From assembly GCF_001748385.1 (NCBI RefSeq), contig NZ_BCLI01000006.1, positions 1 through 64,000 of the forward strand: a stretch of DNA of 64,000 nucleotides, in the 5' to 3' direction. The first letter of the stretch is position 1; each line of letters opens with the position of its first letter. This document shows, piece by piece, positions 1 through 64,000 of the stretch. The position numbers and the translations under genes were made by a program. The notes under the pieces are model-generated. The model made no database searches, had not been told where the DNA came from, and saw nothing but the letters and a program-made list of their open reading frames with translations. The stretch is from Vulcanisaeta thermophila (GTDB taxonomy: Archaea; Thermoproteota; Thermoprotei; Thermoproteales; Thermocladiaceae).

Positions 1-163
1 CCTTCCAATGCCTCTCAGTCATCTGCTGAACACCCTCAAGATTCCTAGCCATCCACTCAGCAACCCTCTCATCCCAAACCTCAGGATTCTGCAAAAAACA
101 ATCCTCATCCAAAACAACCCTCTTACCATCAACCTCATACTCACCTGGACACGTGACGGACAT
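1..163 (-). CDS. dsrC: DsrC/TusE-family sulfur carrier, N-terminal part (runs off the window)
   Basis: Read on the minus strand from ATG at 163, the frame stays open to the window edge and gives 54 residues. The segments EYEVDGKRVVLDEDCF, NPEVWDERVAEW and MTERHW match the start of the DsrC/TusE family, small proteins that carry sulfur as persulfide or trisulfide on a C-terminal cysteine arm. That arm lies outside the window, so whether this is a true DsrC with two cysteines cannot be seen. A TATA-like box lies about 27 nt before the ATG, suggesting a leaderless transcript. It is divergent from tusA and 1.5 kb from dsrAB, which fits a role as partner of sulfite reductase. Family assignment is by motif only. 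Confidence 0.8.
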   Translation of the reverse strand, partial: MSVTCPGEYEVDGKRVVLDEDCFLQNPEVWDERVAEWMARNLEGVQQMTERHWK

Positions 164-184
164 ACATCCGCATGCATCTCTAGA

Positions 185-196
185 GTTAAAAATACC
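185..196 (-). promoter_or_regulatory. TATA-like box of dsrC
   Basis: On the minus strand the sequence GGTATTTTTAAC is centred about 27 nt before the dsrC ATG at 163. This is the normal archaeal distance to a start site at or next to the start codon. Confidence 0.5.
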
Positions 197-277
197 TTAT
201 TATGCATAGTATTAATAATAATCTATGATTCTTCCGTGGACGGTATGTGTTACATGCATTTTTTGCACTAGAAAATA

Positions 278-289
278 ATACTTTTTAAC
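278..289 (+). promoter_or_regulatory. TATA-like box of tusA
   Basis: ATACTTTTTAAC is centred about 27 nt before the tusA ATG at 311. It supports that start over the TTG codons at 305 and 308, and a leaderless mRNA. Together with the dsrC box it makes the 147-nt gap a divergent promoter region. Confidence 0.5.
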
Positions 290-310
290 TAAACTGAAGA
301 GATATTGTTG

Positions 311-550
311 ATGGCGGAGGAAATAATATTAGATGTTAGGGGTAAGATGTGCCCGATACCCGTTATGGAGGTTAGTAAAGTCTCTAGGCAGGTGAAGCCT
401 GGCCAGGTGATTAAGGTATTAGCCACAGACCCAGCGGCCAAGCCCGACCTTCAGTCATGGGCCAAGAGAACTGGTAATGAAATTCTTGAAATTAAAGATG
501 AGGCTGGTTACACGGTTATTAGGATAAGGATTAATAATCCAGTTAAATAA
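311..550 (+). CDS. tusA: TusA-like sulfurtransferase (SirA/YedF family)
   Basis: A 79-residue protein with the family core: beta strand ILDVRGKMCPIPVMEV, whose Cys14 in the CPxP motif is the persulfide carrier, then the helix-strand segment KPGQVIKVLATDPAA and a C-terminal strand. TusA proteins pass sulfur between partners. In organisms with Dsr enzymes they are usually encoded beside dsr genes and feed sulfur to or from DsrE and DsrC. Here tusA is divergent from dsrC and convergent with dsrB, ending 31 nt before the dsrB stop. ATG at 311 is chosen because the TATA-like box is 27 nt upstream. Length is normal for the family. Confidence 0.9.
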   Translation: MAEEIILDVRGKMCPIPVMEVSKVSRQVKPGQVIKVLATDPAAKPDLQSWAKRTGNEILEIKDEAGYTVIRIRINNPVK

Positions 551-581
551 TTTTGATTAACGGTAGTTAAGTTAAAATTAA

Positions 582-1709
582 TTATACTAAGTTAAATTGC
601 CTTATGCCAAAGTTCCATTGTTGCGGTGAGGGTCTGTTATGCCTTGTTACTGGTACTCCCAGCATTTTAATGAAGTTTTCAAGGCCTATCCTGTCTATGA
701 AGTCCCCTAGCCTTTCACCTGGTTTGGCGTTTTGTCTCCATACCTCTATTATCTCCTTAACCGCGGCCACTATTTCCTTGTACTCTGGTGGGTTTACTGG
801 TAGCCATGGGATAACCTTATAACCCAGCCTAGGCCCTGACCCGGTATTGCTTGTTTTTCCTCCTACGAATATTGCCACCCCAATCTTATTGGGATCCCAG
901 TCTAGGTAGTCGCAAACGTTCTTACACCTACCACAGGCAATGCACTTCTTTTCATCAATTTCAATACCCACCGTGCCATCGGGCTTGCCAAAAACCTTAA
1001 TGGCACCCACGGGGCACACCTTCGCAATCCTGGGTAAACCAGCCTTCAGCGCCTCAGCCTTAGCTGGTATGCAGAATTTAATCCTCTCTGGGTCTGGTCT
1101 TGGTGCCTGCCCGTAGTGACCCACTATGTGTATGTCAGTGGCTAAGCCGCCGGCGCACTGGTTGGGGCATCCGGAAACCCCAATTCTCAGTTTTGCGGGT
1201 AGTTTCTCTTCTCCTGTGAAGTATGGTTTTAGGTGGTTGTAGAGTACTTGTGTTATTGATGGTGCGTCGACTACTGCTGTGGTGCATGTTAAGTACGCTG
1301 TACATGAAACTATACTCCACAGTGATGCTCCCCACCCACCCACTGGAAAGCCCAACTTCTCAACCTCCTCCTTAATCTTCAAAGCCTTATCAAGACTATC
1401 AGTAACAAACTCAAGATTCATGCTCCTAGTGGGTCTAACGACCCTTAGGCCGTAATTATCGGCAATTTCTATAATCTTCCTAAGGGTCTCTGTGCTTAAC
1501 CTACCATTTGGTGGTAATCCCACCTTAACCGTGAATATCCTATCGCCAGTCTCCGAAATATGCTCAATAATACCACTACCATGAAACCTCCTATCAACCC
1601 ACCTACCATAGTTCCTCTTTATGGTGTCGGGCAGTTGGGCTGCGAAGTTCGGGAGTACCTTATTCATCCTCTCCGCTGGGTTTGGGGTTATTGTTATGCT
1701 CATGCCCAT
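582..1709 (-). CDS. dsrB: Dissimilatory sulfite reductase beta subunit
   Basis: A 375-residue subunit of the siroheme enzyme that reduces sulfite to sulfide (or a DsrC-bound trisulfide) at the inner membrane face. Numbered from the GTG at 1712, the siroheme/[4Fe-4S] cysteines are visible as C-x5-C (137, 143) and C-x3-C (182, 186 in SGCPNQC). A ferredoxin domain follows with Cys233 and the cluster C-x2-C-x2-C-x3-C at 257-267 (CIACGRCKNVC), so a complete extra [4Fe-4S] site is present. The ATG at 1709 overlaps the dsrA stop (TGATG), the usual sign of translational coupling. Order dsrA-dsrB is the standard one. No dsrMKJOP genes are visible in the window. Confidence 0.93.
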   Translation of the reverse strand: MGMSITITPNPAERMNKVLPNFAAQLPDTIKRNYGRWVDRRFHGSGIIEHISETGDRIFTVKVGLPPNGRLSTETLRKIIEIADNYGLRVVRPTRSMNLEFVTDSLDKALKIKEEVEKLGFPVGGWGASLWSIVSCTAYLTCTTAVVDAPSITQVLYNHLKPYFTGEEKLPAKLRIGVSGCPNQCAGGLATDIHIVGHYGQAPRPDPERIKFCIPAKAEALKAGLPRIAKVCPVGAIKVFGKPDGTVGIEIDEKKCIACGRCKNVCDYLDWDPNKIGVAIFVGGKTSNTGSGPRLGYKVIPWLPVNPPEYKEIVAAVKEIIEVWRQNAKPGERLGDFIDRIGLENFIKMLGVPVTRHNRPSPQQWNFGIRQFNLV

Positions 1710-2992
1710 CACCCACCCCCAAAGTGCTTTCTTACCAGGGAATCAGCCCACTTACTATATGCCTCCCTCTCCTCGTCAGTTAATACGGCACCTATGGAAA
1801 TCCTCAGGTGTGTGGATGGGCTGCCCTTAAGCTCCCCCTCACTAAATGTCTTCTCGGCAATCTCACTTATTATCTTGAACCCCCTCCTATATATTAAGTC
1901 GCCAATCCTATGCTTATCAAACTCCTGGTGCTCCATGTACATATCAATAACCTTTGCCACGAAGGGCATGGCCTCCTCAACGCTATCCAGCAACGCCACC
2001 GCCTTAGCCAACTTGGGTCCGAAGTGTCCCTGCACATGGGCTCCCACGAGTAGTGCTATTTTCCTGTTCCTGCCCGGCTTTATTGCTGGGAATGCCCTCC
2101 TAATGCAATTCATGGACTTCTTACATTTACTACCATCAATCCTCAACTCCTTCCTCTCCTCATCCCAGGTAATGGCTTTACCTGGGCACTGCTCAGCGAG
2201 TTGTTTAGGATCAACCCTACCCTCCTCAACCATTTTTCTTAGTAAGTCCTGGTCCACCTCAGGAGCACCAAGCCAAGTACCAATGAAAGCAAAGTCAGAC
2301 CTAGAATTACCCATGGCACAATCCATGGGGCAACCACTGAACCTAAACTTGATTTTGTACGGGAATAACTGATTGTTCAAGTGTTGGTAAACCGCTGGGT
2401 GCCTCCTCACGTACTCCATGGCACTGAGTGTATCGTAGAGTGCGAACTCACATAATGCCGGCCCCGGACATGCATAAAGCTCCCTAACGGTATCCCCAGA
2501 ACCACCTGCATCTGTACCCACGTAGTACCTGAGCATATCAATGACCTCATCGGCCTTGTCCGGTAGTACATTTATGACTAAGGCGCCCGTGTTGGCTCCA
2601 ATTTCCAATAGACCGATGCCATACTTATCAGCAACCTCGGCAATCTTCCTAAGGTAGTCGGTGCTGTAGAACCTACCTGCTGGTGAGAAGGTTCTTATGT
2701 GTATTTCGGTCATTTTTCCATCCCTGCTTCTTCTTGCTAGTATTCCGCTGAATACGTACCTTACTCTGAAGGATCCGCTGAGCCATGGTGTGTACTTCCT
2801 AGCTAAACCCTCGGCGTATGTCTCAATGGGGTACTTGGTCTTCCTAAGCTCCCTAACATAACTAGGCCAAGGACCACCCTCAAGAAAACCAAGCATCCCC
2901 AAACCACGCTCCAAATCACTCTTCTGGGCGGCCTCGGTGGTGGCTTCTACCGTTGCCACTGTGGTTGTGGGGTCCTTACTTTGTTGTGTCAT
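1709..2992 (-). CDS. dsrA: Dissimilatory sulfite reductase alpha subunit
   Basis: A 427-residue partner of DsrB. Numbered from the GTG at 2998, it has the siroheme-cluster cysteines C-x5-C (177, 183 in CPGPALC) and C-x3-C (223, 227 in SGCPMDC) followed by the DsrA-type stretch RSDFAFIGTW. The inserted ferredoxin domain is unusual: Cys271 and the pair Cys292/Cys298 are present, but the middle position of the expected C-x2-C-x2-C is Ser295 (CKKSMNC), so the second [4Fe-4S] cluster may be altered or missing. ATG at 2992 is preferred over GTG 2998 or TTG 2995 because it lies about 28 nt from a TTATAA box. The N-terminal 25 residues are Thr/Ala-rich and not conserved in the family. Confidence 0.92.
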   Translation of the reverse strand: MTQQSKDPTTTVATVEATTEAAQKSDLERGLGMLGFLEGGPWPSYVRELRKTKYPIETYAEGLARKYTPWLSGSFRVRYVFSGILARRSRDGKMTEIHIRTFSPAGRFYSTDYLRKIAEVADKYGIGLLEIGANTGALVINVLPDKADEVIDMLRYYVGTDAGGSGDTVRELYACPGPALCEFALYDTLSAMEYVRRHPAVYQHLNNQLFPYKIKFRFSGCPMDCAMGNSRSDFAFIGTWLGAPEVDQDLLRKMVEEGRVDPKQLAEQCPGKAITWDEERKELRIDGSKCKKSMNCIRRAFPAIKPGRNRKIALLVGAHVQGHFGPKLAKAVALLDSVEEAMPFVAKVIDMYMEHQEFDKHRIGDLIYRRGFKIISEIAEKTFSEGELKGSPSTHLRISIGAVLTDEEREAYSKWADSLVRKHFGGG

Positions 2993-3016
2993 CAACACAT
3001 CCTTGGCGTATTGTTG

Positions 3017-3022
3017 TTATAA
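3017..3022 (-). promoter_or_regulatory. TATA box of the dsrAB operon
   Basis: TTATAA on the minus strand (within CTTATAAC) lies 25-30 nt before the dsrA ATG at 2992. It is the only good TATA match in the 230-nt dsrA-fur gap on that strand. Confidence 0.5.
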
Positions 3023-3046
3023 GGTCTATTTCGCATTTGATTGATT

Positions 3047-3086
3047 AACTATGCTTATATTGAGTCATGTATAGTACTGCATAGTT
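3047..3086. repeat. 8-bp perfect inverted repeat in the dsrA-fur gap
   Basis: AACTATGC at 3047-3054 is repeated in reverse complement as GCATAGTT at 3079-3086 with a 24-nt AT-rich spacer. It lies between the dsrA promoter and the Fur-type gene. It could be an operator or simply part of the core region of the divergent promoters. Confidence 0.3.
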
Positions 3087-3229
3087 TCGTGGGTATTCCA
3101 CATGGGATTGCGAATAGGTGTATTGGGGGTTTCACGATTGCAGGTTTCGATTTATTTAATGACGCGCTATTTAAATCTGGTTTGGGTTAAGAAAAGGATT
3201 TATTATCTTAAAGTTGTTGTTACCTGGAA

Positions 3230-3634
3230 ATGGAGAAGGACATCGTGGAGCTCCTCAGGAGTGTTGGTCTAAAGGCGACGCCGCAGAGAATAGCCATAAT
3301 TAAATTACTAATTAATGGTGGCCACTTTAGCATTGATCAGGTGTTTAATGAGGTTAGGGTTGTTGAGCCCACGATTAGTATATCCACGGTCTACAACACA
3401 CTTAATGCACTCGTTAAAGCGGGCATTCTCAGGTCCTTTGAGGCAAATGGTAAGACTTGGTATGAAATGAGGAGGGATCCGCACGTTAATGTTATATGTG
3501 AGGACACTGGGCAGATAATAGATGTTGACGTAAACCTGGCCTGGGTTGAGGAGGAGTTGAGGAGGAGTGGCATTGATGTTAAGGATCTAAACGTCATCGT
3601 TAGGGGCAATTGCTCGAACGCTAGTCATAGTTAA
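3230..3634 (+). CDS. Fur/PerR-family metal- or peroxide-responsive regulator
   Basis: 134 residues with the Fur-family winged helix: LKATPQRIAIIKLL, then the recognition region SISTVYNTLNALVKAGIL, then the dimerisation domain starting DPHVNVICEDTGQIIDVD, which carries the His/Cys/Asp pattern of the metal sites. The CxxC pairs of the structural zinc site of many Fur proteins are not seen. The protein is divergent from dsrAB and directly upstream of the rubrerythrin and DUF3501 genes. That suggests a PerR-like role in oxidative-stress control (inference). The true inducer (Fe, Mn, Zn or peroxide) cannot be told from sequence. The ATG at 3230 follows a weak TATA-like stretch near 3200. Confidence 0.85.
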   Translation: MEKDIVELLRSVGLKATPQRIAIIKLLINGGHFSIDQVFNEVRVVEPTISISTVYNTLNALVKAGILRSFEANGKTWYEMRRDPHVNVICEDTGQIIDVDVNLAWVEEELRRSGIDVKDLNVIVRGNCSNASHS

Positions 3635-3663
3635 TGTGCATAAATTAATTTTAAAGAAGAAAT

Positions 3664-3671
3664 GCTTATAA
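3664..3671 (+). promoter_or_regulatory. TATA box of the rubrerythrin gene
   Basis: CTTATAAG is centred about 27 nt before ATG 3695. It lies only 12-15 nt before the upstream in-frame starts at 3680 and 3683, so it points to ATG 3695 as the leaderless start. Confidence 0.5.
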
Positions 3672-3694
3672 GTTAGTGGGTGATGGACCCGTGT

Positions 3695-4177
3695 ATGAGC
3701 ACAACAGGTGTTAAGAGGGTTCCCAAGGGAACCAAGACCTATGAGAACCTGAAAATAGCCTTCCAGGGGGAGTCCATGGCAAATAGGAGGTACCTATACT
3801 ACGCCAGGATGGCGAGGCAGTTGGGGCTTAATGACATAGCCGAGATATTCGAGAAAACAGCCAACGCGGAGACTGGGCATGCCTTCGGGCACCTAATGTT
3901 CCTCGGTGTGGACCCAGTGGCTGAGATTGAGATAAACACGATAGAGGATGCATTAAGGGCCTCAATATACGGTGAGACCTACGAGTGGACACAGATGTAC
4001 CCTGGATTTGCCAAGGTGGCTAGGGAGGAGGGGTTCCTGGAGGTTGCTGAGTGGCTTGAGGCTGTGGCCAAGGTGGAAAGGTTCCATGCGAATAGGTTTA
4101 ACGAGGCGTTGGAGAAGTACTATAAGTCCAGGGGTATAAAGACCGAGGTTGAGGACGAAACCCTAGGTAAGCTCTAA
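3695..4177 (+). CDS. Rubrerythrin-type diiron protein without rubredoxin domain
   Basis: A 160-residue four-helix ferritin-like protein. The diiron ligands are visible as E26 (in FQGESMANRRY), E59 with H62 (ANAETGH), E94/E97 (GETYEW) and E128 with H131 (VERFH). Rubrerythrins reduce hydrogen peroxide in anaerobes. This one ends after the ferritin-like domain and lacks the C-terminal rubredoxin domain, like the short sulerythrin/erythrin group, so a separate electron donor must be used. The DUF3501 gene starts 11 nt after it (same transcript likely), and a Fur-family regulator lies just upstream. Start chosen by TATA distance; GTG 3680 and ATG 3683 are in-frame alternatives. Confidence 0.92.
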   Translation: MSTTGVKRVPKGTKTYENLKIAFQGESMANRRYLYYARMARQLGLNDIAEIFEKTANAETGHAFGHLMFLGVDPVAEIEINTIEDALRASIYGETYEWTQMYPGFAKVAREEGFLEVAEWLEAVAKVERFHANRFNEALEKYYKSRGIKTEVEDETLGKL

Positions 4178-4187
4178 GGCGTTTATC

Positions 4188-4802
4188 ATGAGCACAAACG
4201 AATTAATTAAAATCATTAATAGGTTGTACAAACCCAGTGAGTATGCTGGGATTAGGGAGAGGGCGTACTCATTAATAGCCAATTACAAGGCTTCGAGGTA
4301 CGTCAAGGTGGATGACAGGGTCACGGTGCTGTTTGAGGATGCGGCCACGGTTTGGTTCCAAATAGAGGAGACCGTGTTCCTAGAGGGGACCGATGATGTT
4401 AATGTACTTCAGGAGGCTGTTAAGACCTACAGCCCCATGATACCCAGTAGGGATGAGTTAAGCATCACGCTCTTCATATACCTGTACAACTACGAAGAGC
4501 TAAGAAACCTATTGCCCAAGTATAATGGTGTGCAGGACACCGTAACAGTGAGCATAGGTAATGTGTCGTTAAAGGCTAGGCCCATATACCCAGGGGATTA
4601 CGGACCAGGAGCACAACCAAGGAGCATCCACTACCTAAAGGTTAGTCACGCTGGATTGAGGGATTTACTGAGGACCGTGAACTCCATAACACTGAGTGTG
4701 GGGCACCCCATGGTTAATAAGTCGGTGGAGATAAAGGGGGACGTGCTGGAATCCCTTAGGTCCTCAATAACCAGGGAGGACGTTGATTGGGTAATCAGGT
4801 AG
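4188..4802 (+). CDS. DUF3501 family protein
   Basis: 204 residues. The region DDRVTVLFEDAATVWFQIEE, the following YSPMIPSRDELSITLFIYL segment and the late HYLKVSHAGLRDLL stretch match the DUF3501 family. Its members are usually encoded next to rubrerythrin and, in bacteria, an Fe-S oxidoreductase. Function is unknown; the recurrent neighbourhood suggests peroxide or redox stress. Here it follows rubrerythrin by 10 nt, and a Fur-type gene precedes both. No Fe-S oxidoreductase gene accompanies them in this window. Its 3' end overlaps the convergent gene by 8 nt. The family call rests on remembered family pattern, not a search. Confidence 0.75.
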   Translation: MSTNELIKIINRLYKPSEYAGIRERAYSLIANYKASRYVKVDDRVTVLFEDAATVWFQIEETVFLEGTDDVNVLQEAVKTYSPMIPSRDELSITLFIYLYNYEELRNLLPKYNGVQDTVTVSIGNVSLKARPIYPGDYGPGAQPRSIHYLKVSHAGLRDLLRTVNSITLSVGHPMVNKSVEIKGDVLESLRSSITREDVDWVIR

Positions 4803-5343
4803 TGCCCCCTCCACCACCTCCCCGCTCCCTCTGCTTTTTCAAATTCTCATGAATCTTATACGCCCTTATGGTCCATGAGTACAGGAATATCTTATAGGCT
4901 ATCTCAGAGCCATCCTCCCACCACCAACGCTTGGCCACCTCAGCAACGCGCTCCAACTCCTCGATGGTTATGTCATCAAGGTTCTTTGAGAACACGGACT
5001 TAATGAAGTCAAGCTCCTCCCTACTAATGGGGTTAGCCCTAACGAGGGATACCATGCGCTGGATCTCGCGGGTTAGGAAATCAATCTCGTCACGTGTCAG
5101 GGCCCCCTTAACCCCCAGGAACTCCATCATCATTGAGTTCACGGAGACAATGGAGGCCTTAATCGCATCAATGGCTCTATGTAGATCCTCACGCACATCA
5201 TTAATCTCCCTACGTAATTCATTTATTTCATTCTCAATGGTGGTGAATCTCCTGCCCAGCCAATACATGGAGCCCGCTAGCATGCCTATTATGGTTATTG
5301 AGAATCCAACCACGTAGTATATGGTTGCATCAGCACTCATCAA
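4795..5343 (-). CDS. Membrane-anchored coiled-coil protein, function unknown
   Basis: 182 residues. One hydrophobic segment at about 8-28 (IYYVVGFSITIIGMLAGSMY) is followed by a heptad-like charged region (roughly 33-70, ENEINELRREINDVREDLHRAIDAI) that should form a coiled coil. A helical C-terminal half ends in a glycine run just before the stop. The layout suggests an inner-membrane-anchored, cytoplasmic rod. No catalytic motif is seen. It converges on the DUF3501 gene with an 8-nt overlap. ATG 5343 is used; GatE begins on the same strand and ends 36 nt away, so it may share that transcript. Confidence 0.7.
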   Translation of the reverse strand: MMSADATIYYVVGFSITIIGMLAGSMYWLGRRFTTIENEINELRREINDVREDLHRAIDAIKASIVSVNSMMMEFLGVKGALTRDEIDFLTREIQRMVSLVRANPISREELDFIKSVFSKNLDDITIEELERVAEVAKRWWWEDGSEIAYKIFLYSWTIRAYKIHENLKKQRERGGGGGGTT

Positions 5344-5378
5344 TGCCTAATGCTAACCCGTGAACTTGATTATAAACC

Positions 5379-7256
5379 TTATGCGCCCAGGGATGATAGG
5401 TACTCCTGAATGGCCTTTTCCACATCGGATGGGTCAGCCCTGCCCCTTAGCTCCCTCATTAGGATCCCCATTAATTTACCCTTATCCCTAATGCCCAACT
5501 TACTCGCTCTCTCCATCACAAACCCCCTAACCTCCTCGTAACTGAGCCTCCTAAGCCCCAACTTACTTATTACCTCGTTTATGGGCTTGTTGGGCTCCTT
5601 GCACCAGGCCGCTATTATATCTGGTATTGCCTCCTTGGTTATGGACCCATTGGCCAACTCATTGAATATGGCGGCTAGGTGGTCCTCGGTTATTACCGAT
5701 AGGTCCAAGCCCTCCCTCTGCAGTGCCCTCATGGTATTAACTACCGTGTTAGCAATGACCGTGGCCGGGACCCTACCCTGGAACTGGGTGATTAGGTAAT
5801 CCACTAAGTCGTAGTAAGGTGACCTAATGACCTGCATCGCCAACTCCCTACTCATTCCATAGCCCATGTACCTGGAAATCCTGGACTCAATGGGCTCGGG
5901 AATCAATGCCCTGGCCCTCTCGAGCATTTCCTGGGTTATGACTATGGGCCTTAGGTCAGTCTCCGGGTACATCCTAGCAGCCCCTGGCCTGGGCCTCATG
6001 AACCTGGTGGTGCCGTCGGGATTCGCGGCCCTGGTCTCCTCGGGAACACCGTGAAGTGCCTCCCTGATCCTATCCACGATTACGTCCACGGCATCCACCA
6101 GGTCCCTATCATTCGTCCCGGCCAGTAGTATGAAGGAGTCCGTGCCGAGCCTTGAGGATACCCTGGAAACCTCCTCCGCGGTTATTCCATACCCAGGCAA
6201 CTCATCACTGTGTATTAAGCCAGATAGGCTTGTCCAAACCCTAACCCTATCCGCTAACTCGGTGCCGAACCTCCTGTTTGGTTGGACCTCCCTACCCAGT
6301 ATTCCCCTGAGTCCAGGGGTTTTCACAGCCACGACCTTACCCCCAGAATCCAACACGCGCCTTAGTACGTTGGACTTCGTACTACTGAATATGTCCGTGA
6401 CATCCACGTAATCCTTAACGAACCAATCCTCCCTAACGCCTCTGTTTATCAACTCATCCCTAATGGCTAATAGGTTCAATTGCCTCTGAACCTCGTACTC
6501 AATGACCTTGGGTATCAGGCTTAGGTCCGGGACGCCCTTTATCTCCGTCTTGGCACCCCTGGCTATGGAGACGTTGACGTCCTGCCTAACGGTGCCCAAG
6601 CCCCTCTTAGCCTTACCCGTCATCTTAATACTATGGCCAATGTAGTAGGCCACCTCCATGACCTCCTGGGGACTGTAGGTGAGTATGCCCGTGGAAACCT
6701 CGATCAGGGGTATACCAAGCCTATCAAGCCTATAAACAACCACATCACCCCTCTCCTCAATCTTCCTAGCCGCATCCTCCTCCAAAGCAATGGTCTGTAT
6801 CGGAACCTTATAATCAAAGAACCTAGCCAACCCATCATGAGCAATGAGCATGGTCCTCTGGAACCCGGACGTGTTAGAGCCATCTATCACCGTCTTCCTC
6901 ATCACGTAAACCTCATCGAAGATTTTGGCGTTGAACATCATGGCCACGGCCAGGGCAACCTCCAACGACTCGGGGTCGGGCTCGTGGGGTGGTTCCTCAT
7001 CAAGCTCCACAAGGCATGTGGTGTCGTTGTAGCCCTCGTAAATGAATGTCCTATGCTTCCTAAACTCCCAAACAGCCGCTGGATCCACCTCACCAAGCTC
7101 ACTCATGCTTGGCCTTAACCTCCTAATAACCCTGAAGTGGGGCTCATCATTCCTAACGACTGGTGGGCAGTTACAGAATAGTTTCCTGCCCGTGTTCAAT
7201 TGCACATGAATCTCAAGGCCCACCTTAAGGCCCAGGGCCTTATAATCAATGTTCAT
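5379..7256 (-). CDS. gatE: Glu-tRNA(Gln) amidotransferase subunit E
   Basis: 625 residues, the usual length of GatE. The N-terminal cradle begins LKVGLEIHVQL (GatB/E signature) and contains DGSNTSGFQRT, RLGIPLIEVSTG and TGKAKRGLGTVRQDVNVSI, all family hallmarks. The archaeal AspRS-like insertion lies in the middle and the YqeY-like tail domain at the end (KLGIRDKGKLMGILMREL). GatE kinases Glu-tRNA(Gln) and, with GatD, amidates it to Gln-tRNA(Gln). GatD is not in this window. Together with the archaeal GluRS at 47.2-49.0 kb this shows the indirect Gln-tRNA pathway. The gene is monocistronic or follows nothing on this strand for 64 nt. Confidence 0.96.
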   Translation of the reverse strand: MNIDYKALGLKVGLEIHVQLNTGRKLFCNCPPVVRNDEPHFRVIRRLRPSMSELGEVDPAAVWEFRKHRTFIYEGYNDTTCLVELDEEPPHEPDPESLEVALAVAMMFNAKIFDEVYVMRKTVIDGSNTSGFQRTMLIAHDGLARFFDYKVPIQTIALEEDAARKIEERGDVVVYRLDRLGIPLIEVSTGILTYSPQEVMEVAYYIGHSIKMTGKAKRGLGTVRQDVNVSIARGAKTEIKGVPDLSLIPKVIEYEVQRQLNLLAIRDELINRGVREDWFVKDYVDVTDIFSSTKSNVLRRVLDSGGKVVAVKTPGLRGILGREVQPNRRFGTELADRVRVWTSLSGLIHSDELPGYGITAEEVSRVSSRLGTDSFILLAGTNDRDLVDAVDVIVDRIREALHGVPEETRAANPDGTTRFMRPRPGAARMYPETDLRPIVITQEMLERARALIPEPIESRISRYMGYGMSRELAMQVIRSPYYDLVDYLITQFQGRVPATVIANTVVNTMRALQREGLDLSVITEDHLAAIFNELANGSITKEAIPDIIAAWCKEPNKPINEVISKLGLRRLSYEEVRGFVMERASKLGIRDKGKLMGILMRELRGRADPSDVEKAIQEYLSSLGA

Positions 7257-7320
7257 CTCGAGTAATTATGTGGTGTGGGTATTTATATTTAATTTGTTCC
7301 GTTCCATTCCTAATGACCCC

Positions 7321-8982
7321 TCATTGTTGCATTCTTTCTATTTCTCTCCTCCTCAACTCATACCTCTTAAGCTTGCCTGTCTCGGTTCTGGGCAGTTCAT
7401 TAACAAACTCTATTTCCCTGGGGTATGCGTAAGCCGCCAACCTACTCTTAACAAAGTTTTGAATGTCAGCCTTTAACTCATCGGATGGTTGGTATCCAGG
7501 CTTTAATACTATGAATGCCTTGATTATGGTGCCCCTAACGGGGTCTGGCTTACCAATAACACCCACATCCATAACGGCTGGGTACTGTAGCAGTACGTGC
7601 TCCACCTCCTCAGGGCCAATCCTGTACCCAGAGACCTTTATAACATCATCAGCCCTACCCTTAAACCATAAATACCCATACTCATCCTTAACCCCCATGT
7701 CACCGATGAAGAACCAACCATTCCTTATCCTCTCCCGGGTGGCCTCGGGATTCTTGAAGTAACCCAGGAACACCACAGGGTCGGGTAGTTTAACGGCTAT
7801 GTATCCCTCACTACCTGGTGGTAGTGGGTTACCATTATCATCAACGACGTCCACCACATGACCAGGTGCTGGCTTACCCAATGAACCAGGCTTTGCCCAT
7901 AATGAATTATTCGTAACCACCAGGTTTGATTCGGTGGCGCCGTAAAACTCATTAACAGGGATCCCGAGGGCATTCATACCCCACTCAATTAAGTCCTTAC
8001 CTGGTGATTCACCGGCTGTGCTTATGGCCCTTAACCTAAGGTCAAAGTCCCTCCTGGGCCATGGAAACTCCCTCCTAATGATCCTCAGCGCCGTTGGTGT
8101 TATGAATGCTGCCGTGACCTTAAACTCCTGCATTACCTCCAACGCATCCCTGGCGCTGAAGCCCCTGGACCTCCTATAGGCAACCACCGGCATCCCAAAG
8201 TATAGCGAGGGCAGCACCACATCACCCAGTGCCCCAATCCAGCCCCAATCGGCGTTTGTCCAATAGACATCGCCCTCCCTAGGTGCCAACTCAAAGTATA
8301 GTTGATACGTTGGTATATGCCCAAGGAGGAATCTATGCGCGTGAAGTACACCCTTGGGTGGGCCCGTACTTCCCGACGTGTAGAATAACTGTGCAGGGTC
8401 TTCACTGCGGGTCTCCACTGGGGAAAAGTTACCACCCCCCTTTAGTGCGTCGCTGATTGGGTACTCCTTATCGTATCTAGCCTCATCATCAACTATGAAG
8501 ACGCCCCTTAGGGTCTCTACATCTTTCAATTTTTCCCTAACATCAACCCTGGAACCCTCCATCACAACAACCTTGGCACCACTATGCCTAACCCTATACA
8601 GCACGCCGTCAGTGCCGATTAATGGTGAGATTGATAGGGCAATACCACCAAGCCTATATACGGCAGTGAGGGTGGCCACAAGCTCGGGCCTTGGCTGTAG
8701 GTAAACACCAACCACATCACCAACACCCACGCCAAGGTCCCTAAGGGTACTCGCAATGGAGTCGGAGAACCTCTTTAACTCATTAAACGTGTAACTTGCC
8801 CTATTACCCTCATCATCAATGTAGTAAATACTAATCCTATCCCCAAACCCCCTCTTAACATTCCTATCAATTATTGCATAACCCACATTAAACCTCTCCG
8901 GGATATTCCATGAGAAAGCATTGTAAAGCTCCTCATAACTCTTAAAGGGGTACCGGCGTATATCAACCTCAAGATTCTCCAT
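7321..8982 (-). CDS. Acyl-CoA synthetase (AMP-forming, ACSM/acetate-CoA ligase-like)
   Basis: An ANL-superfamily adenylating enzyme (553 residues) that makes acyl-CoA from a carboxylic acid, ATP and CoA. The P-loop YTSGSTGPPKG is near residues 204-214, the A5 motif FYGATESN near 340, the A8 hinge VSGYRIGPEEVEH near 455, and the catalytic lysine lies in TETGKLKR near the end. Sequence style (YWTNADWGWIGA) is that of medium-chain or short-chain acyl-CoA synthetases, but the substrate cannot be fixed. ATG 8982 is preferred because AGGTGG lies 5 nt upstream; the GTG at 8991 follows the MFS stop codon directly. The pairing with an MFS symporter points to uptake then activation of an organic acid. 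Confidence 0.9.
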   Translation of the reverse strand: MENLEVDIRRYPFKSYEELYNAFSWNIPERFNVGYAIIDRNVKRGFGDRISIYYIDDEGNRASYTFNELKRFSDSIASTLRDLGVGVGDVVGVYLQPRPELVATLTAVYRLGGIALSISPLIGTDGVLYRVRHSGAKVVVMEGSRVDVREKLKDVETLRGVFIVDDEARYDKEYPISDALKGGGNFSPVETRSEDPAQLFYTSGSTGPPKGVLHAHRFLLGHIPTYQLYFELAPREGDVYWTNADWGWIGALGDVVLPSLYFGMPVVAYRRSRGFSARDALEVMQEFKVTAAFITPTALRIIRREFPWPRRDFDLRLRAISTAGESPGKDLIEWGMNALGIPVNEFYGATESNLVVTNNSLWAKPGSLGKPAPGHVVDVVDDNGNPLPPGSEGYIAVKLPDPVVFLGYFKNPEATRERIRNGWFFIGDMGVKDEYGYLWFKGRADDVIKVSGYRIGPEEVEHVLLQYPAVMDVGVIGKPDPVRGTIIKAFIVLKPGYQPSDELKADIQNFVKSRLAAYAYPREIEFVNELPRTETGKLKRYELRRREIERMQQ

Positions 8983-8991
8983 GGGAACCAC

Positions 8992-10281
8992 CTACGATAA
9001 TTCATCCGTTATATTATCCCTGGGTGACAACGCAACAAACACGGCGGCTATTATGGCCCCTATTATGGTGACTAGGGAGATCGCAAGGACAGGGTTTACC
9101 TTACCTACCGTACTCAAGAGGTAGGTGCTTATGTAGGGGGCAAAGGAACTTAGTGCAACGCCTAGATTTATTATAAACCCAATACCACTATACCTAACCC
9201 TAGTCTCTATATTCTCACCCAGCCAGGCGGGCAGGATTGAGTATTGGGACCCAAAGAGGATGCCCATTAAAACTGTGCCCAATATAAACGTTAATGTGTT
9301 ATGGAGGGTCACTAGGTACCAGACTGGATATAGCAGTGCCGCATCGATCAGGTAAAGGATCAGTAATAGGTACTTCCTCATCCCTAAACGGTCACTCAGC
9401 ATTCCGAAAAATGGTGCAATGATTAACCATGAAAGCCCCGCTGCCAATGAGGCGTAAATAACGAACTCTCGGGAATAACCTAGTAATGGTATTAATGTTC
9501 CGAAATAACCAATGGATCCATAGTAAATAAGTGACTCACCAAATATTACAAGGACGGCTATTAAAACGAACAAACCGTACTTCCTGAGGAGAGCGGCTAT
9601 CGGTATCCTCTCAGGGTTAGGCTTAGCCTTAACCAACCAGGGTTTGCTTTCACTAATCTTCCACCTAACAATCAACGCAATTATTAATGGTATGACACCA
9701 AACCAAAAGATAATCCTCCAACCATAACTCTCCATGGCAGCCTTAGTGGGTGCCAGGGCGCTTGTTAGTGCTAATGCAGCGGCACCGAATAATGAAGCCA
9801 CCGCAGCGCCTGATTGGGATATACCCCCAAGGAACCCCCTCATTCTAGCTGTTGGTGCGAATTCCACGGTTATAGTCATGCCGCCAGCCCACTCACCAGC
9901 TAGGAATATGCCCTGGGTTATCCTTAGGAGTGCCAGCAATATCGTGGCAGCAATACCCACCTGGTAGTACGTGGGTAGGAAACCTATGAGGGTTGTGGCA
10001 ATGCCCATGCCAAGTAGGGACATAAACCACGTAGTTTTCCTACCAAGCCTATCACCAAGATGTCCCAGGATCACGGCACCTATGGGCCTTGCAAAGTAAC
10101 CAAGAACCAATGTTAACAATGCAGCCAATACACTGGCTATGTAATTACCACTCGGGAAGAATAGCGGCGCGAAGTATGGTGTAGCGTATACGTAAGTTAA
10201 CATGTCATACAATTCAAAGCCCCAACCCAGGTTGGCTGATATCGCAACCTTATACGCATCCCTGAGGTTACTGGGCCTCAT
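8992..10281 (-). CDS. MFS metabolite:H+ symporter (MHS-like)
   Basis: About 429 residues with 12 predicted membrane segments. The loop 2-3 motif GHLGDRLGRKTTW and a second-half copy GMLSDRLGMRKY are typical of MFS sugar/organic-acid carriers, and GEWAGGMTITVEFAP resembles the helix-5 region of the metabolite:H+ symporter group. It sits immediately upstream of the acyl-CoA synthetase with no gap, so the two are co-transcribed; it probably brings in the carboxylate that the synthetase activates (inference). ATG 10281 is chosen since a GCTTAAAAATT box lies about 32 nt before it; TTG 10302 is a longer alternative. Confidence 0.88.
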   Translation of the reverse strand: MRPSNLRDAYKVAISANLGWGFELYDMLTYVYATPYFAPLFFPSGNYIASVLAALLTLVLGYFARPIGAVILGHLGDRLGRKTTWFMSLLGMGIATTLIGFLPTYYQVGIAATILLALLRITQGIFLAGEWAGGMTITVEFAPTARMRGFLGGISQSGAAVASLFGAAALALTSALAPTKAAMESYGWRIIFWFGVIPLIIALIVRWKISESKPWLVKAKPNPERIPIAALLRKYGLFVLIAVLVIFGESLIYYGSIGYFGTLIPLLGYSREFVIYASLAAGLSWLIIAPFFGMLSDRLGMRKYLLLILYLIDAALLYPVWYLVTLHNTLTFILGTVLMGILFGSQYSILPAWLGENIETRVRYSGIGFIINLGVALSSFAPYISTYLLSTVGKVNPVLAISLVTIIGAIIAAVFVALSPRDNITDELS

Positions 10282-10385
10282 TAACCTATATATAACGGTC
10301 AAATTTTTAAGCTTTACCTAGATCTAGATATTTTATTCGGGTAATCCGTAATACTTAAAATAGTTAGTTTCTTTAGGGTTTTGCA

Positions 10386-10493
10386 ATGATAGGCATAAGT
10401 ACTCCCTGGGTAATGTTCGTGGAGGTGTTTATTAAGGTTAAAACTGTGGGCACTTACACGGATGCTCTAAATCCATGGTTAGTTAAGGGTTGA
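10386..10493 (+). CDS. Possible 35-residue leaderless ORF
   Basis: ATG 10386 opens a 35-codon frame beginning MIGISTPWVMFVEVF. A TATA-like stretch (TAATACTTAAAATAG) lies about 28 nt upstream, the usual leaderless spacing. It ends 21 nt before the CoA-transferase start. There is no recognised family. It could be a short peptide, the leader of the CoA-transferase transcript, or chance. Confidence 0.22.
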   Translation: MIGISTPWVMFVEVFIKVKTVGTYTDALNPWLVKG

Positions 10494-10514
10494 TGGTGGG
10501 GTTACGGTGATACC

Positions 10515-11624
10515 ATGAGGTTCAGGGCCATTGAGTTGGGTCACGTCGTTGCCGGGCCCTTTGCTGGTGAGGTGCTGGTTCAATTGGGTTTCGATGTGAT
10601 TAAGGTGGAACCACTTAGTGGTGATCCCTCTAGACGCGATGACGTGCTTGGGGATTCCATGTTCCTATTCTTCAACAGGGGTAAGAGGTCAATAGCCCTC
10701 GACCTAAGGAGTAGGGAGGGTAGGGAGGTATTCCTGAGGTTGGTTAGGGTTAGTAATGTTGTTATTGAGAACCTGGGCCCTGGCTCCATGGATAGGCTGG
10801 GACTGGGTAAGGACGCTCTATTCTCAGTGAACCCATCACTAATTTACTGCTCAATAAAGGGTTACCCAGAAGGTGAGTTGAGGAATTGGCCTGCCTTCGG
10901 GACCTTGGTTGAGGCCGTTACTGGTGTTATGTGGAGTAACGGTAATGCCAGGCTCCCAGCATCCATAACGGACATGGCAACATCACTATACTGCGTAATC
11001 AACGTGCTATGGGCATTACTCAACAATAAGCCTGGGTACTACGAGGTAACACTATACCAAAGCAGCGTGGCATGGCTCGGCTACTACCTAATCGCATTGC
11101 AAACCATGGGTAAGGTCTTCCCGGCAATGGGCGATAAACTACCCTTCTGGGCACCGTATGAGTTGTTTAGGACGGGTGATGGGAGGTACATCTACCTAGC
11201 CGTGGCCAACGACGTCATTTGGCAAAGGCTGTGCAGGGCCATTAAACGCGAGGACCTAATGAACGACCCAAGGTTCAGAACCAACGCGGACAGGGTTAGG
11301 AATAGGGAGGAGCTTCATGAAGTGCTACAGCAAATCTTCAGTAATTACGGGTCACGGGAGCTCATCAACCTACTATTGAGCAATGACGTGCCCGTGGCAC
11401 CCCTAGCGGACATAAACGATGTACTCAATTCAAACGTCACCCAGTGGGACCTAACGACGAGGGATGAGAAGCCGGTGAGAATACCGAGGATTCCCGTGCC
11501 AGGTAGCCTAGATGGTGTGTTGGCGCCAAGGCTTGGTGGTGACTCACTGGGGATACTCAGGGAGTTGGGTTATGGTGATGATGAGATAAGGAACCTTGTG
11601 AGTAAGGGCGTGGTTAAGGTTTAG
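10515..11624 (+). CDS. Class III CoA-transferase (CaiB/BaiF family)
   Basis: A 369-residue family III CoA-transferase, which moves CoA between carboxylates through an aspartyl-CoA anhydride. Visible hallmarks: GHVVAGPFAGEVLVQLGFDVIKVE at the start, FLFFNRGKRSIALDL, ADVVIEN-like VSNVVIENLGPG, and the DMATSLYCVINVLWAL stretch holding the probable catalytic Asp. Length is slightly under the usual 390-410. It is divergent from the MFS/acyl-CoA synthetase pair, so the three may act on one acid, but this is inference and the substrate is unknown. Its stop is 2 nt from the convergent taw3 stop. Confidence 0.9.
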   Translation: MRFRAIELGHVVAGPFAGEVLVQLGFDVIKVEPLSGDPSRRDDVLGDSMFLFFNRGKRSIALDLRSREGREVFLRLVRVSNVVIENLGPGSMDRLGLGKDALFSVNPSLIYCSIKGYPEGELRNWPAFGTLVEAVTGVMWSNGNARLPASITDMATSLYCVINVLWALLNNKPGYYEVTLYQSSVAWLGYYLIALQTMGKVFPAMGDKLPFWAPYELFRTGDGRYIYLAVANDVIWQRLCRAIKREDLMNDPRFRTNADRVRNREELHEVLQQIFSNYGSRELINLLLSNDVPVAPLADINDVLNSNVTQWDLTTRDEKPVRIPRIPVPGSLDGVLAPRLGGDSLGILRELGYGDDEIRNLVSKGVVKV

Positions 11625-11626
11625 CG

Positions 11627-12325
11627 TCACGGGTCAAGGGGTATAGATTCAATGAGGGAGTTCAATTTCTCCCTGAACTCCCTATACGAGGTCATGAAGT
11701 ATGTCCTGGGCATATCACCAAGCCACTCCCTACCCATAAGCCTAACCTCAATGAGCCTAATCAAATGGGCAAGCCTAAGCTTACCAAACATCAGGGTCTC
11801 ATTGGCCACATCCACAACCCTCCTGAAACCATCCTCAGTGAAGTTGGGTCTTCCGTTAATTATAAGGGGCACCTCAAACCTATCCTCACCCTGAACCTCA
11901 ACAACAACGCCATCATGCATCACCGAGTAGATGCCACTATGCTTGAAACCGGCCTCCCTGGCCAACCTGAGGATCTTAAGGGCACCATCCAGGTCCCTGG
12001 ACATGAAGTGAATTATGGGCGCCCTCACCAACAGCCAAACATCGCCGTAATCAAAACCCCTAAGTGCCCCCTGAACCTCGCCGTAGGTGACTGGCCTGTG
12101 CCACTTAATGAGGAATTTAAATAGGCCAGGACCCTTGGAATAACTAAGCCTTGGCGCACTGGCCAGGGCTATCCGACCACTGCAACTACTGGTTGTGTAG
12201 TAATCACTCAATTTCTCATTGAACTCCCTGAGAAAGTCCTCAATGTCGAAGTCCACCCTACCCTCACTAGCCTCCCTACTCAGTCTATCCAAGAAAACCC
12301 TCTTCCTAGCCTCAAAATTACCCAT
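11627..12325 (-). CDS. taw3: tRNA wybutosine-synthesizing protein 3 (Taw3/TYW3)
   Basis: 232 residues. The family signature is plain: FLREFNEKLSDYYTTSSCSGRIAL near residues 27-55, then LIKWHRPVTYGEV, the helix-strand block LLVRAPIIHFMSRDLDGALKIL, REAGFKHSGIYSV, and the tail FEVPLIINGRP and VDVANETL. Taw3 acts after Taw2 in making the tricyclic wyosine derivatives at G37 of tRNA-Phe, methylating the ring with SAM. This is normal archaeal housekeeping. The start ATG is well placed; the gene is convergent with the CoA-transferase (2 nt apart) and divergent from the ABC binding protein. Confidence 0.88.
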   Translation of the reverse strand: MGNFEARKRVFLDRLSREASEGRVDFDIEDFLREFNEKLSDYYTTSSCSGRIALASAPRLSYSKGPGLFKFLIKWHRPVTYGEVQGALRGFDYGDVWLLVRAPIIHFMSRDLDGALKILRLAREAGFKHSGIYSVMHDGVVVEVQGEDRFEVPLIINGRPNFTEDGFRRVVDVANETLMFGKLRLAHLIRLIEVRLMGREWLGDMPRTYFMTSYREFREKLNSLIESIPLDP

Positions 12326-12422
12326 TACTGAGTGAAGCCCAGGGAGTGGTGACTTAAATATTTCTATAGGTATTTTATCGCCAAGAGCAATATTTAATTA
12401 AGCGCATTTCCCACAGGACCCA

Positions 12423-13538
12423 TTGGTGGCTGGAATGAGCAGGCTCTACGCACTAATAATACTATCGATTATGCTGGGCATCGCAATGGGCTACCCAATG
12501 GGTTACTTCACACATACGGCGAAGCCATGCACGACAGGGGGCGCTTACCTGGGCGTGATCACGGCATCACTATACGCGGACCTATTCAGGGACGCGGGTC
12601 AATCCCTGGGTATAAACACAGTAGTCACCGGGATGGGCTCAGTCCAAGCTGCGAGACAGGTCATACTGAACCCCACTGGTTACTCAATATACACCAGCAT
12701 AGACCCATACATACTAACCTCACTACTATACCCAAACAACATAACCAGTTGGTACATAGCCATAGCGGGTGACGAGATGGTGATAGCCTACTCACCACAC
12801 ATGCCCCAGCAACTACTCAACGAGGTTAATGCACTGACCAATGAGGAGAGGGAGGCTTTAGCCGCGGGTAATTACACCAGGGCCATGGCCATAACCAGGG
12901 AATTCCTAGACCTAATCTTCTCAAACAGTACCAAGGCCCTGGCCCATCAATACGGCGCCTACGTAATTGGGACGTCAAACCCAAACACGGACCCAGAGGG
13001 TTACAGGGCATTGATGGTCCTGGAACTCACGGGGATATACTGGGGACTTGGTAAGGACTACTACGTGAACCTATTCAATGAGTTCAACTCCACGGGCAAC
13101 GTCTACGAGGTGCTAGCTGGGAGTCAACTCTTTGGTCCGGTGGAGAGTGGTAAGGTTTGGTTTGACATAGCCATTTACAAATCCTCAGCGGTAAGCGCCG
13201 GGTTACCCTACTTCCCACTACCACCCATGGTTAACCTGGGAGACCCAGGTTACTCAAGCTTTTATAGCAGGGCCTCGGTGACAATAACCGTGGGCGGGCA
13301 AAGCCTGGTGGTTAGGGGCGCACCGATACAACTGGCATTGACAATACCCAACCAGGGACCCAATAAGGTAGTGGCCGAGGAGTTAATAATATACCTAATA
13401 TCACCACAGGGCCACGAGTTAATGAGGAAATTGGGCATAAACCCACTGACACCGGCAATACTCTATGGTAACCTCAGTGACGTGCCCACCCTAATAAGGT
13501 CCCTGGTCAACTCCTCACTACTGATCTACGGTGGTTAG
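12423..13538 (+). CDS. wtpA: Tungstate/molybdate-type ABC transporter substrate-binding protein
   Basis: 371 residues. An N-terminal signal or anchor helix (LYALIILSIMLGIAMGYPMGY) precedes a periplasmic-binding-protein fold; YLGVITASLYADLFRDAG, the short ARQVILNPTGYSIYTSIDP and IAGDEMVIAYSP are typical of the WtpA/ModA class of oxyanion binders. The gene overlaps the permease start by 8 nt. TTG 12423, GTG 12426 and ATG 12435 are in-frame starts; a box ATATTTAATTAA centred about 26 nt before 12423 favours one of the first two. Hyperthermophilic archaea commonly need tungsten for aldehyde oxidoreductases, which fits. Anion specificity is inferred. Confidence 0.78.
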   Translation: MVAGMSRLYALIILSIMLGIAMGYPMGYFTHTAKPCTTGGAYLGVITASLYADLFRDAGQSLGINTVVTGMGSVQAARQVILNPTGYSIYTSIDPYILTSLLYPNNITSWYIAIAGDEMVIAYSPHMPQQLLNEVNALTNEEREALAAGNYTRAMAITREFLDLIFSNSTKALAHQYGAYVIGTSNPNTDPEGYRALMVLELTGIYWGLGKDYYVNLFNEFNSTGNVYEVLAGSQLFGPVESGKVWFDIAIYKSSAVSAGLPYFPLPPMVNLGDPGYSSFYSRASVTITVGGQSLVVRGAPIQLALTIPNQGPNKVVAEELIIYLISPQGHELMRKLGINPLTPAILYGNLSDVPTLIRSLVNSSLLIYGG

Positions 13539-14349
13539 TCTGGACAGCACGAATTACTACTTCACGCCCTTCATCATACTACTAACACTCATGCTCACAC
13601 TCCCAATTGCCGCCCTATTCTACGTGGGCCGTGAATACATACTGCGGGCATTAACGAGCCCCCTATTCATATCGAGCCTAGCCATTACACTGCTGGGCGC
13701 ATTAATAGCCGCCCTCCTGGACCTAGCCCTGGGTTTACCCACAGCGTACGCCCTATCAAGGAATTTACTGCCCAGGGGATTAAGCGACGTAGTTAGTGAC
13801 GTACTCCTCTCCCCAATGACAATACCACACACGGTGGTGGGGCTAAGCCTACTAATCCTCACATCACCCATATCACCAATACCAATAATTAGGAGGTTAC
13901 CCCTCGTGGACACCATGTGGGGGCTTGTGGCTGCGTACTTCGTGGTCTCGGCACCCATAGCCATAGGGTCCATGAAGCAGGTAATAGACGGTGTTGACGT
14001 GGTGTACGAGGAATTGGCACTGACCATGGGGCTAACCCGGTGGGGAGCCTTCACGAAGGTCGTGATCCCCATGGTTAGGAGGGACCTGGTCACATCATAT
14101 TTGCTGGCGTGGAGTAGGTCCGTTAGTGAGTTTGGCTCCATAGCCATACTGGCCTATTACGTAATGGCACCACCACTGATTAACTACGCATACCCAATAC
14201 CAATACTTGTTTGGTACGAGTACGAGGTCTACGGGCTCGCACCAGCCCTGGGCTACGCCTCAGCATCACTGCTAATCTCAATAATTACCCTGGTGGTCAT
14301 GGGGCTAATAAGCAGGGGAAGGGTGAGGATGCCAATGATTAAGCCCTAA
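13531..14349 (+). CDS. wtpB: ABC transporter permease, tungstate/molybdate/sulfate type
   Basis: 272 residues with about six hydrophobic segments. The cytoplasmic EAA loop that docks the ATPase is visible (ELALTMGLTRWGAFTKVVIPM, split here for length: EAA-like core then G and VVIPM). SPMTIPHTVVGLSLLI and TYALSRNLLP-like GLPTAYALSRN are typical of ModB/WtpB/CysT permeases. It is translationally coupled to the binding-protein gene. The expected ATPase gene (wtpC) is missing: the next gene is sixA on the other strand, overlapping by 11 nt. The pair must borrow an ATPase encoded elsewhere, or the operon has been truncated. Confidence 0.85.
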   Translation: MVSLDSTNYYFTPFIILLTLMLTLPIAALFYVGREYILRALTSPLFISSLAITLLGALIAALLDLALGLPTAYALSRNLLPRGLSDVVSDVLLSPMTIPHTVVGLSLLILTSPISPIPIIRRLPLVDTMWGLVAAYFVVSAPIAIGSMKQVIDGVDVVYEELALTMGLTRWGAFTKVVIPMVRRDLVTSYLLAWSRSVSEFGSIAILAYYVMAPPLINYAYPIPILVWYEYEVYGLAPALGYASASLLISIITLVVMGLISRGRVRMPMIKP

Positions 14350-14803
14350 CCACATCGGGGGTTATGTACCACGCAATGGACCAGGAACCACCTGAACCAA
14401 CCAACTTCAGCACACCCGAGTACCTAAACTCCACAACCTTAACCTCGGGATTACCCACAAGAAGTAGAGAAACAAGGCGGCTTAGGTGCGGTAAGTGACC
14501 CACAATCATGAGGTCACTCGTTAAGGACTTAACCCTACCAACCCAAACACCTGGGTCGTCATTGGGGTTGAGGCCATCTGATGCGTAAACCCTGGATGCG
14601 CCAAGGTACCTAGCAAGTATCTCAGCGGTCTGCCTAGCCCTGGTCTTACCACTATGAATAATCTCATAAACCCTAACACCCAGGGAGGCCAGGTACCTAG
14701 CCACACGCTCGGTCTCATCAACACCCTCGGGGGTTAACCTACGCTCTGGATCCTGCTCCTCACTAAAGGACTTACCATGCTGAACCAGATATAGTGACGG
14801 CAC
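14339..14803 (-). CDS. sixA: SixA-like phosphohistidine phosphatase
   Basis: 154 residues of the histidine phosphatase superfamily. The catalytic histidine is in LYLVQHGKS at the start (the archaeal SixA-type QHG form of RHG), IHSGKTRARQTAEIL holds the second arginine, and VGHLPHLSRL holds the second histidine. It lacks the long insertions of phosphoglycerate mutases, so it fits the short SixA group. The physiological substrate in archaea is not known. It converges on the ABC permease with an 11-nt overlap. Confidence 0.85.
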   Translation of the reverse strand: MPSLYLVQHGKSFSEEQDPERRLTPEGVDETERVARYLASLGVRVYEIIHSGKTRARQTAEILARYLGASRVYASDGLNPNDDPGVWVGRVKSLTSDLMIVGHLPHLSRLVSLLLVGNPEVKVVEFRYSGVLKLVGSGGSWSIAWYITPDVVRA

Positions 14804-14856
14804 GTATTGAGTTAGTAATGTGGGGAATAAAAGGGATTCTGCACGTGGAACCGTTA

Positions 14857-14866
14857 GCTTTTTAAG
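14857..14866 (+). promoter_or_regulatory. TATA-like box for the micro-ORF at 14891
   Basis: GCTTTTTAAG is centred about 29 nt before ATG 14891, the spacing of a leaderless archaeal promoter. Confidence 0.4.
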
Positions 14867-14890
14867 GAATAAGCACCGAGTATTCTGTAG

Positions 14891-15037
14891 ATGGGTAGGA
14901 TTGGTAGGCTATACCCACTGAGGGATTATTACGTGGGTAAGCCCAGGATCGGTAGGCTATACCCCGCTCACCTACACCCCTGGGTGGTTGAAGTTGGCAG
15001 TGAGGGTGAGGTTAAGGATAGTGCACAGGAACAATAA
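14891..15037 (+). CDS. Micro-ORF: 48-residue basic peptide with an internal duplication
   Basis: ATG 14891 to TAA 15037. The peptide starts MGRIGRLYPLRDYYV and contains RIGRLYP twice, 16 residues apart. At DNA level the copies are AGGATYGGTAGGCTATACCC at 14897-14916 and 14945-14964; the single difference (ATT or ATC) is synonymous and the offset is exactly 48 nt, both expected if this frame is translated. A TATA-like box is well placed. The ORF overlaps the start of the next gene by 50 nt in another frame. No family is recognised. Confidence 0.45.
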   Translation: MGRIGRLYPLRDYYVGKPRIGRLYPAHLHPWVVEVGSEGEVKDSAQEQ

Positions 15038-15422
15038 CGTGATAACCACCTCACTAGTAAACACGGGTTTTGAGGCAGACACACCGCAATTACTAATACC
15101 CATAAACCTGGCCAGGAAACTGAACCTATGGGAGAGGGCTATAAACGAGGGTGTGATCCAAACCTACGGAACCGTGGGAGGCCCAGTGAGGTTATACGCA
15201 GTGCCGCGATCCATCGAGGTGTCGGTTGTTGAGGATGACCTAGAAACAAGGCCCGTGACCGCGGACGCATTAATATCCGAGATAGAGAGGGAGGTATTAA
15301 TCAGTGATTACCTGGCGGGTCTCCTGGGGATTATAATTGAGGATGCCAGGGAGGGACTGTGGAGGTTAAGGGATGATAAAGGCAATAAATTAAGGCGTAC
15401 ATACACACAGCAATACTGGTAA
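14988..15422 (+). CDS. Retropepsin-like (clan AA) protein with a changed active site
   Basis: 144 residues. The segment TTSLVNTGFEADTPQLLIP resembles the flap-proximal strand of archaeal aspartyl-protease-like proteins (xLVDTGFxxxxPxLxLP), followed by TYGTVGGPVRLYAVP, a psi-loop-like strand, and ISDYLAGLLGIIIED. The catalytic Asp of DTG is Asn here (NTG), so protease activity is doubtful. TTG 14988 is the longest start; GTG at 15000 or 15006 are alternatives. It overlaps the micro-ORF. Fold assignment is inference from a short motif. Confidence 0.5.
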   Translation: MKLAVRVRLRIVHRNNNVITTSLVNTGFEADTPQLLIPINLARKLNLWERAINEGVIQTYGTVGGPVRLYAVPRSIEVSVVEDDLETRPVTADALISEIEREVLISDYLAGLLGIIIEDAREGLWRLRDDKGNKLRRTYTQQYW

Positions 15423-15519
15423 GCCAAGCCCACCGGCATGATAAGGTGCTCTACCCACTTAAAATAACAGCCACGTCACCACTAAAATATTGAGAACCCG
15501 ATAAATAGAGAGTGTAACA

Positions 15520-17079
15520 ATGCAGGGAGTAATTAGTAAGGGCAGGGTAGCGATCGCGGTGGTACTAGCCTCCTTAATCGCATACCTAATAGCAGCAACA
15601 ATAAACCCAGGCCTAACCCCATCAATAAAGTACCAGGAACACCACGCACCCACACCCAATGAGTTAATGAACCTAGCCATAGAGGCAGAGATAAACTCCA
15701 CAGCCAGGTACGAAACAACGCAACTCCCAACCACCACACACGCATACCTCATAGGCAACAACGAAACAACCAGGGAACTGGCACTCGCGGGAATACCCAC
15801 CAACACACTCATGGCAATAACAATAAACCAACTAAACCAAACACCAAACCAATCAATAATCATAATAAACTGGGAATACGTAAGGAACGAATTAAACAAG
15901 ACCGTGAAGATACTGGGTGACTTATTCCGTAAAAACGACCTCATAATAATAGCAATAAACAACAGCGACTTCAGGGAGTACACAGAGGCCGAGCACGCAC
16001 TAGCCATGGCATGGGGTAGGGCATACCACACAATGGTCATTGGATTCCCAGTGATAAACCTAACATGGGCCAGTGACGTAATCATGGTGGCCTACGGCAA
16101 CAACCACTCACTAACCATAGAACCACTACCAATATCAAGCCAGGGAGTAAACATGAGAATCACAATGCCAAGCCTCAGGGAGGCAATAGAGGAATGGCAA
16201 GACCCAACACCCTATGATACATGTGGCATGCTCGCACCGTATAATGGCACCGGCACACCACCAAGGTTAATCCTTCAATACGGAGCTTGGACCTATGATC
16301 AGCAAAATGACATTTATAGATTTAGTTACTGCGTGGAGGTTGTTGAGACCATAGCAGGTACAGGCGCTGGTCAATACTACTTACCCACTGACTACATAGG
16401 GTACGTAGCTTACATACCGGCAGCCAGCGGAGGCACAATATACCCAATAAAGGCCGGCATAAACATGACCACCGCATATCAAGAGGTGGATAAGCCCATG
16501 GGCTATAACTCATACATGGGCTGGGCAATTGGCGGTATTGAACCCTCAAGCCAATCGTGTATCCCGCAATTCACGATAACGATATACTGGCCCCCATCAC
16601 TAGCCATAACCTACCAACCACCTCAGGGTAAGGAGACAATAAGCAATGGCGTCTATAATTCCTTCACCATAGGAACAATAGGTTTAGGCATGAGCAATGT
16701 GGTTTGGAATTTCAAATACACGAATTACTACAACCTAAGCTTTACCAGTTGGTGCTCAGGCTACCAGCAAACCAAGGCCAACGCAGTTTATCAGGATGGT
16801 TACGGCATATTCTATGATAATGGTGGTTGGGTTCTCCTTGGGGGTACCAATGCCGTGAACACAGCGGCATCACCCATATACTACTCGGGTGGTTCTGTGG
16901 TGTGGTTAAATAACCCATACACCAACACATGCGAACTGGAGGTATTCTATAGCCAACTATACTTCATACTACAGTACAGCCCAGGCTCCCAGTGGCAGGT
17001 AATAAATCTGCCCAACTCACCCGTGGGTGGTTACTACAACACAATACTCCACTTACCATCCAGTGAGTGCCCAGGGTGA
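15520..17079 (+). CDS. Large secreted or surface-anchored protein, unknown family
   Basis: 519 residues. One N-terminal hydrophobic segment (about 9-27, VAIAVVLASLIAYLIAATI) is followed by an Asn/Thr-rich region with many N-x-S/T sequons, a predicted alpha/beta segment (about 90-200), and a C-terminal half rich in Tyr, Gly and Trp with beta character and several cysteines (for example CGMLAPY, FSYCVEV, SWCSGYQQ, NTCELEV) that could form disulfides. No catalytic motif recognised. Possibly a surface glycoprotein or an extracellular hydrolase or peptidase with unknown fold. A long frame on the opposite strand (15459-16085) is judged a shadow. The gene stands alone with its own promoter. Confidence 0.7.
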   Translation: MQGVISKGRVAIAVVLASLIAYLIAATINPGLTPSIKYQEHHAPTPNELMNLAIEAEINSTARYETTQLPTTTHAYLIGNNETTRELALAGIPTNTLMAITINQLNQTPNQSIIIINWEYVRNELNKTVKILGDLFRKNDLIIIAINNSDFREYTEAEHALAMAWGRAYHTMVIGFPVINLTWASDVIMVAYGNNHSLTIEPLPISSQGVNMRITMPSLREAIEEWQDPTPYDTCGMLAPYNGTGTPPRLILQYGAWTYDQQNDIYRFSYCVEVVETIAGTGAGQYYLPTDYIGYVAYIPAASGGTIYPIKAGINMTTAYQEVDKPMGYNSYMGWAIGGIEPSSQSCIPQFTITIYWPPSLAITYQPPQGKETISNGVYNSFTIGTIGLGMSNVVWNFKYTNYYNLSFTSWCSGYQQTKANAVYQDGYGIFYDNGGWVLLGGTNAVNTAASPIYYSGGSVVWLNNPYTNTCELEVFYSQLYFILQYSPGSQWQVINLPNSPVGGYYNTILHLPSSECPG

Positions 17080-17190
17080 GTACTAGAAAACCCTGGGCTT
17101 AAAAATGATGAAGTGCCACGTTAAAGCCCCTTAAAGTGGTGAACAACTCATTATGAAAAGGCTTAAGTAATTGATATGAAGTAACGGCTT

Positions 17191-17662
17191 ATGGAAATAC
17201 CCAAAGCATTAATGGAGGCCTTGAGGAAAAGAGGCTCAGCATTGATTACCTAATCGACGTGCTAACGGCAACGCTCAGGCTAGATCCCTCCGAAGCCGCC
17301 AAGGCTCACGCCGAACTAGCCCTGGCAATGTTCAATGAAGGTTTAAACCACGTGAACAAAGGCGACGTTACACAGGCCAGCGAAAAGCTCCACAAGGCCA
17401 CTGAGGAGGCAATTAAGGCGTTAGCCATAGCTAAGGGTCTTGACGAGGCAAGTGAAGCATTAAGTAAAGATAGGTGAACCGTGGGCCTACTCGACAATGC
17501 AGCGTCAAAGCTCGGCGACACGGCTGAGGGGCTTGGGGTGCGGCGTACTTCCTACACGTGAATGGGTTTCATGAGGTGAGGATTAGCATTGAGCATGTTA
17601 AGAGAAGGATCCAATACATAAAACCCCTCATTGACGAACTCAAGAATGAAATTAAGGATTAG
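17191..17662 (+). pseudogene. PaREP1-family gene broken by frameshifts and a stop
   Basis: Reading across frames gives a complete PaREP1/PaREP8-type protein: start at ATG 17191 (MEIPKALMEALRKRG), then, after a 1-nt loss near 17233, LSIDYLIDVLTATLRLDP, the core AHAELALAMFNEGL, then ASEKLHKATEEAIKALAIAKGL, a TGA at 17475-17477 where the family has Trp (RWT), then VGLLDNAASKLGD, and after a second shift near 17540 the tail AAYFLHVNGFHEVRISIEHV ending at TAG 17662. Three independent lesions mean it is not functional. PaREP1 genes are multicopy in Thermoproteales; their function is unknown. The longest intact piece is only 72 codons (17259-17477). Confidence 0.8.
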
Positions 17663-17700
17663 AAACCCAAGCACAGCATTACCATGAAAGAAAAACATGG

Positions 17701-17796
17701 AGCCCCGGCCGGGATTCGAACCCGGGACCTCCCGCTTACAAGGCTTTCGCGGGGCCTTGGCCCCAGGGCGCTCCGACCAGGCTGAGCTACCGGGGC
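17701..17796 (-). tRNA. tRNA-Thr (UGU) with a 21-nt non-canonical intron
   Basis: The minus strand folds as a full cloverleaf: acceptor GCCCCGG/CCGGGGC, D stem GCUC/GAGC, T arm CCGGG-UUCGAAU-CCCGG, discriminator U, no encoded CCA. The anticodon loop is CUUGUAA (anticodon UGU, 17736-17742). The 5' anticodon strand CCCGC is interrupted after CCC (17766-17768): 21 nt at 17745-17765 must be removed to join GC. That places the intron between positions 29 and 30, a non-canonical site known in Thermoproteales. The intron contains GGGGCC/GGCCCC, which can pair. Mature length 75 nt. A TATA-like box is about 28 nt upstream. Confidence 0.9.
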
Positions 17797-17818
17797 GTGA
17801 TTTGTGTTTGTGCTATGG

Positions 17819-17830
17819 GGTTTTAAGTTT
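17819..17830 (-). promoter_or_regulatory. TATA box of tRNA-Thr
   Basis: AAACTTAAAACC on the minus strand lies about 28 nt before the 5' end of the tRNA at 17796, as expected for an archaeal tRNA promoter. Confidence 0.5.
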
Positions 17831-17874
17831 TTACAATCGAGGGCCTTGATTGTGGGTTTGGGGGTGCGGTTTAT

Positions 17875-18207
17875 TTAGGGTTTGTGGTTCTCATTGTTTG
17901 ATAGCCTCCTCATTATCTCCATGTACTTCTTAACCACCAACTTACCCTGTTCCGTTATCCTAATCACCGTCCTAACACCCATCACCGTTATGGCTCTCCT
18001 AATCTCAATAAGCCCCTCACGCCTTAGTATGTTCAGGTGTTCGTGCAGTGAGCTCCTGGGTATGTCGAGGCTCCTTAGGAGGTCTGTGAAGGTTACGTAG
18101 CCGTTAACATAATACAACGCGATGAGGATGCCCAACCTGATGCTATTATTCAACCCCTTACCCTTCAGTATCTTAATCAATTCCTCAATATCCTCATTCA
18201 CCCTCAA
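17875..18207 (-). CDS. Winged-helix transcriptional regulator (ArsR/MarR-like)
   Basis: 110 residues, one winged-helix domain: helix 2 LGILIALYYVNGYVTFTDLL, recognition helix RSSLHEHLNILRREGLIEI, wing RRAITVMGVRTVIRITEQG, and a C-terminal helix for dimerisation. It resembles small archaeal regulators with DUF4364/MarR-like wings. Its start overlaps the end of the preceding membrane protein by 14 nt, so it is the last gene of the ABC exporter operon and probably controls it (inference). No ligand-binding cysteines are seen. Confidence 0.85.
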   Translation of the reverse strand: MRVNEDIEELIKILKGKGLNNSIRLGILIALYYVNGYVTFTDLLRSLDIPRSSLHEHLNILRREGLIEIRRAITVMGVRTVIRITEQGKLVVKKYMEIMRRLSNNENHKP

Positions 18208-18796
18208 TCACCTCAAGCAGTGACCTAATGCCAGCATAGATCCAGATGAGGGAAAGCACATAAAGCATGGAGTAATACATATAGCCCAAACCCAGGGTGA
18301 AGCATACAATGAATGAGCCCATGGCAGCGTAGTCATAGTACCTAGGCTTCACACCAACCTTAACGAATCCATTGATGGTCATTACCACAATTAGTAGGGC
18401 ATAGAGCAACGCCGCCATGATGGTGTATCCTGCATATCTTGGGGTCAATTCTAGGTATATTATTAATGCAATTAGTACTGAGAACACTATGTACATGATT
18501 AATGCACGTGCCCTGCTATACCTAACCCTAACCCTTGAGAACCTACCACCAAGTATGAAGTAACTGAGTATGACGTAGAGTATGACTATTACTATGGCTA
18601 TTACATTTGCAACCCCTTGATTAATTATTAATGGGAATTCCTGGGCTAGGAAATAAAGTATGCTAAAGGTGATGGTTATTGTGGACCAGTAAATGTAGTA
18701 GATGCCCATGGCCTTCCTAAACTCATACCTAGTAATCCTAAGGGCAATATCATCAGCATCCCTAAGCCTCTTAATGAACTCATCACTAGAGCCCAT
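18194..18796 (-). CDS. Integral membrane protein of the ABC operon
   Basis: 200 residues with a short basic cytoplasmic N-terminus (IKRLRDADDIALRITRYEFR) and about six hydrophobic segments. No conserved catalytic motif. It sits between the ABC-2 permease (2-nt gap) and the HTH regulator (14-nt overlap). It may be an accessory membrane subunit or a sensor that works with the regulator. Family not recognised; small proteins of this shape often accompany archaeal ABC exporter and regulator pairs. Confidence 0.7.
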   Translation of the reverse strand: MGSSDEFIKRLRDADDIALRITRYEFRKAMGIYYIYWSTITITFSILYFLAQEFPLIINQGVANVIAIVIVILYVILSYFILGGRFSRVRVRYSRARALIMYIVFSVLIALIIYLELTPRYAGYTIMAALLYALLIVVMTINGFVKVGVKPRYYDYAAMGSFIVCFTLGLGYMYYSMLYVLSLIWIYAGIRSLLEVIEGE

Positions 18797-18798
18797 TC

Positions 18799-19656
18799 TT
18801 AAGCCACCCTCAGTTTCTCCGGCGGTACATACTTAATCCTTAATATTAATATAACACTAAGCAACGACAGCGCCACTATCCACGCGGTCAGGGAGGATAA
18901 GGCGTATATTGGGTTTAACGTGATTGTCTCACTCATAAGCGTCACAGGCACTCCAGTATTTATATAAGTGGCTGTAATTAGCCCCATTATTGCTGTGAAT
19001 GGTGATAGCACTATTAGCCAATGGGGTAATTCCATGTATAGATATAGGAAGTAGAATACGTATGTTAGGAACATGGGTATGAAGTCCACGAACGTTGCGT
19101 TACTAACATCAGTGTTCAGGACTATCACGTAGAGTAGGAGCACCAGAGACACCATGAATAATGCTGATAATATACTAACCCCAAGTAACTCGGCAAAACC
19201 CAACCACGTCTTAGGCGCAACAACATCCAAACCCACATGCATACCATTGTAATTAAAGCCGAGGTACTGCAGCACTATGTTTAGTGGAGCCACGGTGAAG
19301 CTTACTATGATGATTAACGCAGTCATGGCGGTGTAGTACGATAGTAGGTATTTCCATGGGCTCAACATACCAAACCTACGCAGATAAGCCACGGCAGCGG
19401 TTTGATAGACCAGGGTCTGTAGGAACCCCACGGCCACCACACTGCCCATGTAAGGTATAGCAAATGTTAACCAATCAGCTGTGTAGAGCCTTGTCACATC
19501 ACTTAAATACTGAGGTGGTATTGAGGAGAAGTTTTTAGTGAATATAAAGGCGCCTACTGTAATCCAGAAGATGGAGAAAGCATAACCCCAGAGGAGTGTG
19601 TTCCTATTCCTGAGGCTCCTCACTATTAGGTATTTGGTCAAGCCCATGGTCATCAC
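18799..19656 (-). CDS. ABC-2-like transporter permease
   Basis: 285 residues with about six hydrophobic segments: 18-38, 62-85 region, 100-125, 150-180, 190-212 and 255-278. The arrangement (two-segment N-terminal part, long middle group, last segment before a charged tail) is that of ABC-2 exporter permeases. It directly follows the ATPase gene with no gap. Substrate unknown. It likely forms the membrane half of an exporter with the ATPase at 19657-20439. Confidence 0.75.
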   Translation of the reverse strand: MMTMGLTKYLIVRSLRNRNTLLWGYAFSIFWITVGAFIFTKNFSSIPPQYLSDVTRLYTADWLTFAIPYMGSVVAVGFLQTLVYQTAAVAYLRRFGMLSPWKYLLSYYTAMTALIIIVSFTVAPLNIVLQYLGFNYNGMHVGLDVVAPKTWLGFAELLGVSILSALFMVSLVLLLYVIVLNTDVSNATFVDFIPMFLTYVFYFLYLYMELPHWLIVLSPFTAIMGLITATYINTGVPVTLMSETITLNPIYALSSLTAWIVALSLLSVILILRIKYVPPEKLRVA

Positions 19657-20439
19657 CTAGGTTAGGACACCATACAGCCTGTTTAAACTACCCAATACAT
19701 CAAACCTAACACCAGCCCCACCCTCAACCAGGGAGTACTCACTGCCCGCAATATTCAGGGTTAACAGGGCATTGGCTGCCTTGCCCTCAACGATGCTTGA
19801 GTTCATTAATTGACCCACGCTCAGTGGTCCGTACAGTCTACCCTCAATCATAAGGTAACATGGATTATCACCAAACTTCCTAACCGCATCCAACTCATGC
19901 GTAACCAGTACGCCCTCCTTACCATACTCAGTGATTAGGTTGAGCATGATGCTTCTCCTGGCTGGGTCCACGCTCTCGAAGGGCTCGTCAAGTAGGATTA
20001 TCCTGGGTTTTGAGGATAGGGCTAACGCAAACCTAACTATTGAGGACTGACCTGCTGATAAGCCGTGGATGGGTTTATTCAGTACATCCTTAGGATCAAT
20101 ATTAAACCTCCTTAGTATGTCCATAAACTCCCCCCTGTCTATGCCCTTGAACTCACCTAGTATCTCAAGGGCACCGGAGACATCATAGGCCACATGATAT
20201 ATTTCGGGTAGGTTACTGGATAACTGCAAGAGACCTACCGCATCCCTAACCTCGATACCATCAACCTTAATACTACCCTCATAGGGCATGATACCACTAA
20301 TAGCCCTAAGCAGTGTGGTTTTACCGCTCCCATTGGGGCCCAGGACCACGGCCATGTCATTGTTGATGCTCATGGTTACGTCGACCACGCCATAAATCTC
20401 CTCACTCACTTTCACAGTAACACTCCTCAACTCCAGCAT
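19657..20439 (-). CDS. ABC transporter ATP-binding protein
   Basis: 260 residues. Walker A is GPNGSGKTT (near 35-43), the Q-loop region VGLLQLSSNLPEIYHV, signature GLSAGQSSIVRFALAL (LSAGQ, a variant of LSGGQ), Walker B RIILLDEPFE and the H-loop VTHEL. The last 60 residues form a small extra domain not typical of the short exporter ATPases. It is the first gene of a four-gene operon (ATPase, permease, small membrane protein, HTH regulator). The ATG at 20439 lies about 26 nt after a TATATA-type box. Confidence 0.9.
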   Translation of the reverse strand: MLELRSVTVKVSEEIYGVVDVTMSINNDMAVVLGPNGSGKTTLLRAISGIMPYEGSIKVDGIEVRDAVGLLQLSSNLPEIYHVAYDVSGALEILGEFKGIDRGEFMDILRRFNIDPKDVLNKPIHGLSAGQSSIVRFALALSSKPRIILLDEPFESVDPARRSIMLNLITEYGKEGVLVTHELDAVRKFGDNPCYLMIEGRLYGPLSVGQLMNSSIVEGKAANALLTLNIAGSEYSLVEGGAGVRFDVLGSLNRLYGVLT

Positions 20440-20458
20440 TAGGGACTGTCAGGAATTC

Positions 20459-20470
20459 AGGGTATATAAG
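20459..20470 (-). promoter_or_regulatory. TATA box of the ABC exporter operon
   Basis: CCTTATATACCC on the minus strand is centred about 26 nt before the ATPase ATG at 20439; the mRNA is probably leaderless. The rest of the 285-nt gap up to 20724 holds no gene that I can support. Confidence 0.5.
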
Positions 20471-20724
20471 GAGTTACTTTGTTCAAAACCTGAACCAACG
20501 CATTCATGTGTAAAATTATAGCTTAATTATTTACAATCCATATTATTAACAACCATAAAGCACCATAGCATCACGAAACGATAATCTCCACAACCCATCA
20601 ATAAAAACCCGCACATGGGTTCCCCTTTAATCCCTACATAATTAAGCGCCCCATAGCCTCGCTGAGGATTGGCAGGATCAAAACCAGCTGGGAAATAAGG
20701 CCAAGACCAACGAATCAAGTAAGG

Positions 20725-21372
20725 TTAGATTAGTTCCTCTACGGCTTGGTTGAATAGGTACCCTATTTCGTGGGGTTTCACCGTGTCCTCATGCCTCGGT
20801 CTGTTTATGGTGCCCAGGTAGACCCCGTAATTACTGTGCATTCCCTCCTGGGGCCCCTCTGGGTTTCCGTATGGTGAGAATATTATTATGTGTGATATAT
20901 CGCTATGCATTATGAAGGATTTGAGGGCGTTGTCTATGGCGTTGTATATTTGGCATTTAAGGCTTGGTTCTGTGTGTAGGTACCTCTCGATGGCGTTTAT
21001 GGAGGCTATCACGGGCCTATCCCTGGCCCCAGCAGCCACGGCCTTGATTACCTCACTCACCTCCTCCTCATAACCCACTGATTGGTCCATGGGTATGCTG
21101 TAGATGCCGTAGGTTGGGTTGGATATTGGTATGTTGATCAGTACCGCCCTGGTGAGTTTAACCAGCGGTGATTCCTCAGGCCTTATCTTGGGGGCCTCCC
21201 TCAACTGCTCCATCATTAGGATGGACCACCAGGTTAGGTCAGGGTACTGGGGCTTGGCGCTCTCCGAGACGCCACGCTCTATGGAGTTCATTAGAGAGAG
21301 TAGGAAGTCTGTTTCGCACTCTGTGAATCCCTGATACTCCAGACCTGGTATGCCAAGGAGTATTGGCTTCAT
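20725..21372 (-). CDS. Conserved hypothetical protein, possibly alkaline-phosphatase-fold
   Basis: 215 residues. The start (MKPILLGIPGLEYQGFTECE), the PDLTWWSILMM segment, and the late FSPYGNPEGPQEGMHSNYGV then YLGT stretch are placed like the metal-site and SDHG...HG regions of the alkaline phosphatase / type I phosphodiesterase superfamily. However, the Asp/His ligands expected there are not clearly present. It could be a reduced, non-catalytic relative, or the likeness may be chance. It is single, flanked by 84 and 285 nt. Function unknown. Confidence 0.55.
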   Translation of the reverse strand: MKPILLGIPGLEYQGFTECETDFLLSLMNSIERGVSESAKPQYPDLTWWSILMMEQLREAPKIRPEESPLVKLTRAVLINIPISNPTYGIYSIPMDQSVGYEEEVSEVIKAVAAGARDRPVIASINAIERYLHTEPSLKCQIYNAIDNALKSFIMHSDISHIIIFSPYGNPEGPQEGMHSNYGVYLGTINRPRHEDTVKPHEIGYLFNQAVEELI

Positions 21373-21456
21373 TGACGCTAACGCATGGCAATTCCTTATT
21401 AATTTATTTCTATGTCATGCCTATGACAATTAATCCATGGACCAGGGAATGGGGTG

Positions 21457-22803
21457 TTAACCAAGTGCCAATTCGGGATTCTTGCTCTTCATGAACTCCC
21501 TCAGTAGTACTGTGGCGTAGTTACCCCTGGGGAGTCTGAAGTTTATGGTTAACGTACCATTACCCACCGAGTAATTAATTATCAATGGTTTCACGCTCAA
21601 CGGTCTAAAGCCACCCCTCACGGAAGCCCTGGGTATCTGCCTTATCCTGAACATCCCAGGTTCCACACCCTCCTCCTTCATAACCTTCAATTCCGCATCA
21701 CCCTGAGACCCTGGGTATATCCTAACCCCATAACCCAGTAGGTGCCCGATAACGGCTGCCCTACCCCTCGCTATCAACTGGTTCACTCTATCCCTCATGG
21801 ACTCGTTAACGTTAATCACATGCCTCGTGGGTAGCCCATGCTCGTCTAGGAGCACCACGGAGTCACCATCCAAAGCCTCATTAAGCGGTAGGCCCCTCTC
21901 AATCCTAATGCTGAGTGCCAGGTTGAATAGGTATGATTGGTACGACTCAACAAAAAGCCTCAACAACTCCGTGGGTAGTTTCCTCAGAGCGTTAACGTAA
22001 TCCCTCGGGTTACTGGCCAGGTGCCTCAGAACAACCCTCTCGGGGTAGTACCTAACGCCCTTGGGCATGAGTTCCAGGGCCTTTGCATAGTCGTGGGTCC
22101 TGGCTATGAACTCCCTCAATTCCCTAATCCTCGGGGGCTCCAGGGGGTATGGGTGAGTCAGCAACTCGTTAATGGCCCCCTCAAAGTCCCCATGAACAAT
22201 GAACCTACCAATGACGTGGGAATTGGGCCTCCTCACACCAAACCTCTGGTAGCCGTAGTACGCAGGGAGCCCCAGGGCATTTAATTGATTCACCACGCAA
22301 TCCACAGCCCCTAAATCACCAGTCACATTCCTAATTCTCACCGTGAATTCATTACCCCATATATCCCTCGTGGTTATCGGCCTATCCATACTGAACCCTG
22401 CCAGGACCTTAACGTCCCTGCCCAACTCCCTGGGCACATCCTCGGGCCTCACACCCCTCACGGAAACCACCTGCGAGGTCACGGCCACCGTGTCCTTCAG
22501 CCCTGCGAAGGATACGTCGTCCTCCCTAACGTGGAGCTTAAACCTTATTATTAGGGCTAGGCTTATTGGGTCCACATTTCTCTTCTCCACGATTAACCAG
22601 GTCCATGGGCCAGGCCTACCCGTGATGTTGGGCATGGGCTTCCCCGTGACCGTGGTTGGTATGACCGTTCCATCAAGCAGGACCTCCTCCACTATGAAGT
22701 CCTCGGCACTACTCTTCACCTTCCCATCAATACCTGGGCAGTCCGTTATGTAGTACTTCATCCCCAGGTAATTATCAAGCCATGCATTACTTCGCAGAGG
22801 CAT
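21457..22803 (-). CDS. truD: tRNA pseudouridine synthase D
   Basis: 448 residues, the usual archaeal TruD length. KSSAEDFIVEEVL opens the domain, the catalytic aspartate is in FAGLKDTVAVTSQ (FAGxKD), NRF-type motif appears as YYGYQRFGVRRPNSH, and the TRUD insertion domain lies at about 190-380. The enzyme makes pseudouridine at position 13 of tRNAs. ATG 22803 is a firm start (the frame begins with MPLRSNAWLDNYLG). It ends a same-strand run of small genes that begins at 24357. Confidence 0.95.
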   Translation of the reverse strand: MPLRSNAWLDNYLGMKYYITDCPGIDGKVKSSAEDFIVEEVLLDGTVIPTTVTGKPMPNITGRPGPWTWLIVEKRNVDPISLALIIRFKLHVREDDVSFAGLKDTVAVTSQVVSVRGVRPEDVPRELGRDVKVLAGFSMDRPITTRDIWGNEFTVRIRNVTGDLGAVDCVVNQLNALGLPAYYGYQRFGVRRPNSHVIGRFIVHGDFEGAINELLTHPYPLEPPRIRELREFIARTHDYAKALELMPKGVRYYPERVVLRHLASNPRDYVNALRKLPTELLRLFVESYQSYLFNLALSIRIERGLPLNEALDGDSVVLLDEHGLPTRHVINVNESMRDRVNQLIARGRAAVIGHLLGYGVRIYPGSQGDAELKVMKEEGVEPGMFRIRQIPRASVRGGFRPLSVKPLIINYSVGNGTLTINFRLPRGNYATVLLREFMKSKNPELALG

Positions 22804-22828
22804 TCAGGGCTTGCTCACGGGCTTGCTT

Positions 22829-23113
22829 TTAGCATTTAATCGCCATTAACCCCCTCATAACACCCCTCACGCAGTCCCTGCAAACCACCCTGGTAACCTT
22901 ATTATTCACAATCTCAACAAACCACGCATCCTCGGGCCTAACCCACCTACCGCAATTAATGCACCTTCTAAGGCCAAGGAGCCTACGGACCTCCCTAACC
23001 ACCCCAGCGGCCCCCTCATTGATTAGGGTGGCCCTCCTCCCGTTAATGCTCGCTGTGACTATGGTTAACCCATCAACCATCATCAACACGGCCCTCCTCA
23101 AGCGCCTCACCAA
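22829..23113 (-). CDS. Small zinc-ribbon protein
   Basis: 94 residues. CINCGRWV in the middle and CRDC near the end form a four-cysteine CxxC...CxxC zinc site; the N-terminal 45 residues are basic with two short strands. Such proteins often bind RNA or act with transcription or translation complexes, but no family is recognised. It precedes truD by 25 nt on the same strand, so may be co-transcribed. Confidence 0.65.
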   Translation of the reverse strand: MVRRLRRAVLMMVDGLTIVTASINGRRATLINEGAAGVVREVRRLLGLRRCINCGRWVRPEDAWFVEIVNNKVTRVVCRDCVRGVMRGLMAIKC

Positions 23114-23206
23114 CCCATTAAGTCCTTGATTGATTAATAAATCACTTCCACAGCGGCACTTACCTGCCTAGACAGGGATTAGTGAAAGTTTTGGTCTACA
23201 CATTCA

Positions 23207-23260
23207 AACTCGGTAACACGAGCCCTCATCACCCCTCAGAACACCAGCACTCCTCACGCA
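23207..23260 (-). ncRNA. Candidate C/D box sRNA
   Basis: On the minus strand the order is C box GTGAGGA (23251-23257, one mismatch to RTGATGA), 11-nt guide, D' box CTGA (23236-23239), 3-nt spacer, C' box GTGATGA (23226-23232, perfect), 12-nt guide, and a D-like CCGA (23210-23213). Spacing fits archaeal C/D guide RNAs of about 50 nt. It lies in a 168-nt gap between two same-strand genes. The outer boxes are imperfect, which lowers confidence; targets cannot be assigned without the rRNA sequence. Confidence 0.35.
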
Positions 23261-23281
23261 ATCACAGTGCACAATAACAAC

Positions 23282-23695
23282 CTAATAAACCCTATGCAAC
23301 ACACGTGATAGGGAATCCACAATCACCAATAAATCACCAAGCCCCCTGGGCAAACCATCATTCACCCTGACCAGGTGTGACCTATCACGTGGCTTATCAC
23401 TATTCCCAAAGCTCTCAACCACTGGGTACTTACTCGTAAGGGCCCTCGCCAACTCATCCTCGGACAACCCAGTGACCACCACGGCAATGGGTTTGCAAAT
23501 CCCACGTAAGTGGTCCACGTGCCAGAAGGCCCTACCTAGCATTAGGAGGTGCCTGGTGACCCTGGCATGGCAGTAATTACCGCAGGACCCAACGTAAACG
23601 TAAACCCCACCATCAATCCTGAACGACCTACCACTCCTAGTCCTAACAACACCCTTGTGGCACATGAGGATCAGGAGGTAGCCCAACCTCACCAT
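23282..23695 (-). CDS. DUF123 (GIY-YIG-like) protein
   Basis: 137 residues. GYLLILMCHKGV, the FRIDGGVYVYVGSC strand-turn, ARVTRHL and FWHVDHLR match DUF123, a small family related to the GIY-YIG nuclease fold; G(I)Y and Y(V)G are replaced here by GVYVYVGS. Later KYPVVESFGNSD and DRSHLV fit the C-terminal part. Nuclease activity is unproven in the family; members are often near endonuclease III in archaea. Its start overlaps the end of the upstream membrane-anchored protein gene by 7 nt. Confidence 0.8.
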   Translation of the reverse strand: MVRLGYLLILMCHKGVVRTRSGRSFRIDGGVYVYVGSCGNYCHARVTRHLLMLGRAFWHVDHLRGICKPIAVVVTGLSEDELARALTSKYPVVESFGNSDKPRDRSHLVRVNDGLPRGLGDLLVIVDSLSRVLHRVY

Positions 23696-24357
23696 ACATA
23701 GGTCACATTTATAACCGCATACTCAGGTATGCCCCCACTGGTCAGCTGACCGGCATTGGTGGGTGGGTAGTAATATGCCTGGTAACACACAAACCCTATG
23801 TTTATTACGTAAGTGGCGTTGGGCAGAACCGGTATTATTAATTGCCCTGACTGACCCACCTCGTATGCGTAGGTATTTCCCTCGTAAGTGTAGGCCGCGG
23901 TCATGGGTATCGAGGGCATTGCCTGAGCCATTATGTAAATGTAGTACGAGACCTCCCCATTAATGACCTGGGGATTACTCAACCTATAATTAATGACCAG
24001 GTACCCGGGGCCCCTCGTCTGGAGGTTCACCTGGCGCGCTCCCTGTATTGAGTAGCCATTGCACTGGGCCAGGTTGAGGGTGGCGTTTAGGGTTAGGTTC
24101 GTCACTATGGCCTCGCTATGGGTTAACTCAACACCCGCACTGCCCAATTGGGCCTCGCACTCGCCTAGGCTTGCGTTTAATTCCTGGTACTTACTCAGTA
24201 GTTTTGTGTAGTTGGTGAGTAGTTGGTTGTAGGCGCCCTGGAGTTTTAAGTATGACTCCAGGTAATTACTGTAATTACCCATTAAGTGGATTAAGTAGGC
24301 TAGGGCCAGTGCTAGTGCCAGGGCCAGGGCTACCAATGCCAGGGTTCTTATGTTCAC
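23689..24357 (-). CDS. Membrane-anchored coiled-coil plus beta-domain exported protein
   Basis: Using GTG 24357 (VNIRTLALV...), 222 residues. A very regular signal-anchor of alternating Ala-Leu (LALVALALALALALAYLI) is followed by about 60 residues of heptad-rich coiled coil (YLESYLKLQGAYNQLLTNY and on), then a beta domain of about 110 residues with several N-x-S/T sites, facing outside the cell. Longer in-frame starts up to 24420 would put a charged, non-signal stretch first. Unknown family. The last 7 nt overlap the DUF123 gene. Confidence 0.65.
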   Translation of the reverse strand: MNIRTLALVALALALALALAYLIHLMGNYSNYLESYLKLQGAYNQLLTNYTKLLSKYQELNASLGECEAQLGSAGVELTHSEAIVTNLTLNATLNLAQCNGYSIQGARQVNLQTRGPGYLVINYRLSNPQVINGEVSYYIYIMAQAMPSIPMTAAYTYEGNTYAYEVGQSGQLIIPVLPNATYVINIGFVCYQAYYYPPTNAGQLTSGGIPEYAVINVTYVW

Positions 24358-24442
24358 GACGGATTCATGCCCCGGGTGTGTAATAAAGGTTAGTCTTTCA
24401 ATTACACAATAAATAAGCAATTAAAGGGGGGCCAAAGCGGTG

Positions 24443-25498
24443 ATGTTGGGAATGACCACTAAACTACCCAGTTACTGCAGTGAGCCCGAGGTCCTGGTGA
24501 GGATACCCAACGAAACCACAAACCCACAGTGGGGATTACCCCCAGAGAAGAGGCCCATGGACATGCACATAAGGTACGGCTTCGTAATCCTGGACAAACC
24601 CAGGGGCCCAGGGAGCCATGAGGTGGCTGCGTGGGTAAAGAAGATGTTTAAGCTGGACAGGGCAGGTCACTCGGGAACCCTGGACCCAGGGGTCTCGGGC
24701 GTGTTGCCCATAGCACTTGGTGAGTCCACGAAGGCCATGCCCGCAATAAACAACCTGGATAAGGAGTACATAATGGTAATGCTACTCCACAGGGACGTGG
24801 ACCTGGAGAGGCTAAAGGCAGTGCTCAATGAATTCACGGGCGAGATATACCAAAGACCACCCCTCAGGAGCGCCGTTAAAAGACAACTGAGGATTAAGCA
24901 CATATACGAGCTGGAGCTCCTTGAGAAGGAGGGTAAGTACGCATTGATTAGGATGAACGTGGAGTCGGGCACATACGCCAGGAAACTGGCCTACGACATT
25001 GGGGAGGTGCTGGGCGTGGGCGCGAACATGCGTGAGCTCAGGAGGACCAGGGTGGGGTGCTTCACGGAGGATGAGGCAGTGACGCTCCAGGACCTCAAGG
25101 ACGCGTTAACACTCTATGAGGAGTACGGCGTAGAGGACCTGCTGAGGCAGTACGTGAAGCCCGTGGAGTACATGGTCAAGCACCTACCCAAGGTCTGGAT
25201 AAGGGACTCGGCAGTGGATGCGGTGTGCCACGGAGCCGCGCTGGCGGTTCCAGGGGTGGTTAAGCTAACAAGCAACGTATCCAGGAACTCCCTAGTGGCA
25301 ATAATGACGCTGAAGAACGAACTCGTGGCGCTGGGCGTGGCCCAAATGAACGCTGAGGAAATCCTAAAGGCACAGAGGGGCATTGCAGTTAAGACAACCA
25401 GGGTAGTCATGAGGAGAGGGACGTACCCAAGGCTATGGAGGTCAAAGACACAGACCAGCGAGGCAGGGAAGGCTAACGAGGCTGGGGGTGATTCTTGA
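24443..25498 (+). CDS. cbf5: Cbf5, archaeal tRNA/rRNA pseudouridine synthase (H/ACA RNP)
   Basis: 351 residues. The catalytic aspartate is in AGHSGTLDPGVSGVLPIAL (TruB-family motif II), preceded by FVILDKPRGPGSHEVAAWV; EFTGEIYQRPPLRSAVKR and ESGTYARKLAYDIG follow. A PUA domain fills about residues 255-335 (WIRDSAVDAVCHGAALAVPG). Cbf5 works with Nop10, Gar1 and L7Ae in H/ACA guide RNPs, and alone on tRNA U55. A G-rich SD-like run (AAAGGGGGG) is 10-20 nt before the start region; ATG 24443 is chosen, GTG 24440 and ATG 24452 are possible. The C-terminus has a lysine/threonine-rich tail. Confidence 0.95.
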   Translation: MLGMTTKLPSYCSEPEVLVRIPNETTNPQWGLPPEKRPMDMHIRYGFVILDKPRGPGSHEVAAWVKKMFKLDRAGHSGTLDPGVSGVLPIALGESTKAMPAINNLDKEYIMVMLLHRDVDLERLKAVLNEFTGEIYQRPPLRSAVKRQLRIKHIYELELLEKEGKYALIRMNVESGTYARKLAYDIGEVLGVGANMRELRRTRVGCFTEDEAVTLQDLKDALTLYEEYGVEDLLRQYVKPVEYMVKHLPKVWIRDSAVDAVCHGAALAVPGVVKLTSNVSRNSLVAIMTLKNELVALGVAQMNAEEILKAQRGIAVKTTRVVMRRGTYPRLWRSKTQTSEAGKANEAGGDS

Positions 25499-25547
25499 AA
25501 AGTAGTGATGGGGCAAGATTTTTAATTCCATACCTCATTGGGCAGTT

Positions 25548-26975
25548 GTGGATAATAGGTCCCTGGTACTCCTAATAGTAACCCTGGGCGTTCTCATGGG
25601 TGCGGTGGACTCCACCATAGTTATCCTGGCACTACCAGTCATGACCCAGGATCTGCACTCAAACCTTCTAACCATGATCTGGGTCATACTCATTTACCTA
25701 CTTGAGGTAGCCATACTAACCACGCAGTTGGGTAGGGTTGGGGATACATACGGTAGGGCCAGGATGTACAACCTGGGCTTCGTAGTATTCACAGTGGGCT
25801 CAGCACTCTGCGGCCTAGCGCCCACAGACTACTTCCTAATAGCCTCAAGGGGGATCCAGGCAATTGGGGCGGCGTTAATGCAGGCCAACAGCGGTGCCGT
25901 GATTTCGGACTACTACCCACCGAATCAGAGGGGTAGGGCCTTTGGCGTGACATCCATTGGCTGGAACGTTGGCGCCATACTGGGTATCGTGCTTGGTGGC
26001 ATAATCACCACATTCATTGGCTGGCGCTGGATATTCTACATAAACATACCCATAGGCATTGCGGCATCAATACTGGGGTTCAGGGTCATTAAAGATGTCA
26101 ACAGGACCGTTAGGAAGGTTGACATAACAGGCTCACTACTCTTCGGCGCATCACTGGTCCTAATAACCTACGGCGCGGCGGACATGGCCGGCGAGGGGCC
26201 CACGGCGTTTAACGTGTCACTCGTAGCCCTGGGACTATCGCTCCTAATCCCATTCGTAATCCTCGAGAGGAGGGTTGAATCACCACTGATTGATTTGAGG
26301 GTGTTCAGGAACAGGGTATTGACGGCATCACTACTCGCAGCCTTCCTACAGAGCAGTGGTTACCTGGCCACAACATTCCTAATCATAATGTACCTCCAGG
26401 GAATAAGGGGACTAAGCCCCTTCAACGCATCCCTACTCCTGGTCCCAGGCTATGTCCTTGCCAGCCTCGTGTCCCCCTGGACAGGGAGGATTTCAGACAG
26501 GATAGGCGCCAGGATACCCGCAACCCTGGGCATAGGGCTTATGGCCGCCGTGTCGCTAATATACGCATTAACACTAACACCCACAACACCATACACAACC
26601 ATAATACTAGCCTCCATAGTTGGTGGCCTCGGGTCCTCACTATTCTACCCTGCCAACAACAGTGCTGTTATGGCTAACACGCCTAGGCATCTCTATGGTG
26701 GTGTCTCTGGGATGCTTAGGATGTTGGGTAATACAGGCATCCTCATTAGTTACGTACTGGCAATAACCATAGCTGCGCTCACGGTGCCCAGGTACGTGGC
26801 CTTCGAGGTCTTCCTGGGCACATCGAACCTAGTGGGTGGTGTGGTCCCAAGGTTCATAGTTGGTCTTCATAATGCGTTCCTGCTCTCAGTGGCCATACTG
26901 GCGGTGGCGGCTGCGCTCTCGGCCATTAGGGGTAGGGAGGCGAGGGGTTTGCAGGTACATGAGGCTGGGGCTTGA
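25548..26975 (+). CDS. MFS transporter, DHA2-type (14 TM) drug/proton antiporter
   Basis: 475 residues with 14 predicted membrane segments. The first segment holds the DHA2 motif D1 ([16 protein letters not shown]), then [13 protein letters not shown] (motif A), [20 protein letters not shown] (motif B) and [14 protein letters not shown] (motif C, the antiporter motif). This family exports drugs or metabolites by proton exchange. It starts at GTG 25548, 49 nt after cbf5, with a TTTTTAATT box about 25 nt upstream, so it has its own promoter. Substrate unknown. Confidence 0.9.
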
Positions 26976-26977
26976 TT

Positions 26978-27034
26978 AATCAGCAGATCCGCTGCACATC
27001 ACTGTTCAGTTGACCCTCAGCAAGCTCATCAACG
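26978..27034 (-). ncRNA. Candidate C/D box sRNA
   Basis: On the minus strand: C box TTGATGA (27026-27032), 16-nt spacer, D' CTGA (27006-27009), 3-nt spacer, C' GTGATGT (26996-27002), 12-nt guide, D box CTGA (26980-26983). The D'-3 nt-C'-12 nt-D arrangement is that of an archaeal 2'-O-methylation guide; C and C' each differ by one base from RTGATGA. It lies right after the MFS stop, antisense to its 3' UTR, in a 142-nt gap. Confidence 0.4.
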
Positions 27035-27117
27035 GGAATTATGCATGGGTCCTCCTTTTAACCCTTACGACCTAGGATTTCACACCTCAAGCGTATTTAA
27101 TTCAATTTTGTATGGGG

Positions 27118-28551
27118 TTAACCCGTGGCCGTGTAATTAACGGCAAGTATTGCCCAATCGGCATAGGCACCCCCAGTATTCCCGGCAACACCAAATACGT
27201 AGGTGCCACCGCTCGGTGGGGAAAATACTTGGTTTAGGTTTATGGGGGGTAGTGTGGCGTAGGCGCCCGTGTTTAGGTCCACGGCGATGCCGCTCACGGT
27301 GTTCGTGGTTGCATTGTACGTGACGCTGATGCATAGGTAATCCCCTGGGTTTGGCTTGAAGTAACCAGTGCCTACGCCATTCACCGAGGAAATCCTTAAC
27401 TGGGAATAAGCAGTCCCAGTGTTGCGCACAGCCCAGACATTCCACTGCCCAGTATAACCGCTCGCGGTATAGCCGTACTGCCAGTATGGGTCCCACTGAA
27501 CCACTATGTACCACGCTGCCGAGGCAGGTAGAATAACCTCGCCCTGTACTGGTGATTCTTGAGTACCGAGTTGCGGGGACGATACCAGGTAAGGTATTGA
27601 GTAATTGGAAGAAGAGGATACGGCCCATTTCTTTGGAGTTATGAAGAGGTAGAATTCATAACCGTCTGCTGGGTTTGATGTGCCGTTGGAGTAGGTGCCC
27701 AGTATCGTTATTGTGACCGACTGACCACTGGTGTACGTTTCGTTCCAGAACATGGCGCCCGCTGAGAATGTTCGAGCCGGCACCATCATTAGGACTGGTT
27801 GGTTAATGCTTGTGGATATTGGTGCCCAGTACTGTGGTGCCGTGCTGGGTGGGTAGTAGATTGGGTAAGACGACGTAGGGTTCTGATTAGTGTCACCTTG
27901 GTATACGTGTGGTACGTACCAGTTCTGCTGGCCGTTTAGGAGGTTCATTACGTTGAAGGATGGCTGCTTTAGGTTTAGGGTTTCTGTGAAGGTGTACGTG
28001 AACGTGATGCCGGTGGCTGGTGTGAAGTTGTAATTACCGGTTAATGTTACCGTGCCCGTGGTTGGGGTGGTTAGTGTGAGGCTGGTTAGGCTGGCCGTGT
28101 AGGAGCCTGTGGTTAGGCTCCATGTGCCGGTTCCTGGGTATACTTGCTGTGTGGTTCCGCCTATGTTTAGGTATGCCGAGGCTATGTAGGGGTTGGTGTT
28201 TATTTTTAGGGTTAATGCGCCGCTTGTTGATGTGGTGAATGAGAACATGGGTATTGGTATCGTCATCAACCTGTAACCGCTGGTTGTGCTCAGCGTAATT
28301 AGGGGTAGGTTTATGGAGCCGCTGAAGCCCGTGTTTGTTGGGGACCACTGGCTTTGTATTAGGAGTTGGCCGCATGGTGTTTGGTAAAGGAAGGAGCCCG
28401 GCGTTACCTTAATTGGTTGTGTGGTGCCCACCTTCATATTACCATTGTATGTATTTACCACATCACCAACGGTGACCAATGATAATAGCGCCGTGACCAG
28501 GGCCAGTGGTACTGCTATGGTCACTACCTGCTTATTCGCCCTCATACTCAA
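27118..28551 (-). CDS. Exported beta-rich surface protein, candidate filament-associated subunit
   Basis: 477 residues. A signal segment (VVTIAVPLALVTALLSLVTV) is followed by VGDVVNTYNGNMKVGTTQP, which aligns with the start of the 200-residue protein at 30119 (LADVVFVYQGVINVSTTSP); both also share TNTGF shortly after. The middle is Thr/Ser/Gly-rich beta sequence. The last 110 residues (GTGYFKPNPGDYLCIS ... GTYVFGVAGNTGGAYADWAI) look like a concanavalin/LamG-type sandwich. It is the last gene of a four-gene operon and overlaps the preceding gene by 20 nt. It could be a tip or adhesive subunit. Function is inferred. Confidence 0.7.
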   Translation of the reverse strand: MSMRANKQVVTIAVPLALVTALLSLVTVGDVVNTYNGNMKVGTTQPIKVTPGSFLYQTPCGQLLIQSQWSPTNTGFSGSINLPLITLSTTSGYRLMTIPIPMFSFTTSTSGALTLKINTNPYIASAYLNIGGTTQQVYPGTGTWSLTTGSYTASLTSLTLTTPTTGTVTLTGNYNFTPATGITFTYTFTETLNLKQPSFNVMNLLNGQQNWYVPHVYQGDTNQNPTSSYPIYYPPSTAPQYWAPISTSINQPVLMMVPARTFSAGAMFWNETYTSGQSVTITILGTYSNGTSNPADGYEFYLFITPKKWAVSSSSNYSIPYLVSSPQLGTQESPVQGEVILPASAAWYIVVQWDPYWQYGYTASGYTGQWNVWAVRNTGTAYSQLRISSVNGVGTGYFKPNPGDYLCISVTYNATTNTVSGIAVDLNTGAYATLPPINLNQVFSPPSGGTYVFGVAGNTGGAYADWAILAVNYTATG

Positions 28552-29302
28552 TCACCCTGGTTCCCGTCTTAAGTGCGTACTGAATTGCGTGCGTTAGTAC
28601 CACGGTGATAGCCTCCTCTGGGTTTAACCCCTGAACCCCATTGGTAACTATGGGCTCCCCACTCGCCCTGCTTATGGTTATCATGCCCTGGACCTCCTTA
28701 ATAATTAAGTCGCCAACCTTAATACCACCCTCGACTTCCTCATAGGGTATCCCAAGCCTCCTCAGTGACTCCTTAATGGCCATCATCGCACCCCTCGTCT
28801 GGTAAACCTCGGCAATACTCCACTCTTTAAGCCTCAACCACTTGGCCCCGGTCACGGCGTTGGCGAGGGTCAGTGCTAGGTAAATCGCTAGTACGTAGAA
28901 CGGCACGCCGAGGCTTGGTGTGTGGGGTAGCTGGACATAGATGTAACCGGTGGGTGTTGGCTGTATCACGTAGCCCCTAACCGCCATGTAACGCCACTGG
29001 AAGAGTATTGTGACAGCGAGCATTGCCACTGAGAGGACGGCGAGGAGTAGTGAGGTGTAGAGTGGGTACCTGGTGCTCCTCCAAACAGCGGGTATTAGTG
29101 GTGATGCTAGGGCGAAGATCCATATTGCGAATACCGTTGGTGGAACCACTAGGTACCTCAGGCCTAGGAAGTTCACTACGTAACCCACGGGCGTTAGGAC
29201 AATTGTTAACCCAGGGCCTGTAATACCATAAATCGGCAGTAGGAACCAGGAGATTACGAAGACCAGTGCCAGGACCACTTGAATCGTGACCTCGGGCCTC
29301 AT
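28532..29302 (-). CDS. Multi-pass membrane protein of the surface-filament operon
   Basis: 256 residues. About five hydrophobic segments fill residues 5-170, with an outside loop near 115-130; the last 85 residues form a soluble, probably cytoplasmic domain (AEVYQTRGAMMAIKESLRRL ... EEAITVVLTHAIQYALKTG). No peptidase Ser/Lys or prepilin-peptidase motif is visible. It lies between two genes for exported proteins, 4 nt after one and overlapping the next, so it may be the assembly platform or export factor for them. Family not recognised. Confidence 0.65.
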   Translation of the reverse strand: MRPEVTIQVVLALVFVISWFLLPIYGITGPGLTIVLTPVGYVVNFLGLRYLVVPPTVFAIWIFALASPLIPAVWRSTRYPLYTSLLLAVLSVAMLAVTILFQWRYMAVRGYVIQPTPTGYIYVQLPHTPSLGVPFYVLAIYLALTLANAVTGAKWLRLKEWSIAEVYQTRGAMMAIKESLRRLGIPYEEVEGGIKVGDLIIKEVQGMITISRASGEPIVTNGVQGLNPEEAITVVLTHAIQYALKTGTRVIEYEGE

Positions 29303-29306
29303 GGTC

Positions 29307-30104
29307 TCACCCGGTGAAGGTCTTGAAGATGACTGTGCTCACGGTTTGGTTCACGGTGGGGTAGTAATAGGTGATGTTCATTGGTAGGTAGAGCACATAC
29401 GCCCCACCACCCCTGAGGTTGCAATCATACACGTAGATGAACTTGTTCGTGCCGTAAAGTGGTGCTATGGGTATTGTGATGGTGACTGTGTGGTTGCCGG
29501 CTGGTACGTAGGCGCTTTCGTTAAATACCACGTTCATTGTGTTGATGATGTACTCATGACTTACCGCCGTGTATAGGCTCATGTTAACAATACCCCACAA
29601 CCTGACAGGGACTATTGATGCTACGTTAAAGGTAAGCGTTAGCACGCAATTGCTATAATTCACGCTTGATAGGTCCACGGTATTGACCACGTGGATTGGG
29701 ACCACGCTGAAGAAGGCTATCTCTGCAGGTGCCCCATTTAGGTAACCCTTGATCACTCCCTTCACGCCCACACTGCTTAGCATCGCGTAGCTAGGTTCTA
29801 GCTCCATTCTAGAGGTCGCCAGTGTTCCATTTATTATGGTTAAATTACCCAACTCACCAGTGTTCACAATAAACGCCCAGCCACCCGTTGGTGTGAAGTT
29901 GAAGCCGTTATTTACTACGCTCACGACTACGTAAACCCCACTGGTATTAACAATGACATTACTGGCCTGGGCGTAGGGCATGCTCTGGGGTGTGGAGATC
30001 CTTACTATGGAGGGTGCGATTAATGCCGTGCCGTATATTAGGATTAGGGATAATAGGATTAGGGGTATGGAGATAAGAAGGAAGATTTTAAAGGGTGAAT
30101 TCAT
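29307..30104 (-). CDS. Exported protein with one N-terminal membrane anchor
   Basis: 265 residues. A single N-terminal hydrophobic segment (FLLISIPLILLSLILIYGTA) leads into a beta-rich extracellular domain with about nine N-x-S/T sites and two cysteines (NCVLTL, YDCNLRGG). No family recognised. It is the second gene of the operon, 14 nt after the small subunit gene and 4 nt before the membrane protein, so it is probably an anchor or minor subunit of the same surface structure. Confidence 0.65.
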   Translation of the reverse strand: MNSPFKIFLLISIPLILLSLILIYGTALIAPSIVRISTPQSMPYAQASNVIVNTSGVYVVVSVVNNGFNFTPTGGWAFIVNTGELGNLTIINGTLATSRMELEPSYAMLSSVGVKGVIKGYLNGAPAEIAFFSVVPIHVVNTVDLSSVNYSNCVLTLTFNVASIVPVRLWGIVNMSLYTAVSHEYIINTMNVVFNESAYVPAGNHTVTITIPIAPLYGTNKFIYVYDCNLRGGGAYVLYLPMNITYYYPTVNQTVSTVIFKTFTG

Positions 30105-30118
30105 AGTTTTTAACCTTC

Positions 30119-30721
30119 TTATGGGGCTGGGACAGACGTGCTACTTATTACGTTGTATCCGAAGTTCACGGTTATAGTCTCTGTCTGCCCACTCGTCACC
30201 GGCGTGTTGGGCACTACCTTGAGGCTTACGTAGTAGGTGGTCCCGGCGCTTAGTGGGCAGCTGGTTGATGGTCCTGTTTGGACTGCGCCGTTGCTTATTA
30301 CTGTGAAGGTACACACATTAGCCCCAGTGGTGGGGTTTTGTATGTATATGATTAACGTGTTAACCATCGATGTTGTACCGCCTGTGGTGGCTGAGTTGTA
30401 GTACAGGTAGCCCGCGGTGTTCACGGTCAGGTTCCCAGCCTCGTAGTAGTACACAGCGCTTGAGTTGGTTACTGTTAGGCTTACTGTGAATCCCGTGTTG
30501 GTCCCTGTGAAGGTTATGTAAGGCGCAGCGGCAGTGTTTGTGGGACCTGCGTTGGGTCCTGTGCTGAATGTTAGTGGTGGGCTTGTGGTGCTAACGTTTA
30601 TTACTCCCTGGTAAACAAACACCACATCAGCAAGCACCACTGTCGCTACCACGGCCAGTGCCATCAGTGCCATTACCATTGCCCTCCTCCTTAAACCCCC
30701 GTGGTATATTCTATTGCTCAT
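30119..30721 (-). CDS. Candidate major surface-filament subunit (TasA/bundling-pilin-like)
   Basis: 200 residues. Basic N-terminus, signal segment AMVMALMALAVVATVVLADV, then a Thr/Ser/Asn/Gly-rich beta domain with one disulfide candidate (VCTFTV and SCPLSAG). Size, signal placement and composition resemble the archaeal bundling-pilus subunits of Pyrobaculum, which belong to the TasA superfamily and polymerise by donor-strand exchange. It is not a type IV pilin: no KG/(G) prepilin site followed by a long hydrophobic helix. It shares its N-terminal motif with the protein at 27118. First gene of the operon; a TTTAAAA box lies about 38 nt upstream. Family call is tentative. Confidence 0.7.
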   Translation of the reverse strand: MSNRIYHGGLRRRAMVMALMALAVVATVVLADVVFVYQGVINVSTTSPPLTFSTGPNAGPTNTAAAPYITFTGTNTGFTVSLTVTNSSAVYYYEAGNLTVNTAGYLYYNSATTGGTTSMVNTLIIYIQNPTTGANVCTFTVISNGAVQTGPSTSCPLSAGTTYYVSLKVVPNTPVTSGQTETITVNFGYNVISSTSVPAP

Positions 30722-30922
30722 ACTGCATCTTCTAGAGCTTCGTTACTTATCTCCTTTTAAACCTTTCTCTATTATTGCGTGTCTCTTTTAATTAGGCATT
30801 GTTATGGTGGCGGTTGTTTATGTAACTATACTTATTTATTGTATTGAATGCTTTAGTATAGCACTTTTTGTCGCATTTTTGACATAATAATTCTTAAATA
30901 TTCATCATTTTATGAAGACCAC

Positions 30923-32377
30923 GTGTTGGGGAAATACCCAGTTTTTCCACCCACGGATAGTGATTTTCTGGATCAGCCCAGGGGTGATAGGTATGATGTG
31001 GTTGTTATTGGTGGTGGGGGTGGTGGTTATCATGGTGCCTTTGAGTTGAGTAATGGTGGTTATAGTGTTTTGTTGGTTGATGATAAGGGTAACCTTGGTG
31101 GCAATTGTTTGTACGAAGGATGTGTGCCCTCTAAGTCTGTTTCCGTGATGGTTTACCTGCTTGAGAGGCTTAGGGGGTTGATGAGGGGTGTGGGTAATGA
31201 TAGTGTGGGTCAGGTTAGGCTTGTTTGGGAGAACCTGGTTGATCATAAGGATAATGTCCAGTACATTAGGTACCTGCAGCATATTAGGGAGGTTAAGGAG
31301 CATGAGAATGTGGACTTCGTGAGGGGTGTTGCTGAGGTTCTTGATAATCACAGGGTTAGGGTTAGGGCTGTGGATGGTTCCTGGGAGAAGACCGTAGAGG
31401 GCAAGTACCTACTGGTGGCCACGGGCTCCGTACCCATTAGGATACCAGTACCAGGTTCTGAATTGGCCATTGGGAGCCAGGAGCTCTTTGGCTACAAGAC
31501 CAGTTATAGGAAGGTCCCCAGTGGTGTGGTGGTGATTGGTGGTGGTTACATAGGTGTTGAGGTGGCCTCGGTGCTCAGTGGCTTAGGTGTTAAGGTCACC
31601 ATAGTGGAGATGCTTCCAAGGATCCTCAGTGGTTGGGATCAGGACGTGGTATCACAAATAGAGAATAAACTCAGGTCCAGGGGCGTGGAGATAGTAACTA
31701 ACTCCAAGGTCGTGGAGATTAGGGAGGAGGGTGGTGAGAAGGTGGTTGTTTACGAGGGGCCGAGTGGAGCCAGGGGTTATGTTAAGGGCTCCGAGGTGAT
31801 AATGGCCGTGGGTAGGAAGCCCAACGTTGAGGGCTTGGATAGGCTGGGCATTGTGGATAGGGGGCATGTGGATGTGGGTGCCTCCATGAGGACCAGGGTG
31901 CCCAATATTTACGCGGCTGGTGATGTGATTGGTAGGTACATGCTCTATCATGCGGCGGTTAAGGAGTCCGTGGTGGCCTCATGGAATATAATGCATGGGA
32001 ATCCTGTGTATGAGGTGAACTTCAATGCGATACCCATGACCATATTCACGGAGCCTGAGGCGGCCATGGTGGGCCTTAGTGAGGATGTGGCTAGGGCTAG
32101 GGGTATTAATTACGTCACGGTCTCATACCCACTGGAGGATGATGCCTACGCGCAGATAATAGGTGTTAGGGATGGTTTCGTGAAGCTAATCATAGAGAGG
32201 GAGAGCCAGAGGGTAATTGGTGGTGTTGTTTATGGTGAGGCCGCCTCCATGATAATCAACGAGATAGCCCTGGCAGTGGCCGTGAATGCGAGGGTTAAGG
32301 ACCTCGCGCTATTGCCCCATGCCCACCCAACGATCTTTGAGTCCATAGATAGGGCTGCGATTAGGTTTAAGGTTTAA
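30923..32377 (+). CDS. lpd: Dihydrolipoamide dehydrogenase-family flavoprotein
   Basis: 484 residues, class I pyridine nucleotide-disulfide oxidoreductase. FAD site VVVIGGGGGGYHGAFEL, redox disulfide GGNCLYEGCVPSKS, NAD(P) site VVVIGGGYIGVEVASVL, FAD motif NIYAAGDV and the catalytic His in HAHPTIFESIDRA. All residues for activity are present. No 2-oxoacid dehydrogenase, lipoyl or glycine-cleavage genes are adjacent, so its electron acceptor could be free lipoamide, another disulfide or a metal. GTG 30923 is the likely start; no ATG in frame is near. Codon use with many GGT/GTT matches neighbours. Confidence 0.88.
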   Translation: MLGKYPVFPPTDSDFLDQPRGDRYDVVVIGGGGGGYHGAFELSNGGYSVLLVDDKGNLGGNCLYEGCVPSKSVSVMVYLLERLRGLMRGVGNDSVGQVRLVWENLVDHKDNVQYIRYLQHIREVKEHENVDFVRGVAEVLDNHRVRVRAVDGSWEKTVEGKYLLVATGSVPIRIPVPGSELAIGSQELFGYKTSYRKVPSGVVVIGGGYIGVEVASVLSGLGVKVTIVEMLPRILSGWDQDVVSQIENKLRSRGVEIVTNSKVVEIREEGGEKVVVYEGPSGARGYVKGSEVIMAVGRKPNVEGLDRLGIVDRGHVDVGASMRTRVPNIYAAGDVIGRYMLYHAAVKESVVASWNIMHGNPVYEVNFNAIPMTIFTEPEAAMVGLSEDVARARGINYVTVSYPLEDDAYAQIIGVRDGFVKLIIERESQRVIGGVVYGEAASMIINEIALAVAVNARVKDLALLPHAHPTIFESIDRAAIRFKV

Positions 32378-32447
32378 CCTGCCGGCTGTTCATTAGATAT
32401 GAATTTTAAATAATGCATATAAATATATTTGTGGGTCCCCAGCCCTG

Positions 32448-32789
32448 ATGAGTGAGCGTAGGACATGGACATGCTATAGGTGTGGACAGCCGGTGATTTC
32501 GGGTATGAAGTTCACATTCACGTCGAAGGGCCCCATTCACTGGGAGTGTTTTAGGGCTGAGGTTAAGGATTTCTTCAATGGGGTTATTCCTGAGGATGTT
32601 AATGTGCTTCTTGAGTTGATTGATTACTTGAATGAGGGTATTATTAAGGCTAAGGAGCTTGAGGTTAGGGCTTCCGACAGTGTTAGGCAGTCCATAGTTA
32701 GTAGGAGGAAGGTGTTCGAGGGTGAGGCGGCCAGGTTAATGAAGGAGCTTGACACGATAATGAGGAGTAACTGGAATAGGGGCACCTAA
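32448..32789 (+). CDS. DUF2175 family zinc-binding protein
   Basis: 113 residues. The N-terminal half has CYRCGQPV and, after a strand pair, GPIHWECF: a C-x2-C...H-x2-C treble-clef zinc site typical of DUF2175. The C-terminal 60 residues are helical (VLLELIDYLNEGIIKAKELE) and charged. DUF2175 proteins are common in Crenarchaeota; function unknown. A TATA-like run (ATATAAATATA) is about 30 nt before ATG 32448, so it has its own promoter. Confidence 0.8.
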   Translation: MSERRTWTCYRCGQPVISGMKFTFTSKGPIHWECFRAEVKDFFNGVIPEDVNVLLELIDYLNEGIIKAKELEVRASDSVRQSIVSRRKVFEGEAARLMKELDTIMRSNWNRGT

Positions 32790-32904
32790 TGCTGGTTATA
32801 AGGCCGCCCCTTACTAATGCAGTGTTTTCTTGATTTGCTGGGTTGGTATTATACGTGGTGCTGGGTAGTGAGGTATTTAAATGCCACTGGGTACTTGCAT
32901 TAAT

Positions 32905-34035
32905 GTGGAAGCCTTTGAGAGGATTAGGAATGTTTATGCGAAATTGAATAGTATGTTTTATAAGTATGAAGATGAGGTCCTGGGCTCCCTAATGGCAACC
33001 CTGTCCAGGGAGAACTACCTACTCGTGGGTCCACCGGGCACTGCAAAGACAACCCTGGTCTACGCACTGTCCAAGTTCCTCAATGCCAAGTGGTTCTATA
33101 GGCAGTTGACTAAGTTTACGGATCTTGAGGAGATCCTGGGGCCCATTAATATTGCTAAGTTGCTTGATGGTAAGGTGGAGCGTATCTACACAAACTCCAT
33201 AGTGGAGAGTGAGTTTGCGCTGCTTGATGAGATATTCAATGCATCCAGCGCCATCTTGAATACCCTACTTTCAATTCTAAATGAAAGGGTGGTGTATGAC
33301 GGTGACAAGGTGGTCCCTGTGAAGACCTGGACGGTGTTTGGAGCAACGAACAGGATCCCTGATGAGGAGGAGCTCCAGGCACTTTATGATAGATTCCCAC
33401 TGAGGGTCTTCACGGAGTGGGTTAGCCCTGACGAGACCGAGCCATTGATAATCAAGGGTTGGGAGTTAAGGGCTGAGTTGGAGAGGATTGAGCCCGTGGC
33501 AACCATGGATGACGTCCAAACGGCCAATAAGGTCATTATTCAGTATGTGCATGACCACATTAGGGATATATCCAAGGTCATAAGCCCCATAATCTCTAAC
33601 TACGTGGAGCACATACCCATTAGTAATAGGACCAGGGTTAAGGTGCCCATGTACGTAATGACGTACCTAATTCTAAACGGCATTGACATAACAACCGCGG
33701 AGATAAACCCGGTAATCCTCAGGGTGGGGACCATAAAGGTCCTCAAATACCTAGTGAATAATAAGGACCAGTTGAATGATTACTCCTCCTTCGCCACTGT
33801 TCACATGCCCGAGGACCTCCTGAGGCTCAGCGAATTGCTCAGCGAGGCCAAGGCTTTGATTAATAATGAGGTTTATAATGAGGCCAGGGAGAGGATTAGG
33901 AACGCCAAGGAATTACTGAGTCAGTTGAGGTCCAAGTGGGATGCGGTGACCCTGAGGCTATACTCCAATGAGATAAGTGAGATGGAGGACCTACTAAAGA
34001 GGCTTGAGGAGGCGCTGGAGCAGGGAAGGAGGTAA
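32905..34035 (+). CDS. MoxR-type AAA+ ATPase
   Basis: 376 residues from GTG 32905 (384 from ATG 32881). Walker A VGPPGTAKTTLV, Walker B EFALLDEIFNASSAILNTLL, sensor 1 TVFGATN, and the arginine-finger region YDRFPLRVFTEWV are all present; the pattern is closest to the RavA/MoxR group. The C-terminal 100 residues are helical (lid and coiled region). MoxR ATPases are chaperone-like and normally paired with a VWA-domain protein; none is adjacent here. A TATTTAA box ends only 2 nt before ATG 32881, so the leaderless start is more likely GTG 32905. Confidence 0.88.
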   Translation: MEAFERIRNVYAKLNSMFYKYEDEVLGSLMATLSRENYLLVGPPGTAKTTLVYALSKFLNAKWFYRQLTKFTDLEEILGPINIAKLLDGKVERIYTNSIVESEFALLDEIFNASSAILNTLLSILNERVVYDGDKVVPVKTWTVFGATNRIPDEEELQALYDRFPLRVFTEWVSPDETEPLIIKGWELRAELERIEPVATMDDVQTANKVIIQYVHDHIRDISKVISPIISNYVEHIPISNRTRVKVPMYVMTYLILNGIDITTAEINPVILRVGTIKVLKYLVNNKDQLNDYSSFATVHMPEDLLRLSELLSEAKALINNEVYNEARERIRNAKELLSQLRSKWDAVTLRLYSNEISEMEDLLKRLEEALEQGRR

Positions 34036-34398
34036 TCACCTGAGCAACTTAATTAATCCACGCACGGTACGTGTGACCTCATTCATTAAGTCCTGAGGTG
34101 CGTCATAAAGCCTTAGGTCCATTAGTACGTCATTGATCAATTCCCTAAGGCCATCAACACTAACGGTGTTGGATGGGCCTAATTCCCTCAATTCCATATT
34201 TAAGGCGTTTAGGTATAGGTATGAGGTGGCGAAGAACCTAACCCTGAAGTCGTCATTGACATCTGGTGGGCATTTAATGCCCATTCTAAGTAATGGTGCG
34301 CACTCCCCATTAATATTCACGCCCAACTCCCTCAGGTAATTAATCAATAACGTGGGGTTCCTAACCATTTGCCAGAAAACCTCCTCAACATTAACCAC
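34036..34398 (-). CDS. Small helical protein, unknown
   Basis: 120 residues, mostly helical, with two cysteines (GECAPLLRMGIKCPPD). No membrane segment or catalytic motif. It ends exactly at the MoxR stop on the other strand (0-nt gap). It might be a partner of the MoxR ATPase, but opposite strand placement argues against an operon. No family recognised. Confidence 0.6.
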   Translation of the reverse strand: MVNVEEVFWQMVRNPTLLINYLRELGVNINGECAPLLRMGIKCPPDVNDDFRVRFFATSYLYLNALNMELRELGPSNTVSVDGLRELINDVLMDLRLYDAPQDLMNEVTRTVRGLIKLLR

Positions 34399-34430
34399 GT
34401 AATCACGGGGTGTGGCTGGTATTTAAGGGT

Positions 34431-35627
34431 TTATGGCAGTGGTTTATCCCTCATCCGGGCCCTGGCCCCGTCCTCCGTGAAGACCCTGCCCCTCCAGGTG
34501 ATGCTTCTCTTGGTCATCGTCCTCAGTATGGCGATCCAGGAGAAGTATATGTTGAGTATTGATGCGAGGCCCATGTATATGGGGAGCCTCCTGCCTATGT
34601 ATCTTTGATGGAATTGGGAGAGGCCGCTTATGCTCCTGACCCTATAATAGTCCTTGATGGAGCCAATGATGTAAGGCATCAACGTGGCCAGGGCGAGCCA
34701 GGGTGTTGAGGTGAGTAGTGCCGTGATTAGTCCTAGGGGGAGTGTTGTGGCGAGTAGTGTGTAGGAGGCTAGGTATAGTAGGAAGCCCCTGAAGCCGTAG
34801 ACACGTACGAACCATAACTGCCTAACGGCCCATTCAAAGGCACCCCTTAAGTTGGTATCCTCCAGCGTGATTACCATGGATTTTGGTACGAATGCGATCT
34901 TGAGGCCCTCCTTATGCACGAAGTGTGTTATCACGTAGTCATCACTGTAGTAATTGGGTAGGTAGTCGGGCACGTTCCACTTCCTAATTAGCCAGTTCCA
35001 CACAACTGTGGAGCCGCCCCAGGTGAAGCGGGCCACTGGGTTTTGCATGGCCGTTATGCCAATCATGTTGAAGCTGCTCCTAAGTATGGAGCCCAGGGAG
35101 TAATTGCTGAGTGGTACGTAGAACCTGTACGTGGTGCTGGCACCGTAGCTGGAATTACTGAGTAACTCATTTACTAGATTCCTCAACCAATCCCTGGGCA
35201 CCAATGCATCACTATCCACAAAGGCCACGAGTTCGGTATCAACGTTCCTCAAGCCCATGGATAATGCGAGGGACTTACCCCCACCACCATTGAGTACGAG
35301 TATCCTCACGTTTGCTTTATCATTCACAAGCCTCTTTATCACATTGTAGCCTGGGTCCTCCATTGAGTCGAATATGAATAGGTAATTAACCATGCCTGGG
35401 TAGTCCTGCTCAAGGACACTCTTCACATTACCCTCCATGTACTGGTCAACACCCCTCACGGGCATTATGACCGTAACACTGGGGTAACCCCGACCACCCA
35501 ATGCGTCACCTCTCGTCCTCAAGCCCCTCCAGAATTTAATTTCGAAGTATAGGGAGAGTGTTGAGGTTGCCGTGGATGCTGCTATGAATAGTGATGCCAG
35601 TACCATCAATACCGTGGTTATAACCAT
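34431..35627 (-). CDS. Membrane glycosyltransferase, GT2/ceramide-glucosyltransferase-like
   Basis: About 398 residues from ATG 35627 (424 from 35705, which would overlap the next gene by 47 nt). One N-terminal membrane segment, then a GT-A domain: SVTVIMPVRGVDQYMEGNVK, FIFDSMEDPG, VAFVDSDALVPRDW (DxD), STTYRF, and the acceptor region YYSDDYVITHF then RQLWFVR in place of the QxxRW motif. Three or more membrane segments follow (about 310-400). It should transfer a sugar to a lipid at the membrane. Acceptor unknown; the enzyme is same-strand with, and just after, a dehydrogenase gene. Confidence 0.85.
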   Translation of the reverse strand: MVITTVLMVLASLFIAASTATSTLSLYFEIKFWRGLRTRGDALGGRGYPSVTVIMPVRGVDQYMEGNVKSVLEQDYPGMVNYLFIFDSMEDPGYNVIKRLVNDKANVRILVLNGGGGKSLALSMGLRNVDTELVAFVDSDALVPRDWLRNLVNELLSNSSYGASTTYRFYVPLSNYSLGSILRSSFNMIGITAMQNPVARFTWGGSTVVWNWLIRKWNVPDYLPNYYSDDYVITHFVHKEGLKIAFVPKSMVITLEDTNLRGAFEWAVRQLWFVRVYGFRGFLLYLASYTLLATTLPLGLITALLTSTPWLALATLMPYIIGSIKDYYRVRSISGLSQFHQRYIGRRLPIYMGLASILNIYFSWIAILRTMTKRSITWRGRVFTEDGARARMRDKPLP

Positions 35628-35658
35628 CAACCACGCGAAACACTCACTAATTAAATCA

Positions 35659-36534
35659 TTATCTTCCAACGCTAAGTATTTTAAACACGGCTGCGAAATC
35701 CTCATCGGAAAAACCAGCCCTCTCAGCCATCCTGTAAAATTGCAGGGCTAGTGAGGCCATGGGTATTGGCACACCCCTCAGCGCTGCTTCCCTACTTATT
35801 ATGTCCAGGTCCTTCCTCATATGCCTCACCGCGAACTGGACGCTGAAGTCATTGGAGAGTATCTTTGGAACCTTCAACTCAGACGTGGGCGATCTGGCGC
35901 TTGATAGCCTTGTTAGCACGTCCATGATCACCGAGTCACTAAGCCCAAAGGCCCTGCCCAGGTTCACAGCCTCCGCCAGCGCAACCACGTAGGATCCCAG
36001 TAGGGCATTGTTGATTAGTTTCGCGTATAATCCATACCCATTGGGCCCCACGTGAACCACAACCTTAGCCGTGTGAATGAGGATGTCACGGGCTCTCTGG
36101 AACGCCTCGTCAGTGCCTCCAACGAGAACCACCAACTCCCTCCTCTCCACAGCCACTGAGGTTCCTATCACGGGCGCATCCACCATATCAGCACCCCTGG
36201 ATTTAACGAGCCCAGCCAACTCAATTGATGTGCTTGGGGATATGGTGGACATGTCAATAACTAGCTCACCGCCCCTCAACCCCGTTAGCACGCCCTCAGG
36301 CCCTGTTATTACGGCCCTCACGGCATCATCATCGCTTAGCATGGTTATGATGACATCAACGTTTCTGGTTAACTCAGCTGGCGTTTTGAAGGCCTCAACA
36401 CCGTACTCCCTAGCAAAGCGTTGGGCCTTCTCCTGGGTCCTATTGTAGATCCCAACTAATAGGCCATCGTCCCTCAGGTTTTTAGCGATCCTCCACCCCA
36501 TGACCCCAAGCCCCACTAAACCAACCCTAACCAT
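35659..36534 (-). CDS. 3-hydroxyisobutyrate dehydrogenase-family (beta-hydroxyacid) dehydrogenase
   Basis: 291 residues. Rossmann start VGLVGLGVMGWRIAKNL, substrate-binding loop DAPVIGTSVAVERRELVVLVGG, and catalytic lysine in GPNGYGLYAKLINN (about K171). The family oxidises small beta-hydroxyacids (hydroxyisobutyrate, tartronate semialdehyde, glyoxylate) with NAD(P). Substrate cannot be named. A TTTTTAAG box lies about 27 nt before ATG 36534, and a palindrome sits between box and start, suggesting repressor control. Confidence 0.88.
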   Translation of the reverse strand: MVRVGLVGLGVMGWRIAKNLRDDGLLVGIYNRTQEKAQRFAREYGVEAFKTPAELTRNVDVIITMLSDDDAVRAVITGPEGVLTGLRGGELVIDMSTISPSTSIELAGLVKSRGADMVDAPVIGTSVAVERRELVVLVGGTDEAFQRARDILIHTAKVVVHVGPNGYGLYAKLINNALLGSYVVALAEAVNLGRAFGLSDSVIMDVLTRLSSARSPTSELKVPKILSNDFSVQFAVRHMRKDLDIISREAALRGVPIPMASLALQFYRMAERAGFSDEDFAAVFKILSVGR

Positions 36535-36545
36535 TGCGCCCGGGG

Positions 36546-36557
36546 GCGATGAATCGC
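36546..36557. promoter_or_regulatory. Palindrome in the dehydrogenase promoter
   Basis: GCGATGAATCGC (GCGAT-GA-ATCGC) lies between the TATA box (about 36561) and the start of the dehydrogenase gene, the usual place for an archaeal repressor site. The same centre GAT-GA-ATC occurs in a longer palindrome at 37552-37565. Confidence 0.35.
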
Positions 36558-36661
36558 TTAAAAACCCATTGAGCCTAACCCTTGGGCGGTGTCCCTGAGG
36601 GGGTTGGGAAAATACCGAACAGATTCAAATCATTTTTAATTTATTTTGATAATGCATGTAA

Positions 36662-37291
36662 TTACTTTATGTACTTCGTGAGCCTTCTCTCGGCCTCATC
36701 CCAATTGAGTACGTTCCATATGGCGTCTATGTAGCCATTCCTATTATTCTTGTACTGGAGGTAGTAGGCGTGCTCGAACTCATCCACTATTAATAATATG
36801 GGCAGCTCCGCAATGTGCTGGTTGTAGTGGTTCTCGAAGGTGGTGAATTCCAGGTTTCCTGTTTCTGGGTCGTAGTAGAGCACGGTCCATCCACACCCTG
36901 GTAGGGACCTCATGACCTCGGTGAACACAGCCTTGAACTTGTCGAAGCTCCCAAACTGCTTAGTTATTAGGTCGCCTAGGTAGCCCCCAGGTGTTCCACC
37001 ACCCTTGCCCGCTGGGGCCATGGAGTACCAGTAGAGCGTGTGCAGCTTGTGCCCGTTCACATTGAAGAATAAGTTCCTAAGTAGGCCCTGTATGTCGTAG
37101 CTCGTCACCTCACCCTTGATTATCTTCTCAAGCCTCTCTATGGTTGCGTTGGCCCCGTTGACGTAGCCCTTATGGTGCCCGTTGTAGTGGACGTCAATTA
37201 CCTGCCCGCTTATGTATGGTTCCAGGGCATTTATTGAGTAGGGTAGTGGTGGTAATTCGTACCTTTTGAATAATGTGCTTGGTAGGCTCAT
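36662..37291 (-). CDS. sod: Superoxide dismutase (Fe/Mn type)
   Basis: 209 residues. [20 protein letters not shown] opens the all-alpha domain, with metal ligand His in [10 protein letters not shown]; the second His is in [17 protein letters not shown]; the last ligands are in the family DVxxHAYY motif, here [14 protein letters not shown] with Glu where Asp is usual in the printed order (VDEFEH). It removes superoxide, often secreted or membrane-associated in thermoacidophiles. TTTATTAATA about 25 nt before ATG 37291 is the likely TATA box. Metal (Fe, Mn or cambialistic) cannot be told. Confidence 0.93.
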
Positions 37292-37608
37292 CAGGACCTT
37301 GTCTCTGGCTTATTAATAAATGTTGCACTTTAATTATTTTACAGGATTATGCCAAACACCACCTAACCCTAAATGGTTATCCCACGAATCCGAGAGATCC
37401 TCATGGCCATACCTAAAGACTTCCACCTAACTCACTAGGGTTTGTCTGCCTTAGGAAGACCGTGAGTGGTGGTGAAGCCCAACGACGTTGAATTATTATT
37501 CAGGGGAACCGCACAGACTTTGAAATACTTAAGCATTTCTGCCCTATTAATGGTGATGAATCACCTTAATAACCGCCTCACTTTAAATTATTAAGACTAT
37601 TAGGGCCT
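37292..37608. other. 317-nt gap between sod and the HTH gene
   Basis: Contains the sod promoter at its left end and the palindrome at 37552-37565, with an AATACTTAAG box about 25 nt before it on the plus strand. The only frames are very short (for example 21 codons from 37372). No gene on the plus strand follows, so any transcript from that box would run antisense to the HTH gene. Confidence 0.4.
37552..37565. promoter_or_regulatory. 14-nt palindrome
   Basis: GGTGATGAATCACC: a perfect inverted repeat GGTGAT/ATCACC with a 2-nt centre. It shares the core GATGAATC with the palindrome at 36546-36557. Possible regulator site. Confidence 0.35.
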
Positions 37609-38091
37609 TTAGAGTGCTGTATCATCTACTGTGTACGTATCATCCATGTCTACGTCAACGTTCTCCTGGCTAATCATGAATTCGGTAAAGCCAGCCAAGA
37701 GTAAGAGGTCCATTGGTATTAAATTAAGTAGTAGCATTAACGGAATCAATTGGGCATATTCATTAAGTAATTGAACAGCTTCATCTGGTGCCGCTGTAGT
37801 AATCCTATTGGCTAAGACCTTAAGCTTTTCAAGGGCTTTGTTAGCTTCCTCAAGTCCTGTGGGTGTTAATTCATACGCATCCCTCTTGATTAAGAAGCCC
37901 CTTTTGGTTCTGGTCACTATCTTGTCATTCTCAAGATAATTCAGTTCCTTAGCCACTGATTCTACATCTACCCCTAGGTAATGGGCTATTTCATCGGCAG
38001 TTAAAGGCCCTTTCTCCCTTAGTAGTATTAGAATTTCCTCCTTAAGCGTTAATTCCACATTTTCGAATGTATTTGCTTTCTTAAAAACCAT
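37609..38091 (-). CDS. Winged-helix regulator with a hydrophobic C-terminal domain
   Basis: 160 residues from ATG 38091; the longer frame upstream runs through the divergent exchanger gene and is not used. Residues 10-70 are a winged helix (LTLKEEILILLREKGPLTAD, DVESVAKELNYLEND then a basic wing), 75-110 a helix likely to dimerise, and 115-145 a Leu-rich stretch (LIPLMLLLNLIPMDLLLLAG) that could sit on or in the membrane; the tail is very acidic. It is divergent from the cation exchanger with a 25-nt gap, so it may control it (inference). Confidence 0.75.
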   Translation of the reverse strand: MVFKKANTFENVELTLKEEILILLREKGPLTADEIAHYLGVDVESVAKELNYLENDKIVTRTKRGFLIKRDAYELTPTGLEEANKALEKLKVLANRITTAAPDEAVQLLNEYAQLIPLMLLLNLIPMDLLLLAGFTEFMISQENVDVDMDDTYTVDDTAL

Positions 38092-38116
38092 TCTCACATA
38101 AGTTAGGCTTATTAAC

Positions 38117-39145
38117 GTGTTGGCATTATCGTACGCCGTGCCTGCCAATGAGGTAATTAATGTAATTACGGGGATACTTACGACATTCCTAGGGGGGTTA
38201 TTATTCACGAATGCCGTGGAGTACCTTGGTGGTAGGGTAAGGCTTGGTGGCTCCTTCATTGGTGCTGTGGTTTCGCCGATATTCACGTCCATGCCCGAGC
38301 TCGTGGTCTTCCTAGTGGCCCTCTACCTCTATGGTGGTTCTGTGGGTGAGGAGATTGGTATTGGGACTGTAATTGGTGAGCCCTTCATGGTAGCCACCAT
38401 AGTATTCCCAGTGCTATTCCTAGTGGTATTCCTGGGGTTGGTGATGCGCACTAGGGATGATGCGGTCTTAGAGGTGGAGAGGGAGTTGGTGACGCCGTAC
38501 ATCTTCTTCACGGCGCTATTCCCCACAGTATTACTCCCTGCTTTACTGCCCATGGACGTAGCGAGGCTCATAGTGGCTTTATTATTGTTCGCGGCTTACG
38601 TGTACTACATAAGTAGGATGTACAGGTCACAAGGCTCATTGATCGAGGAGTACGATGAAGCCTACTTACTAAGGCTAGTTAAAGCACGTAGTGATCGCCT
38701 GACTTACCTGTTACTATCTACTCAATTGGCCGTGTCCGCCGTGCTTTTGATCATGGGGTCGAGGTTAATGGTGACCGGCGTGGGTGAGTTAGCCGAGGCG
38801 TTAAATGTGAGTGCCATGGCGATGTCAATAATAATCACGCCCATAGCTACCGTGATCCCCGAATCCATAACGGCCATAATATGGACCTTCAGGGGTAGGG
38901 ATACCCTGGCCGTGGCCTCCCTAGTGGGTGAGAAGGTTCTTTACTCAACCGTTTACCCAGCGTTGGGTTTATTACTCACTGAGTGGTCGCTGAGCATGGA
39001 GGCTATTGTTAGTGTGGTTGAGGTTGAGGTTTCCTCATTGGTGATTCTTTACCATGTAATTAGGGGTAGGCTTACGTGGGACACCGCAATTATTGGGCTT
39101 ACTGGTTACATTATTTACCTATTAATCACCACCCACGTATTATGA
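38117..39145 (+). CDS. Cation/Ca2+ exchanger family membrane protein
   Basis: 342 residues, about ten membrane segments in two halves. Each half has a changed alpha-repeat: GSFIGAVVSPIFTSMPELVV near 50 (usual form GxxxxxxGTSxPE) and MSIIITPIATVIPESITAII near 235; the acidic PE pair is kept in both, the preceding Gly-Thr-Ser is only partly kept. EPFMVATIVFPVLF and GEKVLYSTVYPALG follow them. This is the CaCA superfamily; the ions moved are not known. The start (TTG 38117) is only 25 nt from the divergent regulator start, so a later start is possible. Confidence 0.8.
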   Translation: MLALSYAVPANEVINVITGILTTFLGGLLFTNAVEYLGGRVRLGGSFIGAVVSPIFTSMPELVVFLVALYLYGGSVGEEIGIGTVIGEPFMVATIVFPVLFLVVFLGLVMRTRDDAVLEVERELVTPYIFFTALFPTVLLPALLPMDVARLIVALLLFAAYVYYISRMYRSQGSLIEEYDEAYLLRLVKARSDRLTYLLLSTQLAVSAVLLIMGSRLMVTGVGELAEALNVSAMAMSIIITPIATVIPESITAIIWTFRGRDTLAVASLVGEKVLYSTVYPALGLLLTEWSLSMEAIVSVVEVEVSSLVILYHVIRGRLTWDTAIIGLTGYIIYLLITTHVL

Positions 39146-39161
39146 CCCAATAAACTTAATA

Positions 39162-40142
39162 ATGCGTGGGTGCCCCATTCATGAAATGATTGTTAGTTTC
39201 CTGGGTCGTTTGGCGTTGGGTGATGGGTACTCAGTGAGGCTTATGGGTGTTGTTAATGTAAGCCATGAATCCTTCTTCAAGGGCTCCGTGGTTAGGTCTG
39301 TGGATGAGGCGATCAGGGTTGTGGGTGGTATGGTAAGTAATGGCGTTGATGTCATCGATGTTGGGGGTATGTCCACAGCACCCTACAACAGGACCTGGGT
39401 TAGTGTGGATGAGGAGTTGAACCGTGTCGTACCCATCGTGAGGGCCATTAAGAGGGAGTTCCCGGATTTAGTGGTCTCCGTGGACACCTTCAGATCCAGG
39501 GTCGCTGAGGAAGCATTGAACGCGGGTGCCGACGTGATTAACGACGTGACCGGGCTCAGGGGTGATCCTGGAATGGCCAGGGTTGTGGCTAATCACGGGG
39601 CTTCCGTGGTCATTATGGCTAGGGAGGTGAGACCGACCACGGGGCTTGACCCAGTGACTAGGACCATCACCGCCCTCAGGGAGAGTATCTCCATAGCACT
39701 GAACGCGGGTGTTGATGAGAGGCGTATAGTGGTGGATCCAGGTGTTGGTGCATGGCCACCCCTTGAAATCGACCCGGCACTCCATGGTGGTGAGCCCCTG
39801 AGCCCCGATTATGTACGTGGTGACCCAAGGTACCCCTGGTACGTGTGGGACTCCATGCTAATAATGAGTGTTGGCAGGATAAGGAGTGAGTTGGGTAGGC
39901 CAGTACTCATTGGCATTTCCAGGAAGTCCTTCCTCACCAAACTCATGAGGAGAAACGCACCACCTGAGGGTCGTTTATACGCCTCTGTGTCCGCCGAGGC
40001 CATTGCAGTGCTCATGGGGGTGGATGCGGTTAGGACTCACAATGTGGCCGAGACCAGGGATGCCGTTAGGGTGGCTGAGGCCCTGAGACTATGCCTAAAC
40101 ACCAGGGAGTGCCCAGAGGGGCTTGTTAAGTTCCTGGCATAA
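39162..40142 (+). CDS. folP: Dihydropteroate synthase-like protein
   Basis: 326 residues. LMGVVNVSHESFFKGS (LxGVxNVTxDSF), GVDVIDVGGMSTAP (DVGGxST), VSVDTFRSRVAEEAL, AGADVINDVTGL, IVVDPGVGAWP and PVLIGISRKSFL are the ordered loops of dihydropteroate synthase, which joins p-aminobenzoate-type amines to a pterin diphosphate. In Crenarchaeota the product is a modified folate. Length is longer than the bacterial 280 because of an insert near 195-230 (ALHGGEPLSPDYVRG). It follows the exchanger by 16 nt. Confidence 0.88.
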   Translation: MRGCPIHEMIVSFLGRLALGDGYSVRLMGVVNVSHESFFKGSVVRSVDEAIRVVGGMVSNGVDVIDVGGMSTAPYNRTWVSVDEELNRVVPIVRAIKREFPDLVVSVDTFRSRVAEEALNAGADVINDVTGLRGDPGMARVVANHGASVVIMAREVRPTTGLDPVTRTITALRESISIALNAGVDERRIVVDPGVGAWPPLEIDPALHGGEPLSPDYVRGDPRYPWYVWDSMLIMSVGRIRSELGRPVLIGISRKSFLTKLMRRNAPPEGRLYASVSAEAIAVLMGVDAVRTHNVAETRDAVRVAEALRLCLNTRECPEGLVKFLA

Positions 40143-40173
40143 GGAATAAATAGTACCGGGTATTCCCATTAGT

Positions 40174-40228
40174 GATACCTGAGTCCCGATAACGGGCCAA
40201 TGAGGGTATCGGGGGTATCTAATCCCCT
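40174..40228 (+). ncRNA. Candidate structured RNA with 16S-complementary hairpin
   Basis: Stem GATACC (40174-40179) with GGTATC (40205-40210) encloses CCCG/CGGG (40185-40196). It is followed by hairpin GGGG-TATCTAAT-CCCC (40212-40227). GGGGTATCTAATCCC (40212-40226) is the exact complement of the universal 16S rRNA 790-loop sequence. An upstream GGGTAT (40158-40163) can pair with ATACC instead, so alternative folds exist. A TATA-like AATAAATAG is about 26 nt before 40174. The rpiA promoter lies after it, so it is not part of the rpiA message. Nature unknown: guide RNA, 3' UTR structure, or chance. Confidence 0.35.
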
Positions 40229-40237
40229 AAACCGTCA

Positions 40238-40248
40238 TAATTATAAAT
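40238..40248 (+). promoter_or_regulatory. TATA box of rpiA
   Basis: AATTATAAAT is centred about 26 nt before GTG 40269, which supports that start and a leaderless message. Confidence 0.5.
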
Positions 40249-40268
40249 CCACGTATTAATAACCCAAC

Positions 40269-40967
40269 GTGGAGGATCCCGCGAAGATTGCGGCCGCTAG
40301 GGAGGCGGTTAAGTACGTGATGCACAATACCATCGTTGGCGTGGGTACGGGGACCACATCATTAATCTTCCTGAGGGAGTTGGCCAGGAGGTTGGTTAGT
40401 GGGGAGTTGGGGAGTGTTAAGTTGGTACCTACATCAACCGAGACTGAGGTTGAGATTGTGAACCTGGGGCTTGGGGATTACCTTAGGTATCCCTGGCAGG
40501 TGAGCCATATTGATATTGCCATTGACGGTGCCGATGAGGTTGATGGGAGTAAGAACCTCATTAAGGGCGGAGGTGGTGCATTGACTAGGGAGAAGATTAT
40601 TGATTACTGGGCTAGGGAGTTCATAGTCATAGTTGATGAAACCAAGCTGGTCAGTCGGGTACCCAGTAATCACCCCATACCCATAGAGGTCATACCCTAC
40701 GCATGGAGCATAGTCAAGGCAAGGATCGAGCGTGAATTTGGGGGAAGGGCCTCATTGAGGGTTAGTGGTGGTAAGCGTGGGCCCGTGATCACGGATAACG
40801 GCAATTACATCCTAGACTTCACCCCAGGCGCTGCCCTGAATCCCAGGGAGGCCGAGGTGGCCATTAAGGCTATTCCAGGGGTTGTGGAGGTGGGCCTATT
40901 TAGTGGTGAGAGGGTTTCCATGGTTATCGTGGGTAAGCGTGATGGCTCGGTCAGCATCATCAAGTAA
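40269..40967 (+). CDS. rpiA: Ribose-5-phosphate isomerase A
   Basis: 232 residues. GVGTGTTSLIFLREL (phosphate loop), PTSTETEV, DIAIDGADEVDGSKNLIKGG (active-site Asp pair and Lys), GALTREKI and FIVIVDETKLV are all RpiA signatures. It interconverts ribose-5-phosphate and ribulose-5-phosphate, in archaea mostly for nucleotide synthesis. Start GTG with a well-placed TATA box. Length normal. Confidence 0.95.
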   Translation: MEDPAKIAAAREAVKYVMHNTIVGVGTGTTSLIFLRELARRLVSGELGSVKLVPTSTETEVEIVNLGLGDYLRYPWQVSHIDIAIDGADEVDGSKNLIKGGGGALTREKIIDYWAREFIVIVDETKLVSRVPSNHPIPIEVIPYAWSIVKARIEREFGGRASLRVSGGKRGPVITDNGNYILDFTPGAALNPREAEVAIKAIPGVVEVGLFSGERVSMVIVGKRDGSVSIIK

Positions 40968-41035
40968 TACCACCCCGAAATTGGCTCCGTAGCTCCTGAA
41001 AGTAATGAGTGGTGCAGATGAGTTAGTCCACTTAC

Positions 41036-42508
41036 TTAAACAATTAAGTCCGCGATTTTGCTTAGGGAGTTCCCTATGGATTTAATCGCCTCCTGGAATT
41101 CCGTTGCGAATTTCATGGAGTCCTTAACGACCTCATAAATCCTCCTAGTGCCTGAACCACATTTACTACACCCACCCTTGGCGTCAATGACCTTAACAGC
41201 CACGTAACCCAGTATTGATATTAATTGCCTAATTACCTCATTAACCTCGTGCAGCTTCAACGCCGAGTTGGCGCTCATGGAGTTGAGATCCTCCTGAAGC
41301 CCGCTGGTGGGTATGTTATTCACGGTGGATGGTACAGCCACCTCCCTAAGCCTGGCAGCTAGGGCTGCGGCTGTGTACTGCGTTATCATTAAGCCCACGC
41401 TCCACGCACCACTGGTTAGGTAATTACCCACGCCGTTTATGTCAGCCCTGAGCAACTGGGCCACCTGCCTCTCTATTAAATTGCCCAAGACTGCCAGGGA
41501 CATGTTAGCAAGGTCCGTGGAGAGGGCCACGTACTCACCGTGGAAGTGGCACGCGGATTTTACACCCCCATCAACAATAACTGGGTTATCGCTCACGGAA
41601 TTTACCTCATTCACCACATTACCCAAGGCCCAGTTCAGCGAGTCCCAAACGGAGCCAACAACCTGGGGTATGCACCTGAGGGAGTATGGGTCCTGAACCC
41701 TGCCCGAGGTGTCAATGTACCCGCTATCCTCTATAAGTTTCGTGATAACCCTGGACGCGTACTGCTCACCACCATGCAACTTGAGCAGGTTTACCTCCAC
41801 ATTGAAGGCGCTGGAATTCGCATTGGAGGCCTCGAGTGCCAGTGCCATTACGGCCATTGCGGATTTGATGAGGTTTATGGAGTCCCAAAGGCCCAGGGCG
41901 GCCACGGCCGTGCTGTAGCTGGTCCCGTTTATTAACGCCAGGGCCTCCTTATAGCTCAACTCGAGGGGTCTTAACCCAACGGCTTTCAATGCCTCGATGG
42001 ACGGCATAACCCTACCCCTAAAGAGCACCATGCCCTTACCAATCAATGCCAGGGACATGTGGGCCAGCGGTGCAAGGTCGCCGCTGGCCCCCACGGAGCC
42101 ATACCTAGGTATCACGGGTGTTATGCCCAGGTTTAGGAATTGTATCATTAGGTCTATCAGGGAGTCCCTGACGCCGCTGTGGCCCAGGGCCAGTTGATGA
42201 GCCCTGATCAGCATGGTTGCCCTAACCCAATCCTCAGGTGCCGCCTCGCCCACACCCTTTGCGTGGTCCTGGAGCATGATTTCCGAGTGGCCAGTGACCT
42301 CCTCGGGGTTTATGTACATACTGTACAAGTCACCAAGTCCTGTGTTTACTCCGTATATCCTAATACCCGACCCAATCAGTTCCTCGAGCCGCCGCCGTGA
42401 ATTGATAACCCTACTCCTGACGTCTTCATCCCAAGCCACCTCCTCGTGATTTCTGGCTACGCTTACAATGTCCGTTATGGATAACTTATTACCTAACTTT
42501 ATCACCAT
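41036..42508 (-). CDS. hutH: Histidine ammonia-lyase
   Basis: 490 residues. The MIO cofactor triad Ala-Ser-Gly is in YGSVGASGDLAPLAHMSLAL; YGVNTGLGDL near the start and INGTSYSTAV and QDPYSLRCIPQVVG further on are HAL signatures. It converts histidine to urocanate. The other ring-cleavage gene hutI is 6.5 kb away on the other strand; hutU and the formimidoylglutamate step are not in the window. The MIO family also includes Phe/Tyr lyases, but the context with hutI favours histidine. ATG 42508 used; TTG 42511 possible. Confidence 0.9.
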   Translation of the reverse strand: MVIKLGNKLSITDIVSVARNHEEVAWDEDVRSRVINSRRRLEELIGSGIRIYGVNTGLGDLYSMYINPEEVTGHSEIMLQDHAKGVGEAAPEDWVRATMLIRAHQLALGHSGVRDSLIDLMIQFLNLGITPVIPRYGSVGASGDLAPLAHMSLALIGKGMVLFRGRVMPSIEALKAVGLRPLELSYKEALALINGTSYSTAVAALGLWDSINLIKSAMAVMALALEASNANSSAFNVEVNLLKLHGGEQYASRVITKLIEDSGYIDTSGRVQDPYSLRCIPQVVGSVWDSLNWALGNVVNEVNSVSDNPVIVDGGVKSACHFHGEYVALSTDLANMSLAVLGNLIERQVAQLLRADINGVGNYLTSGAWSVGLMITQYTAAALAARLREVAVPSTVNNIPTSGLQEDLNSMSANSALKLHEVNEVIRQLISILGYVAVKVIDAKGGCSKCGSGTRRIYEVVKDSMKFATEFQEAIKSIGNSLSKIADLIV

Positions 42509-42539
42509 CAAAACTATAGAGAAGTACCTACCTTTTTTA

Positions 42540-43727
42540 CTAATTTCCCCTTAAATACTCACCAATTCTCCTAATACCCTCCCTAATATCCTCCTCACTC
42601 TCCCTGGCGAAGCATATCCTCACGTGGTACTTACCGTTATCGCCAAAGGCGGAGCCTGGAACCACGGCAACGTGCTTCTCCCTTAATAATCTCAGGGAGA
42701 ACTCCTCATCATCAATGCCCAGTCCCTCTAGGTATGGTTTGAGGTTTACGAACATGAATAGCCCGGCCCTGGGCTTGACCACGGTGGCCCTGGGCAAGTA
42801 CTCCCTAACGGCTTTGTACATGGCCTCCATCCTCGACTTGTAAATGGGCAGGGTCTCACTTAGGTACTTCTCCTTGTACTTAGTTAAGTATAGGAGTCCT
42901 GCGTACTGGGCTGGTGTTGGTGGGTTTAGGTTCGTGTACTGCTTAACCCTATTGAAGACCTTCACAAAGTCCTCATGGGCAACCACGTAGCCGAGTCTCC
43001 AACCGGGCATTCCTGGGTCCTTGGAGAAGGTGTTTACGGCAATCACATGCTCCATATCAAGCCCAAGGGCGTATAGGTGGGCCCCCTCATAGTAAAGATG
43101 CTTATACGCCTCGTCATAAATAACGTAGGCATCGTAGTCCCTCGCCAGGTCAAGGATTAATTTAATGGTTTTCTCATCAAGTACCCTACCTGTGGGATTG
43201 TCCGGGTTAACCAGGATTATGGCCTTGGTCCTCCTACCCACGGCACTCTTTAGATCATCCTCGCTGGGTAACCAGCCCAGCTCCTCCCTAGCCCTCACCT
43301 TAATGACCTTACCACCAAGGAACCTAATTACAGGCTCGTACATTAGGTATGTGGGGTCCATGAGGACAACCTCATCACCCTCATCAATAATCGCCATGAA
43401 CAATGCAAGTAGTGCCTCTGCAGACCCTGCTGTGACTGATACATTGCTGGGTGTGATATTGATTCCCGAGTACTTACTATAGTCATTGGCGATTGTGATC
43501 CTCAACTCATCAATGCCATTACTGGGCGTGTACATACTTAATTCAAAGGGCTTCTCCAGCAATTCCTTGGTGAATTCCAGGAGTAAATCCTTGCTCGGTG
43601 GCAAGCCAGGCTGCCCTATGTGGAACCCATAAACCTTAATACCACGGCTCGAAAGCCTAACTACCTCCTCATTGATAGCCCTTATCTTGGATCCTGGGAA
43701 CATTGAAGATCTTGTAGAGAACCTCAT
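42540..43727 (-). CDS. Class I/II aminotransferase (aspartate/aromatic type)
   Basis: 395 residues, PLP fold type I. GFHIGQPGLPPSKDLL, SVTAGSAEALLALF, VNPDNPTGRVLDEKTI, YDEAYKHLYYEG and the PLP lysine in NTFSKDPGMPGWRLGYVV are visible, with the arginine that binds the carboxylate near the end (YHVRICFARE). The group covers aspartate, aromatic and alanine aminotransferases. It ends 31 nt from hutH on the same strand, so may be co-transcribed and serve amino-acid breakdown. Substrate not assigned. Confidence 0.88.
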   Translation of the reverse strand: MRFSTRSSMFPGSKIRAINEEVVRLSSRGIKVYGFHIGQPGLPPSKDLLLEFTKELLEKPFELSMYTPSNGIDELRITIANDYSKYSGINITPSNVSVTAGSAEALLALFMAIIDEGDEVVLMDPTYLMYEPVIRFLGGKVIKVRAREELGWLPSEDDLKSAVGRRTKAIILVNPDNPTGRVLDEKTIKLILDLARDYDAYVIYDEAYKHLYYEGAHLYALGLDMEHVIAVNTFSKDPGMPGWRLGYVVAHEDFVKVFNRVKQYTNLNPPTPAQYAGLLYLTKYKEKYLSETLPIYKSRMEAMYKAVREYLPRATVVKPRAGLFMFVNLKPYLEGLGIDDEEFSLRLLREKHVAVVPGSAFGDNGKYHVRICFARESEEDIREGIRRIGEYLRGN

Positions 43728-44284
43728 GATGAATTACCGTTGAAATACGGCATTTAATAAATTTCCCTTTCCACGAATTAGCTAGCTAATACTTTAGCGA
43801 GGAATTCAAGACCTTAATCTCCATGATGCATTACAGGTTATTGTTTAAGTATTTATCCATAGGGTTTTACCTGAGAGACGTTAAGGATTAATCATGTACG
43901 TAAATGAGCTCAACAACCTTATCATCATTCTCCTAGCACACATTCCTAGCGTTATATGGGTCACCAGGCCCTAATGCAGTAAATACTCGCATCACTGTGA
44001 ACGAGCTTATCGGGGACTCCATTAGACTATCCCATTATTGCTTATTTCAATTCCTCATAGTCCCTAGAAAATCCGGCAATCTTCGCTAGAGATATACACT
44101 CGTTTCCTTTCTATCCTTTGTAGTCACATGATCGGGTATCAAGGTCGGAATTTATTAATCTATTTTATATAGATAGGTTGCTCTATTTTATATATAGATA
44201 GCTACACTATTGTTAATCTATTTCATTACATTTATGTATTATATGGGGTAAAATTTATAAACCATTAAATGAGCCGGGGGATGT
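43728..44284. other. 557-nt AT-rich gap
   Basis: No gene can be supported. Both strands hold only short frames (under 30 codons) that may be remnants of a lost small gene. The right end holds the promoter region of the APC gene: two near-identical AT-rich copies at 44159-44176 and 44182-44201 and an AATTTATAAACC box about 30 nt before ATG 44285. Confidence 0.5.
44159..44201. repeat. Tandem AT-rich element upstream of the APC gene
   Basis: TCTATTTTATATAGATAG (44159-44176) and TCTATTTTATATATAGATAG (44182-44201) are near-identical and each ends in ATAG, complementary to its CTAT start. They lie 50-90 nt before the likely TATA box. Possible tandem regulator sites. Confidence 0.4.
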
Positions 44285-46129
44285 ATGGCTGAGGATTTCG
44301 GTATCAAAACCGATAGAGAATTACGTAGGGCTTTAGATAGGCGTAGGTTGTTGTTCCTCTCGATTGGTGAAATAATCGGTGCCGGTTAGTTGTTTGCACC
44401 CATGTACGCCGCTTCCTACGCCGGTGGTGCTGCCTTATTGGCCTGGATAATAGCCGGCATCATAATACTGCTCATAGCATTTGCTAATGCCGAGATTGCC
44501 TCCGCAATACCTAAGTCAGGCGCGCTCGTTAGATATCCGCATTACGTGTTTGGTGGCTTCGCTGGTTTTCTACTTGGTTGGTCTTATTTCCTGGCCATAA
44601 CGGCTGTACCGCCCACAGAGGCTTTAACGGCGACTCGATATTTATCCTTCTTCTTTCCACAGCTATATAATGTTCATACTGGCACCTTGACAGTGCTTGG
44701 TTATGTTGTTGCCTATTTATTCCTAGCATTATTCGTCTATGTAAATTACATGGGTGTTAGGGCCGTTGGTGACACGGTCTACGGCCTTGGTTGGTGGAAA
44801 TTACTGATACCATCAATAACCGCAATAATAATGATAGCCTTGGCATTCAACCCGGCTAATTTCACCGCGGGTGGTGGCTTCATACCAACGAGCGGCACCG
44901 CACCGTACACAGGTTGGGCAGCGGTATTCTACGCAATGCCAACCGGGGGCGTTTTATTTGCTTACCTCGGTTTTAGGCAGGCCATTGAGTATGGTGGTGA
45001 GGGTAAAAATCCCAGTAAGGACATCCCCTTTGCAATCATAAGCGCAATATTAATAGCAATGACCATATACATACTACTTGAGCTCGCCTTCATAGGCGCG
45101 ATACACTGGGACGTAATTGGTGTTAGGGAGGGTGCCTGGGCGGCATTGAGAACATCCTCAATATCTAAGGCGCCAATAGCGCAGTTGTTAGAGTCCCTCA
45201 AGTACGTCGTGCCGGTAGCCGCCGCGTTTTTAGCTGCTTGGGTCGTGGTGTTCCTAACAGATGCCGTTATATCACCCGCAGGCACGGGATTCGTATCTAC
45301 GGGAGGTGCAACTAGGGCGCTCTATGGGATTGCGGCTGACGGTTATTTACCACCTTGGTTCCTTGAATTAAGCCGTACAAGAATACCAAAGTGGTCCCTC
45401 ATCACAATAGCAATACTTGGCGCCCTGTACCTATTGCCGTTCCCAACCTGGCAATCAATAGTTTCATTCACGACAGTTGGTAGGGTACTCACGTACATGG
45501 TCATTGGTGGTATAGCCGTGCAGGCACTGAGGAGGGTTGCACCCGATCTTCCTCGTTCATTCAGGTTATGGGCAGCATCGGTATTGGCCCCAGTAGCGAC
45601 GCTTGCGGCATCCCTAGTTATTTACTGGTCGGGGTTCAGTACGGTATCTAAGTTCTTCCTGGCGGTATTCGTGGGATTACCCATTTACTTTGGTTATTAT
45701 GCATACAAGAGATTAAATGTGAGTCTTCCCGTATCATTAACTCTAGGCTTCATTGATGCTATAGGTGTGGCTGCAGCATTTTCCTACTTTTACAGTGTGA
45801 CTAAGGGGTTAAGGGTTTATAATGACACTGGCCTGTTGATATACATAATCGTCACGGCCGTGTTAATATACGTTAGTATGGCCGTACTTTATAGACTAGG
45901 TAGTGATTACTTAAGGAGGGAGTTTAAGGCTGGTGTTTGGTTACCAACTTACATGATTGTAATCACGTTACTTTCTTATTACGGCTCCTTCGGTCTACAT
46001 AAAGTGATACCCTTCCCGATAGATACAGTGATCGCTGCAGTAATAACGCTGGTATTTCATTATTGGGCTGTTTACAGCGCGTTTAGGACAAAGGCAATAG
46101 ACCAGATAATGGAGGAAATGAGGAGGTAA
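44285..46129 (+). pseudogene. APC-family amino-acid transporter interrupted by an in-frame TAG
   Basis: ATG 44285 starts a normal APC N-terminus (MAEDFGIKTDRELRRALDRR, then GEIIGAG). Codon 35 is TAG (44387-44389) exactly where the family motif GxxIGxGW-LFAP has Trp; translation continues in the same frame (LFAPMYAASYAGGAALLAW) for 580 codons with no other lesion. With the stop read through, the protein has about 614 residues and about 12-14 membrane segments. A TGG to TAG change is the simplest cause. A restart at ATG 44402 would lose the essential first helix. An expressed threonine-dehydratase-like gene follows 57 nt later with its own promoter. Confidence 0.8.
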
Positions 46130-46186
46130 CGGCATGGTGAGGTTAATTTAAAGTTTAAAAAATATACAGTTTGTTTATGATTTACG

Positions 46187-47206
46187 ATGAGTGTTAATAA
46201 ACCCATTGATTTAATGCCCCTTATTCAAGAGGCTTGGGAATTCATTAGGAGGATGGAATCAATGGGTTACGTGATTAGAACCCCCCTGTATAGGTCAGAG
46301 CGACTATCAAGTAATGGCTTAAATGTTTACTTAAAACTGGAGAATCTACAGAGGAGCGGTAGTTTCAAGGTTAGGGGTGTGTTCTTTGCTGTTCATAAGT
46401 ATATGCGTGACGGTTATGAGCACTTCCTAACGGTATCCACTGGTAATCACGCTGTTGCCCTGGCATACGTAGCCAGCGTATTGAGAGTCAGGGCTACCGT
46501 GGTTGTTCCTGAGACCACGCCGAGGTCTAAGGTCGAGGATATGGAGAAATACGGTGCTGAGGTTATTAAGTATGGTAAGTCGTACGTTGAAGCTGAGAAG
46601 AAGGCTCTCGAGATTTCCTCGAGTGATCCTAAGATTAAACTTATACATACATTTAATGATTACTACATAATTGCTGGACACACAACCATTGGACTCGAGA
46701 TACTTGAGGATCTGCCCAGTGTTGACGCCATACTTATACCGCTTGGTGGTGGTGCTTTACCGGCTGGTGTCTCCTACTTAGTAAGGCATGTTAAGCCGAG
46801 TATTAAGGTTTATGGGGTCCAACCCGAGAATGCACCATTTTATGCACTATCGCTTAAGGAGGGTAAACCTGTGGTGCTTAGTAACATTGAAACTATCGCT
46901 GACGGACTTGCCTCTAGACCTGGTGAGATACCCTTCGAATACATAAGGCGCTACTTAGACGGTGTGCTCTTAGTTAATGAGTATGACATTGAGAGAGCTA
47001 TATACGTATTGCTTAAATATGAACACATCATTGCTGAGGGGGCTGGCGCTATAGCAATAGGGCCCATAATAAATGGTGACTTAGTTAAGAAACTTGGTCA
47101 AGGTGACGTTTATAATGTAGTTGCCGTAATAACAGGTAGTCACATTGATGTAGAGAGGTTAAGGAAAATACTTGAAAACGAGAAAGCTTATGAAAGCAGA
47201 ACCTAA
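46187..47206 (+). CDS. Threonine/serine dehydratase-like PLP enzyme
   Basis: 339 residues, PLP fold type II. The PLP lysine is in LQRSGSFKVRGVFFAV, STGNHAVALAYVA is the Asn loop, and PLGGGALPAGVSYL the phosphate loop. The length and lack of an ACT domain match the catabolic dehydratases (threonine or serine to 2-oxoacid and ammonia). Serine racemase-type enzymes have the same motifs and cannot be excluded. It lies after the APC gene, consistent with use of an imported amino acid. A TTTAAAAAATATA stretch near 46153 is the likely promoter. Confidence 0.87.
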   Translation: MSVNKPIDLMPLIQEAWEFIRRMESMGYVIRTPLYRSERLSSNGLNVYLKLENLQRSGSFKVRGVFFAVHKYMRDGYEHFLTVSTGNHAVALAYVASVLRVRATVVVPETTPRSKVEDMEKYGAEVIKYGKSYVEAEKKALEISSSDPKIKLIHTFNDYYIIAGHTTIGLEILEDLPSVDAILIPLGGGALPAGVSYLVRHVKPSIKVYGVQPENAPFYALSLKEGKPVVLSNIETIADGLASRPGEIPFEYIRRYLDGVLLVNEYDIERAIYVLLKYEHIIAEGAGAIAIGPIINGDLVKKLGQGDVYNVVAVITGSHIDVERLRKILENEKAYESRT

Positions 47207-47238
47207 TGCAGTTAGGTGTATTGGTGTGGTATTAAGGG

Positions 47239-48993
47239 TTAGTCGTGTATGTAGATAAACTCGTTACTGCCCACCTTCCTCACAAAGCCATACCTCATGA
47301 ACTGTATTATCTCATTAATGCCCACATTCCCAATGCTGGGCTCCGCAAGCCCAGCGTCACTCACTAACCTAAGCCCCTCGACCCTCCTCACGGTTATTTG
47401 CACCGAATCCCTGGGCACCCACTGTATAATGGGCGCGTTGAGCCTCCTGGCGCTCTCCAAGTCCCTGCTGTGGAACCTTGCCCTGGCCTCGTTACCGTGA
47501 ACCTCGGTTATTTCAATGTTCATTAACTCCATTAACCTAACAATGCCCTTCTTGGCGTCATTGCCGCTTATGTAAACCTCCACTGTGTTGTTAATGGGCT
47601 TTATGGTTATTTCCCTAAAGCCCCTCTCTGGGTATGATGGGTGCATGGGTATTCTAGCCGTTACCTCCCCAGGCACGCCCTCGATTGTAACCCTCACGGG
47701 GTTTATCACGGCCATGTATCTATTGGCCCTGGGCTCTATCAACTTCCTATTCTCGGCGAATAGGTTGTCAGGCGTTATGGTGGCGTCCGTGGGCTTAACA
47801 CCCACCTGCAGCATGACGCTCCAAATGGCCTCTGGCTGTATGCCCCTGTTCCTAAGCCCCGCCAGTGTGGGTAGCCTAATGTCATCCCAGCCTATCCCCA
47901 GGGACTTGAGCTTCGACTTACTCAGTACCATACCCACTATCTTAAGCCTGCCGAAGTGTATGGTCTCGGGTTGCCCCCAACCCATGTGTCTGAATATGAA
48001 TGACTGCTTCACGGTGTTAACCGAGTGCTCCTGACCCCTCAGTACGTGCGTGACCCCCATTAGGTGGTCGTCTATGGATACTGAGAAGTTGTACGTGGGC
48101 CATACGAAGTACTTCGAGCCCACCCTGGGGTGTGGGTTCTTCTCAGTGTTCACAATCCTCATGCCCACCCAATCCCTAACACTAGGGTCTGGGTGGTTTA
48201 GGTCCGTCTTCACAATGAGCACGGCCTCGCCCTCACCGTAGTAATTACTGAGCATTTTATCGAACAATTCCAGGTTTACTGATGGGTCCGCATCCCTATT
48301 ATAACAGGGCTTCCCAGTGATTTTGGATTTCTTCCAATCATCCGGGGTGCACCTACTGTCCTTAGCAGCCACGTAGGCGCCGCCCCTCTTTATTAATTCC
48401 CTGGCCATCTCGTAGTAAATACCCAGCCTGTCAGATTGAATGTACTCCTCATCCCACTTAATACCAAGCCACCTCAGGTCCTCCCTAATGGCCTCGTAGG
48501 CCTCGGGCATGGGCCTCTTAATCTTTGGGTCTGTGTCCTCAAACCTAAGTATGAACTTAGCCCTCCTACCCAACTCCGTGTACTTCACCTTGTATGCATA
48601 GTTAATAATCGCGGGCCTGGCACTGCCCAGGTGCAGTACGAAGTCTGGGTTTGGTGCGAATCTGAGGATTATTACCTCATACTTATCGTCATTAGGCAAT
48701 GGTGGCAAATCCTCAATCCCCTTCCTGTAACCCTCCACCTTCCTCTCCCCAAGGGCCTCGGGCCACTTGGCCATTAACAACTCCCTCTGTTTCTCGAGAC
48801 CCATGGAGTTCACCTCATTAACGACCTCCCTAACAATACCCACAACGGTCCTAGCCTCACGCCTGAGGCCTGGGTCCTCGGCAAATACCTTGGATATCAC
48901 GGCCTTCTCATCAGCCTTCCCACCGTACTTAACCGCATTGATCAATGCATGCTTCAACGCAATCTCCCTAACCCTATTAACGTCAACACCCAC
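47239..48993 (-). CDS. gltX: Glutamyl-tRNA synthetase (archaeal, non-discriminating expected)
   Basis: 584 residues. An N-terminal archaeal helical domain (about 1-100) precedes the Rossmann core: RFAPNPDFVLHLGSARP holds the HIGH-like motif (HLGS), YNFSVSIDDHLMGVTHVLRGQEH and VLSKSKLKSLGIGWDD holds the KMSKS-like loop (LSKS). The anticodon-binding part is beta-rich, as in archaeal/eukaryotic GluRS and GlnRS. With GatE present it should charge both tRNA-Glu and tRNA-Gln with Glu. It starts 50 nt from hutI on the other strand. Confidence 0.95.
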   Translation of the reverse strand: MGVDVNRVREIALKHALINAVKYGGKADEKAVISKVFAEDPGLRREARTVVGIVREVVNEVNSMGLEKQRELLMAKWPEALGERKVEGYRKGIEDLPPLPNDDKYEVIILRFAPNPDFVLHLGSARPAIINYAYKVKYTELGRRAKFILRFEDTDPKIKRPMPEAYEAIREDLRWLGIKWDEEYIQSDRLGIYYEMARELIKRGGAYVAAKDSRCTPDDWKKSKITGKPCYNRDADPSVNLELFDKMLSNYYGEGEAVLIVKTDLNHPDPSVRDWVGMRIVNTEKNPHPRVGSKYFVWPTYNFSVSIDDHLMGVTHVLRGQEHSVNTVKQSFIFRHMGWGQPETIHFGRLKIVGMVLSKSKLKSLGIGWDDIRLPTLAGLRNRGIQPEAIWSVMLQVGVKPTDATITPDNLFAENRKLIEPRANRYMAVINPVRVTIEGVPGEVTARIPMHPSYPERGFREITIKPINNTVEVYISGNDAKKGIVRLMELMNIEITEVHGNEARARFHSRDLESARRLNAPIIQWVPRDSVQITVRRVEGLRLVSDAGLAEPSIGNVGINEIIQFMRYGFVRKVGSNEFIYIHD

Positions 48994-49043
48994 AGATTAC
49001 GCACGTGGTGATTACTTATAAATATATTTAATCCCGAAAAACC

Positions 49044-50306
49044 ATGCCAAAGGCCTCCCTACTAATTGGGCCCATTGGTCAGTTGGTCACAGCCAAGGAC
49101 ACACCCTGGAGGGCTGGGGATGAGGTCGTGATCATGGAGAACGCGGGCATCGCCATTAACGGCGATGAGGTTGTTGATGTGGGGCCCTGGGGCGAGGTGA
49201 GCAGTAAGTACTGGAGTGATTGTGTGATCAATGCTGAGGACCTACTGGTAACACCTGGGTTAGTGGACCCACACACCCACGCGTTGTTCGCGGGTTCTAG
49301 GGAGGATGAACTTGAGATGAAACTTCAGGGACTCACTTACGATGAGATACTGAGGAGGGGTGGCGGTATTTACAGAACCATTAATGACACCGTGAAAGCC
49401 AGTAACGAGGAATTAACCAAGCTGCTAATGGGTAGGCTACGCACCGCGTTATCCCACGGTACAACCACCATGGAGGTTAAGAGTGGCTACGGGCTCCTCC
49501 CAAGGGAGGAGTTGAGGCTCCTTAGGGTGATTAATGAGGTGTCCAGGAACTCACAGGTGGATGTGGTTCCCACGTACCTAGTCCACGTACCCCCCAGGGA
49601 GGGTGATAGGGGTGAGTACTTGAGGGGTGTGGTGGGGTCCCTGCGTGATGCCGTGGGCCTTGCCAGGTTTGTGGATGTGTTTTGTGATGCTGGTGCGTTC
49701 ACTGTTGAGGAGAGTAGGGAGGTGTTTAGGGAGGCCTCTAGGTTGGGTTTTGGGCTTAGGATACATGCTGATGAAATCTCCTACATTGGGTGCAGTGATT
49801 TGGTTGTTGAGTTCAATTTCTCATCAATGGACCACCTACTGAACATACCCGAGAGGAACGTAAACCTAATGGCCAGTAGGAACGTTGTGGCCACACTACT
49901 GCCAATAACCATAATGTCCCTAACAACCAGCAAGAGACCACCTGTTAAGTTAATGAGGGAGTTGAGGGTACCCATGGCCATAGGCACGGACTTCAGCCCC
50001 AACTCCTGGTCCCTAAATATGCAGTACGCCATTGAATTGGCCACGTACATCCTAGGAATGACACCCCTGGAATCCCTCATGGCAGCCACGGCAAACTCCG
50101 CGTATAGCCTAAGGCTTAGTGATAGGGGATTGATTAGGCGTGGCTCACGTGCTGACGTGGTCGTGTGGGGTGTGCGTAATTATAGGTGGTTAACCTACGA
50201 GTTGGGCATAAACAAGGCTGGTATTGTCATTAAGGGCGGTAATATAGTAAGCATACCCAATGGGGACCTCAGGGACAGGATTATATGCAAAAGAACTTTA
50301 AGTTAA
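49044..50306 (+). CDS. hutI: Imidazolonepropionase
   Basis: 420 residues, amidohydrolase fold. The HxH metal pair is in VDPHTHALFAGSREDEL, HGTTTMEVKSGYGL and FVDVFCDAGAFTVEESR follow, HADEISYIGCSDL carries metal ligand and catalytic residues, and GTDFSPNSW holds the final Asp. All are specific to HutI, which opens the imidazolone ring in histidine degradation. It is divergent from gltX and away from hutH; no other hut gene is adjacent. Length normal. Confidence 0.93.
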   Translation: MPKASLLIGPIGQLVTAKDTPWRAGDEVVIMENAGIAINGDEVVDVGPWGEVSSKYWSDCVINAEDLLVTPGLVDPHTHALFAGSREDELEMKLQGLTYDEILRRGGGIYRTINDTVKASNEELTKLLMGRLRTALSHGTTTMEVKSGYGLLPREELRLLRVINEVSRNSQVDVVPTYLVHVPPREGDRGEYLRGVVGSLRDAVGLARFVDVFCDAGAFTVEESREVFREASRLGFGLRIHADEISYIGCSDLVVEFNFSSMDHLLNIPERNVNLMASRNVVATLLPITIMSLTTSKRPPVKLMRELRVPMAIGTDFSPNSWSLNMQYAIELATYILGMTPLESLMAATANSAYSLRLSDRGLIRRGSRADVVVWGVRNYRWLTYELGINKAGIVIKGGNIVSIPNGDLRDRIICKRTLS

Positions 50307-50327
50307 GTGTTTGGTGATTAATCGGTA

Positions 50328-50762
50328 ATGAAACCAGCGTTGGACCCTGAGGAGGAGTACGTAATAATGCCCCTGCCGGTCCTCGAGAAAATACTAAGGT
50401 ACGCAATGGTTGTATGCCAGGAACACTGCCCCTCGGGTCGTGACCCGAGCACATGCCCATACATTGTAAACCTAAGCAGGGAATTGGGGCTTAGCCCACC
50501 ACCATGCATTAAGGATTATGGCGAGTATACACAGGAGAACTTCAAATCCCTGGTTAGGGAGGTGGAGCGGAAGTACGGTATGGGAATTAACGAGTTCATA
50601 ATAACCCTCAGGAAGAGGAAGCCAAGGAGCCTTGAGGAGCAAGTGGACCTCATGGAGGCAACCTTCTACCTAGGGGTTCTTAAGGAGTTGAGTGATATGA
50701 AGGGCATAATCGTGGTCAAGGGCTCGGATATAAAACTTGACAATTACAGGTTAATTCAATAA
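50328..50762 (+). CDS. Cysteine-containing hypothetical protein
   Basis: 144 residues, soluble. Four cysteines in the first half (VCQEHCPSGR, TCPYIV and PPCIKDY) could bind metal. The rest is helical, including VREVERKYGMGINEFIITL. No family recognised. It starts 22 nt after hutI and may be on its transcript, and its last 7 nt overlap the end of the convergent GT4 gene. Confidence 0.6.
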   Translation: MKPALDPEEEYVIMPLPVLEKILRYAMVVCQEHCPSGRDPSTCPYIVNLSRELGLSPPPCIKDYGEYTQENFKSLVREVERKYGMGINEFIITLRKRKPRSLEEQVDLMEATFYLGVLKELSDMKGIIVVKGSDIKLDNYRLIQ

Positions 50763-51718
50763 ATTGCTGGTAGTGATATCAAGAAAGCCGCCACACCGCT
50801 GGCTACGAACATTAAGAGTAAATCCCTAATGACCTCCCTCTCAGTCTTGGGCCTCCTCATGACCAACAACTTAACGAGTGTGTATGGGGAACCCCTGGCC
50901 CTATTCGCGTGTATTATGCCGTCATTGACTATGGTCGGTCTCAACAGGGTCTCCTTGGGTTTAAAGCCCCTGGCACTAATCACTATTATGAATCCATTGA
51001 TTATGTATGGTAATGACGCAATGACACCCTGGGTACCAGCGTTGTATAGGACCATGAACGCGCCTATTAATGCGCCAATGGCGTAACTACCCGAGTTACC
51101 GTTAAAGACTCTGGCAGGGTACCAATTGAAGGCCAGCAGGGGTAGTAACGAGGCCACTATCACCAGGGTGGCTGGTAGGGCGAATGTGAAGCCTGCAAGG
51201 TACGAGACCAACCCGCTGATCACTATGATTATTAGGGTTGATGATGGGACCACACCATTAACCACATCCAGCATGTTAACAGCGTTAGCCATGACGGTGA
51301 CGGCAAGCATGGAGAGGGCTGCAACCACGAAGAAGTTGTGGACGTGGCCTATGAGTAGTATGTATACGTAGTAGTGGGTTATGAAGGGTATTATCAAGGC
51401 TGGGATTAGGGGTATGAAAACCCTAACACCCACGGGCAACCCCCTCAAGTCATCAATGAGCCCTATTAGGCCCACGGTAACGGTGACCAAGCTCAGGGCG
51501 AATAACCTTAGGTCATTGAATAGGTAGGACAGCACGGCCACGGTTACCATGGACGTTATTACGGAGACACCGCCAATCCTGGGCACGTAGACCCTGTAGG
51601 GCTTGTGGACATCAAGGCCCAGTAAACTCGGGCTTCTTATCCTGGAGACTAAATATACGGTTATTAATGAGACCATGAACGAAACCGCCGCCATTAGTAG
51701 GTAATTCAATGCGTTCAT
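50756..51718 (-). CDS. Glycosyltransferase family 4 (WecA/MraY-like phosphosugar transferase)
   Basis: 320 residues, about ten membrane segments. VPRIGGVSVITSM is the first substrate loop, GLIDDLRGLPVGVRV carries the Asp-Asp pair, NAVNMLDVVNGV carries the nucleophile-region NxxxD, and the last cytoplasmic loop is GIIHANRARGSPYTLVKLL. The family transfers a sugar phosphate from a UDP-sugar to a polyprenyl phosphate, starting N-glycan or surface-polysaccharide lipid carriers. It is coupled to the epimerase gene (4-nt overlap) and forms a small envelope-glycan operon with DUF354. Confidence 0.9.
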   Translation of the reverse strand: MNALNYLLMAAVSFMVSLITVYLVSRIRSPSLLGLDVHKPYRVYVPRIGGVSVITSMVTVAVLSYLFNDLRLFALSLVTVTVGLIGLIDDLRGLPVGVRVFIPLIPALIIPFITHYYVYILLIGHVHNFFVVAALSMLAVTVMANAVNMLDVVNGVVPSSTLIIIVISGLVSYLAGFTFALPATLVIVASLLPLLAFNWYPARVFNGNSGSYAIGALIGAFMVLYNAGTQGVIASLPYIINGFIIVISARGFKPKETLLRPTIVNDGIIHANRARGSPYTLVKLLVMRRPKTEREVIRDLLLMFVASGVAAFLISLPAIY

Positions 51719-52596
51719 AGATTTCGCCTAAACCAATCAATGGTCCTCCTCAACCCACTCTCCAGGTCATACTTTGGTTTAAAGCCCAATAACCTAAACG
51801 CCTTGCTTACGTCTGGGTAGCTCCTAAAGGCCTCGGTGGTTTGCGGTTGAACCCTTATGTTTGAGCTCGAGCCCGTGAGCCTCACAATCAACTTCGCCAG
51901 GTCCAGTATTGATGTTTCCACGCCAAGCCCAATATTGAATGCCTCACCCACGGCCCTCTCACTGGTGAGTGCCGCTAATGTGGCATCGCAGAGGTCCTCG
52001 GTGTATAGGAAGTCCGTGGTGTCCACACCGCCATTATTAACCACAAGGTCCTCACCCTTCAACGCCCTGGTTATGAATATACCCACAACACCATTGTCAT
52101 AGGGCCCATAGGGCTTCCAAAGCCTGAATATGGTGACAGGCAATCCATGGGTTACGTGGTACGACATCACGGCGGCCTCGGCAGCCACCTTACTCCACCC
52201 ATAACCCTCAAAGGGCCTTGGTGGGTCATCCTCAGTCACTGGTAATTTCCTTGGTTTCCCGTAAATATTGGATGTTGAGTAGAGGAGGAACCTGGCATTA
52301 ACCCTCTTGGCCAGTTCAAGCATGTTTATGGTACCCACCACATTCACATCGAGACCACTCAACGCACCTGCACTACTAAACGACCTGGGGTTTGGATACG
52401 CTGCCAGGTGCACTATTGCATCAAAGCCCTCACTCGCAAGGCTCAGTACCCTCTCTCTATCCTTAATATCTATTATGTAGTCCGTGGTCTCCGCCTTGGT
52501 TATATCGAGGCCGTGCACATCGTGGCCCCTACCCCTAAGGCACTCAACTATGTTCCTGCCCAGGAATCCCGATGAACCAGTGACCAGTATCTTCAT
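51715..52596 (-). CDS. NAD-dependent sugar epimerase/dehydratase (extended SDR)
   Basis: 293 residues. GSSGFLGRNIVECL is the NAD loop, YSTSNIYGKPR and YGWSKVAAEAAVM hold the Ser and YxxxK catalytic residues, and RLWKPYGPYD follows. It is the UDP-glucose 4-epimerase/dTDP-glucose dehydratase type; exact substrate unknown. Stop overlaps the GT4 start by 4 nt. Likely supplies the sugar nucleotide for the adjacent transferase. Confidence 0.9.
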   Translation of the reverse strand: MKILVTGSSGFLGRNIVECLRGRGHDVHGLDITKAETTDYIIDIKDRERVLSLASEGFDAIVHLAAYPNPRSFSSAGALSGLDVNVVGTINMLELAKRVNARFLLYSTSNIYGKPRKLPVTEDDPPRPFEGYGWSKVAAEAAVMSYHVTHGLPVTIFRLWKPYGPYDNGVVGIFITRALKGEDLVVNNGGVDTTDFLYTEDLCDATLAALTSERAVGEAFNIGLGVETSILDLAKLIVRLTGSSSNIRVQPQTTEAFRSYPDVSKAFRLLGFKPKYDLESGLRRTIDWFRRNL

Positions 52597-52626
52597 GCCC
52601 CGCTTACGTGGGGTTCAAAACTTAAA

Positions 52627-53697
52627 TTAATTACGCCCCCTCGCCGCCACGTTCATAATCTCATTAATTATCAATTGTGTGGGGTCCTCCATGGAGTTCA
52701 CAATACCTTTAACATCCCCATCAACATCGGGTTTACTGAGCAACATCCTCATTGTGTCAAGGCAGTCCGCATCCACACACCTATAGAGTGGTAATCCCCT
52801 ACTCACTAGGTAATCATCGAGGTAGTAATGCTGTGGGAAGTAACTTATGGATGGTGTGCCGAGCAGCGCAGCCTCATGGGCCATTGTGGAGCCCCCGGTC
52901 ACCACGAGCCTTGCGTGCCATGCTAGGTCTAAGCCATCTAGCCTTAGCCCCCTGGGTATCACAACCCTACCAATCTTAATGTACAGGCCCAGTTCATCAT
53001 TTAGGGCTCTCTCCTGCCATGGGTACCTTGGGAAGACCACCGCTGTTAATCCCCGATCCAGCGATAGCTTAACCATGTCAATGAGCAACCTGGTTTTCTC
53101 GGTATAGTTGTAGTAAGAGGCCCTTGACTCCTCAAACCTAATCACAACGAACCCACGGGGCTCCAGGTTAAGCTTCCTAATGGACTCACCACTGGGTTTG
53201 AACCTCCTAATCCACATTAACTCGAATACGCCATCGAAGGTCCTTATCTTATCAATCTCCGTAACGGGCACGTACCTACCCCACTCACTAACTGGTATGG
53301 CTGATGGCGCAATCACAACGTCAGCCAGGGGAAGCGTTAGTTTATTAACGAAGTATGAGTGAACCGTATCCGTCAATGCGACTATGGGCTTATTAAGGCC
53401 AAAGGCCACCCTAAAGGCATCGGGTGATGTTAGGGATACGTGCACATCAAAGTCACCCACTACATCAATAAGAGCCAATTGCCTCTCCAAACCCCTAACC
53501 AACTTCTCCCTGGTGCTCTCCCCATGCTGACCCAGGCATTGGTACCTCAACCCGTACATGTCAAGGACCTCATCAACATAGTCATACTTCCTACACGTTA
53601 TTATGAAGTCAAGGCCCCTCCTGGCCCCCTCAATCGTCAGCACAGCCGCAATCCTAGCCTGCTTAGCGGTTAAGGCATCGAACCATACCTTGACCAT
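52627..53697 (-). CDS. DUF354 family protein (GT-B-like, surface polysaccharide)
   Basis: 356 residues. MVKVWFDALTAKQARIAAVL, GLRYQCLGQHGESTREKLVR, TDTVHSYFVNKLTLPLADVV, FDGVFELMWIRRFKP and VTGGSTMAHEAALLGTPSIS match DUF354, a GT-B fold family related to UDP-GlcNAc 2-epimerases and glycosyltransferases found in archaeal envelope clusters. It starts the three-gene run DUF354, epimerase, GT4 on the minus strand (30-nt and -4-nt gaps). Enzyme activity is not established for the family. Confidence 0.82.
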   Translation of the reverse strand: MVKVWFDALTAKQARIAAVLTIEGARRGLDFIITCRKYDYVDEVLDMYGLRYQCLGQHGESTREKLVRGLERQLALIDVVGDFDVHVSLTSPDAFRVAFGLNKPIVALTDTVHSYFVNKLTLPLADVVIAPSAIPVSEWGRYVPVTEIDKIRTFDGVFELMWIRRFKPSGESIRKLNLEPRGFVVIRFEESRASYYNYTEKTRLLIDMVKLSLDRGLTAVVFPRYPWQERALNDELGLYIKIGRVVIPRGLRLDGLDLAWHARLVVTGGSTMAHEAALLGTPSISYFPQHYYLDDYLVSRGLPLYRCVDADCLDTMRMLLSKPDVDGDVKGIVNSMEDPTQLIINEIMNVAARGRN

Positions 53698-53730
53698 TCA
53701 GGTATTATCTAATTACGAGCTTAAATACTT

Positions 53731-53928
53731 TTAAGCAACTGGGGTTGAACGATTCTTAACACGCCCCCTCGCCGCCATAACACTCATACTCAGCGGTATC
53801 TTACTTAATGGGGATAGGCATACAGGGCATCTGTAGCCCCATTGTTTAAGCACATCATCAATACTCCTTAACTGCTCATCTGCATGGAATACGAAACCAC
53901 AAGAGTGACACTTAATTATTATTGCCAT
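53731..53928 (-). CDS. Small zinc-ribbon protein
   Basis: 65 residues from ATG 53928 (a start at 53940 gives four more). IKCHSCGFVFHAD and, after a helix, YRCPVCLSPL form a four-cysteine zinc ribbon. The tail is basic and unstructured (MAARGRVKNRS). Function unknown; such proteins often bind nucleic acid. It is 34 nt before the DUF354 start, same strand. Confidence 0.65.
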   Translation of the reverse strand: MAIIIKCHSCGFVFHADEQLRSIDDVLKQWGYRCPVCLSPLSKIPLSMSVMAARGRVKNRSTPVA

Positions 53929-54028
53929 CCCCAATACCATTCATGAATCCTTTATAAGCATTATCATTATTTATTTACATATTACGGCAGTGAATTAGCA
54001 CTATAATAAGAATAATACACTTGAAATA

Positions 54029-54628
54029 TCAAACAGCGCTAACCCACTGCTTACTCAGGAGCACATAGACCAAGCTGTCTAACTCATCCCTCGTAAGGTA
54101 CGGATACCTGCTCTTAAACCAGGGCCTCCTCCTACTGGCCTCCTTCTCATCAACGACCCAAATCTTAACATTATCATCAAGCTCATCTATGAGCTCTCTC
54201 ACCATCTTCGCCACCCCAGGGCTTGAACCCACTATGATGGTAACCCTACGACCACTAGAGACACCCTTAATAAGCTTAATAATCTCGGACCTCGAAACCA
54301 CCGTGTGAACCACGGGAGTCTCATTAATTAGTATGGAGATACCGCACCTCGATGTCCCTAGGTCAATACCGAGGCTCACGTTGGAGTCTCCGAGGCCCTT
54401 AAGCAAGGCGTTTATCACATCCATGATGGTGGGTTGGGTGAGCACATGAACATTACCGCAACCCCTAACGAGGCTTGCCATGTACTCCTCAACGAGTACG
54501 AGATCCACAGCCGAACAATCAACAGGGCTGTTTAGGTATACTAGGCCCACGTGCTCAGGGAAGGTGATCCCCTTGATTAGGTTCCACGTGGTTGACCTGC
54601 CCAGGAACCCAATGAGGAACCTAACCAC
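54029..54628 (-). CDS. Predicted RNase H-fold protein (YqgF/RuvC-like)
   Basis: 199 residues. The central strand pair SLGIDLGTSRCGISILINE has the DxG start of RNase H-fold resolvases, VTIIVGSSPGVAKMV is the second strand, and the end VVDEKEASRRRPWFKSRYPY then TRDELDSLVYVLL gives an acidic E and D-E-L-D set at the positions used by YqgF/RuvX. The N-terminal 90 residues are another alpha/beta unit. This arrangement suggests a nuclease, perhaps for Holliday junctions or RNA, but no family is recognised. It is divergent from the UPF0282 gene. Confidence 0.6.
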   Translation of the reverse strand: MVRFLIGFLGRSTTWNLIKGITFPEHVGLVYLNSPVDCSAVDLVLVEEYMASLVRGCGNVHVLTQPTIMDVINALLKGLGDSNVSLGIDLGTSRCGISILINETPVVHTVVSRSEIIKLIKGVSSGRRVTIIVGSSPGVAKMVRELIDELDDNVKIWVVDEKEASRRRPWFKSRYPYLTRDELDSLVYVLLSKQWVSAV

Positions 54629-54678
54629 TAAGCATGCAATGCCTAGAAAATTAATAAGTTTAATGCATACTGTGTCCT

Positions 54679-55632
54679 GTGGAGATAGTACCCATTGCTG
54701 AGGAGAGCCTTGGGGTTAGGTCCATGGCCATCTTCGTGAAGACCAAGGACTTGGGAATACTCCTCGACCCAGGAATAAGCCTATCACCTAGACGTTTCGG
54801 TTTACCACCACACCCAAGGGAGTTGGAGAGGGTTAGGGCATTGAGGAGGGTCCTGGAGAGGTACGCTGAGTCCGCAACCCACGTTCTCATAAGTCATTAC
54901 CACCGTGACCACTTCACGGTACCCTACGCCAGCATTTACATGGGAACCACAGGGGATAGTTACAGGTTGATTTATGGAGGGAAGCAACTACTCATGAAGT
55001 CACCCAGTGATATTAACTGGAGCCAGAAACGTAGGTACTATGGTTTATTAAAGGCCGTGGAGGGTATAGTAAGGGGTATAGTGTATGTTGACGGTAATAA
55101 ACTGAGTATTGGAGACACGGAATTGCTTGTGTCCCCCTCATTACCTCATGGACTTCAGGGGTCCAGGACTGGCAGGGTCATTGCTGTCACGATATCGGAG
55201 GGTAGTTACAGGTTCACTTTCATGCCCGATGTGGAGGGGCCTGTCTCGCAGGAGGCCATGGATTACCTACTCCAGGTGAGGCCACAATTCCTGGTGGTTG
55301 GTGGGCCACCACTCTACCTGAACCGTGGTGAGTTTAATGAGGATTACATGAGGCTTGCCATGAAGAACCTGGTGAGCCTCATTAGGGCGGGCTTCCTGGA
55401 GAGGCTAGTCATTGCGCACCACGCGCTTAGGGAGTTGAATTGGAGGGAGAGGATGCGGGAGGTCTTTATGACGGCTAGGGAGGCCCATGTCGAGGTAACC
55501 ACGTACGCCGGCCTCCTTAACCGTGAGGATGAGCTCCTAGAGGCCAGGAGGAGGGAGCTCTACAGCGCCGAACCACCACCCAGGGATTACCTGGAGCAAT
55601 TCAGGTCGGTAAGGGATGAGGGTGAGGATTAA
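54679..55632 (+). CDS. UPF0282 metallo-beta-lactamase-fold protein
   Basis: 317 residues. The metal loop HxHxDH is present in a slightly altered form ([12 protein letters not shown]); [26 protein letters not shown] and [14 protein letters not shown] give further His/Asp ligands. [20 protein letters not shown] is typical of UPF0282, an archaeal family of unknown substrate. GTG 54679 follows a TTTAA-type box. Its last 4 nt overlap the convergent L37e gene. Confidence 0.85.
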
Positions 55633-55820
55633 CGCAGCCTGGCCCTTGTTAATGGGTGCTTGGTTTGCCACGAGTAACGCCTAATCCTCTTACTACGTCC
55701 CCAACCACAGGCGGCGCAGTAGCCCTTTGTGGGGTTGTAGGCGTGCCTACCACAGCGTGGGCATCTAATGTGGGTCCAGCCCTTACTCATCTTTCCGAAT
55801 GACGGCGTTCCCTTAACCAT
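55629..55820 (-). CDS. rpl37e: Ribosomal protein L37e
   Basis: 63 residues: [20 protein letters not shown] opens the family sequence, and [10 protein letters not shown] with [11 protein letters not shown] forms its zinc ribbon; the basic tail ends [22 protein letters not shown] stretch upstream is a good promoter. The gene usually lies next to the Sm gene in archaea, and here the Sm gene is divergent 94 nt away. Confidence 0.95.
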
Positions 55821-55914
55821 ACAACGACACGCCCAGCCAATTAATTAATAAGTTTTTCCCATAGAGGTGCCATGGCAGTTTAACTTATAAATTAGGGAAC
55901 CTGTGCTAAGCCCA

Positions 55915-56148
55915 ATGGCGCCCAGGTGCATGGAGATCGTGAATGAAGAACTACGTAAGAACCTCAACAAGGTGATACTGGTGAAGCTCAGGAATGGCGT
56001 TGAGATAAGGGGTGTATTGGTTGGCTTTGACCAACACTTAAACCTACTCCTAACGAACACCGAGGAGGTGAACCCAAGGAGTAACATAAAGGGTGGTTTG
56101 ATGCTCATTAGGGGCGACACAATACTATTCATAAGCCCTATTGCTTAA
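55915..56148 (+). CDS. Sm-like (LSm) RNA-binding protein
   Basis: 77 residues from ATG 55915, chosen because an AACTTATAAATT box lies about 30 nt upstream (GTG 55903 is also in frame). Sm1 motif LNKVILVKLRNGVEIRGVLV and FDQHLNLLLTN, and Sm2 motif LMLIRGDTILFIS, are complete. Archaeal Sm proteins form heptameric rings that bind U-rich RNA. Paired divergently with L37e, as in many archaea. The 3' end overlaps the mannosidase stop by 11 nt. Confidence 0.92.
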   Translation: MAPRCMEIVNEELRKNLNKVILVKLRNGVEIRGVLVGFDQHLNLLLTNTEEVNPRSNIKGGLMLIRGDTILFISPIA

Positions 56149-59077
56149 TTAGGATGGTCTTAATCTCGAAGGGACGCAGGCACAGCCTGTCCAGGCTAAG
56201 CCTACCCTGCCCATTGAGCTCCAGGAGGTCCACCTCCTCAGCCTCCCTAACGCCCAACCAATTATCAACCCTAGTGCATGCATTGACCCCGTAGCTCTCC
56301 CAAACCCTCATGATGATACCACCATCCTCACCCCACTTGAGCGCCTCGAGCATGACCGCCGGGTTATCAATGGAGATGAAGGTCTTCGCCCCTCCAGCGG
56401 TCCCCTCAATCGCAATGAGGGGTTGATTGAACTCATAAGCCCTCCTGGGAACCTCAGCCCTCCTCCAATCACCAGGGTGTGGGTACAACGCGTACGTGAA
56501 CTCCAAATGCCCATAGTCAAGGAATGGGTTGGGGTAAATGGGTGACCTGAGCAGTGTTATGCCCACGGTGCTCTCCTCCACCGAGTATCCCTGCCTACCA
56601 TCATTGAAAATGGCAACCCCGTAATCAGGGTCGTAAACATCAACCCACTTAACACTGGGCACCTCGAACTTAGCCACCTCCCACGAGTTACTGGGCCTCG
56701 TGGGCCTCTCAACAACGCCGTATGGAGCCTCGAATGATGCCGAGTGCCCGAAAATCCCCAATTCATAGAATGCCTTGAGGAGGACAAGCCTCTCCCTCCA
56801 ATCAACCTCATTCCTAACCTCAATAATCCTATCACCCGCGTATAGGCAAATAACCTGCCTAACCCTAGACCTCCTGAAGGAGTAATTAACCCCCAAACAA
56901 CCCCTCAGGGGCCCTCTCTCCAGCACCTCAACACCCTCGAAGGACAACTCACGGCATACACGCCTGTACCAACCCTCTATGTCCCATCCATCCCACCTAC
57001 TGGGCATGTCCTCGCAAGCCACTATGTAACCCCTCCTAACGGCCCACCTCTGGGCCTCCTTATCGAAGACCCTGAGTACCCCATTATCAACCGTGACCCT
57101 CAGCATGGAATTCTCCAGCGAGTTACCCTCAACCGTGACCTCATCATTCAACTCAACCGAGGGCTTGCCCGGCTTAAAGGATACGTAACCCAGTGGGTTG
57201 GTCATGACCCTAACCAGGTACTTACCATCAAGCTTCTGGGCCGGTAAGCCCTCCAGCGTTGTTTTCAGCTCCACAAAACCAACCCTGGGCCAGGGTAGTG
57301 TGTTAACAATGGTCACGTAATCACCGGAGCCCAGGGAGTCCCTTAGGAGGTTCATGAGCTCCCCCTCAACCCTGCCCAGGGCCTCCTCAAGCCCCCTCAC
57401 CACCTCATTATACACATTACTCGTTGAGGTGGCGCCCATTGGGTCGTGATACTCAGCCTCGAGGAGTGTGTGCCAGTAATCCTCGTAACTCCTCCTAACA
57501 TTAAACACCACACTCAACTCCTCCAACTCCCTCAACCTGGTCTCCAGTCTCCTCACCAACTGCTTAAGCTTAACACCATTACTATAAACACCCCTGTGAA
57601 TCTCCAGGTAAAGCTCCCCACGCCACCTGGGCAGCGAGTCATCGTTAGTTAGCCTATTAATGAGGTCACCCAACCCACCCATCACCAACCTAGGGAGCCC
57701 TGGCAGGTCCCTATACACCCTGTACCTCTCCAGCATGAGCCATGTGGGCCCACCACCACCGTCACCCTTACCAAAGGGTAGGAAAGCCGGTAGCTCCGGG
57801 CTTGTGTGGTCATTCCAGGCCCTGGCTATCTGCGTGGGCGTTAGGTCGGCGCCGTAAGTGGCGTAGTTAACCGTGGGTATCACCGTACCATCAACACCCT
57901 CCCACAGGAATACCGAGTACGGGAACCTATTAACGGTGTTCCAGTAAAGCTTATGCTCAAAGAAGACCCTTATACCTGACTTCCTCAGTATTTGCGGTAA
58001 CGTTGCTGGGAATCCGAAGGTGTCTGGGAGCCAACCCACCTCCGCTGTCCTACCGAACTCCCTCAGGAGGAACCTCTGACCGTAGAGGAACTGCCTAACC
58101 AGGGACTCACCACCCGGCAAATTAGCATCAAACTCAACCCAACAACCACAAACGGGGATGATACGACCACTCCTCACCAAATCCCTAACCTTACTGAATA
58201 ATTGGGGGTCCTCATCCCTAACCCACTTCAGGTACGCCACGTTGGAGATTAGGAACACGAGCTCCGGGTACTCACTCATCAGGGACATCACGTTGATCAA
58301 GGTCCTCCTAACCTTCTGCTTGGTCACATCCACACCCCAGAGCCACCCAAGGTCTATGTGGGCGTGCCCAGCCACGTGAACCAGGCCCCTGGGCCCCCTC
58401 CTAACCCTGAGCTCCTCAATACCCCTCTCCAAAACCTCCAGGGCTTCCCTGGCCTCCTCACTCAACTTCTTAAAGTCAGGGTTTACGAGGTGCGTTAGCT
58501 CCTTCTCATCGTAGTAATCAAAGAGGGACCTCACGAACCAAGGGGGACTAACCAGGTGGGCCTTAACGGCGAACCTCAACTGCCAAGCGGCCACGGAGTC
58601 CAGGAAGAACCTATCCAATGCCCTGTTTAGGATCTCCAGGTAGTCACGCCTGAGGTCCTCAAAGGCCTCGGCAACGTCAAGGAGTAGCTTGGCCTTCAAC
58701 ACGAAATTGAATGTGAGGGGCTCCCTATAGACCAGGTACGTACCCCTATACTCAACCCTACGCTCACCAAACATCCTCACTGATGATAGGGAGAGCGTTA
58801 TGGAATGCCTACCCGGGGAGACCCTAACCCACCTACTCTCGCCCCCCTCACCGTAACTAAAAACCGCGTACTGAAGACCATCAACCCCAAGGGTACCCTC
58901 ACCCACCACATCCACAAAAAGCCAGGGCTCACCAAAACCCTTAACATCCACAGAACCACAGAGGACGCCACCGCAATTATCCAGGGAAACACCCTCAACA
59001 CCCATTAGGGAGGCAGCCTCGAGGTAAAACAACTTAGTCCTAACACCACCCAAATCCCTAGTAAACACAGAGGACAT
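56138..59077 (-). CDS. Alpha-mannosidase, GH38
   Basis: 979 residues, usual size for archaeal GH38. The zinc-binding HIDLGW is in VAGHAHIDLGWLWGVDVTKQ, the catalytic nucleophile Asp in GWLPDTFGFPATLPQ, and EYHDPMGATSTSN holds the second His ligand region. The C-terminal 450 residues are the all-beta domains that complete the enzyme. No signal peptide, so it acts inside the cell. It hydrolyses alpha-mannosides; the neighbouring remnant of a sugar permease shows it once belonged to an uptake locus. Single gene now. Confidence 0.95.
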   Translation of the reverse strand: MSSVFTRDLGGVRTKLFYLEAASLMGVEGVSLDNCGGVLCGSVDVKGFGEPWLFVDVVGEGTLGVDGLQYAVFSYGEGGESRWVRVSPGRHSITLSLSSVRMFGERRVEYRGTYLVYREPLTFNFVLKAKLLLDVAEAFEDLRRDYLEILNRALDRFFLDSVAAWQLRFAVKAHLVSPPWFVRSLFDYYDEKELTHLVNPDFKKLSEEAREALEVLERGIEELRVRRGPRGLVHVAGHAHIDLGWLWGVDVTKQKVRRTLINVMSLMSEYPELVFLISNVAYLKWVRDEDPQLFSKVRDLVRSGRIIPVCGCWVEFDANLPGGESLVRQFLYGQRFLLREFGRTAEVGWLPDTFGFPATLPQILRKSGIRVFFEHKLYWNTVNRFPYSVFLWEGVDGTVIPTVNYATYGADLTPTQIARAWNDHTSPELPAFLPFGKGDGGGGPTWLMLERYRVYRDLPGLPRLVMGGLGDLINRLTNDDSLPRWRGELYLEIHRGVYSNGVKLKQLVRRLETRLRELEELSVVFNVRRSYEDYWHTLLEAEYHDPMGATSTSNVYNEVVRGLEEALGRVEGELMNLLRDSLGSGDYVTIVNTLPWPRVGFVELKTTLEGLPAQKLDGKYLVRVMTNPLGYVSFKPGKPSVELNDEVTVEGNSLENSMLRVTVDNGVLRVFDKEAQRWAVRRGYIVACEDMPSRWDGWDIEGWYRRVCRELSFEGVEVLERGPLRGCLGVNYSFRRSRVRQVICLYAGDRIIEVRNEVDWRERLVLLKAFYELGIFGHSASFEAPYGVVERPTRPSNSWEVAKFEVPSVKWVDVYDPDYGVAIFNDGRQGYSVEESTVGITLLRSPIYPNPFLDYGHLEFTYALYPHPGDWRRAEVPRRAYEFNQPLIAIEGTAGGAKTFISIDNPAVMLEALKWGEDGGIIMRVWESYGVNACTRVDNWLGVREAEEVDLLELNGQGRLSLDRLCLRPFEIKTILIKQ

Positions 59078-59120
59078 GGAACGAGCCCAAGAACGTCTTA
59101 AAACACACCAAATTTAAATA

Positions 59121-59342
59121 CTAAGCCCTGACAAAACCACTCAACAAGCCCCTTATGTAGCACCTCTTGAGCAACATAAGCATCACTATTGGCGGTAGTA
59201 CAGCGAATACTGCAGTTGCATCCTTAACGAAGTACGAAGATACGGAATCAGCCATATACACCGTTATGGGCAAAAGGAACGTATTACGTATGAAGACAAG
59301 GCCAAAAATAAAGACAATCACCACAACACAGCATCTATTAAA
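59121..59342 (-). pseudogene. Remnant of a sugar ABC transporter permease (MalG-like C-terminus)
   Basis: About 73 codons preceded by a stop. FIRNTFLLPITVYMADSVSS, then FVKDATAVFAVLPPIVMLML and LKRCYIRGLLSGFVRA, reproduce the last two membrane segments and the RGL.(A/S)G.(V/F)(K/R) tail of MalG-type carbohydrate permeases. The rest of the gene (some 200 codons), the partner permease, binding protein and ATPase are absent. It lies 44 nt downstream-side of the alpha-mannosidase start, so it is what is left of a mannoside uptake operon. Confidence 0.65.
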
Positions 59343-59627
59343 TCAAAGGAACATCAACAATAAGAAATCATAAAGAAAGAACACCATACATGGAAACGCA
59401 AATACCGTGTAAATCAGGAATACGCATGGATGTTCACAATCCAACCCTACATAACCCAACCATAACCTAAACCTTTAATTTTTACCGTGATCATGACACT
59501 GGAAATTGTTTTGTTTTTCGTTTCGTGGCAAAATTTTGCCATGGGACGCCACTCGGACTATTTACTTAATCTTGTTTTGGGTTTCGTTTTGTGAAGTTTT
59601 TTATATAGTTGTTTCCTTTGTTGTTTG
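59343..59627. other. 285-nt gap with a perfect 16-nt palindrome and the purB promoter
   Basis: No gene visible. TGGCAAAATTTTGCCA at 59526-59541 is a perfect palindrome. TTTTTTATATAG (59597-59608) is the TATA box of purB, about 27 nt before ATG 59628. The left half is AT-rich and has no recognisable remnant beyond the permease tail. Confidence 0.55.
59526..59541. promoter_or_regulatory. 16-nt perfect palindrome (possible operator)
   Basis: TGGCAAAATTTTGCCA equals its own reverse complement. It lies about 60 nt before the purB TATA box and beyond the head of the decayed permease gene. It could be a repressor site of the lost sugar operon or of purB. Confidence 0.4.
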
Positions 59628-61025
59628 ATGCTTAGTCCTCTTGATGATAGGTATGCGGGTGAGCTTGGTGGATTTAGGGAGTTGTTTTCTGAGGCTGGCT
59701 TCATAATGGCTAGGGCTCGTGTGGAGCTTAGGTATTTGGAGTTTTTGATTGATTTCCTGAGTTCCAGGGGTTTTGTGAGGCCTTTGGGTGATGGTGAGAG
59801 GGCTAGGCTTAGGTCGTTGGTGATTACTGAGGGTGATGTGGGGAGGGTTAGGGAGCTTGAGGGTGTTCTTGGTCATGATGTTAAGGCCATTGAGTACATG
59901 CTTAGGGAGAAGCTTAGGTCCGTGGGTCTCGGTGAGTATTCACACCTGGTTCACCTGGGGCTTACCAGTGAGGATGTTAATAACCTGGCCCTGAACCTGA
60001 TGGTTAAGGAGGCCGTGGGCAACTACCTAATGCCCAGCGCCCTTGACCTACTGAACTCCCTACTGGACCTGGCCCTTAGGTACGCCGGGACCCCCATGCT
60101 GGGTAGGACGCATGGTCAGCCAGCCACACCCACCACCTTCGGGAAGGAAATGGCCTACCACGCCCACAGGCTCTGCCACTGGCTTGCGGAGATAACCAGC
60201 GTTAGGCTTCAGGGCAAGGTTACTGGTGCCACGGGCTCCATGGCCAGCTTCAGGGTTATTGATGGGGACGCCGACTGGTTAAACGCCCTCAGGGGGTTTA
60301 TTGAGGGGCTTGGTCTGGAGCCCGTGCTAATAAGCACCCAGATACTGGCCCCAGACCCATTGACTAGGCTTCTCACGGACATAGCCCTCATGGCCATGGC
60401 CCTCGTGAACCTGGCCCAGGACCTCTGGATCTACAACATGCTGGGCTACATACACATCAGGGGTAGGCCCGTGGGGTCCTCAACCATGCCCCACAAGGTG
60501 AACCCAGTGGATCTCGAGAATGCAGAGGGCAACCTCAAACTGGGCTCCTCAATACTCCTAGAAATAAGCAGGCACCTGCAGGTGAGTAGGTTGCAGAGGG
60601 ACCTCAGTGACTCCACGATCAAGAGGAACATCGGGCTTGGCATGGGCCACGTACTCCTAGCCATAAAGAGACTAAACCAGGTGGTTAAGAGCATGGAGGT
60701 GGACCCCGAGGCCATGGAGAAGGACCTACTAAACCACTGGGAGGTACTAAGCGAGGCCGTGCAGGTAAGACTAAGGGCCCTGGGCATGGAGGACGCTTAC
60801 GAAAAAACCCTAACCATATTCAGGGGAGGCAGGATGACGGAGAAGGAGTACAGGGAAGCCCTAAAGGCACTGGGCATAAACGACCCAGTACTAACGGAAC
60901 TAAAACCAACCACATACACAGGGTACGCCAAGGAAATAACACTACAGGTAATAAACCAATGCAAGAAAACCTTAAAACCCAAAACAAATAATGAGTACAC
61001 GAGCACGGAAGCGGCGGTGGTCTAG
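59628..61025 (+). CDS. purB: Adenylosuccinate lyase
   Basis: 465 residues. SPLDDRYAG at the start, VHLGLTSEDVNNLAL, GRTHGQPATPTTFGKE, and the superfamily signature GSSTMPHKVNP are all present. It removes fumarate from SAICAR and adenylosuccinate in purine synthesis. ATG 59628 with a TATA box 27 nt upstream. Its stop (61023-61025) is the TAG inside the D stem of the following tRNA-Gly, so the last five codons are read from the tRNA gene; a TAATGA in another frame lies just before (60988), so the C-terminal 10-13 residues may be a recent extension. Confidence 0.94.
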   Translation: MLSPLDDRYAGELGGFRELFSEAGFIMARARVELRYLEFLIDFLSSRGFVRPLGDGERARLRSLVITEGDVGRVRELEGVLGHDVKAIEYMLREKLRSVGLGEYSHLVHLGLTSEDVNNLALNLMVKEAVGNYLMPSALDLLNSLLDLALRYAGTPMLGRTHGQPATPTTFGKEMAYHAHRLCHWLAEITSVRLQGKVTGATGSMASFRVIDGDADWLNALRGFIEGLGLEPVLISTQILAPDPLTRLLTDIALMAMALVNLAQDLWIYNMLGYIHIRGRPVGSSTMPHKVNPVDLENAEGNLKLGSSILLEISRHLQVSRLQRDLSDSTIKRNIGLGMGHVLLAIKRLNQVVKSMEVDPEAMEKDLLNHWEVLSEAVQVRLRALGMEDAYEKTLTIFRGGRMTEKEYREALKALGINDPVLTELKPTTYTGYAKEITLQVINQCKKTLKPKTNNEYTSTEAAVV

Positions 61026-61122
61026 CCTGGTCCAGGATGCGGGCCCCAGTGACCACCGATTCATCGGTGGTCACGACCAGCCGAGCCCGAGAACCCGGGT
61101 TCGAATCCCGGCCGCCGCACCA
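61011..61122 (+). tRNA. tRNA-Gly with a 33-nt intron, CCA encoded
   Basis: Acceptor GCGGCGG/CCGCCGC with A73 and encoded CCA (61120-61122), D stem GUCU/GGAU, anticodon stem CGGGC (61040-61044)/GCCCG (61085-61089), T arm CCGGG-UUCGAAU-CCCGG. Between the stem halves lie 40 nt, so about 33 nt is intron; it holds a perfect 11-bp hairpin (61049-61059 with 61064-61074). The 3' exon ends GCCGA before the stem, so the anticodon is GCC, or CCC if the cut is one base later. Acceptor bases and A73 fit Gly. No splice choice gives U33, and no clean bulge-helix-bulge can be drawn. The 5' end overlaps purB by 15 nt. Confidence 0.85.
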
Positions 61123-61273
61123 AGGGTTTTGTTTGTCTTTAGGTGGGTTTATGGGTTTGCCTAGGTTGTGCTATGTTGTCTTTTTGTGTTAGTTAGTTGT
61201 TTATTAGGGAAATTAGAAAAATTAGGAAAAAGAAGGTGGGGTTTTGATTTTGAGTTTTGATAGTGTTGTGGGT
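61123..61273 (+). other. 151-nt T-rich gap after tRNA-Gly
   Basis: Several T-runs (GGGTTTTGTTTG, GTCTTTTTG) follow the tRNA and probably end its transcript. No gene visible. The right end is the cren7 3' end on the other strand. Confidence 0.4.
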
Positions 61274-61465
61274 TTACACTATTATGTTTCCTTGTTCGTC
61301 TACTTTTGCTATTACTTTTCTTACTGTCTTGCCTTCGGGTGTCTTGAAGAGTGCCATTACGAAGCCCTTCCTACCCTTAGGCTGCACCTTCCAAACCTTC
61401 GTAGGCTTCAACTTCCTACCCTCAACCTCATACTCCCTCCTAGCCAGATCCTCAAGCGTCACCAT
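61274..61465 (-). CDS. cren7: Cren7 chromatin protein
   Basis: 63 residues from ATG 61465. [34 protein letters not shown] and EGKTVRKVI match Cren7, the SH3-like DNA-binding protein of Crenarchaeota that bends and supercoils DNA; the Trp, Leu and Phe residues that insert into DNA are retained. A longer frame up to 61555 would add 30 residues not seen in the family. It is in the gap between tRNA-Gly and argG, on the opposite strand to both. Cren7 is a marker of Crenarchaeota. Confidence 0.85.
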
Positions 61466-61566
61466 ATTGGTCAAGGGTTCCTTCTCACGCTCCTTTATAA
61501 ATTTATTGTTTGAAAATGAGCCGTATGTATATAACGCTCTTGTTTTGACTTTCATAACGAGTATTA

Positions 61567-62895
61567 TTGCTACTCAGCAAATTAATTATTTATGATTATC
61601 CATGGACCCCATGGCCATGGAAACGTAAACCTTTACATTATTACGGGACGAAATACTTATTAACAGCCCCTGCACCCACAGCCCGTGATCAACATAAACC
61701 GGTCAGGAAACCCAGTAGGGTTGCCCTAGCATACTCAGGGGGTTTAGACACCTCGGTGGCCATTCATTGGCTCCGTGAGAAGTTCAATGCGGAGGTTATC
61801 ACGGTAACCGTGGATGTGGGCCAGGATGAGGACTTCAGGGAGATTGAGGAGAGGGCCTACAGGATCGGTGCCGTGAAGCACTACACAATAGATGCCAAGG
61901 AGGACTTCGCCAACGGCCCAGTGGCCACGGCAATAATGGCCAATGCGCTCTATGAGGATAGGTACCCACTGGGCACAGCGCTGGCTAGGCCGTTGATAGC
62001 GGAGAAGGTTGTGGAGATAGCCAGGAGGGAGGGCTGCGACGCAATAGCCCATGGCTCCACATCGAAGGGTAACGATCAGGTTAGGTTCAACGAGGCCCTT
62101 AGGGCCCTGGCCCCTGACCTAATGGTCATAGAGCCCGCTAAGATCTGGGGCATGAATAGGGCCGAGGAGATTGAGTACGCCAGGAGGCATGGAATACCAA
62201 TACCCGAGGTCCACGGTAAGTACAGCATAGATGAGAACCTCTGGTCAAGGAGCATAGAGGGTGGTGAGCTTGATGACCCATTCAATGAGCCGCCGGAGGA
62301 CGCCTTTAAATGGGTCGTAAGCCCCAGCAAGGTCTCCAAACCCCTCGACCTAGAGATAGAGTTTGAGCGTGGAATCCCCGTGGCAGTTAACGGTGAGAAA
62401 ATGAAGCTTTCAAGCCTAATAATGATGCTCAATAAGGTCGTGGGGATGCACGGGTTTGGGAGGATAGACCACATTGAGAATAGGGTCGTGGGTTTCAAAT
62501 CCAGGGAGGTTTATGAGGCACCGGCAGCGTTAACCCTAATCGAGGCCCATAGGGATCTCGAGAAGGCTATCTACACACCGAGGGAGCTCAGGTTCAAGAG
62601 GATTGTGGATCAGGAGTGGGCGGACCTTGTTTACCAAGGTCTTTGGCATGAACCCCTAAGGGTCGAGCTTGAGTCCTTCATTAGGGAGGTTAATAAGTGG
62701 GTCTCGGGCGTCGTCAAGGTCAGGGTCTTCGGAGGCTTAACAATACTCGGTAGGTCAAGCAAATACGCGGGTTATGACAAGGGAGTGGCGGATTACGTCC
62801 ACGGTTGGTACCCCAGTGAGGAGGAGGCCAGGGGATTCATCGAGATGTGGACCATGCACTCAGTCACTGCATGGAGGAGGAGATTCACTGGGTGA
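61567..62895 (+). CDS. argG: Argininosuccinate synthase
   Basis: Core from about 61723 to 62895: [17 protein letters not shown] (ATP loop), [52 protein letters not shown] and [13 protein letters not shown] are standard. It joins citrulline and aspartate using ATP. The start is a problem: the only start codon in this frame is TTG 61567, giving a 51-residue non-conserved N-terminal extension through what looks like promoter DNA (AATACTTATTAAC near 61650). A GTG at 61685, ideally placed for that box, is in another frame. The annotated start is therefore uncertain. Confidence 0.9.
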
Positions 62896-62933
62896 GGTTA
62901 AGCCCTTAAAGAACCTCATTGTTAAAAACCACC

Positions 62934-64000
62934 GTGTATAGGCGCGAATTACTCGGGGCTAGTGACAAGGTGTCCTACATATCCTCCGTGGTGGATGACG
63001 CTGAGATATTCAGGGAGGTTTTGATAACAATGATGGAGCACGTAAACGAACTGGAAAGGGCCAGGGTCATAAACCCAGACATAGCATCAACGCTTAGGAA
63101 GGCCCTTAGGGAAATCCTCGCCGAGGGTTACGAACCCAGTAAATTAACAAACTTCGAGGATGTCCATGAGTACGTAGAGAGCAGGCTAATGGAGAAGGTG
63201 GGCCCGGCAGGTGGTTGGGTGGGTATTGGGCGTAGTAGGAATGACCACGTGACCACGGCCATAAGGCTCAGGCTCAGGAGGTACGTACTGAACCTGGCCC
63301 AGGAGGCCCTGAACCTCAGGGAAACACTACTCAACAAGGCGGCGCAGTCCAATTCCCAGTTAATAATTGGTTCCACGCATAGGCAACCGGCGCAGGTAAC
63401 CACACTGGGCCATTACATGCTCTACCTCGACGACCTAACGAGGGACTTCCTAAACCTACTAATGAGTACCTACTCCATGGTTAACAAATCACCACTGGGT
63501 TCGGGACCCCTGGCGGGGACTATGGTGAACCTGGACAGGGCCAGGGAGGCCCAGGAACTGGGTTTTGACGGCATAGTAACCAACACCATATACGCCACTG
63601 GCTCCAGGTTCTTCATAATAACCACTGCCTCACTAATCGTGGACTACCTGGTGGAGGTGGGTAGGTTCATAAACAACCTGGAAATGTGGCTAATGCCCCA
63701 GCTAAACTATGTTAAGGCTGACCCCAAGCACCTAGCCACCAGCAGCATCATGCCGCATAAACGCAACCCAGCGACCCTGGAGGTCTTCAGGGCTAGGGTT
63801 GGGGAGGCCGTGGGGCACCTAATGGCCATGTACTCAATACTGAGGCCCGTGGAGGCTGGGTACCAACTGGACCTGCAGGAGTTAACTAGGCATCTCTGGG
63901 CGGTGATGAGGATAGCCCTTGAGGGCCTAACCATGCTCAGGGACTTCATAAACAGCCTAGACGTTAATGACCACAGGGTGATAGAGGACCTGGGTAAGTA
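62934..64000 (+). CDS. argH: Argininosuccinate lyase, 5' part (runs off the window)
   Basis: GTG 62934 begins a frame open to the window end (355 codons). MYRRELLGASDKVSYISSVV, DVHEYVESRL, GRSRNDHVTTAIRLRLRRYV, GSTHRQPAQVTTLGHYML, SPLGSGPLAGT and SSIMPHKRNPATLEVFRARV are the ordered fumarase/aspartase superfamily motifs of ArgH; the catalytic Ser is in the SSIMPHKRNP loop. It splits argininosuccinate into arginine and fumarate. The gene follows argG by 38 nt and is probably in its operon. The last 90 or so residues are missing because of the window edge. Confidence 0.93.
   Translation, partial: MYRRELLGASDKVSYISSVVDDAEIFREVLITMMEHVNELERARVINPDIASTLRKALREILAEGYEPSKLTNFEDVHEYVESRLMEKVGPAGGWVGIGRSRNDHVTTAIRLRLRRYVLNLAQEALNLRETLLNKAAQSNSQLIIGSTHRQPAQVTTLGHYMLYLDDLTRDFLNLLMSTYSMVNKSPLGSGPLAGTMVNLDRAREAQELGFDGIVTNTIYATGSRFFIITTASLIVDYLVEVGRFINNLEMWLMPQLNYVKADPKHLATSSIMPHKRNPATLEVFRARVGEAVGHLMAMYSILRPVEAGYQLDLQELTRHLWAVMRIALEGLTMLRDFINSLDVNDHRVIEDLGK

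Follow-up and report, generated by a model that had tools for sequence, protein, structure and literature searches.

A probable archaeal thread operon in Vulcanisaeta thermophila and a lectin-like partner proposed to end its filament

Introduction

What kind of surface filament, if any, is encoded by four tightly packed minus-strand genes of the archaeon Vulcanisaeta thermophila, and what could the large exported protein at the end of the cluster be doing there? The genes lie in a window of 64,000 nucleotides (contig NZ_BCLI01000006.1, positions 1 to 64,000), which is the whole stretch of DNA analyzed here. A first-pass annotation made from the letters alone had proposed a filament operon with two related exported subunits, akin to the TasA-superfamily bundling pili of Pyrobaculum and perhaps undescribed. 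All four open reading frames are present, and the locus is almost certainly an archaeal thread operon.

Threads, as described from Sulfolobus acidocaldarius, are 40-Å fibers held together by donor-strand complementation between subunits; a link from Asp24, the N-terminus of one subunit, to Asn57 of another, two subunits apart, has been proposed (PMC9715654). Vulcanisaeta homologs of the thread subunit and their conserved neighbors were already reported in 2022 (PMC9715654), which disposes of the suggestion that the system is undescribed. Published work lists the polarity of threads, their tip, and their assembly machinery as open questions (PMC9715654, PMC11607397), and Saci_0404, 0407, and 0408 have been called elusive.

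The features of the locus, in the order of transcription, are:

30755..30761, minus strand: TTTAAAA preceded by GAGAAAGG, a candidate TATA/BRE promoter of archaeal type, 34-40 nt upstream of the A start codon (read by eye)
30119..30721, minus strand: A, thread major subunit (Saci_0406 homolog), 200 aa (phmmer match to 7pnb, family profile, alignment)
29307..30104, minus strand: B, N-terminal membrane helix and two beta-sandwich domains, 265 aa (AlphaFold model, homologs adjoining A)
28532..29302, minus strand: C, multi-pass membrane protein, 256 aa (hydropathy, homologs adjoining A)
27118..28551, minus strand: D, exported tail, beta head, and L-type-lectin-like domain, 477 aa (profile, AlphaFold, Foldseek, BLAST)

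By these coordinates, A and B are separated by 14 nt and B and C by 4 nt, while C and D overlap by 20 nt. Nearby on the same strand (23689-24420) is an exported protein of 243 aa that has a coiled-coil-like stretch; it belongs to no Pfam or NCBIfam family and shows no sign of membership in the thread locus.

The main subunit

In a phmmer comparison, nearly the full length of the gene A product (residues 11-200) aligns with Saci_0406, the thread subunit of S. acidocaldarius (PDB 7pnb, E = 6.9e-19). A profile of the A family, built from 28 sequences including Saci_0406 itself, matches the thread subunit in the PDB with E = 3.4e-59. By sequence, then, A is a homolog of Saci_0406 (PDB 7pnb/8rzl), and the proposal of a filament operon with a main subunit is borne out. 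Its layout is that of a signal peptide, a mature N-terminus at Asp32, the tail DVVFVYQGVINVSTTSP, and a beta head. The cut site is deduced from the alignment, in which the end of the signal peptide and the start of the tail (VVLA/DVVFVYQG, the slash marking the cut) fall against VLVA/DVIYYYQG of the thread subunit.

The YYY motif that follows the cut, a reported but non-defining trait of threads, reads FVY in A, and it is also missing in several other loci that carry A, B, and C (for instance L098, in the alignment). As for the positions of the proposed isopeptide link, A keeps the aspartate (Asp32), and its Asn62 aligns with Asn57 in a gapped loop where relatives have Asn, Asp, or Ser. Compared with its S. 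acidocaldarius counterpart, A has three N-glycan sequons as opposed to five, and it has a cysteine pair (137/155) that Saci_0406 lacks; the pair is conserved in Vulcanisaeta and Caldivirga and could form a disulfide. The A profile also finds the AapB pilin in the PDB, weakly (8q30, 9e-5), and there were no matches pointing to a viral or phage origin of either A or D.

The kinship to TasA and to the Pyrobaculum bundling pili did not survive. There is a real likeness, in that the subunits of those pili (AbpA) and of TasA fibers are also Sec-exported, beta-rich proteins joined by donor strands. Against this, no sequence relation is detectable: the A profile matches neither TasA nor AbpA in the PDB at E<=10, the TasA family PF12389 matches no member of the A family and is absent from this genome (while the control search with it did find Bacillus subtilis), and the thread subunit is matched directly at 3.4e-59. 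At the level of sequence we reject membership in the TasA/AbpA family; as a family assignment that reading is refuted, and we give it next to no weight.

Other families of the phylum have proteins more distantly related to the thread subunit, 187-216 aa long and with tails that start ASVF or AGVL (L108-L116 and L118); some of them are followed by a 400-aa relative. Neither B nor C was detected at these loci, which possibly represent an undescribed branch of thread-like fibers.

The neighboring genes

A search for homologs by BLAST and profile in 34 loci shows a neighborhood of the thread type: B is the counterpart of 0407/0408, C that of 0409, and D that of 0404, while a separate 0405 is missing. 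As the first-pass annotation had anticipated, the gene order is conserved in relatives: A-B-C-D is kept in Vulcanisaeta and Caldivirga, with named loci in Vulcanisaeta sp. JCM 14467, V. distributa JCM 11216, Caldivirga sp. MU80, and Caldivirga UBA161, among assemblies several of which have open reading frames broken by frameshifts. The S. acidocaldarius locus (L102) carries a reading frame for A whose aligned sequence matches 7pnb; the genes there are, in order, a 442-aa homolog of D, a 179-aa protein, A, B split in two, and a C that has diverged. This order fits Saci_0404, 0405, 0406, 0407 plus 0408, and 0409 as given in PMC9715654, the locus numbers being assigned here from the order. Homology shows that B, C, and D belong to the three partner families found around Saci_0406 in S. 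acidocaldarius. The resemblance extends to the main subunit, in which the signal peptide is followed by an N-terminal Asp and a tail; the two loci differ in that the Vulcanisaeta genes form one tight cluster on one strand, B is a single gene, and the separate cap gene of the 0405 type is missing.

Protein B is predicted with good confidence (pLDDT 89.7) as a helix (residues 4-35) followed by strands to residue 264 that make two beta-sandwich domains. Its homologs adjoin A at the f1, f31, and f24 loci. On the evidence of the split into two reading frames in S. acidocaldarius, B corresponds to Saci_0407 and Saci_0408, two halves of one gene, which agrees with the fusion of 0407 and 0408 reported for other species (PMC9715654). 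Among PDB folds the model finds weak and generic Ig-like matches only, donor-strand pilin fusions among them, and B is not classed with the FGL/FGS chaperones of chaperone-usher pili. Profile-profile comparison detects no kinship of B with A. We predict B to be a membrane-tethered pair of beta sandwiches that serves as an anchor or a chaperone. A cysteine pair of B (Cys153/Cys228) is conserved in Vulcanisaeta and Caldivirga and may form a disulfide.

Protein C, judged by hydropathy, has about 4 helices and a cytosolic C-terminal domain of ~100 aa, and by order and homology it matches Saci_0409. Full-length C is found in 18 of the 398 genomes of the phylum, 17 of which also have A; it was not found at the f24 loci, which carry A, B, and D. 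It is the dedication of C to thread loci that makes a membrane component of the thread assembly site the best reading of this protein, a guess drawn from association. The C-terminal domain of C (28532-28830) weakly resembles the C-terminal part of ~185-aa Sulfolobales proteins (L155:1547-2107, L156:1414-1971; E 2.5e-8 to 4e-5) that have a winged-helix-like N-terminus, and a link of this domain to regulation is possible.

The large exported protein

Protein D aligns with its S. acidocaldarius counterpart over 406 aa (30.5% identity, E=1.7e-32), so it is by sequence a full-length homolog of Saci_0404. It consists of a tail, a beta head (about residues 30-195), and an L-type-lectin-like domain (about residues 200-477). 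The AlphaFold model, built from 15 sequences (pLDDT 78), has residues 1-42 disordered, then the beta head to about 195, then the second beta domain.

The N-terminal pattern that the first-pass annotation saw in the first and last products holds up: BLASTP finds 43% identity over 35 residues (E=0.002, as a single comparison), and profiles agree. In the PDB, the D profile matches Saci_0406 (7pnb) with its N-terminal part at E=2.1e-4. Profile-profile scores between A and D are 48-52 (34.5 for one pairing of subsets), as compared with a maximum of about 22 in 40 column shuffles. Most of this likeness lies in the exported tail, and the head alone scores barely above shuffles (~21 vs 19); the string TNTGF common to both proteins probably contributes a minor share. 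The tails of D also resemble the tail of A from their own locus more than expected, a weak effect (p=0.01 within groups, 14 loci).

For the other end of the protein a LamG-like domain had been suggested, and together with the match to 7pnb the fold search sustains the picture of a second large subunit with a LamG/ConA-like C-terminal domain. The model of D finds legume lectins, ERGIC-53, and Emp47 in Foldseek at E 1e-7 to 1e-6 with TM (target) of about 0.5-0.6, matches that we assign to the C-terminal domain by match length and domain sizes. This domain is therefore predicted to have the L-type (legume-like) lectin fold, a ConA-like jelly-roll. PA14/GLEYA, hit by homologs of D in Pfam as short partial stretches (one above the curated cut-off), was rejected as its identity, the fold search favoring an L-type lectin. 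D keeps one cysteine per domain, Cys60 and Cys407, as does the S. acidocaldarius protein, and the two could form a disulfide. A 967-aa surface-type protein of the same genome (L154:2372-5275, contig C1) has a relative of the lectin-like domain and no thread tail.

The end of the filament

The model that we favor, a thread operon with D as a lectin at the end of the filament, has as a whole a probability of about 0.6. A would be exported by Sec, cut before Asp32, and would polymerize as the N-terminal tail of each subunit enters the open sheet of its neighbor. D has a tail of the same kind and a beta head, but its chain runs on into the lectin-like domain, and for this reason we propose that D closes the chain: its tail would go to the last A subunit, and the lectin-like domain would be on display. 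B would be tethered to the membrane on the periplasmic side, as an anchor or as a chaperone for subunits, and C would make up the membrane portion of the assembly site and carry a cytosolic domain. Two observations weigh against the model: a Caldivirga-type genome (G050) has B-C-D but no longer A, and C was not detected at the f24 loci.

Some indirect support for D ending the fiber comes from its tail tracking that of A, and from the gene slot after C, which holds either D or a shorter protein that resembles the D head and has no lectin. The shorter version is found in a second type of Vulcanisaeta thread locus (L090:5147-9615; L091:5765-10241; L092:5808-10303), which we take to be that of Vulcanisaeta moutnovskia. 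These loci have the A-B-C core in the same order as here; they differ by a 335-aa relative of A with an insertion, upstream of A, and by having after C, in place of D, the D-head-like protein of 178 aa and a 142-aa A-type head without a tail. The 178-aa protein looks cap-like, and the tail-less head could be what occupies the other end of the fiber. Both locus types occur in one genome (G383).

Could D act outside of the filament altogether, as a lectin that is secreted or surface-bound and expressed together with threads, its tail kept from a duplication of A? Large surface proteins that have no thread tail and no relation to threads also contain the D-type lectin-like domain, so D could serve another role, and the similarity of its head to A is weak. 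On the other hand, the tail is the best conserved part common to D and A, and every tailed D lies next to A or, where A has been lost, next to B-C. Tailed D is found in 14 of the 398 genomes, and A in 13 of those 14; the hypergeometric values for co-occurrence with A (3e-15 for D, 1e-20 for C) overstate the significance because the genomes are related. We regard a D outside of the filament as quite unlikely.

If D ends the chain, at which end does it sit? For the cap Saci_0405, Gaines et al. predicted a donated tail and the lack of an acceptor groove, and left polarity open (PMC9715654). A tail-donating cap fits either polarity, so D could instead be the cell-proximal end of the thread, its lectin binding S-layer glycans and mooring the fiber to the cell wall, with tails pointing outward. 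However, the membrane-tethered B already offers an anchor, and the lectins at the ends of bacterial pili are usually distal; we find a cell-proximal D unlikely. A lectin on a tail-donating cap rather suggests a distal tip. D would most likely be the distal adhesive tip of the filament, and the tails of A would then point towards the cell, as in hypothesis 2 of Gaines et al.

The closest analogy to such an arrangement is with chaperone-usher pili and their two-domain adhesins of the FimH type, donor-strand fibers with a lectin-bearing terminal subunit, as D would be here. The differences are several: there is no sequence kinship, no outer-membrane usher was found among the neighbors of the locus, and the lectin of D follows the pilin-like part rather than preceding it. 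FimH has no donor tail, whereas D keeps one. More tentatively, and at somewhat less than even odds, we propose a fuller reading: that D/Saci_0404, a thread cap joined to an L-type lectin, fixes the polarity with tails cellward, reverse to that of chaperone-usher pili, and that B and C form a usher-free assembly site in which the cytosolic domain of C links assembly to regulation.

Exchange of the locus

The stretch 27128-30157, which covers genes D, C, and B and runs a few codons into the end of A, has 83% DNA identity to a genome of the genus Caldivirga (G050, L096:6158-9186). The TruB/Cbf5 protein of the present genome is 78-82% identical to the full-length Vulcanisaeta copies and ~59% to those of Caldivirga, and the matches to B, C, and D in other Vulcanisaeta are only ~32-64% identical. 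Since the B-C-D DNA is Caldivirga-like although the host is a Vulcanisaeta by TruB/Cbf5, the thread locus has probably been exchanged horizontally. The Caldivirga-type genome keeps B-C-D without A, of which it appears to have lost all but the 3′ end.

Implications

The thread system was already known, and what appears to be the new element here is a lectin-bearing partner of the thread subunit. In the thread literature searched, supplementary files excepted, we found no mention of a lectin-bearing subunit, of how B, C, and D map onto the S. acidocaldarius genes, or of the exchange of the locus. The authors of the thread paper predicted structures for 0404-0409 and may have seen parts of this (PMC9715654). 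The comparison names three conserved partner families of threads, and it merges 0407 and 0408 of S. acidocaldarius into a single protein whose fold is well predicted. A further outcome is a concrete candidate for the tip, 0404, in a genetically tractable archaeon, so that the orientation of threads and their part in adhesion become questions open to knockout and mass spectrometry.
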